From positions 1 to 28,131 of IMG/VR virus record IMGVR_UViG_3300020190_003158: DNA of 28,131 bases; one strand, 5' to 3'. The translations under genes and the position numbers were made by a program. The DNA comes from a virus. The notes under the pieces are model-generated. The model was not told the origin of the DNA, did no database searches, and saw only the letters and a list, made by a program, of their open reading frames with translations. Within the stretch, counting starts at the first letter, position 1; every line of letters begins with the position of its first letter. Positions 1 through 28,131 of this stretch are shown one piece after another.

Positions 1-1369
1 CTTGTGTTACGTGTGAGTCTAGTTGTAAATGTTTTAAAATATTATTTGTGATTAACATTTTTTTATTTTTTATATGTGAAAAGTACGTAATTGATCTTTC
101 ATGTGCATGTCCACAAGTTTTTGTTTCTTTAATTCTATCCGCCATTGGTTCAAACCATTTCATGTACTCATTAAAAATGTCTGTTCTAAATGTTGTATTT
201 GATGTTGAGGACCAAACTGCATTTGGATTTTTTTGTAAAACTTTAGAATAATAACTAATTAAATCTATTTTGTTTACTTCTTTTATAATTGGTAAAATGT
301 GTTGGTTCCATTCAGGATTTTGAACAAACTGAAAATGAGATATTGGGAAGGGTACATAACCTATCATTTCTACATTTTCATTATAAAGTTTGGTGTGAAA
401 CTGATCAATATTTTTATTTAAAAGGGTATCGTATTCAAATAAATTTACATATTTTGTTTTTATTAAATTATTTTTCCATAAACAATACCATCCCGTGTAT
501 GAAGTAAATAATGGGTATTCTTCCAAATTACCATCATAATTCCTTGCAATTATTACGTTGTTATAATTTTCTAATTTATCAATATCACGATTACCTAAAA
601 ATACGTACCTATAATTGTATAGATTAGAAAATTTCTTTTTATTTTCAAATTCGATAATTAAATCTTGATCGTGAACAAAAATGAAAGTTTCTGACTCGTC
701 TTTTTTATTTATATCTATTGGTAAGCTATCCTTATACCTTTCCGCAAATTTAACTCTATTATCTTCCCATTGTTGATTCGTTTGTCCAATAGAAAGATGT
801 GTTACTCTAACATCAAACATAACCCCGATCTTTACATTGTCTAAAAAGTTAGGTAAACAAAAACCTAAATCATAAAAATGAAATCCTTCAATTGACTCAT
901 CGAAATTGTGTTTAATATTCTTTTTATTCACAACAATAAACAACCCATCAATTAAAACAACATCCTCTAATTTATTACCAATATCTTTTGAATATGTACT
1001 AGTCCATTTTTTACCTTCATGTTTATGATTAACAACACCATACATAGTATTAAAAACTTCCCACCACTTAGCATTTGTGTCTAAGTATTTTGTCCCTGCT
1101 AACCCTAAAATACCATATTCTGGTGCCTTTTGAAAATGTTTTAGTATCTTGTCACCCCAATTCTTAGTATCCATTTCTAAATCATCATGACATAAAACAA
1201 CGATGTCATGTTTAGATTCATTTAATATTTCATTATAAACTTGAGATAAGGATTTTTCCCCATTATTGACTTTTTCAATAATTTCAACTTCTTTGTACAT
1301 TGAAGTTTTTTGTAAATAATCAATATATTCTTGATTATGTTGTCTTGTTGAAACCCCTATTGTAATCAT
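1..1369 (-). CDS. Family 2-like glycosyltransferase (3' end beyond window)
   Basis: The minus-strand frame stays open from the ATG at 1369 to the window edge, giving at least 456 residues without a stop. The N-terminus MITIGVSTRQ, a spacer and then HDDLEM at residues 61-66 (preceded by the hydrophobic strand IVVLC) look like the nucleotide-sugar fold and acidic DxD-type motif of GT-A enzymes. The best guess is the StrF-like Glyco_tranf_2_5 group, whose members have this short beta strand-H-x-D pattern and a later GFHFYDLGFCL-like segment (here near residue 150). It overlaps the dUTPase stop codon by 4 bp (ATGA), so it is translated as the last visible gene of a four-gene operon. The acceptor is unknown: DNA bases, virion proteins and host surface glycans are all possible. 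The C-terminal half has no motif I recognise. Confidence 0.7.
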   Translation of the reverse strand, partial: MITIGVSTRQHNQEYIDYLQKTSMYKEVEIIEKVNNGEKSLSQVYNEILNESKHDIVVLCHDDLEMDTKNWGDKILKHFQKAPEYGILGLAGTKYLDTNAKWWEVFNTMYGVVNHKHEGKKWTSTYSKDIGNKLEDVVLIDGLFIVVNKKNIKHNFDESIEGFHFYDLGFCLPNFLDNVKIGVMFDVRVTHLSIGQTNQQWEDNRVKFAERYKDSLPIDINKKDESETFIFVHDQDLIIEFENKKKFSNLYNYRYVFLGNRDIDKLENYNNVIIARNYDGNLEEYPLFTSYTGWYCLWKNNLIKTKYVNLFEYDTLLNKNIDQFHTKLYNENVEMIGYVPFPISHFQFVQNPEWNQHILPIIKEVNKIDLISYYSKVLQKNPNAVWSSTSNTTFRTDIFNEYMKWFEPMADRIKETKTCGHAHERSITYFSHIKNKKMLITNNILKHLQLDSHVTQ

Positions 1370-1977
1370 AACCCTGTACTACCAAATCCTTTATCGTTTC
1401 TATCTTTTTCACCAATCTCTTCAACTTTAACCAAATTAACCCACATACCACACATTACCGGACATAAAACTGCTTGTGCAATTTTTTGCCCTTTTTCTAT
1501 TTTAATTCTTTCATTGGTTGTGTTAAACATGATTACTTTAACTTCTCCTTGATACCCATTATCTACAGTTCCTGGTGAGTTTAAAACCATAAGCCCTTGT
1601 TTAAGTGCTAAACCACTTTTACTTCTAACTTGAATTTCATAACCTTCAGGAATATCAAATCTTAAACCCGTAGGTATTAGTTTTCTATCGTTTGCTTGAA
1701 TCCAAATATCTTCAGTTGATCTTAAGTCAAATCCTGAATCAGATTCATAAGCATACTCAGGATTTTTATTGTCACTTTCATTAACATACTGTAAAGGAAT
1801 TTTTTCAAACCCCATATGGTTGTTCATTTCAAGAAAATGTTTTTCCATATCTTCCATATTAATACCCATAGATTCTAACATTGACTCGGGATTAGTCATA
1901 TCGATATTGTTTACATTTTCCTGCAAACTTTTTAACATGTCCATTTGTTCTTTTACTTCTTTTAATCTTTCAATCAT
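1366..1977 (-). CDS. dut: dUTPase (trimeric dUTP pyrophosphatase) with N-terminal extension
   Basis: It hydrolyses dUTP to dUMP and pyrophosphate, keeping uracil out of DNA and feeding dTMP synthesis. All five motifs of the trimeric family are present in order: SDSGFDLRS (about 79-87), RSKSGLAL (118-125), GTVDNGYQGEV (136-146) with the catalytic Asp in motif 3, GQKIAQAV (163-170), and the Phe-containing C-terminal motif RNDKGFGSTG (193-202). The protein has 203 residues against roughly 140-155 for typical members. The excess is an N-terminal segment of about 55-60 residues, Met- and Glu-rich and probably helical. The start codon overlaps the exonuclease stop (TAATG), and the end overlaps the next glycosyltransferase (ATGA), so it sits inside a translationally coupled operon. 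The function is clear; the role of the extension is unknown. Confidence 0.95.
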   Translation of the reverse strand: MIERLKEVKEQMDMLKSLQENVNNIDMTNPESMLESMGINMEDMEKHFLEMNNHMGFEKIPLQYVNESDNKNPEYAYESDSGFDLRSTEDIWIQANDRKLIPTGLRFDIPEGYEIQVRSKSGLALKQGLMVLNSPGTVDNGYQGEVKVIMFNTTNERIKIEKGQKIAQAVLCPVMCGMWVNLVKVEEIGEKDRNDKGFGSTGL

Positions 1978-2678
1978 TACTTAAGTTCTTTTAATTTTTT
2001 TATGAATTGTATTAAAACATCAACATCCTTTTCACAATATTCTGAAATTTGTGGTAAATTTTGTTCCACCCAATATGCTTGATGTACTTTACCACCTGTT
2101 ACATCACCGTCTTTAGGTGTTGGTATACCCATTGTGGAACAAACTAAGTCAAGAGATCCGATAGACGTGTATGCCCCGTATTGCCATATTTCTTTTGTAT
2201 CGATGGCTTTCACCTCCCAAGGCTTAGTATCGTAAGATGGTAATAACTTAGACGGTAAAATTCCGTTTATTATCGTTCTTTTTGCCAACATTGGTATATC
2301 AAAATTCTTTAGGTTGTGTCCACAAAGATAAAAATCTAATTTTTGACATCTATCTAAAAGATTTCTTACTTGTAGTAATAACTCTTTTTCGTCGTCACCT
2401 GAAAATGTTTGTTTTTTTACTTCTCCATTTTCCATAACAAATGCCATAGAAACACAAACTATTTTTGCAAATTCAGGAACAAGGGCTGATCGTTTTTTAA
2501 ATACATCATCTTTAGATAAATTAATATCTTCAGGAAATCTTTTTAAAAACCAATCAAAATATTTTTCAAACTGTTCTGCAATTTCAGGACTAAATCTTTC
2601 ACATGATTCTAAATCAGGACACCCACCAACGGTTTCAATGTCTAAGAATAATATTTTTGTAATAGGTATGTTTATCAT
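1977..2678 (-). CDS. DEDD-family 3'-5' exonuclease (PolB-type exonuclease-like)
   Basis: It is a predicted single-strand 3'-5' DNA exonuclease of the RNase H-like DEDDy group. Visible motifs are Exo I with D13 and E15 (FLDIET), Exo II with GHNLKNFDIP (N122, D127), and Exo III with Y214-x3-D218 (YCEKD). The arrangement and the 233-residue length fit the stand-alone predicted PolB-like exonuclease family (PF10108) better than DnaQ itself. It lies between a glycosyltransferase (4-bp overlap) and dUTPase (1-bp TAATG overlap). The window also encodes a family B polymerase with its own intact proofreading site, so this enzyme is probably a separate repair, recombination or DNA-processing nuclease rather than the replicative proofreader. 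Confidence 0.85.
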   Translation of the reverse strand: MINIPITKILFLDIETVGGCPDLESCERFSPEIAEQFEKYFDWFLKRFPEDINLSKDDVFKKRSALVPEFAKIVCVSMAFVMENGEVKKQTFSGDDEKELLLQVRNLLDRCQKLDFYLCGHNLKNFDIPMLAKRTIINGILPSKLLPSYDTKPWEVKAIDTKEIWQYGAYTSIGSLDLVCSTMGIPTPKDGDVTGGKVHQAYWVEQNLPQISEYCEKDVDVLIQFIKKLKELK

Positions 2679-3886
2679 TTTACTAATGTTTTATAAAGTT
2701 CTGCTCTTTCTTTAGTTACGATATTTAAATCGTATTTGTCTTTAACTGTCTCGTATAATCTTTCACCTAAGTCTTGTGCCCAATTGGGGTTATCTATTAA
2801 TTTTTTTATATACTTAGCCCAATCACCGCTTCTAACTTCCTCAACTAAAAGTGCATTACCATCTGTGAATTCACCATTTTTAAGTGAGTGTTTTAAATCT
2901 ATAGTGTAAGGACCAACATTAGAAGCAATTATTGCCTTTTTATAAAACCCCGCCTCGATTACTTTTAATTGAGATTTTACTCTATTAAAAATGTGGTTTT
3001 TAATGGGTGCTAAAGAAACGTCAAACCATCTATAATTTGATGCATAACTTGTAACAGGTTTAGTCCAAATACGATTATATGTTGGAAAGTTAGGGTTAAC
3101 TAAATCACCTTCTTCAAATTTTATTAATTCGTCTTTTTGTTCGTTTGTGACTAATCTGTACTTATCTGTAAATATTTCTTCGTACCTTGCCCAAACAGTT
3201 TCTTCAGGTTTAATTGGTCTTTGTTTTTGTTCACCTGTCTGTTTATTAACTTCAGTCACAGTACCCCTTGTGTCAAATCCACACAGATAGACAGAAAATT
3301 TATCTTTTAAATTATTTAACTTATTAAAAGTACCATCTAAAAGTTTTAAATCATGTAAGTGAGAAGAACCACCTAACCAACCAAATCTTAACCTATCTGA
3401 AGGTTGTGTTTCAGCTTTAAATTGGGGTTCATTTGGGTTAATAGCGTTAGGTAAAACAAAAACATTTTTATTAAGTTTTTCAATTTCTTTAGCAAATAAA
3501 GAAGTTGTTGTTGTTACATAACCAGCAACTTTCAGGTTAGCCATTATTTTTTGATTTATTTTATTTTGTAAAATCAATTGATGAATAGGGTGTTCCTTTG
3601 TTGGTAACCAATAATCATCTAAATCCATAATAGTTAAAATCCCCATATTATTTAACATTTTAATAATCTGAACCGCCATATCGTAATCTTGACCAATACT
3701 TCTATGAAAATGTACTATTTGATATTGTTTCCAATAATTTAAATCATTAATTTTTGGTTCGTAATCTATGTCAACATGGAAATCGTTAGGGTAAAGGTTT
3801 TGTAACATTACATGTGGATCGACACTTCTGAATTTACCAACACCTGTCTTATCTGATGGTAATACTAATACTTTGATTTTACTCAT
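2675..3886 (-). CDS. GT-B glycosyltransferase (GT4-like)
   Basis: This 403-residue protein is read from the ATG at 3886 (MSKIKVLVLPSD). The frame is open further upstream to 3964, but that extension would translate straight through a transcription terminator and has no homologous look, so I reject it. Rossmann-like strands occur at the N-terminus. GWLGGSSHLHD (about residues 169-179) marks the start of the second domain, and NRVKSQLKVIEAGFYKKAI (about 301-319) matches the nucleotide-sugar-binding Lys/Glu region of GT4 enzymes, followed by ASNVGPY. It is the first gene of the operon leading into exonuclease, dUTPase and a second glycosyltransferase. No TATTTAT box precedes it, unlike the structural genes, which suggests early or middle expression. 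The substrate cannot be read from sequence. Confidence 0.75.
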   Translation of the reverse strand: MSKIKVLVLPSDKTGVGKFRSVDPHVMLQNLYPNDFHVDIDYEPKINDLNYWKQYQIVHFHRSIGQDYDMAVQIIKMLNNMGILTIMDLDDYWLPTKEHPIHQLILQNKINQKIMANLKVAGYVTTTTSLFAKEIEKLNKNVFVLPNAINPNEPQFKAETQPSDRLRFGWLGGSSHLHDLKLLDGTFNKLNNLKDKFSVYLCGFDTRGTVTEVNKQTGEQKQRPIKPEETVWARYEEIFTDKYRLVTNEQKDELIKFEEGDLVNPNFPTYNRIWTKPVTSYASNYRWFDVSLAPIKNHIFNRVKSQLKVIEAGFYKKAIIASNVGPYTIDLKHSLKNGEFTDGNALLVEEVRSGDWAKYIKKLIDNPNWAQDLGERLYETVKDKYDLNIVTKERAELYKTLVK

Positions 3887-3921
3887 ATATAAACTTTTAA
3901 TAAAATATAATATTAATAAAA

Positions 3922-3950
3922 CAAAAAATCCACCTTTTGGGGGTGGATTT
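3922..3950 (-). terminator. Rho-independent terminator, minus strand
   Basis: A 9-bp stem AAATCCACC/GGTGGATTT (3926-3934 with 3942-3950) encloses a 7-nt loop. On the minus strand it is followed by six T (3923-3928, partly shared with the stem). It lies 20 bp after the stop of the 211-residue gene and before the glycosyltransferase start, so it separates two minus-strand transcription units. Confidence 0.8.
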
Positions 3951-3969
3951 AATCGATGATGCACGATTT

Positions 3970-4605
3970 TTATTTTTCTAACTTTTTAATTTTTGTTACT
4001 TTACCTATGAATAAATGTTGTCCTACTTTAAACTGTATAACTTCATTTGAGTTTGAAGTGGACTCAACTAACATTCCAGCTTCTTTTAGTTCTTCTCTTA
4101 CAACATCCCTAACCGTATCTCTAACAATATCCCTCAACATTGTTTTAATTTCACTAACACTAACATTTGATGATCCGTTCATTTGTTGTGGAATATTTAT
4201 TTGTTCTGAAACCACTGTAGGATTATCACTTATTTTACTTGAATTTAAATTCATTAATCTTTGTGCTCCCTGTATTACCTCTTCTGAAATATTTGCCGAC
4301 CCGTTAATACCGCTAGGCTGAACAATTGGTTGTTCTATCATTAATCTTTTTATTTCATCAGGTAATTTAGAATTAATAATTCTATTCTCATCTAATGGTT
4401 TTGTTGGATCGTGAAATGATTTTTGTTGTGTTTGTTCTGAAATTAATTCTTGAGGTAAATTATACTTGGCGTTAACTGATTCAAATTCTTCAACCATCGG
4501 GGCGTTAATTTTTCTTGTATCCACACTTTTTATTTGTTCAGATCTTTCCATTATTTTTTTTGAAACTGCAAGTCTTTGCATTAGTTCTTCTGCTGATGAT
4601 CCCAT
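3970..4605 (-). CDS. Unknown protein with amphipathic helical segment, probably virion-related
   Basis: I do not recognise this 211-residue protein. The first 150 residues are polar, Asn/Gln/Ser-rich and look poorly ordered. Around residues 154-176 is an amphipathic helix with repeating charged pairs (IKTMLRDIVRDTVRDVVREE), a likely coiled coil or oligomerisation helix. A compact C-terminal beta-rich tail, roughly 190-211 (FKVGQHLFIGKVTKIKKLEK), follows. It starts 1 nt after the stop of the WYL-like gene and is the last gene before a terminator. The company of other small unknown proteins under a possible late promoter suggests a structural or assembly role, which is inference. Confidence 0.6.
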   Translation of the reverse strand: MGSSAEELMQRLAVSKKIMERSEQIKSVDTRKINAPMVEEFESVNAKYNLPQELISEQTQQKSFHDPTKPLDENRIINSKLPDEIKRLMIEQPIVQPSGINGSANISEEVIQGAQRLMNLNSSKISDNPTVVSEQINIPQQMNGSSNVSVSEIKTMLRDIVRDTVRDVVREELKEAGMLVESTSNSNEVIQFKVGQHLFIGKVTKIKKLEK

Positions 4606-4606
4606 A

Positions 4607-5008
4607 TTACGTTATATTTTCTTCATTATCGAATTTTGCGTTTATAAAAACCCTATCCATTGATCTATCACCGTTAGGGTTATAGTTAGGTCTTACTTCA
4701 CTAAAATTATCAAAGGTTGGTTTGTAAGTAAATATTTTATCCACTCTAAAGAACCTCCAACCCGGTAAATAATTACCTTCGTTTTTTTCTGACCATGAAG
4801 CGCCTTCTGTTTCCCAGGCCCTCAAAACTTGATTACCCTTTTTACTGACACCAAAACAAACGGGTTCAATTGTTCTATATCCTTTACCTCCATTATCATC
4901 ACCGTCATAATAAATAATAACGACTTTCTTATTCTTAATGGAGTCCTGAATATCAGAGATAGCGGCAGCTTCTGAAATGATATTTTTTAAATTATTTAAA
5001 AGTTTCAT
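4607..5008 (-). CDS. Stand-alone WYL-like domain protein
   Basis: This is a 133-residue protein. Residues from about 26 to 98 resemble the SH3-like beta barrel of WYL domains: VVIIYYDGDD, GYRTIEPVCFGVSKKGN, LRAWETEG and WRFFRVDKI follow the family pattern of beta strand, R-x-I-x-P, 'lrAw' and 'fRvdrI'. WYL domains usually sense ligands or nucleic acid and are fused to a DNA-binding helix-turn-helix, but no such helix is present here. The N-terminus MKLLNNLKNIISEAAAIS is a short amphipathic segment with an I-x-E triplet (residues 11-13), similar in style to T4 capsid-targeting peptides. It overlaps its upstream neighbour by 4 bp. The family assignment is moderate; a role as regulator or packaged protein is unproven. 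Confidence 0.6.
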   Translation of the reverse strand: MKLLNNLKNIISEAAAISDIQDSIKNKKVVIIYYDGDDNGGKGYRTIEPVCFGVSKKGNQVLRAWETEGASWSEKNEGNYLPGWRFFRVDKIFTYKPTFDNFSEVRPNYNPNGDRSMDRVFINAKFDNEENIT

Positions 5009-5295
5009 TTAACAGTATAGTACGGGTTATTTGATGAATATTTATTTACTTTTAAATCTTCTTTTCTTTCAAAAATATCAGTAGATGTTCCGGCTTTTTG
5101 ATTGTACAAATCAAAATCACCTGTACCCCTACCAATTTTATCACCATCCGCTAACGCATCAGGATGAACAGAAGAATATTTATTCTCTTCTTTAAAGTCG
5201 TTTCTTGCAAACATTTTTTTTCTTTGTTCTTCAGCTATTTGAGATAATTTATTATCTGGTTGACTAAAATCTAATTTATCTGATTGTACTGACAT
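5005..5295 (-). CDS. Small unknown protein with repeated NKYSS motif
   Basis: This 96-residue hydrophilic protein has no recognised domain. It contains two copies of a short motif: ENKYSSVHPDAL at about residue 38 and VNKYSSNNPYY at about 84. It starts in a TAATG overlap with the upstream gene and ends in an ATGA overlap with the WYL-like gene, so its translation is coupled to both. The low hydrophobicity suggests a flexible, possibly virion-associated linker protein, but nothing in the sequence fixes a function. Confidence 0.55.
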   Translation of the reverse strand: MSVQSDKLDFSQPDNKLSQIAEEQRKKMFARNDFKEENKYSSVHPDALADGDKIGRGTGDFDLYNQKAGTSTDIFERKEDLKVNKYSSNNPYYTVK

Positions 5296-5747
5296 TATAT
5301 TATTTTTTTAATTAATTTATTTATTCTTTTAACTTCTTCACTAACTGACAGTTTATCTGCGGTTGAGGAGTGTGACGCATTCATGTTAAAATTATTTTTT
5401 TCGTGTGAATCATTGTATTGATTTTGCATACCAGCATCACTTTTTATTTTTTTACCCCCATCTAAATTATTTCTCCAAACCTTTAAAACCTCATCACACC
5501 AATTTTTCATTCTATCACCACCATTTAAAATAAATGGGGCGTCTTCTTTATTACCATTATAACTATCAAACCAACTTTTTATCCTTTTTATTTGTTGGTA
5601 TGTTGCAGATTTTGTCTGTCTTAATTCCTGATTTCTATTAAACCCTTCAGTATTTGAGTCCCCTTGTACCGAATTAAAACAATCATTTAAATGTTTTAAT
5701 AACGTATCAGGCAAAACTGCAGTATTATTATATAAATCACTGTTCAT
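5295..5747 (-). CDS. Small unknown protein
   Basis: This protein has 150 residues. The N-terminal two thirds look folded and helical, with aromatic positions (IKRIKSWFDSY, then FILNGGDRMKNWCDEVLKVW). A polar Asn/Ser-rich linker of about 30 residues follows, then a basic amphipathic C-terminal helix (EEVKRINKLIKKII). It overlaps the upstream gene by 11 bp (5737-5747) and the next gene by 1 bp. I cannot name a family. Context places it in the same coupled minus-strand unit as four other small proteins downstream of a possible late promoter at 6501-6508. Confidence 0.6.
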   Translation of the reverse strand: MNSDLYNNTAVLPDTLLKHLNDCFNSVQGDSNTEGFNRNQELRQTKSATYQQIKRIKSWFDSYNGNKEDAPFILNGGDRMKNWCDEVLKVWRNNLDGGKKIKSDAGMQNQYNDSHEKNNFNMNASHSSTADKLSVSEEVKRINKLIKKII

Positions 5748-6486
5748 CTTTTATCAATTTAATTAAATGGTTTAAAGAAACTCCTTGTTTTTTTGCCATA
5801 TTTCTTAATGAAGTAACATTTTTTTTAAGTGTATCAGTAATTTCAATATTTTTTTCATCATCATTTTTACTTGACAAAACAATATCTTCTATGATATCCT
5901 CATTTTCATCAATGCCCTTTTCTTTTAAAATTAACCTATCTACAAAATTTTTTTTATTTTTGATTTTTTTAGGTGCTCTTTTATGTAAGTTTGGTTTTTT
6001 ACCTTGTTGTATTGCTCTCTCTATTGCGTCTTCCTTACTTAAACCTAATTTTTTTTGGTAATGTTTAACTGTATCATTATAGTCCATAAACATGGTTGCC
6101 TCAAAACCAAAAGCGTCTTCCATATCAACTTCTTTAATTTCTGATTCACCATAATAACCGTACCATCCCCTTAAAAGTGGGTCTCTTGGGTTTCTTGACA
6201 TACCAACTATCTTATCAGTAAATGTGATACCTTGCATAGTTGAAGCCGGATTTAATATTGGAATACTTGACGATGTCCAAGTACCGTCATCATCAATTAA
6301 TTCTGTTACTTCCTCTTCTTTACTATCTTTTTTGTCTTTTTTTGTTTTAGACTTAAATATCTCATGAGTTTTACATGGCATATATTTTCTTTTACCATCC
6401 TCATTGTGGTAATGAAATCCTGAACAACCTAATGTTTTAGAAACTCTTTCTGCTCTTTCTTTAGTAGAGTATTTATATGTTTTCAT
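5737..6486 (-). CDS. Unknown protein with N-terminal Cys/His motif
   Basis: The protein has 249 residues. At the N-terminus, LGCSGFHYHNEDGKRKYMPC followed by KTH places C21, H25, H27, C38 and H41 close together in a pattern that could bind a metal ion such as zinc. Next come a Lys/Asp/Glu-rich stretch (about 44-66), a middle region with RDPLLRGWYGYYGE, another strongly basic segment (about 165-180), and a helical C-terminus. It is the first gene of the minus-strand unit, with a TATTTAT box 14 nt upstream, so probably late-expressed. Nucleic-acid binding is plausible from the charge and Cys/His motif, but it is not demonstrated. Confidence 0.6.
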   Translation of the reverse strand: MKTYKYSTKERAERVSKTLGCSGFHYHNEDGKRKYMPCKTHEIFKSKTKKDKKDSKEEEVTELIDDDGTWTSSSIPILNPASTMQGITFTDKIVGMSRNPRDPLLRGWYGYYGESEIKEVDMEDAFGFEATMFMDYNDTVKHYQKKLGLSKEDAIERAIQQGKKPNLHKRAPKKIKNKKNFVDRLILKEKGIDENEDIIEDIVLSSKNDDEKNIEITDTLKKNVTSLRNMAKKQGVSLNHLIKLIKDEQ

Positions 6487-6500
6487 AGAGTCTTTTACCT

Positions 6501-6508
6501 ATAAATAC
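6501..6508 (-). promoter_or_regulatory. Candidate late promoter box (GTATTTAT), minus strand
   Basis: On the minus strand this reads GTATTTAT, 14 nt before the ATG at 6486. It forms a perfect inverted repeat with the plus-strand box at 6519-6526, so two promoters would fire back to back from this gap. Confidence 0.55.
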
Positions 6509-6518
6509 TCGCAACAAA

Positions 6519-6526
6519 GTATTTAT
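6519..6526 (+). promoter_or_regulatory. Candidate late promoter box (GTATTTAT), plus strand
   Basis: GTATTTAT ends 11 nt before the ATG at 6538. It is the plus-strand half of the divergent pair in this 51-bp gap. The start codon is preceded by an A-rich run with a single G and no clear Shine-Dalgarno. Confidence 0.55.
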
Positions 6527-6537
6527 CTTAAAAAAGA

Positions 6538-8475
6538 ATGCCTAGTCAAAATTTAAATAGTTATTATTACCCAAGATACCGAGCTAAATTAAATTATGGA
6601 CAATATTTTGATTTAACTTTGGCATCTGACGAAAGAGATTACGATGAAGAAGTTGTATTCTCTACGGATGTAATTGCCGCAAATGACGGTAATAGGCTTC
6701 CAATTTACTTGGATTTAAGTTCTTCTGAATCATCACCACAACCTGTGGTAGGATTTTACGATTACATTTCGGGATCAACATTAGTTTCTAAAAATTATTA
6801 TAACCCAAGTAATGTAGATTTATCTTGTTATTCTGCGTTTACTGGTTCTTGTGATGTTGGGTTGGTCGGAACCGATAATGGTTTATATCAAAAAATGTCG
6901 GGCGAAACATTATACTATTCTATGGGTATAAGAAATGACTATAAATTTCACCCATATTATAGAGACAGAAGATTTAAAATGACACCAGTAACGGGTTATA
7001 CACAATCACCAAATATTAGATTTTCAGGTTTACCTAAAAATACCATTTATAACATGGTTTCAAAGTCAGAGGCAAATGTAGGGTATTACCAACAACTTTA
7101 CGGAGGGTTTTATCAAGGGTTTTATAAATTATTTGGGTATGATTATGAAGTGTTTCCTGAAAGAGTTAATAAAGGATGGACAGTTGAGATGCTTTTGAAA
7201 CCAAGAATAACTGAGGAGTATACTATCAATCAATCAACCGAACAATATTTAAACGATTTATACCCGAATAATTCTGGAACTTTTTTTTTCTTCGGAACTA
7301 GATCAGAAAATAAATATTATCATTTTGCAGAAGGACAACCCTCAACCGCATCAACATATACAAGAGTTACTGCAACATCAAAAAGTTTAAAAACATGTTC
7401 TTGTTCTGATACAGGTGTAACAAATTCTAATTGTGTTTATGTATATCCACAAAGCGCAACTACAGTTGTGCACAATATTGGGTGCACATGTGGCGAACCC
7501 GCTTGTGGTGAAATTGTTCCACAACCACCTATCGATCCTAAATTTGATGTTTTATCAAACGCAATGTCAATAAGGTTTAGTGGTTGCCCTGTAAATCCAA
7601 GTATCTGTGTAAAATATTTAAAAATAACGGGTGATTGTATTACAACAGGTATTTGCGAAACAACAGGAGTTACGTTCCAAACGGGATATACAATAACAGA
7701 GGTTTGTGGACCACCAATTTATGAAATATGTAATTTACCATGTTCTGCAGATACTGAGGACAGATGGGTTATGGTTAGTGCCTTATTTGAAAGATATACA
7801 ACAATAGAAGACTGCGACTTATTACATTTAGGAGGTTTAGGTGATTTAAGAATAAGAACTTTCCAATCAATCCTTGATGGGGCGTCTTACAACTTAATAA
7901 TGCCACCACAAACACATATAGGTTCACCAAAAGAAAATCAAATATTTAAAATTGAATTTGATAGGAAATGGTTTGATGATGCTTGGTATAGAATGGGATT
8001 ACTTAAAATATATGTTAATGGTTATTTTTACATGGTGGTAGAGAATTTTGAAGAGATAATCCCAAGAGAATTAAATACTGAAAAAGAAAAACAAATAGGT
8101 GTGCCTTTTAATTTTTCATTTGGTGGGGGGACTCAAGGATTACACAACCATTTAGTTTTTTCATCAAGTACAATGACTGATGGTCCTTACATACAAGATC
8201 CTGAATTATTCCCTAATAATATTTTATCGGCGACATCATTGTCGGCGTTAACTACTGACATATTAATGGAGCAAAATTTTGGTGGGACATTTATGGGTGG
8301 GGTATCACAATTTAGGATGTATGTTGAACCATTAACAACCCCACAAATACAACATAATTTTAGGGTATTAAAAAATAGATATGACTTATTGGATTTTTGG
8401 TGTCCTAACTGTTATAGTGAAATTTCTAATGGTTTTGTGGATCCTGATTATATCGAACCTAATTATTTCGAATAA
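6538..8475 (+). CDS. Large Cys-rich structural protein with LamG-like fold (tail/adhesin candidate)
   Basis: This 645-residue protein is probably exposed on the virion. A Tyr-rich N-terminal part (about 1-200) is followed by a segment that looks like a concanavalin/LamG beta sandwich: GWTVEMLLKPR at about 211 and FFFFGTRSENKYY at about 250, resuming near 480 with WYRMGLLKIYVNGYFYMVVE and FNFSFGGGTQG. Between the two halves is an insert of about 120 residues carrying most of the 18 cysteines, in clusters such as TCSCSDTG and GCTCGEPACG. A CxxC (FWCPNC) lies near the C-terminus. It heads a plus-strand run of fibre-like genes behind a candidate late promoter. Laminin-G-like domains commonly bind glycans, so a host-attachment role is inferred. 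It could instead be a baseplate or decoration protein. Confidence 0.65.
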   Translation: MPSQNLNSYYYPRYRAKLNYGQYFDLTLASDERDYDEEVVFSTDVIAANDGNRLPIYLDLSSSESSPQPVVGFYDYISGSTLVSKNYYNPSNVDLSCYSAFTGSCDVGLVGTDNGLYQKMSGETLYYSMGIRNDYKFHPYYRDRRFKMTPVTGYTQSPNIRFSGLPKNTIYNMVSKSEANVGYYQQLYGGFYQGFYKLFGYDYEVFPERVNKGWTVEMLLKPRITEEYTINQSTEQYLNDLYPNNSGTFFFFGTRSENKYYHFAEGQPSTASTYTRVTATSKSLKTCSCSDTGVTNSNCVYVYPQSATTVVHNIGCTCGEPACGEIVPQPPIDPKFDVLSNAMSIRFSGCPVNPSICVKYLKITGDCITTGICETTGVTFQTGYTITEVCGPPIYEICNLPCSADTEDRWVMVSALFERYTTIEDCDLLHLGGLGDLRIRTFQSILDGASYNLIMPPQTHIGSPKENQIFKIEFDRKWFDDAWYRMGLLKIYVNGYFYMVVENFEEIIPRELNTEKEKQIGVPFNFSFGGGTQGLHNHLVFSSSTMTDGPYIQDPELFPNNILSATSLSALTTDILMEQNFGGTFMGGVSQFRMYVEPLTTPQIQHNFRVLKNRYDLLDFWCPNCYSEISNGFVDPDYIEPNYFE

Positions 8476-8481
8476 ACTTTA

Positions 8482-8488
8482 TATTTAT
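8482..8488 (+). promoter_or_regulatory. Candidate late promoter box (TATTTAT)
   Basis: The box lies 11 nt before the ATG at 8500, in a 24-bp gap that is otherwise A/T only. The overlapping sequence TATAAAATA could also be read as a T4-like late box, so the exact register is uncertain. Confidence 0.45.
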
Positions 8489-8499
8489 AAAATAAAAAA

Positions 8500-9255
8500 A
8501 TGCCATTAGTAACAAGACAATACGGACCGAACGCAAAAAATTTAAAACTATCAGTTTATGATATGGATATGAATCTGTACTACTTACAAAACTTAGGTGT
8601 AAGTGGTTTTTCATATTCAAATAATGTTTTTACTTTAACAAACCCAACAGGGGGTACAAAATCTGTTACAATAAATTCTGTAACAGGGCTTACTGTAAAT
8701 GGAAATTTAACTGTAACAGGAAACACTTCATTTAAAGGATTGACAGCAACAACAATATCGGCAACAACATATCAGAATTTACCCGTAACTGCAGATACGT
8801 ATTTAACTGGTGGGACATATTCAAATGGAGTTGCGACATTTACAAACAATACGGGAGGTACTTTTAATGTTAGTGGTTTTTATACTGGAGGTACACCATC
8901 TGTTAATTACACAATATATAAAGCACTCATTACGCTCAGCATGGGGACATTTACTATAAGTCAATTGGAAAACACTATTGGTGATGGTAGTAACGCAAGC
9001 CCTAATGATATAGTGTGGAATATTCCTGTTGGGACTAATGGTGTGTTAAATGCTACTAAGGCAAATGCATTTTTAAATCCAAATAAGATTTCAATTGACG
9101 TATCAAATATAACTGGAGGTGGGGTTCCATATATTTGTACCGCACAAAGGGCAACTAATAGCATAATACAAGTGCGTATTTTTTTACATGATGGTACACA
9201 AGCGTCAACACCAAATTTTTCAAACTTGCCAATAGAAATAAGAATTTATAACTAA
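8500..9255 (+). CDS. Short tail-fibre protein, paralogous in part to the next gene
   Basis: The protein has 251 residues. An N-terminal segment ends in LYYLQNLGVSGFSYSN, which could anchor it to the tail. It is followed by beta-rich Thr/Gly/Asn repeats typical of trimeric phage fibres (TVNGNLTVTGNTSFKGL, TISATTYQNLPV and TFTNNTGGTFNVSGFYTGG). The last two modules recur almost unchanged in the 1087-residue protein downstream, showing shared ancestry or recombination. The last 110 residues, from about YTIYKALITLS onward, have a different composition and probably form the receptor-binding tip. A TATTTAT box lies 11 nt upstream, and the gene is probably expressed with its neighbours late in infection. 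Confidence 0.7.
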   Translation: MPLVTRQYGPNAKNLKLSVYDMDMNLYYLQNLGVSGFSYSNNVFTLTNPTGGTKSVTINSVTGLTVNGNLTVTGNTSFKGLTATTISATTYQNLPVTADTYLTGGTYSNGVATFTNNTGGTFNVSGFYTGGTPSVNYTIYKALITLSMGTFTISQLENTIGDGSNASPNDIVWNIPVGTNGVLNATKANAFLNPNKISIDVSNITGGGVPYICTAQRATNSIIQVRIFLHDGTQASTPNFSNLPIEIRIYN

Positions 9256-9287
9256 ATTAATTTTTTTAAAAAAATTATAATAAAATG

Positions 9288-9294
9288 TATTTTT
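9288..9294 (+). promoter_or_regulatory. Variant late promoter box (TATTTTT)
   Basis: GTATTTTTAAAATAAAA precedes the ATG at 9305 with 10-nt spacing. This matches the position of the TATTTAT boxes upstream of neighbouring genes but carries one substitution (A to T). Confidence 0.3.
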
Positions 9295-9304
9295 AAAATA
9301 AAAA

Positions 9305-12300
9305 ATGTCAAATAAAAAAATATCTGAATTACCATATATTAATGGAGGTGAAATTTCTGGAAACACTCTTGTTCCTTTAGTTACCTATTTTAGTGCTGTA
9401 ACAGGAGATACTGTTCACACATATGTTTCAGATTTACAAAATTATTTAACTAGTGGTATTACTGTTAGTGGTAATTATTTACCATTAAGTGGTGGAACTG
9501 TAACAGGAGGAACAGTATTTCAAAGCGGACTAACCGCTAATACAATATCTGCAACAACATATTATAATCTTCCAGTAAGTGCTGTCACTAATGGAACGGG
9601 TATTTCTGCGACAATAAGTAATGGTCATGTAATTATAACTAACACATCTCCCGACAAAGTTGTTACAATAAGTGGAGGTACAGGTATTACAACAGGAGGT
9701 ACCTACCCAAATTTTACTTTGGTTAACTCAGCTCCCGACCAAGTTGTTACAATTACAGGAGGGACAAACATACAAATTGCGGGAACCTATCCAAATTTTG
9801 GAGTTAACTTTACAGGTACAACAGGTTCCAACTTTACGGGTGGAACAGTAACAGGTGCTACTAATTTTACAAATGGTTTAACTGCAAATACAATATCTGC
9901 AACAACATACAATAATTTACCAATAAGCGGTATTACAAATGGAACTGGTATTACGTCAACAACTAGTAATGGAAATGTAACAATAACAAATACGGCTCCT
10001 GACCAAACCGTAACTATTAGTGGCGGAACAGGTATTACAACAGGAGGAACATATCCTAATTTTACTTTGGTTAACTCAGCTCCTGACCAAACCGTAACTA
10101 TTAGTGGCGGAACAGGTATTACAACAGGAGGAACATATCCTAATTTTACTTTGGTTAACTCAGCTCCTGACCAAACCGTAACTATTACAGGTGGGACAAA
10201 TGTACAAATTGCGGGAACATATCCTAACTTTGGAGTTAACTTTACAGGACAAACATCATTCCCTTATTTACCATTATCAGGAGGGACTGTCACTGGAGGA
10301 ACTATTTTTACAAACGGATTAACGGCAAACACAATTTCTGCAACAACATATTTAAATTTACCTGTTAGTACTGATGTGTTTGTAACAGGGGGCACATATT
10401 CAAATGGAGATGCGACATTTACTAATAACACAGGAGGAACATTTAATGTTAATGGATTTTATACGGGAGACACAACAACAATAAGTTATGCTGATTTAAT
10501 TACGTTGATTAATAATAGTGGATTGACGGTATCTATGTCATATTTAATAAATGATTTTGCAACTGTATACGATCAACCAGACTATTTTATTGATAATTTA
10601 ACAAAAGGAACTGTAGTTACAAAAACAGGAAACACAGAACCAATTGTTGTCTTTGCTAGTTCAAATAATACTTTATACTCAGAAGCGTATCAACCAGCAT
10701 ATCCTAATGATATTATAAAATATGATTATACTTTTTCTAATACAGAGTATAATGGAACCCCTTCGTTTGGTAGAATTTCAGAAAGAATTGATGAGTATAA
10801 TAATAGAACGGATTATGATCACAGAAACGTTGAATTCATTAGATATCAGATATATAATAAAAACTTACTTTTATCAGGAGCCATACAAGATTTTGATTGT
10901 ACAACAGGTGTTGTTTCAGGTGTTAGTACTTTATTTTTAACTGAAGTGACTGTTGGTGACGTTTTAATTTTTGATACGATATCTACGTTTGGTTATGATG
11001 TTGGTGTAAGAGTATCGGCAATAACTGATGATACAACAATTTTAGTTGATGTTGATTCTAATTATACAGGAACTATATTTACAACTCAAACTTTTAGTTT
11101 TTATTCATCAACAGCAACCGGTCGTTATTACAAACATAAAGAAGAATATATAGGGCAAAATATATTATATTCTGATTATATAGAATACGAAACTTTTCAA
11201 ATTAAATCTGAAATAATAAATCACGGTTACGCAACATCAATTAATAACTATATTGGTGATTATGCGTCGTTTTTTAATGTTGCAGGTAATACATTTTATT
11301 TATCAAATAACGTTATTGGTGAAGATTCGTTTTCAAACAAATTTGATTCAACTACGTTTAGTAATATTTTTGGTAATAGATTTATTAATAATAAAATAGG
11401 TTCCGTTTGTTATGAAAACATTATTGGGGGCAGGTCTGAAGATAATATAATTAATAGTTATTTAACAAATAACGTAATTGGTGCTGAGTTTAGTAATAAT
11501 AAAATAGATACTAATTTTTCTAATAATGTTATAGACGGTAGATTTTTCTATAATAGAATAAAAAATAATTTTTATAATAATAATATTGGATTATATTTTA
11601 ATAACAATGTTATTGGTGATGACTTTAATGGAAACATTATAGGTATATATTTTTCATCTAACACAATTGGAAATTATTTCGGAAATGGTGGTTTTTATGT
11701 AATAGGTACCGTTCAAAACATTATTGGTGATTATTTTATGTATAATAAAATCGGTAATTTTTTTGGTAACGATATGAACTTTCCTTTTTTGGGGCAGGGA
11801 ACTTCAGAAGATGGTGGTAATATTATAAGTAATTATTTTTTATATAATGTAATTGGTGATAATTTTATATATAATGGTGCAAATGATGAGGTTTCTTATA
11901 ATGAAATAGGTGATGAGTGTTGGTTTAATTATTTTGGAAATCAATCAAAACATAATGTAATTGGTAATCTTTTTGTTGGAAATAATGGATCATCAGGGTA
12001 TCCGTCACCTATGGGTAGGTTAAATTCAAATAATTTTGGTAATTTTACGGCATTTAATGCTATTGATGGTATATTGATTAATAATAGTTTTGGTGATTAT
12101 TTTGGTAATGCTGGTGCTAATATTAACACCATAACCGCAGATATGTCCAATAATATGATTGGTAATTATTTTGGTGATGATGGGACACATTTAAATGGTG
12201 GTAACACTATAATTGCAACAACAAATCAAAACACTATAAAAAATTATTTCATAAAAAATAGCGTTTATGTAGGTTTAGTAAATAATATTATAGGTAATAA

Positions 12301-12568
12301 TTTTATTAATAACACTATAACAGATGATGGATTGGGTAGTGGGTCATTTACTAATTGTTTTGTTGGGAATGATTTTGTAGATAACAGGACTTCCGGTCAT
12401 TTTATCTATAATAAGGTATGTGATGATTTATCGGGTAACGATTTCACACTAGCAACTCACGTTTATGGTTCATATAATACTAATATTTATATAAGACCTG
12501 ATGGGAATTATAGATTACAGTATTATGATAATGGAGATGCACTTCAAATAGTAACAATAAATTCTTAA
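9305..12568 (+). CDS. Long tail-fibre protein with tandem repeats and beta-helix-like region
   Basis: This 1087-residue protein is a probable distal tail fibre. The N-terminus (KKISELPYINGGEISGN, then LVPLVTY) matches a segment common at the start of phage fibre proteins. Residues from about 60 to 390 are built from repeats: three copies of a GLTANTISATTY-NLP module and five of a 'GGT-I-GGTYPNF' module, two of which are identical at DNA level. Residues from about 635 to 1045 are a long run of short repeats of the type N-N-x-I-G-x-x-F, rich in Asn, Ile, Gly and Phe. This is the pattern of a right-handed beta helix or solenoid as found in phage depolymerases and adhesins. A short non-repetitive C-terminus follows (YIRPDGNYRLQYYDNG). 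No catalytic residues can be assigned, so binding or glycan cleavage are both open. Confidence 0.75.
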   Translation: MSNKKISELPYINGGEISGNTLVPLVTYFSAVTGDTVHTYVSDLQNYLTSGITVSGNYLPLSGGTVTGGTVFQSGLTANTISATTYYNLPVSAVTNGTGISATISNGHVIITNTSPDKVVTISGGTGITTGGTYPNFTLVNSAPDQVVTITGGTNIQIAGTYPNFGVNFTGTTGSNFTGGTVTGATNFTNGLTANTISATTYNNLPISGITNGTGITSTTSNGNVTITNTAPDQTVTISGGTGITTGGTYPNFTLVNSAPDQTVTISGGTGITTGGTYPNFTLVNSAPDQTVTITGGTNVQIAGTYPNFGVNFTGQTSFPYLPLSGGTVTGGTIFTNGLTANTISATTYLNLPVSTDVFVTGGTYSNGDATFTNNTGGTFNVNGFYTGDTTTISYADLITLINNSGLTVSMSYLINDFATVYDQPDYFIDNLTKGTVVTKTGNTEPIVVFASSNNTLYSEAYQPAYPNDIIKYDYTFSNTEYNGTPSFGRISERIDEYNNRTDYDHRNVEFIRYQIYNKNLLLSGAIQDFDCTTGVVSGVSTLFLTEVTVGDVLIFDTISTFGYDVGVRVSAITDDTTILVDVDSNYTGTIFTTQTFSFYSSTATGRYYKHKEEYIGQNILYSDYIEYETFQIKSEIINHGYATSINNYIGDYASFFNVAGNTFYLSNNVIGEDSFSNKFDSTTFSNIFGNRFINNKIGSVCYENIIGGRSEDNIINSYLTNNVIGAEFSNNKIDTNFSNNVIDGRFFYNRIKNNFYNNNIGLYFNNNVIGDDFNGNIIGIYFSSNTIGNYFGNGGFYVIGTVQNIIGDYFMYNKIGNFFGNDMNFPFLGQGTSEDGGNIISNYFLYNVIGDNFIYNGANDEVSYNEIGDECWFNYFGNQSKHNVIGNLFVGNNGSSGYPSPMGRLNSNNFGNFTAFNAIDGILINNSFGDYFGNAGANINTITADMSNNMIGNYFGDDGTHLNGGNTIIATTNQNTIKNYFIKNSVYVGLVNNIIGNNFINNTITDDGLGSGSFTNCFVGNDFVDNRTSGHFIYNKVCDDLSGNDFTLATHVYGSYNTNIYIRPDGNYRLQYYDNGDALQIVTINS
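9995..10187 (+). repeat. Perfect 84-bp tandem repeat inside tail-fibre gene
   Basis: Units at 9995-10078 and 10079-10162 are identical over all 84 bp, and the first 25 bp of a third copy follow to 10187. The period equals 28 codons, so the frame is kept. A diverged earlier version of the unit (from about 9660) differs mostly at silent positions. This suggests that the identical pair is a recent duplication or has been homogenised. Confidence 0.95.
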
Positions 12569-12579
12569 AAAATATTTTA

Positions 12580-12879
12580 ATGGCTTACTGGGAATGTCAA
12601 TTTTGTACAAATAATAATAAAAAAATAATACTTTATATTGGAGATGATGTAAGGGTTTTACCTAACACTGTAGTATTAACAAAAAATAGTAAATCAATTG
12701 TTAATGGTTGTTTTATTACAATACAATCAAGCAAGTTAAAAGAGAATACTGAGTATGTATTTGACGGAATTACTAAAAATAATTTATGCTCCGAATGTTT
12801 AATATTATTAAATAGTAATGACGCAGAAAAATATTATGGAGCAAAAAAAACATATCTCGAAAAATTTGAAAAATTATAA
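12580..12879 (+). CDS. Small protein with two CxxC pairs (zinc-ribbon-like)
   Basis: The protein has 99 residues. C6-x2-C9 near the N-terminus (WECQFC) and C70-x2-C73 (LCSEC) bracket a beta-rich middle, the spacing expected of a zinc ribbon or rubredoxin-like knuckle. The C-terminus is a short charged helix. It starts 11 bp after the long fibre gene and is followed 2 bp later by the next small gene, so it probably shares their transcript. The product may be a small structural or assembly protein of the fibre cluster; nothing specific identifies it. Confidence 0.6.
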   Translation: MAYWECQFCTNNNKKIILYIGDDVRVLPNTVVLTKNSKSIVNGCFITIQSSKLKENTEYVFDGITKNNLCSECLILLNSNDAEKYYGAKKTYLEKFEKL

Positions 12880-12881
12880 TA

Positions 12882-13235
12882 ATGGAATTTTTTATTCAAC
12901 AAAATGCAACCTTACCCATATTAAAAATGGATGTAGTTAAAGACGGTAGAACTGAGTCTTGGAAAGATTTTTATAGTATATTGGATAATGCTACTTTAAG
13001 ATTTTCTATGGTTTGTGAAGACGACGGCATTCAAAAAATATTTATGAACAACGCATACTTAGTTGAAAAGGAAAGAAGAAATCCTGATTCTCAGGTAGAA
13101 TATTACATTTATTATAAATGGAATAGTAAAGATACGACAAAAAAGGGGAGATTTGTCGGACAATTTTCTATAATCTTAGAAAACGGGGAACTAATATCCC
13201 CAATAAAAGAAAATCTTTATATTAATATTGTTTGA
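12882..13235 (+). CDS. Small beta-sandwich protein resembling BppU N-terminal domain
   Basis: The protein has 117 residues. The order of elements (QQNATLPILKMDVV, a segment like NATLRFSMVCEDDGI, an aromatic strand YYIYYKW, then GRFVGQFSIIL and a final ENLYINIV) resembles the N-terminal domain of baseplate upper protein BppU and related phage attachment proteins. These describe a linear 'D-a-x-v-x-F-x-m' strand and a late 'G-x-f-x-a-x-F' strand. The gene ends the fibre cluster and is followed by a hairpin. It is plausible as an adaptor between baseplate and fibre. The similarity is by eye only and moderate. Confidence 0.5.
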   Translation: MEFFIQQNATLPILKMDVVKDGRTESWKDFYSILDNATLRFSMVCEDDGIQKIFMNNAYLVEKERRNPDSQVEYYIYYKWNSKDTTKKGRFVGQFSIILENGELISPIKENLYINIV

Positions 13236-13236
13236 C

Positions 13237-13255
13237 AAGAGTATATTTTACTCTT
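13237..13255 (+). terminator. Hairpin after fibre cluster, weak terminator
   Basis: AAGAGTA and TACTCTT form a 7-bp stem around a 5-nt loop, starting 1 nt after the stop at 13235. The tail ATATTT is only weakly U-rich, so it may be a weak terminator or an RNA-processing or end-protecting element. Confidence 0.45.
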
Positions 13256-13267
13256 ATATTTAAGACG

Positions 13268-13285
13268 AAGGTAAATGTTACCCTT
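13268..13285 (+). promoter_or_regulatory. Second hairpin in DNA polymerase leader
   Basis: AAGGTAA and TTACCCTT can pair with one bulged C around a 3-nt loop, about 39 nt before the polymerase start. T4 gp43 is known to repress its own translation through a leader hairpin, but that one overlaps the ribosome site and this one does not. A regulatory role is therefore speculative. Confidence 0.25.
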
Positions 13286-13324
13286 ATGTGACAGCTAATA
13301 GACCAAACTTAAATTTATAACATT

Positions 13325-16225
13325 ATGGTTCCACAGGAAGAAATTGAGCGTTTTTTACACGGTGAAGACGACGAAAAATATATCGTAGCACTCGAATACG
13401 ATTACAAATCAGATAAAATTTTTAAAGTAATTCAAGATCCAATTAAAGGTAAACTTTTAAGAATGGATACTTTTATTCCATTTGCTTGGGTAGGTGATTT
13501 GAAAAGTAAAAACTTTTATAAAGGTAATAAGGATTTACAAAAAAAGGCGATGTCTGAAAATGGTATTATAATTGAAAAATTAGAAGATCGTGGAGATGAA
13601 AGACTTAAAACAGGTTTAACTTTTTTAGTAAGAACAACAAAATCATATTCAAACTTAGTTAATTTTTTTAAAGGTGGTGGACTTGATCCTTGGGGTAGGG
13701 ATAATGCTGATTACATATCTATATTATCACCTGTCGAACAATACCTAATCCAAAAAAGTAAAAGACTATTTAAAGGGTTTGATGAATACGATGAAATCCA
13801 CAGATTTGTATTCGATATAGAGACGACAGGATTAGACCCCAAAACAAGTAAAATATTCTTGATAGGGATGAAAGATAATCGTGGTTTTATAAAATTATTA
13901 TCGGCACAAAATGAAGATGAAGAACGACAAATGATTATTGAGTTCTTTGAAACTATAGACAAATTGAAACCTTCTCTTGTTGGTGGGTACAACTCGGCAT
14001 TCTTTGACTTTCCTTTTATTTTAAAACGTGCAGAAATATTAAAGTTAAACATTAAAAAAATTGCAAAAACTTTAAATCCTGATTATTCTTTAAAACAAAA
14101 AGATGGTATTCTAAAGTTAGCAAATGAAATGGAACCTTATGTTCAAACACAAATGTGGGGGTACAACATTATTGATATTGCCCATGCTGTTCGTAGAGCA
14201 CAAGCAATCAATTCGGACATTAAGAGTTGGTCTTTGAAGTATATTACCAAGTTTATTGAGGCAGAAAAAGAAAATCGTGTTTATGTAGAAGGTGATAAAA
14301 TCGGTAAAATTTATTTTGATAATGAAAATTATTGGATGAATAAGGAAAACGGTGTGTACAAAAAGGTTGGGGTTAATGAAAAAATAGATGAAGTGTGTTC
14401 TAGAAGAACTGATGTTTATAAACAGATAACTGGTTCAAAAATAATTGAAGATTATCTTGACGATGACTTGTATGAAACTATGGTTGTTGACGAACAGTTT
14501 AACCAAGCAAACTTTTTACTTTCTAAATTAGTACCAACTACATATGAAAGATTATCAACAATGGGTACGGCAACTTTATGGAAAATGATTATGTGTGCGT
14601 GGTCTTATAAACATAATTTAGCAATACCAAGAAAATTACCTAAAAGGAAGTTTACAGGAGGACTTTCGAGGTTACTTCAAGTCGGGTACTCAAGAAAAGT
14701 ATTAAAACTTGACTACTCATCTCTATACCCATCTATTCAGTTGGTTCACGATGTTTTCCCTAAATGTGACGTAACAGGTGCCATGAAAAGTATGTTAAAA
14801 TATTTTCGTGATACACGTATAAAATATAAAAATTTAGCAAGTGAATATAAAAAAAAGGATCCGAAACTTTCTGTTTCATACGACAGGAAGCAATTACCAA
14901 TCAAAATCTTTATCAACGCCTTCTTTGGATCACTTTCAGCACCACACGTATTCCCTTGGGGTGATATGGACATGGGAGAACAGATTACGTGTACCGGTAG
15001 GCAATATCTACGACAGATGATTATGTACTTTATGAGTAAAGGTTATGTTCCTCTTGTAATGGATACGGATGGTGTTAACTTTGAAACTCCTGAAGATAGA
15101 GATAATTACACATATGTTGGTAAAGGACTTAACGGGTTAGTTGAGGAGGGTAAAGTTTATGTTGGTGCTGAAGCAGATGTTGCAGAGTACAACGATTTAT
15201 TTATGAGAAATGAAATGGGACTCGATATTGATGGTGTGTGGCCGGCAACTATAAATGTTGCGCGTAAAAATTACGCACTTTTAACTGATAAAGGTAAAGT
15301 TAAACTTACAGGTAATACTATTAAATCTAAAAAATTACAAACATATGTTGCAGAATTTTTAGATAAAGGACTAAGAATGTTACTTGATGGTAAAGGTGGT
15401 GAGTTTTTAGATTTTTATTATGAGTATGTTAATAAAATATACAATAAACAAATCCCATTGGCTAAAATAGCAAATAAGGCTAGAGTTAAACAATCAATAG
15501 AAGACTATAAAGTTCATGTTACTAAAACAACTAAGTCGGGAAGTTTAATGTCAAGACAGGCACACATGGAACTACTAATCAATGCAGGAAAAAATCCAGG
15601 TCTTGGTGATACCATTTATTACGTTAATAACGGTGAGAAAAAATCACATGGTGACGTACAGAAGAAAACAACTAAGATGACTAAAAAAGAAATAGAAGAA
15701 TATACAAACATACATGGTGCGGTACCACCTGAAATGTTGTCTAAAAGTGAGGTGATTTTAAATTGTTATTTAATTGATGAAAAGGAAATTGAAAACAATC
15801 CTGATTTATTAGGTGAGTATAATGTACCAAGAACATTGGCATCATTTAATAAAAGAATTGAACCATTACTTGTTGTTTATAGTACTGAAATTAGAAAAGA
15901 CATTTTAATAGAAGATCCCAAAGATCAACCAATATTTACTAAATCTCAAACCGTAATGGGTAGGGGTTATCCGATGAAGGAAAAGGATCAAGATAAATTA
16001 GATGAGGTATTAACATTATCTGATATGGAAATTAAATTTTGGCAGAGTGTCGGTATAGACCCATACTACATGTATATTGACGACACTATTGAATTAGTTG
16101 ATTCTGAAAGAGTAGAAAATAACAAAAGAGTAATGTTAGAAAATAAATTTAAAAATGAGATTGACGATGACGATATATATGAATTTGACGAAGACGGGGA
16201 TTTGATGTCGTTAGTATTTGATTAA
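13325..16225 (+). CDS. Family B replicative DNA polymerase with 3'-5' exonuclease (gp43-like)
   Basis: This 966-residue polymerase compares with 898 in T4 gp43. Proofreading motifs are intact: Exo I FDIETTG with D164 and E166, Exo II GGYNSAFFDFP with N223 and D228, and Exo III Y377-x3-D381. Polymerase motif A is LDYSSLYPS with D463, motif B runs K527-x3-N531 to G535 (KIFINAFFG), and motif C is MDTDG with D580 and D582. A KxY element (RKNYA, K648 and Y650) follows in the palm. The first 150 residues form the usual N-terminal domain and the last 300 the thumb. The acidic C-terminus (NEIDDDDIYEFDEDGD) could contact a clamp or other replisome partner. It reads alone after a hairpin-rich leader, without a TATTTAT box, consistent with early or middle expression. 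Its stop overlaps that of the convergent gene by 4 bp. Confidence 0.95.
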   Translation: MVPQEEIERFLHGEDDEKYIVALEYDYKSDKIFKVIQDPIKGKLLRMDTFIPFAWVGDLKSKNFYKGNKDLQKKAMSENGIIIEKLEDRGDERLKTGLTFLVRTTKSYSNLVNFFKGGGLDPWGRDNADYISILSPVEQYLIQKSKRLFKGFDEYDEIHRFVFDIETTGLDPKTSKIFLIGMKDNRGFIKLLSAQNEDEERQMIIEFFETIDKLKPSLVGGYNSAFFDFPFILKRAEILKLNIKKIAKTLNPDYSLKQKDGILKLANEMEPYVQTQMWGYNIIDIAHAVRRAQAINSDIKSWSLKYITKFIEAEKENRVYVEGDKIGKIYFDNENYWMNKENGVYKKVGVNEKIDEVCSRRTDVYKQITGSKIIEDYLDDDLYETMVVDEQFNQANFLLSKLVPTTYERLSTMGTATLWKMIMCAWSYKHNLAIPRKLPKRKFTGGLSRLLQVGYSRKVLKLDYSSLYPSIQLVHDVFPKCDVTGAMKSMLKYFRDTRIKYKNLASEYKKKDPKLSVSYDRKQLPIKIFINAFFGSLSAPHVFPWGDMDMGEQITCTGRQYLRQMIMYFMSKGYVPLVMDTDGVNFETPEDRDNYTYVGKGLNGLVEEGKVYVGAEADVAEYNDLFMRNEMGLDIDGVWPATINVARKNYALLTDKGKVKLTGNTIKSKKLQTYVAEFLDKGLRMLLDGKGGEFLDFYYEYVNKIYNKQIPLAKIANKARVKQSIEDYKVHVTKTTKSGSLMSRQAHMELLINAGKNPGLGDTIYYVNNGEKKSHGDVQKKTTKMTKKEIEEYTNIHGAVPPEMLSKSEVILNCYLIDEKEIENNPDLLGEYNVPRTLASFNKRIEPLLVVYSTEIRKDILIEDPKDQPIFTKSQTVMGRGYPMKEKDQDKLDEVLTLSDMEIKFWQSVGIDPYYMYIDDTIELVDSERVENNKRVMLENKFKNEIDDDDIYEFDEDGDLMSLVFD

Positions 16226-16554
16226 TTATTTTTTAATCCGTCAGACGATAATATATACCAACCACCACCAATAAATTTAAATTCAACACAAGAACCTTTA
16301 TCTAATTCTACTTCTTTATATTCATCATCAATTAGCTTGTCGGTTTTTACTAAAACATGAGTTAAAGATTTAATCACAACGTGATCGGTTTTTGTTTCAT
16401 CTAATGTTAATTCACAAAAATCAACATCTTTTATAACTATCACATATTCACCATCAGTTGTATACTTTTTGTTAGTTACAACTGATGAGTCTGAAGTTAA
16501 AATTTCAAAACCGTTTATTATTCTTTTTGATGGTTGATTTCTAAATACTGCCAT
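16222..16554 (-). CDS. Small unknown beta-rich protein
   Basis: The protein has 110 residues. It appears all-beta, with alternating hydrophobic positions (EYVIVIKDVDFCELTL, DHVVIKSLTHVLVKTD, CVEFKFIGGGWYILSSDG). The closing strand and the 'GGGWYILSS' turn resemble short domains found at the ends of phage tail and neck proteins, but I cannot name a family. It follows the neck-like gene by 4 bp on the minus strand and is probably its operon partner. Its stop overlaps the polymerase stop in the opposite direction, using the same TTAA. Confidence 0.55.
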   Translation of the reverse strand: MAVFRNQPSKRIINGFEILTSDSSVVTNKKYTTDGEYVIVIKDVDFCELTLDETKTDHVVIKSLTHVLVKTDKLIDDEYKEVELDKGSCVEFKFIGGGWYILSSDGLKNN

Positions 16555-16558
16555 AAAA

Positions 16559-17680
16559 TTAGATTACATTATAAGGACTTGTAAATGCTCTGAATTTTAA
16601 TAATTTATTTAAATTTTCTGCCTGCATTGCTTTTGCTTCCATTAGTTTTTCAGGTCTCAATCTTTCAAGTCTTAATTTAAGTTCTTCTTGTAATTGGGTT
16701 TTTTCATCCTTAGCTTCTGTAGACAACGATTGATATTCCAAAGTCAATTCAGAATCGGGAGTTTTTAAATTACCACTAAATTTACCTCTTACTCTTGCAA
16801 GGGTTTCTTTACAATATGCAGTAAACCATCTACGTACCCATGTTTGTGCAGGATAATTTAATTTATCCCATCTAAGTCTCTCAACAGCAACATCCGAAGG
16901 GAGCCTGATAACATCAGGATTATTTGCTAAACAATCCTCTCTATCACAAGTATCATAGTACCAATACCAAACTCTATATTCATTTCTTTTTATATTACCA
17001 AAATCAAATTTACCTCCAGGTACATTATATAAATGTAATGCTTTTTTACCTTCAGGAAGTGCGGTAACTCTATATGTTAAATCACCTGTAATTACTCTTC
17101 TTTTTAATTGGATGTCTGCCATTCTCAAAAGTATGTCAAATGCTGGCGTAATTGCGTAATTACCTGTAGTACCCATTTGTGAAAAACCGGCACCACCACC
17201 TAATCCGATACCACCAAAACCACCAAAACCACCCATAAATGGATCGAAGTATGCTGCATCTAACTCGGATCTTGCAAACCAAAGTAGTTCATTCATTTCT
17301 CGACATTTTGGAATTTCGTAAATCTGTTGGTTTGGTACCAAGTCGATGTAATCTTTTTTCAAAACCCAATCACCACCGGCTTGTAAACCAACAATTTTTG
17401 AATAAGCATATGTGTATTGGGTTTCCCAATTCATATCTCTTGTCGTCAACGCCCTTGCTATTGATTGTTCTTCAACATTTAATCCAGCAACAGAAGCCCA
17501 CTGAGATTCAATCAACCAATCTTGGACTGCTTGTTCGTAGTCTTCGATTGAAAGTTCTAATAATGAGTCCATCATCTCATCTTCAAGTTCCACTCCGCGT
17601 AGAGGTGCACCCAAAAGATTTCTAATTCTTTTGTACATCTTACTTCTTTCAGGTTCTGTGATAATTACAGTAGTTGACAT
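16559..17680 (-). CDS. Probable neck/head-tail connector protein (gp13-like candidate)
   Basis: The protein has 373 residues. The N-terminus (MYKRIRNLLGAPLRGVELED followed by a helical segment ending in YEQAVQDWLIE) looks like a head-tail adaptor. The middle has beta-strands with many aromatics (NEYRVWYWYYDT) and a Gly/Phe-rich loop at about 149-165. The C-terminus is a long charged helix (about 322-360). The T4 gp13 neck protein has 309 residues. Support for the assignment is mostly by context: the gene is close to probable neck, tail-completion, sheath and tube genes in the order T4 uses. It has a TATTTAT box 14 nt upstream, as structural genes here do. A portal-associated or other connector protein remains possible. 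Confidence 0.5.
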   Translation of the reverse strand: MSTTVIITEPERSKMYKRIRNLLGAPLRGVELEDEMMDSLLELSIEDYEQAVQDWLIESQWASVAGLNVEEQSIARALTTRDMNWETQYTYAYSKIVGLQAGGDWVLKKDYIDLVPNQQIYEIPKCREMNELLWFARSELDAAYFDPFMGGFGGFGGIGLGGGAGFSQMGTTGNYAITPAFDILLRMADIQLKRRVITGDLTYRVTALPEGKKALHLYNVPGGKFDFGNIKRNEYRVWYWYYDTCDREDCLANNPDVIRLPSDVAVERLRWDKLNYPAQTWVRRWFTAYCKETLARVRGKFSGNLKTPDSELTLEYQSLSTEAKDEKTQLQEELKLRLERLRPEKLMEAKAMQAENLNKLLKFRAFTSPYNVI

Positions 17681-17694
17681 ATGATATTTTTTAT

Positions 17695-17701
17695 ATAAAT
17701 A
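17695..17701 (-). promoter_or_regulatory. Candidate late promoter box (TATTTAT), minus strand
   Basis: It reads GATATTTATATAAAA on the minus strand, with 14 nt between the box and the ATG at 17680. It sits in the 26-bp gap after the superoxide dismutase stop, so the neck-like gene could be transcribed independently of SOD. Confidence 0.5.
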
Positions 17702-17706
17702 TCTTA

Positions 17707-18438
17707 TTAATCTACTTTATTTAATTTTACTTGGGTTGAGTATAAATCAGAAACAAAATCCCAATTAACTACTTTCCAAAAATTGTGAATATATCTATCC
17801 CTTTCATTTTTATATTTCAAGTAGTAAGCGTGTTCCCATAAATCTAAACCTAATAATGGATATGATTTATTACTCCCCTTTAACATTAAAGGATTATCTT
17901 GATTTGGTGTTGTAATAATTTTGAGTCTATTTGATTTAGTAACTACTAACCAAACCCAACCAGATCCAAATCTTGATTTTGATTCCTCTTCAAATTTTTC
18001 TTTAAATTTATCAAAAGAACCAAAAGTAGATTCAATTTTATATAACAATGGATTTTCTAATTTAGTTTTTTTAGGGGTTAACATTTTCCAAAAAAGAGCA
18101 TGATTAAATGCTCCACCACCATTGTTTCTAACTTTAGTGTTGAATTTTGATATTCCCGTTACTATTTGTTCTAAATCTAAGTCTTTACCTTTTATTTTTT
18201 CTAATTCCAAATTTAACTTCTCAACATAACCTTTATAGTGTTTGTTATAGTGAGTTTTCATTGTTTCCCCATCAATAAAAATATCTAAATCATCATATTC
18301 GTATGGTAATTTGTCTATTGAAATTTTTTTGATTTCAGAAATTATAGATTCACTCAATAGTGAATTAGGTTTTAACTTTGACTCTAATAAATTTATTTTT
18401 TGATTGTAACTTTTTAATATCATAAATATAAATATCAC
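17707..18438 (-). CDS. Superoxide dismutase, Mn-type signature, with N-terminal extension
   Basis: It converts superoxide to oxygen and hydrogen peroxide. The Fe/Mn family fold begins at LPYEYDDLDIFIDGETM (residue 44 on). All four metal ligands are present: H63, H113 (GGGAFNHALFW), D199 and H203 (LDLWEHAYYL). The active-site tyrosine is Y71. G109 at ligand minus four and Q180 in the NQDNPLM motif are features of Mn-type rather than Fe-type enzymes, though cambialistic enzymes also show them. The catalytic domain is complete, so the enzyme should be active. An extension of about 43 residues precedes the fold and contains LLE, LSE and ISE triplets. The GTG start at 18438 overlaps the helicase stop by 4 bp (GTGA); an ATG at 18423 would shorten it by five residues. 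It lies between an SNF2 helicase and a neck-like gene. Confidence 0.93.
   Translation of the reverse strand: MIFIFMILKSYNQKINLLESKLKPNSLLSESIISEIKKISIDKLPYEYDDLDIFIDGETMKTHYNKHYKGYVEKLNLELEKIKGKDLDLEQIVTGISKFNTKVRNNGGGAFNHALFWKMLTPKKTKLENPLLYKIESTFGSFDKFKEKFEEESKSRFGSGWVWLVVTKSNRLKIITTPNQDNPLMLKGSNKSYPLLGLDLWEHAYYLKYKNERDRYIHNFWKVVNWDFVSDLYSTQVKLNKVD
18428..18434 (-). promoter_or_regulatory. TATTTAT box at start of superoxide dismutase
   Basis: GATATTTATATTTATG on the minus strand holds two overlapping TATTTAT boxes (18428-18434 and 18422-18428) just before the internal ATG at 18423. The first lies only 4 nt from that ATG, too close for a usual promoter-to-start distance, so this may be chance or a leaderless arrangement. 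Confidence 0.25.
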
Positions 18439-20198
18439 CTCTTATTAGAAATCATATTTAACATTTCTTCAATTGCGGATGCGTCATCAATAATGTCATC
18501 ACCCATTACTGTAGATATTATTTTTTTCTTTCTATTTAAAATATCATAAATCACACCTTCGATAGTGTTTTCAAAAAGCGGATAATAAACTGATGTTGAA
18601 TTTTTTTGTCCTATTCTATGTGATCTGTCTTCTGCTTGTGCGTGTTCTGCAGGTACAAATGATAAATCATTCATAATAACCGCTTCCGCCGACGTTAAAG
18701 TAATCCCAACCCCCGCGGCTTTTAAGTTACCAACAAAAACCTTTATTTTATCATTATCTTGAAAATCATCTACTGCTTTTTGTCGATGAGGTTTAGAACA
18801 TGAACCATCTAAATAAACTGCTTGTTTTCCAAAATGTTCATAAATGGTTCTTAATGTATCTGTAAAATTTGTAAAAATAATAACTTTTTTCCCTTGTTCT
18901 ATAATGTTTTCCGCTAACTCAATTGTGTTTTTTACTTTTTCTTCGGCAATTACTTTTCTTACTTTCATTAATTTACCAAATTGAATTGTTAAAGATGACG
19001 ACTCTTCTGAATTATTATCATACCAATTAAAATATTCACCCATTAATTCTTCATAATCTTTTGATTTTAATCTCAAATATACGGGTGTGATAATTTTATC
19101 AGGTAAATCTAACACGTCTTCTTTTAGTCTTCGTAAAATATGAGACTGAGTTCTTTCTCTTAATTCATCTAAATTAGACGCACCTGTTACGTTCCATACT
19201 TTTCTTTTCCCAACACTAAATTGAAACCCATTACAATATCTTCTTGCATAAGACATCCAATTTGCTGCCACAGGACTTTCAACTAAACTTAAAAGATTAT
19301 AATAATTCATTGGTCTTGATGTCATTGGGGTTCCTGTTAATAACCAAACTCTATTAACTTTACTACATAAATCATTTACAATTTTTGTTCTTTGTGCTTG
19401 TGGGTTTGATATCATATGAGCCTCGTCCATAATAACCAAATCAAAATTTGAATTTAGGATTGTGGACTCTTCTTTCTTTTTTGGATCGTGAAAGTTTTTT
19501 AATATATCGTAATTAATTATAACAAAATCAGACTCACTTGAAAATTTTTTACCTTCTGCAATATATACGGTTCTATCTGAATAATTTTCAATTTCACGTT
19601 GCCAATTTATTTTTAAGGACGCAGGACATACAATTAATATTTTTTTATCACCTGTTTCAAGTGCCGATATTATTGTTGAGGTAGTTTTACCAAGCCCCAT
19701 ATCATCAGCCAAAATAAACTTTTTGTTTCTAACAAGTTTTTCAATAGCTTCTTTTTGGTGTTCCATTGGTGCTCTGTGATTGTATTTAGAATATTCAATA
19801 ACTACATTTTTAACTTCATTGTCTTTTATAAGTGCAGTTTTTGGTACCCAAAAATCGTGTAGAGTTTCTCCACTAAATATTTTACCCCAAATGTGATATG
19901 ATTTATCTTTTTCAACTAATAGTTTTTCAACATAAATTTCTGATGGTTCTTTTGTGTACATTTTATCTTCCATCATCTTTTTTCCAAAATATGAATCAAG
20001 TTTAACCCATTTTTTTGCAACCTTCGGTATTCGTCCGTGAAAGTTAATAATATATTCTGCTTGAGATCTTGTGGGGGTAAAAGATTTACTATTTTGTTTT
20101 TTGTGTTTTAAAGCCAAGATATAATTATTCGAACCATCATAGTCATCTAACATTTGAAGGGCTCTTGTCTCGGGAGTTTTTGAAATTAATTCTTCCAT
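18435..20198 (-). CDS. SNF2-family DNA helicase/translocase (SMARCAL1-like)
   Basis: The protein has 587 residues from the ATG at 20198 (MEELISKTPETRA). The frame stays open for 57 more codons, but these overlap the divergent promoter region and a plus-strand gene, so I reject them. Motifs by position from this start: Walker A DDMGLGKTT (165-173), motif II DEAH (258-261), motif III TGTP (288-291), and motif VI QAEDRSHRIGQ (521-531), the last typical of SNF2 ATPases. An N-terminal domain of about 140 residues precedes the motor and may give substrate specificity. SMARCAL1-type motors rewind or remodel forked DNA, so a role in replication-fork repair or recombination is likely. The stop overlaps the SOD start, linking their translation. 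Confidence 0.9.
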   Translation of the reverse strand: MEELISKTPETRALQMLDDYDGSNNYILALKHKKQNSKSFTPTRSQAEYIINFHGRIPKVAKKWVKLDSYFGKKMMEDKMYTKEPSEIYVEKLLVEKDKSYHIWGKIFSGETLHDFWVPKTALIKDNEVKNVVIEYSKYNHRAPMEHQKEAIEKLVRNKKFILADDMGLGKTTSTIISALETGDKKILIVCPASLKINWQREIENYSDRTVYIAEGKKFSSESDFVIINYDILKNFHDPKKKEESTILNSNFDLVIMDEAHMISNPQAQRTKIVNDLCSKVNRVWLLTGTPMTSRPMNYYNLLSLVESPVAANWMSYARRYCNGFQFSVGKRKVWNVTGASNLDELRERTQSHILRRLKEDVLDLPDKIITPVYLRLKSKDYEELMGEYFNWYDNNSEESSSLTIQFGKLMKVRKVIAEEKVKNTIELAENIIEQGKKVIIFTNFTDTLRTIYEHFGKQAVYLDGSCSKPHRQKAVDDFQDNDKIKVFVGNLKAAGVGITLTSAEAVIMNDLSFVPAEHAQAEDRSHRIGQKNSTSVYYPLFENTIEGVIYDILNRKKKIISTVMGDDIIDDASAIEEMLNMISNKR

Positions 20199-20204
20199 TA
20201 TATT

Positions 20205-20211
20205 ATAAATA
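20205..20211 (-). promoter_or_regulatory. TATTTAT box before SNF2 helicase
   Basis: On the minus strand it reads TTATTTATAATATA, with 6 nt between box and ATG at 20198. The spacing is short compared with most boxes here. Confidence 0.3.
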
Positions 20212-20244
20212 AAAATAGTAAATATTATAAAAAAATCAATCAAA

Positions 20245-20252
20245 GTATTTAT
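20245..20252 (+). promoter_or_regulatory. GTATTTAT box before probable neck gene
   Basis: GTATTTAT ends 4 nt before the ATG at 20257. If it is the promoter, the transcript would start at or after the ATG, so either the start is leaderless or the true promoter is elsewhere. Confidence 0.35.
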
Positions 20253-20256
20253 TAAT

Positions 20257-20772
20257 ATGTCACAGAATAAAGTTCCAATTACACGCTTAAATAAGTTTTT
20301 TTCAGAAGAAGACTTTGATTTAGATATTTCTATGGGAGATGAATGGCTTGGTGGGGATATGAATTTCACTTTAGTTTTATATAGAGTGGATAGACAAAGA
20401 ACAAATAATGATGATGTTTATGGGGAGGCGTTAAAAGATGCGATACAATTTTTACCTCCTGTCGAATTTAAAGGGTATGTTCAAGTCGAGTCTCCTGCAA
20501 ACACCGATTACGGATCATCAAAATTATCCCAAACTGAACCTGGTAATTTAAAGGTTGGCGTATATCAGAAGGAATTAGATAATTTAGGTATTGAAATTTC
20601 TTATGGGGATTACATCGGTTACTATGAAACTGAAACTAGAGTGAGATACTATTCTGTTGTTAATGACGGACGTGTTACTTCAGATAACAAACACACTTAT
20701 GGTGGTTATAAACCATTCTATCGTTCAATAATAGGGGCACCTGTTAATGATAATGAATTTAAAGGAATTTAA
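20257..20772 (+). CDS. Probable neck/tail-connector protein (gp14-like candidate)
   Basis: The protein has 171 residues. Motifs DDVYGEALKDAIQFLPP (about 50-66), EISYGDYIGYYE (about 113-124) and the C-terminal YKPFYRSIIGAPVNDNEFK are reminiscent of T4-group gp14-type neck proteins, where a 'YGE' and a late 'GDxIxY' recur. T4 gp14 has 256 residues, so this would be a short version. It is followed 2 bp later by the probable tail-completion gene, the same order as gp14 then gp15 in T4. Assignment rests largely on that order, and a different head-tail joining protein cannot be excluded. Confidence 0.45.
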   Translation: MSQNKVPITRLNKFFSEEDFDLDISMGDEWLGGDMNFTLVLYRVDRQRTNNDDVYGEALKDAIQFLPPVEFKGYVQVESPANTDYGSSKLSQTEPGNLKVGVYQKELDNLGIEISYGDYIGYYETETRVRYYSVVNDGRVTSDNKHTYGGYKPFYRSIIGAPVNDNEFKGI

Positions 20773-20774
20773 TA

Positions 20775-21815
20775 ATGGCATTACCAAAAAAAATAAAAAA
20801 ACATTTACCTTTAATTCCTGAAAAAGTAGGTAGGGAAAGAAGACAACAAATGCTTGATGATATCACTGATGATGGGACTTTTTTACCTAAAGGGGTGTTA
20901 CATGCTGATTTGGATCTTGGGATGTTAGATTTTGTTAAAGATAAATTAAAATTAGTTGTTAGTGAAAAAAATGTCCCGACGATAAATAAAATAATAACAA
21001 ATCAAAATTGGAGTCAGTTTGTTGAAACTTGGAATTTTCAAGATTTAGATAAAAATATAACATTGCCATTTATTGCTACGGTTAGAATGCCAGAAGTAAA
21101 ATATGGTACGTTTCAAGGAGGAGCCGCAAACATACCAAACAGAAGACAATTCTTTTATTATACAGTACCCACTTGGGATGGACAAAGGAAAGGGGCTGAC
21201 GTATATAAAATACCACAACCAATACCGGTGGACATTACTTATAATGTAAAATTGTTTTGTAATAGAATGAGAGAAATAAATGAGTTTAATAAAATTGTTA
21301 TGCAAACTTTTACCTCAAAGCAAGCATATCAACAAATTAAAGGACATTACATTCCAATTATATTAGATGATGTTTCAGATGAATCCGCAAAAGAGTTGGA
21401 AAAAAGAAAATACTACATTGCTAATTATAAATTTACAATGAAAGGGTTGTTAATTGATGAGGAAGAGTTTCAAGTTTCTCCAGCAATTACAAGACAAGTA
21501 ACTATGTTTGAGGTAGACACAAAGGTTAGAATTAAAAAAGTTATAAATAATCCGCCAAGTCCCAACTTTTTCGATTTGAATATTGAGTTAGTTAGTGGTA
21601 TAACACAAATAAGCGAGGTGTTTAGATATACCGCAGATATTAAAGTAGAAAATACAATTAATATTTCATCGTATTCTGTTTATATTAATAACAATTACGT
21701 TGGTGATGATTTATCAACTATACAGATTAATGATGGTGACACTTTAAAAATCATTGTAGTTAAAATAGACGGTACTCAAGATGGTATTATTAATACCACA
21801 ACATATTTAGTTTAA
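20775..21815 (+). CDS. Probable tail-sheath stabilisation/completion protein (gp15-like) with C-terminal extra domain
   Basis: The protein has 346 residues against 272 in T4 gp15. After a basic N-terminus, the core includes PFIATVRMPEVKYGTFQGGA, then IPVDITYNVKLFCNRMREIN and EFNKIVMQTFTSKQ, and a strand-rich segment ending in KFTMKGLLIDEEEFQVSPA. This fits proteins that cap the tail tube and hold the top of the sheath. From about 265 an additional beta-rich region of about 80 residues (ELVSGITQISEVFRYTADIK to the end) looks like an appended Ig-like domain. It precedes the sheath gene, as gp15 precedes gp18 in T4 with two terminase genes between. The small minus-strand gene overlaps its stop by 4 bp. 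Confidence 0.55.
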   Translation: MALPKKIKKHLPLIPEKVGRERRQQMLDDITDDGTFLPKGVLHADLDLGMLDFVKDKLKLVVSEKNVPTINKIITNQNWSQFVETWNFQDLDKNITLPFIATVRMPEVKYGTFQGGAANIPNRRQFFYYTVPTWDGQRKGADVYKIPQPIPVDITYNVKLFCNRMREINEFNKIVMQTFTSKQAYQQIKGHYIPIILDDVSDESAKELEKRKYYIANYKFTMKGLLIDEEEFQVSPAITRQVTMFEVDTKVRIKKVINNPPSPNFFDLNIELVSGITQISEVFRYTADIKVENTINISSYSVYINNNYVGDDLSTIQINDGDTLKIIVVKIDGTQDGIINTTTYLV

Positions 21816-21967
21816 ATTGTATCACCATATATATCTTTTTTCTTTTCACAAGTTTTTTTAATTAAAGATTCTAAAAATTTATACATCTTTAAATTATTTT
21901 CGTCACAATACTTTTTTAGTATTTCATGTGATTCTACTGATATTTTTATGTTTTTTATCTTTTTCAT
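21812..21967 (-). CDS. 51-residue ribbon-helix-helix-like protein
   Basis: The sequence begins MKKIKNIKISVESHEILKKY and contains NNLKMYKFLESLIKK. A short beta strand (IKISV) followed by two helices separated by an N-rich turn is the layout of a ribbon-helix-helix (CopG/Arc-like) DNA-binding domain. Such proteins bind operators as dimers. The gene is antisense to its neighbours and its stop overlaps the tail-completion stop by 4 bp. An AT-rich inverted repeat (21988-22010) lies just upstream of its start and could be its own operator. Codon use and clean coding make it a convincing real gene despite the length. The target is unknown. Confidence 0.6.
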   Translation of the reverse strand: MKKIKNIKISVESHEILKKYCDENNLKMYKFLESLIKKTCEKKKDIYGDTI

Positions 21968-21987
21968 TTTTATTATTTTATACGGGT

Positions 21988-22010
21988 AGAAAAAAGGTAG
22001 AATTTTTTCT
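21988..22010. repeat. AT-rich inverted repeat, possible operator
   Basis: AGAAAAAA (21988-21995) and TTTTTTCT (22003-22010) are 8-bp arms around GGTAGAA. It sits between the small antisense gene and the sheath gene, about 20 bp upstream of the former's start. Operator or terminator are both possible; runs of A and T make chance pairing fairly easy. Confidence 0.3.
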
Positions 22011-22061
22011 CACCACATAATAAATATTCTTGAAATGTAAAGTTTTTTGGTTTTTTTCGTG

Positions 22062-22069
22062 GTATTTAT
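22062..22069 (+). promoter_or_regulatory. Candidate late promoter box (GTATTTAT) for sheath gene
   Basis: GTATTTAT ends 39 nt before the sheath ATG at 22109, leaving a 5' leader of about 30 nt that is almost entirely A. The start is preceded by AAAGAAAAAA, not a Shine-Dalgarno. Confidence 0.5.
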
Positions 22070-22108
22070 ATAAAAAAATAAAACCATAAATAAAAAATAA
22101 AGAAAAAA

Positions 22109-25100
22109 ATGGCATCATCAAACAAAGTTTTCGTTTCACCTGGAGTTTATACTTCAGAAAGAGATTTAACTTTTGTTGCACAAAGTGTAGGTGTAACAAC
22201 TTTAGGTTTAGCAGGTGAAACCCTTCAGGGTCCAGCCTTTGAACCGATTTTTATAACTAATTTTGACGAGTTCCAAGTATATTTTGGGGGAACTAGTCCT
22301 GAAAAATTTGTTAACACTCAGATTCCTAAATATGAATTGGCATATATAGCAAAAGCATATTTACAACAATCAAATCAACTTTTTGTAACAAGAGTTCTTG
22401 GATTGTCAGGTTATGACGCTGGACCATCTTGGTCTATAACTACAATAGGTAATGTTGATCCGGCAACTATCGCAGCAACAGGAGTATCATCAACGGTATT
22501 AACATTTACAGGAACTACAGGAACAAGTTCTAATGTTACATACAACATGTCAGTACCTTCTATTATAAACGTTAATAATAATTTTTATAATACATATACT
22601 GAGTTTAATGGAGGTACATCAACAATCGATCAAGATTTAAGAACTTACATTTCAAATCAAATTAATTTATTCGCATTAGGATCGGCATCAACAGGAACAA
22701 CAGCGTTGTTTTGGGGTACTGTAAGTGCAGGGACATTTAACTTAGTAACGGGTACATCTTTAAACGGTACAGGAGTAATAAGTGCTTATACAGAAAATTT
22801 TGGAGTTAATAATGTTAATCTTTCGTTAGCGAATTTATCGGCAACAACTAATGATGCTTGGTACTACGCATTATTTAATTATTCACAAATTAACGACGTG
22901 AGTTCTTATTATGGACAAGGTTTTGGTGCGGCACTACAATCATTAAGTGGTTCAGGTGGTAACTTCTCAGGTTCTTGTGTTTTCTATAATACTAACTATT
23001 CAGGTACACCTTATTTAGATTATGACGATTTAGTTGTTGCTACTTTAAGGTCAAGAGGTATCTCTAATTATAGTGCAACACAGGCAGGACCTAATTATGA
23101 AGTTACAGGAACTACCGATGTACAAATGTTATGTACTGGTTCATATTCCGCAGTTACTAAAAATCCATATGCACCATTCCTTATTTCAGGGGTTACATAT
23201 GACGGAGACAACTTTGAATTCCAAACGTCAATGTTATCAACAGATAAAAACTTTATATCTAAAGTATTTGGTAGAAGTAATTTTGGTAAGGATAGAACTG
23301 AGGTTCCTCTTTTTGTTGAAGAGACTTATACAAGTTTATTAACAAGTGGTTATAGAGCAGGTAAAATTAGAGGTTTAGATTGTGATATTATTGAATTACC
23401 AGGTGCTAGGTCATTAAACACCCAATCAATAGGGTTTTATTTAGAACAATATCAAACACCAGAAACACCATTTTTAGTTTCAGAACTTAGAGGTAATAAA
23501 GTTTATAAACTTTTTAAGTTTGTTTTAATTTCTGATGGTAACGCGGCTAACAGACTTGTAAAAATGTCAATTGGTGGTATATCATTTAATAATAGTACTT
23601 TTGATGTTTTTATTAGAGATTTTTATGATACTGATCAAAACCCAAGAGTTATCGAAAGTTTCACTAACTGTTCTTTAGATCCAAGTCAAAACAACTACGT
23701 GGCTAATAAAATTGGTACGTCTAATGGTGAATATCAAGTTAAGTCTAAGTATATTATGTTAGAAATGTCCGATGAAGCACCTACGGATGCACTACCTTGT
23801 GGTTTTGAGGGTTATGTATTTAGAAGATATTCAAATGCAACATCACCTTTCATCATTTATAAAACAAAATATAACCAACCTGGTGACGTACTTTTTAACC
23901 CACCTTTTGGTTCTTCTAATGGTGGAGATAATCCTGTGATTTCAAGTGGTGAAAACCCAAGAAAGGCTTATTTAGGTATTTCTAATATCACTGGTATTGA
24001 TTATGATTTCTTTGAATATAAAGGAAAACAATTACCTGCTAATTTAGGTACAGATACTACGGGACCATCTTGGGGTTATTTAACAAAAGGTTTCCACATG
24101 GATAGTGGGGCAACTGTAGTTACAATTGCTAATGGTTATGTAACATCTGGACAGTCAGCATTTGAAGTGGGTGTCGGATCATTTAATTCTGAACCTACTG
24201 ACAGCTCAAGTCCATATTATAAACTTAATACTCGTAAATTTACAGTATTAGCATATGGTGGTTTTGACGGTTGGGATATCTATAGAGAATATCGTACAAA
24301 TTCGGATACATTTGCATTAGGACAACCAGGATTTAAATATGGTGCGGAAGCTAGTATAACATACCCTACCGCAACAGGTTGGGGATCGTTTAAGGCTATT
24401 TCAGGACCTAACCAAGAAAATTGGGCAAATACTGACTTTTACGCATACAAATGGGGACAAAATACTTTTGCAAATCCTGAAGCAACAAATATTAATGTAT
24501 TCGCAACACCAGGTGTTGATTACGTAAATAATTCAAATTTAGTTGAGGACGCTATCGATATGATTGAAACTGATAGAGCAGATTCTATTTACATCTGTAC
24601 TACCCCTGACTTCGATTTATTTTTACCAACATATAATGATATAGAAGAAGGTTTGATTTTCCCTCAACAAGCAGTAGATAACTTAGAAGAGACGGGTATT
24701 GATTCTAACTACACCGCAACATACTACCCTTGGATATTAACAAGAGATTCGGTTAATAACACTCAAATCTATATCCCACCAACATCTGAAGTTGTTAAAA
24801 ACTTGGCATTAACTGATAACATAGCATTCCCTTGGTTCGCATCTGCAGGTTACACAAGAGGTTTAGTAAATGCTATTAGAGCAAGACGTAAGTTAACTCA
24901 AGATGATAGAGACACCTTATATAAAGGTAGAATTAACCCAATAGCAACTTTCTCTGATGTAGGTACGGTTATTTGGGGTAATAAAACTTTACAAATTAGA
25001 GAGTCTGCACTTGATAGAATTAATGTTAGAAGATTATTGTTACAAGCACGTAAATTGATTTCAGCTGTGGCAATTAGATTATTGTTCGAACAAAATGATA

Positions 25101-25324
25101 ATAAAGTAAGACAAGACTTCTTGGATTCAGTTAACCCAATTCTTGACGGTATTAGAAGAGATAGAGGTTTGATTGACTTTAGAGTTACTGTTTCTAACAC
25201 ACCTGAAGATTTAGATTCAAATACATTGACAGGTAAAATCTTCTTAAAACCTACAAGAGCGTTAGAATATATAGATATCGAATTTGTTATCACACCAACA
25301 GGAGCATCTTTTGACGATGTATAA
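22109..25324 (+). CDS. Tail sheath protein (gp18-like), enlarged
   Basis: This is the contractile sheath subunit that surrounds the tail tube and shortens on infection. The N-terminus SPGVYTSERDLTFVAQSVG followed by GLAGETLQGPA and FDEFQVYFGG is diagnostic. The conserved C-terminal domain, about the last 200 residues, includes AFPWFASAGYTRGLV, ARRKLTQDDRDTLYKGRINP, RRLLLQARKLISAVA and DFRVTVSNTPEDLD. Length is 1071 residues against 659 in T4 gp18. The extra sequence is largely in the middle (from about 110 to 390, Ser/Thr/Gly/Asn-rich and beta-like), where surface-exposed protrusion domains sit in sheaths, plus further insertions. A hairpin follows the stop. It has a candidate late box upstream and should be one of the most abundant late products. 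Confidence 0.97.
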   Translation: MASSNKVFVSPGVYTSERDLTFVAQSVGVTTLGLAGETLQGPAFEPIFITNFDEFQVYFGGTSPEKFVNTQIPKYELAYIAKAYLQQSNQLFVTRVLGLSGYDAGPSWSITTIGNVDPATIAATGVSSTVLTFTGTTGTSSNVTYNMSVPSIINVNNNFYNTYTEFNGGTSTIDQDLRTYISNQINLFALGSASTGTTALFWGTVSAGTFNLVTGTSLNGTGVISAYTENFGVNNVNLSLANLSATTNDAWYYALFNYSQINDVSSYYGQGFGAALQSLSGSGGNFSGSCVFYNTNYSGTPYLDYDDLVVATLRSRGISNYSATQAGPNYEVTGTTDVQMLCTGSYSAVTKNPYAPFLISGVTYDGDNFEFQTSMLSTDKNFISKVFGRSNFGKDRTEVPLFVEETYTSLLTSGYRAGKIRGLDCDIIELPGARSLNTQSIGFYLEQYQTPETPFLVSELRGNKVYKLFKFVLISDGNAANRLVKMSIGGISFNNSTFDVFIRDFYDTDQNPRVIESFTNCSLDPSQNNYVANKIGTSNGEYQVKSKYIMLEMSDEAPTDALPCGFEGYVFRRYSNATSPFIIYKTKYNQPGDVLFNPPFGSSNGGDNPVISSGENPRKAYLGISNITGIDYDFFEYKGKQLPANLGTDTTGPSWGYLTKGFHMDSGATVVTIANGYVTSGQSAFEVGVGSFNSEPTDSSSPYYKLNTRKFTVLAYGGFDGWDIYREYRTNSDTFALGQPGFKYGAEASITYPTATGWGSFKAISGPNQENWANTDFYAYKWGQNTFANPEATNINVFATPGVDYVNNSNLVEDAIDMIETDRADSIYICTTPDFDLFLPTYNDIEEGLIFPQQAVDNLEETGIDSNYTATYYPWILTRDSVNNTQIYIPPTSEVVKNLALTDNIAFPWFASAGYTRGLVNAIRARRKLTQDDRDTLYKGRINPIATFSDVGTVIWGNKTLQIRESALDRINVRRLLLQARKLISAVAIRLLFEQNDNKVRQDFLDSVNPILDGIRRDRGLIDFRVTVSNTPEDLDSNTLTGKIFLKPTRALEYIDIEFVITPTGASFDDV

Positions 25325-25338
25325 ATAAAAAATAAAAT

Positions 25339-25362
25339 GTGGGGAGTAGAAATATTCCCCAC
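25339..25362 (+). terminator. Stem-loop with GAAA tetraloop after sheath gene
   Basis: A stem of about 10 bp, GTGGGGAGTA/TATTCCCCAC with one G-T pair, closes a GAAA (GNRA-type) loop. It is very GC-rich for this genome. It lies 14 nt after the sheath stop. The following UCAUAUAUUU is not a clean U-tract, so it may stabilise the mRNA 3' end as well as terminate. Confidence 0.6.
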
Positions 25363-25367
25363 TCATA

Positions 25368-25374
25368 TATTTAT
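25368..25374 (+). promoter_or_regulatory. Candidate late promoter box (TATTTAT)
   Basis: The box ends 14 nt before the ATG of the 45-residue gene at 25389. It sits immediately after the hairpin, so the sheath transcript ends and a new one begins within about 30 bp. Confidence 0.5.
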
Positions 25375-25388
25375 AAAATAAAATAACT

Positions 25389-25526
25389 ATGAAAATAGAA
25401 AAAAAAATTATTAAAGAATCTATTGGTGACATTCAAAAGAGTCCTAAAACTTTTTCAGAAAAAAAACAAAACATTGTTATAACTGAAAAACAACTTGAGA
25501 AATTATTAGAGAAACTTAAAAAGTAA
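25389..25526 (+). CDS. 45-residue charged protein coupled to HAD gene
   Basis: It begins MKIEKKIIKESIGDIQKSPK and ends in a helical Leu/Lys/Glu-rich tail (TEKQLEKLLEKLKK). It is Lys-rich with no cysteine. The stop shares its last base with the ATG of the next gene (TAATG), which is the strongest sign that it is translated. A candidate late box lies 14 nt upstream. It could be a small scaffold or regulatory peptide; I recognise no family. Confidence 0.6.
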   Translation: MKIEKKIIKESIGDIQKSPKTFSEKKQNIVITEKQLEKLLEKLKK

Positions 25527-26401
25527 TGGACATTAGAAAACACGTATTAAATTATGTCAGACGTAGAAATATTAATGAGGGGATAACTTCAGAGGGTACT
25601 CCTGATTCTAAATATTATGCATTTGACTGGGACGATAATATTGTTTTTATGCCAACAACCATTATTTTAATGACTGAAAATGATGAGGAAGTCCCTATGT
25701 CAACCGAAGATTTTGCTGAACATAGACACCAAATAGGAAGTGAACCTTTTCCTTTTAAAGGAACCACAGTTGTTGGTTACGCTCCCGACCCATTTAGAAA
25801 TTTTGGAGTTATGGGGGACAAAAGATTTATTATAGATGCGATGTCTGCAAGTCCTGGACCTTCTTGGAATGATTTTGTAGAATGTATAAATGGGGGTTCA
25901 GTATTTGCAATTATTACAGCAAGGGGACATAATCCAGAAACATTAAAAGAGGCTACACTTAATTATATTTTATCAAACCATAACGGTATAAACAGTAGTG
26001 AAGTTGTTAAATCTTTAAAGTTATATAGAAATTGGACGGACAACCCAATTGACGAATCGGTTGATTTAAAATTTAACGATAAAGATATAATAATGGAGTA
26101 TTTAGATTTATGTCGTTTTGAACCTGTTACCTTCGGTGAAGGTAGTGCTGCCAACCCTGAAGAAGGAAAAATTGTTGCAATGAGAAAATTTATTAGTTAT
26201 TGTAAAGAAATGGCTAATGAAATTGGAAAAAAAAGTTACTTCAAAAATGATATTAGTAATGACGAAATAATCCCTTTTATTGGTTTTTCAGATGACGACC
26301 CTAAAAATATTGAGAAAATGAAAGATTTTATAGAAAAAGAATATGAAGAAAAACCTATAAGAATGTATTTAACTAAAGGAGGAGAAAAAAAAGAAGTTTA
26401 A
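25526..26401 (+). CDS. HAD-superfamily hydrolase-like protein
   Basis: The protein has 291 residues. HAD motif I is FDWDDN with D34 and D36, motif II is AIITARG with T131, and motif IV is GFSDDDPKN with the acidic triplet 256-258 and N261, so a Mg-dependent phosphohydrolase or phosphotransferase core is intact. The nearest known phage relatives would be polynucleotide 3'-phosphatases such as the C-terminal part of T4 Pnkp, but the kinase half is absent. Between motifs I and II lies a large insert (about 45-125) acting as a cap. The N-terminus (MDIRKHVLNYVRRRNINEG) is basic and separate from the fold. The position between sheath and tube genes is not T4-like and may mean a virion or assembly role. 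The substrate is unknown. Confidence 0.75.
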   Translation: MDIRKHVLNYVRRRNINEGITSEGTPDSKYYAFDWDDNIVFMPTTIILMTENDEEVPMSTEDFAEHRHQIGSEPFPFKGTTVVGYAPDPFRNFGVMGDKRFIIDAMSASPGPSWNDFVECINGGSVFAIITARGHNPETLKEATLNYILSNHNGINSSEVVKSLKLYRNWTDNPIDESVDLKFNDKDIIMEYLDLCRFEPVTFGEGSAANPEEGKIVAMRKFISYCKEMANEIGKKSYFKNDISNDEIIPFIGFSDDDPKNIEKMKDFIEKEYEEKPIRMYLTKGGEKKEV

Positions 26402-26475
26402 TAATTAAGTCCGGTCTAATAGAAGGATAATTTTAAACCAGAAAAAAGTAAATAGAAAAAAAATAAAACAATAGA

Positions 26476-26482
26476 TATTTAT
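26476..26482 (+). promoter_or_regulatory. Candidate late promoter box (TATTTAT) for tail tube gene
   Basis: It lies 31 nt before the ATG at 26514. The overlapping TATAAATA (26480-26487) is an exact T4 late box, so here both readings are available. The 112-bp gap from 26402 holds no other feature I can support. Confidence 0.5.
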
Positions 26483-26513
26483 AAATAAATAAAACAAATT
26501 AAAAAAATAAGAC

Positions 26514-27002
26514 ATGGCTGATTTATTAATGAAAATGCCCTTTCAGTACGAACCTAAAAGAAAAAATAGGTTTATATTGACATTCCCATCTTCTTTGGGG
26601 ATTAACTCGTGGTATGTTGAGTCAACCACAAGACCTAAAGTTACAATAAAAGATGTTGAGATTCCATTCTTAAACACTTCTACATATGTTGCGGGACGAT
26701 TCAATTGGGAATCGATGGATGTTACCTTCCGTGATCCAATTGGACCATCGGCATCACAAGCTCTTATGGAGTGGGTTCGTTTACACGCTGAATCAGTAAC
26801 AGGACGTATGGGTTATGCTGCGGGTTACAAAAAAGACATTGACTTAGAAATGTTAGACCCAACGGGAGTTGCTGTCGAAAAATGGATTCTACAAGGAGTA
26901 TTTTTAACTAGTGTTGATTTTGATTCATTAGGGTATAGTGAAGACGGACTTATTACAGTTAAAGCGTCACTTAGACCTGATAGATGTATTTTAGTTTACT
27001 AA
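26514..27002 (+). CDS. Tail tube protein (gp19-like)
   Basis: The 162-residue length is near-identical to T4 gp19 (163). It polymerises into the inner tube through which DNA passes. The N-terminus FQYEPKRKNRFILTFPSSLG and the run WYVESTTRPKVTIKDVEIPF, then RFNWESMDVTFRDPIGPSAS, are the conserved core of the tube fold, ending with FDSLGYSEDGLITVKASLRP. It follows the HAD gene after a 112-bp gap with its own candidate late promoter, and a strong terminator follows immediately. This fits separate high-level expression of the abundant tube subunit. Confidence 0.93.
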   Translation: MADLLMKMPFQYEPKRKNRFILTFPSSLGINSWYVESTTRPKVTIKDVEIPFLNTSTYVAGRFNWESMDVTFRDPIGPSASQALMEWVRLHAESVTGRMGYAAGYKKDIDLEMLDPTGVAVEKWILQGVFLTSVDFDSLGYSEDGLITVKASLRPDRCILVY

Positions 27003-27026
27003 TACAAATATAAAAATAATTTTAAG

Positions 27027-27053
27027 AACCTCACTAACAAAGTGGGGTTTTTT
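27027..27053 (+). terminator. Rho-independent terminator after tail tube gene
   Basis: AACCTCACT (27027-27035) pairs with AGTGGGGTT (27041-27049) in 9 bp with one G-T pair around the loop AACAA. The stem runs into TTTTTT. This is the cleanest plus-strand terminator in the window. Confidence 0.85.
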
Positions 27054-27065
27054 ATTTACATAGAA

Positions 27066-27072
27066 TATTTAT
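27066..27072 (+). promoter_or_regulatory. Candidate late promoter box (TATTTAT)
   Basis: ATATTTATCATT ends 26 nt before the ATG at 27099 and follows the terminator at 27027. No TATAAATA alternative is present here, supporting TATTTAT as the relevant element. Confidence 0.5.
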
Positions 27073-27098
27073 CATTTATTTTTTAAGAAAAAATTATT

Positions 27099-27857
27099 AT
27101 GGATCAATCTACAATTTATGGACAACAAGATTTTAACTTACCACATGACGTAGTTAAATTACCCTCAAAGGGAATATTTTATAAACCAAAAAAAGAATCT
27201 TTAAAGGTTGGTTATTTAACTGCCGCTGATGAAAACTTATTATTATCACAAAACACACCTAAAGACGGTTTAGTTACATCACTTCTAAGAAATAAAATTT
27301 ATGAACCAGGATTTGACATTACTCAAATGATAGATGTTGATGTACAGGCAATATTATTGTATTTAAGGAACACTTCATTTGGACCTGAATATAATTTTAG
27401 AATAACCGATCCCATAACCAACAAGGAATTTGAAGCGATTATAAAACTAGATGAGATTGATTATAAGACTGTTCAAAATTTACCAGACGCTAATGGACAT
27501 TTTACTACTGTTTTACCTAAGACAAATAAAACAGTTGTTTGTAAATTATTAAATATAAAAGAAAATAATGAATTAGATGATTTATCTAAAGGATATCCAC
27601 AAGGAATGGTAGTACCTATTATAACAAAAAGACTTGAAAAACAAGTGGTTGAAATTGATGGGGAAACTGATAGATCAATAATATCTACATTTATTAATCA
27701 AATGCCTATTTCTGATTCTAAACACCTTAGAAAATTTTTAAGAAACTCTGAACCAAAAATGGATTTAACAAGAATTGTAACAGCCCCGTCAGGAGAAAAA
27801 GTACCCGTTGAGGTAACTTTTGGGGTTGAGTTTTTTCGGCCTTTCTTTGAGTTATAA
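27099..27857 (+). CDS. T4-type baseplate protein (gp26-like)
   Basis: The protein has 252 residues against 208 in T4 gp26. The N-terminal part, VVKLPSKGIFYKPKKESLKV followed by GYLTAADENLLLS (residues about 39-51) and DGLVTSLLRNKI, matches the pattern of the T4 baseplate hub family PF12322. The 'LPSKG' and 'YLTAxDEN' segments are its signature. The remainder is mixed alpha/beta and ends in the aromatic tail EFFRPFFEL. Baseplate hub assembly takes place at the end of the tube, which fits the location downstream of the tube gene. It is followed after 4 bp by a 43-residue gene. Confidence 0.8.
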   Translation: MDQSTIYGQQDFNLPHDVVKLPSKGIFYKPKKESLKVGYLTAADENLLLSQNTPKDGLVTSLLRNKIYEPGFDITQMIDVDVQAILLYLRNTSFGPEYNFRITDPITNKEFEAIIKLDEIDYKTVQNLPDANGHFTTVLPKTNKTVVCKLLNIKENNELDDLSKGYPQGMVVPIITKRLEKQVVEIDGETDRSIISTFINQMPISDSKHLRKFLRNSEPKMDLTRIVTAPSGEKVPVEVTFGVEFFRPFFEL

Positions 27858-27861
27858 AACA

Positions 27862-27993
27862 ATGTTAATGGATGAAATATTTTATTTAACTAAATATGCT
27901 AATTTTTCATATTCAGATATTATGATAATGCCTACTTATGAAAGAAAATATTTTATAAATAAGCTTATTGAAGTTCATTCTAAAAAAGACTAA
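27862..27993 (+). CDS. 43-residue protein downstream of gp26-like gene
   Basis: It begins MLMDEIFYLTKYANFSYSDI; a second ATG at 27868 would remove two residues. The body IMIMPTYERKYFINKLIEVH is helical, with an aromatic-rich N-terminal half. Small proteins of this style ('fYL-x-ky-x-fsysd-x-m-x-MP') are common next to baseplate hub genes in T4-like phages. I infer a small hub-assembly or chaperone role without being able to name the gene. It starts 4 nt after the previous stop, so it is likely read from the same mRNA. Confidence 0.6.
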   Translation: MLMDEIFYLTKYANFSYSDIMIMPTYERKYFINKLIEVHSKKD

Positions 27994-28000
27994 TCTTTGA

Positions 28001-28007
28001 TATTTAT
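28001..28007 (+). promoter_or_regulatory. Candidate late promoter box (TATTTAT)
   Basis: GATATTTATTTT ends 14 nt before the ATG at 28022. The spacing is the same as at 25368 and 17695. Confidence 0.5.
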
Positions 28008-28021
28008 TTTAAAAATATAAT

Positions 28022-28131
28022 ATGTGGTTATTTGTAGAAAGTGGAGATAAAAATGCCGAAAATTTAGCGACTTCTCAGTCAACAATAGAAAACTTAAACA
28101 CAGCATACGAATCATTTAAACAAAATGTTGC
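28022..28131 (+). CDS. Start of a further tail gene (partial)
   Basis: Only 36 codons are visible before the right edge. The sequence MWLFVESGDKNAENL, then TIENLNTAYESFKQN, is polar and helical, and could be the N-terminus of a coiled-coil-rich tail or baseplate protein such as a tape measure. The position after the gp26-like gene and the candidate late box support a virion protein. The identity is open. Confidence 0.5.
   Translation, partial: MWLFVESGDKNAENLATSQSTIENLNTAYESFKQNV

Follow-up and report, generated by a model that had tools for sequence, protein, structure and literature searches.

A predicted cleavable pro-region makes the superoxide dismutase of an uncultured phage clade a candidate head cargo

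The window analysed here is a 28-kb virus record carrying T4-type tail genes (IMG/VR record IMGVR_UViG_3300020190_003158, the whole stretch of 28,131 nucleotides), and it encodes a superoxide dismutase (SOD) with an N-terminal region that ends in a motif typical of prohead-protease sites. From sequence and by analogy to phage T4, we consider it reasonably likely that this SOD is a pro-protein that would be recruited into the prohead, cleaved there and delivered with the genome; ejection of the enzyme is rated less likely than its cleavage. The first-pass annotation of the window had found the enzyme, and its overall reading is partly borne out; protection from oxidative damage is still the likely purpose of the phage SOD. 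The main feature, the pro-region with its prohead-protease-type site, had been missed.

The window gene product is a complete Mn-type SOD of the Fe/Mn family. The open reading frame first reported at 17707-18438 is real, with both Pfam domains above cut-off (Sod_Fe_N, 1.6e-22; Sod_Fe_C, 6.3e-41) and best PDB matches that are SODs, mostly of the Mn type (E 6e-59). Each of the ligands H63, H113, D199 and H203 is found at the number first assigned to it, as are the Mn-type residues G109 and Q180, and the gateway tyrosine Y71 is present as well. Aligning 71 phage with 80 bacterial SODs shows ligands and Gly/Gln pair conserved throughout, with one phage row gapped at two of these positions. The fold, the four ligands, the Gly/Gln pair and the gateway Tyr are those of bacterial Mn-type SodA (PF00081/PF02777). 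Comparison of the window SOD with its four nearest relatives gave a dN/dS of ~0.04-0.09, and therefore strong purifying selection; the enzyme is very likely catalytically active. The longest reading begins at GTG 18438, overlapping the SNF2 stop, and the true start is probably ATG 18423. This start is preferred because the extension, if counted from the first ATG, hardly varies in length among relatives (38 residues up to LPY in most of those without a fused domain), because residues 5′ of ATG 18423 vary among relatives, and because a TATTTATA element precedes the ATG. Since the ATG start leaves an 11-nt gap to the SNF2 helicase gene, the strict translational coupling to that gene proposed in the first-pass annotation is doubtful. 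The gene and its parts are as follows.

17707..18438, minus strand: Fe/Mn-type superoxide dismutase gene, longest reading, GTG start, 243 aa
17707..18423, minus strand: preferred SOD coding sequence from ATG, 238 aa (constant extension length; non-conserved upstream residues)
18334..18423, minus strand: predicted SOD pro-region, 30 residues, MILKSYNQKINLLESKLKPNSLLSESIISE, short helix plus disordered stretch (AlphaFold); absent from most bacterial SODs
18334..18342, minus strand: predicted prohead-protease site I-S-E followed by I, cut after residue 30 of the ATG form ([IL]xE in 103/104 distinct relatives)
18349..18357, minus strand: second possible site L-S-E followed by S, just upstream, not conserved
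17710..18333, minus strand: predicted mature SOD, 208 aa, beginning IKKISIDKLPY (pre-LPY length as in bacterial SODs; folded core by AlphaFold)
18250..18252, minus strand: metal ligand His63, invariant in 71 phage relatives
18100..18102, minus strand: metal ligand His113, in 70/71 phage relatives, the remaining one being a gap
17842..17844, minus strand: metal ligand Asp199, invariant in 71 phage relatives
17830..17832, minus strand: metal ligand His203, invariant in 71 phage relatives
18427..18434, minus strand: TATTTATA element immediately 5′ of the SOD ATG, candidate late promoter

What sets the phage enzyme apart from bacterial SodA is the added 30-residue pro-region with its [I/L]xE, a deep separate clade, and the fusions carried by relatives. 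Bacterial SODs mostly begin a few residues before LPY, whereas the phage SODs are ~30 residues longer at the N-terminus. The motif [I/L]-x-E stands at a fixed place before LPY in 103 of 104 distinct phage SOD sequences, and the exception reads M-T-E. A cut after the E is predicted to yield a protein starting IKKISIEKLPY or MKKIGIEKLPY, of approximately bacterial SOD length. The AlphaFold model of the window SOD has a helix at residues 2-16, then a stretch of pLDDT<50 at residues 18-32 that holds the site, and then the folded SOD core. Among 11 divergent SODs without the fixed site, 10 keep I-Q-E, I-D-E, I-H-E, I-N-E, I-K-E or, in one case, V-T-E a few residues upstream, and the readable upstream part of the exception (L367) is short. 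The N-terminal site moves yet persists, and therefore behaves as a short protease site would. Its P1′ residue is Ile or Met, in contrast to Ala in the capsid protein, and the pro-region sequence is unlike the RLTE/IITE tags that are common in these genomes. Because conservation of the SOD continues beyond the E into the predicted mature N-terminus, the invariant E is by itself no proof of a protease site. A signal peptide was rejected on inspection by eye, the pro-region being charged, partly helical and without a hydrophobic core.

Relatives of the window SOD show the same type of motif at the borders of fused domains. The distinct sequences fall into three architectures: plain SOD (20), SOD with an N-terminal HExxH domain (26) and SOD with a C-terminal domain (58); the window SOD is plain, and the plain set includes close relatives of the window. 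The C-terminal domain (~265 residues; L221 and others, architecture A3) has E152, D179, D185, Q198 and K200 invariant in 33 sequences, a conserved E...D...QxK, and an AlphaFold model of pLDDT 92. No Pfam family scored above cut-off for it and a PDB sequence search gave nothing useful; the best Foldseek matches are I-Ssp6803I and Hjc resolvases, at an E of only 4.5e-3. With both motif and fold pointing that way and the fold matches weak, the domain appears to be PD-(D/E)XK nuclease-like. The linker joining it to the SOD is variable, yet glutamates are conserved at two points (54/54 and 51/54), each within an [I/L/M]-x-E that is mostly followed by S, G or A. The HExxH domain (~115 residues; L005, L006, L008, L009 and others, architecture A4), with HEWxH and NE invariant in 17 sequences, is a candidate zinc metalloprotease but matched no Pfam family above cut-off and nothing in the PDB; in these fusions the tag-like segment is internal. 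One relative, G006, encodes a stand-alone HExxH protein at 66915-67304 and, at 118104-119060 between the prohead protease and capsid genes, a separate nuclease-like protein that starts MKITISEGQY. The paired [I/L/M]-x-E of the linkers and this MKITISEGQY start indicate that domain borders are marked by prohead-protease-type sites.

The SOD gene sits between two genes that accompany it across the clade.

16559..17680, minus strand: neck / head-tail adaptor protein (phrog_211), downstream of the SOD in 134/134 testable loci
18435..20369, minus strand: SNF2-family helicase, upstream of the SOD in 142/142 testable loci; an ATG near 20198 is its likely start

These counts come from 160 SOD-bearing loci, in which the order SNF2-SOD-neck was scored wherever it was testable. 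The placement of the SOD within phage structural genes, as first described, is thus a gene block fixed across relatives, and the 26 bp reported between SOD and neck gene is correct (17681-17706). The neck gene itself keeps the qualifier 'probable' that it was given, the assignment resting on similarity of its C-terminal part to phrog_211 (head-tail adaptor Ad2, 5.5e-11). At least 587 IMG/VR contigs encode SOD relatives, and a second query gave as many. When the neck protein served as search query, so as not to select on the SOD, the SOD was present at the same place in 79 of the 80 loci recovered, whose neck proteins were as little as 64% identical; in locus L352, which is without it, helicase and neck are separated by a short gap only. 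Since contigs from many metagenomes share the gene order, the window SOD is not an assembly artefact, and synteny and the SOD tree together rule out a recent host gene or a chimeric contig. Further along the window, the tail sheath (22109-25324, 1071 aa) matches sheath families only in approximately its last 300 residues, its N-terminal two thirds having no such match.

Relatives of the window encode the kind of head genes that such processing would use. A Gp23-family capsid protein is present in 6 of 8 larger relative records. A Peptidase_S77 (gp21 family) prohead protease is encoded by 5 of 12 records of relatives, and these records are possibly incomplete. Neither gene was found in the window or in its closest relative, G001, both being linear and possibly incomplete records. 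The bS21 gene occurs in 5 of 8 relatives, and in the two genomes inspected it neighbours the prohead protease gene, from which it differs in strand (G005, 156088-156282; G006, 116317-116505). The same bS21 arrangement, in a terminase-portal-protease-capsid block, is described for bS21-encoding phages of freshwater Bacteroidetes with genomes of up to ~330 kb, in a paper whose main text does not mention superoxide (PMC9723584). This placement of bS21 would tie the clade to the published phages, with membership of the window resting on its relatives. A search of 50,697 named phage records gave no match to the neck protein, and the clade therefore appears uncultured as far as this collection goes. 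The same records yielded no convincing SOD: among 15 weak matches (H1-H15), the sole annotated one that was opened, H10 (MW462191), proved to be a string of bacterial genes, and named phage SODs were accordingly set aside as relatives. Contamination of phage records is possible, as the bacterial genes in H10 illustrate. The first-pass statement that such SODs are uncommon in tailed phages thus agrees with the named records, but the gene is near-universal in this uncultured clade.

The tree and database search that the first-pass annotation had proposed place the phage SODs in one clade apart from bacterial SODs. The 72 phage SODs of a quick maximum-likelihood tree group together with full support, on a long stem and apart from 80 bacterial SODs picked as nearest, nearly all from Bacteroidota. 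The closest bacterial SODs, again nearly all Bacteroidota, are 43-52% identical to the window SOD. A single fully supported clade on a long stem indicates one old acquisition, and within the bounds of a quick tree with a nearest-only bacterial set, this is the origin to which the sequences point.

Motifs of the same kind occur on many other proteins of these phages. The capsid precursor of relatives reads LINE followed by A at the place expected for gp23 maturation. In the 967 proteins that four relatives encode, residues 4-30 show a 1.9-fold enrichment of [I/L]-x-E over the body of the same proteins, the highest of the combinations tested; [I/L]-x-D and [I/L]-x-K reach 1.06-fold and 1.5-fold. 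Two tag types recur in G001, G002, G005 and G006: MKKIIRLTESDL...VKRIINE (MKKIIRLTE...) on 30 proteins, which form 29 families beyond residue 30, and MKIIITESQ... on 43 proteins, forming 34 families beyond residue 30. Matching segments follow 8 of 5,021 internal methionines, compared with 73 tagged proteins. The tagged proteins are possibly a very large head-packaged set. Two further proteins in the window carry an N-terminal [I/L]xE tag.

4607..5008, minus strand: protein with conserved N-terminal tag MKLLNNLKNIISE followed by AAA (I[STL]E kept in 4/4 relatives)
25526..26401, plus strand: protein with N-terminal tag MDIRKHVLNYVRRRNINE followed by G (ortholog in G006 without tag)

The N-terminal ITE of the neck protein was rejected as a tag, Pro being next and the motif not kept in orthologs (ISQ, IPE). 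The TATTTATA element, found again at window positions 17694-17701, precedes 5 window genes where 0.1 would be expected, with similar results in four relatives, and lies at <=25 nt from start codons ~30-50x over expectation. It stands before terminase, sheath and neck genes and before 78 of 99 phage SODs, compared with 0 of 80 bacterial SODs, and is associated with N-terminal tags (odds ratio 3.1, p 3e-4). The element may be a late promoter.

The mechanism that we consider most likely would join these features. The SOD would be transcribed with the structural genes, as the shared TATTTATA element and the position of the gene suggest, and the ~30-residue N-terminal region would recruit it into the prohead core, much like T4 capsid targeting sequences (CTS). 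Inside the head, a gp21-like prohead protease would then cut after [I/L]-x-E and free a SOD as long as the bacterial enzyme; in relatives, the same protease would split the SOD from its fused nuclease-like or HExxH domain. The mature SOD would be ejected with the DNA to remove superoxide at the start of infection, and might also protect the packaged DNA. A near-universal SOD at a fixed place among head and tail genes is what one would expect if the enzyme belongs to the particle. For a broader version, in which processed multi-enzyme head cargo (SOD alone or fused to the nuclease-like or HExxH domain) would be cut at each junction and injected as part of a large tagged set, we see about an even chance.

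Phage T4 offers the closest parallel to such processing. Its Alt protein is an ADP-ribosyltransferase. Alt is cut at ITE-6 and LTE-619 (PMC5694885). Cleavage by the T4 protease gp21 follows L/I-x-E, and foreign enzymes given a 10-residue T4 tag enter the head and, from there, the cell (PMC9026906). Like T4 IPI-III and Alt, the phage SOD has an N-terminal region ending in L/I-x-E, a clade with a gp21-family protease and a gp23-family capsid protein, and an enzyme as the candidate cargo. Unlike them, the cargo would be a SOD, extra sites lie between fused enzymes, and packaging is here read from genes. The pro-region is also longer, at ~30 residues versus the 10-20 of the short T4 tags. Propeptides of the giant phage SPN3US exceed 100 residues (PMC5694885), and the mismatch in length therefore weakens the view that the SOD is a T4 CTS protein, not that it works like one. 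The nearest precedent for a packaged SOD is that of chlorovirus PBCV-1, likewise a large DNA virus, whose Cu/Zn SOD A245R is late-expressed, present in the virion and proposed to lower superoxide at infection (PMC7019647). It differs in belonging to an unrelated Cu/Zn family and to a eukaryotic virus, with no T4-type tag known.

Several other explanations share part of this evidence. A complete and conserved enzyme is also what a classical auxiliary metabolic gene would provide, with the SOD acting only in the infected cytoplasm and an uncut N-terminus serving dimer or oligomer contact or stability; SODs in freshwater phages have been noted before as metabolic genes for defence against reactive oxygen species (PMC6802176), and SODs are among the auxiliary metabolic genes of putative Microcystis viruses (PMC12542629). 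We find this account unlikely, as it leaves unexplained the paired [I/L]xE in otherwise variable SOD-nuclease linkers, the N-terminal site that shifts but is kept, and the disorder around that site. Auxiliary metabolic genes are usually sporadic, and a near-universal SOD in a fixed structural block is left unexplained as well.

Packaging and cleavage could also serve the particle itself, with the SOD acting inside the virion or prohead against photochemical oxidants in sunlit water and unneeded after ejection. The evidence for packaging is then the same, and the freshwater habitat of the clade fits (PMC9723584), but fusions to nuclease-like and HExxH domains with the same type of site suggest co-delivery of enzymes that act in the host. 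Peroxide, too, would have to be cleared by the host cell, since searches of eight relative records turned up neither a catalase nor a ferritin-family gene; an AhpC-like protein scored above cut-off in one relative only. We regard a purely in-particle role as distinctly improbable. Least probable is a structural or accessory component of the neck or tail, added near the head-tail adaptor and not injected: the SOD always adjoins the neck gene, but the block adjoins the helicase just as invariably, [I/L]xE is a motif of head maturation, and in T4 the neck joins the particle once the DNA is packaged, a stage at which the prohead protease has done its work (PMC9026906). A SOD that is packaged, cleaved and delivered with the genome is the explanation we favor.

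To our knowledge, no phage is known to carry a SOD in its particle. A protein of an uncultured Caudovirales phage (UniProt A0A6J5L953, 501 aa) is a fold match to the C-terminal domain model (E 1e-27, 38% identity) and probably has the same arrangement of SOD and C-terminal domain, as judged by name, length and modelled fold. In the match table it is named only 'superoxide dismutase', and the nuclease-like domain and cleavage sites are not named there. The literature searched, which includes few subscription papers, gave no account of the pro-region, the fusions or the idea of packaging. What appears to be new is the processing anatomy of the phage SOD, by which a known enzyme would be put into a known delivery route. 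If this is true, superoxide would be a barrier in the first minutes of infecting aerobic freshwater Bacteroidetes, great enough that almost all members of a widespread clade would pre-load a SOD, and the phage would deliver a ready-made antioxidant enzyme along with its DNA. T4-type tags and prohead-protease sites would turn host-type enzymes, even several per chain, into deliverable cargo, and the injected proteins of uncultured huge phages would become predictable from sequence.
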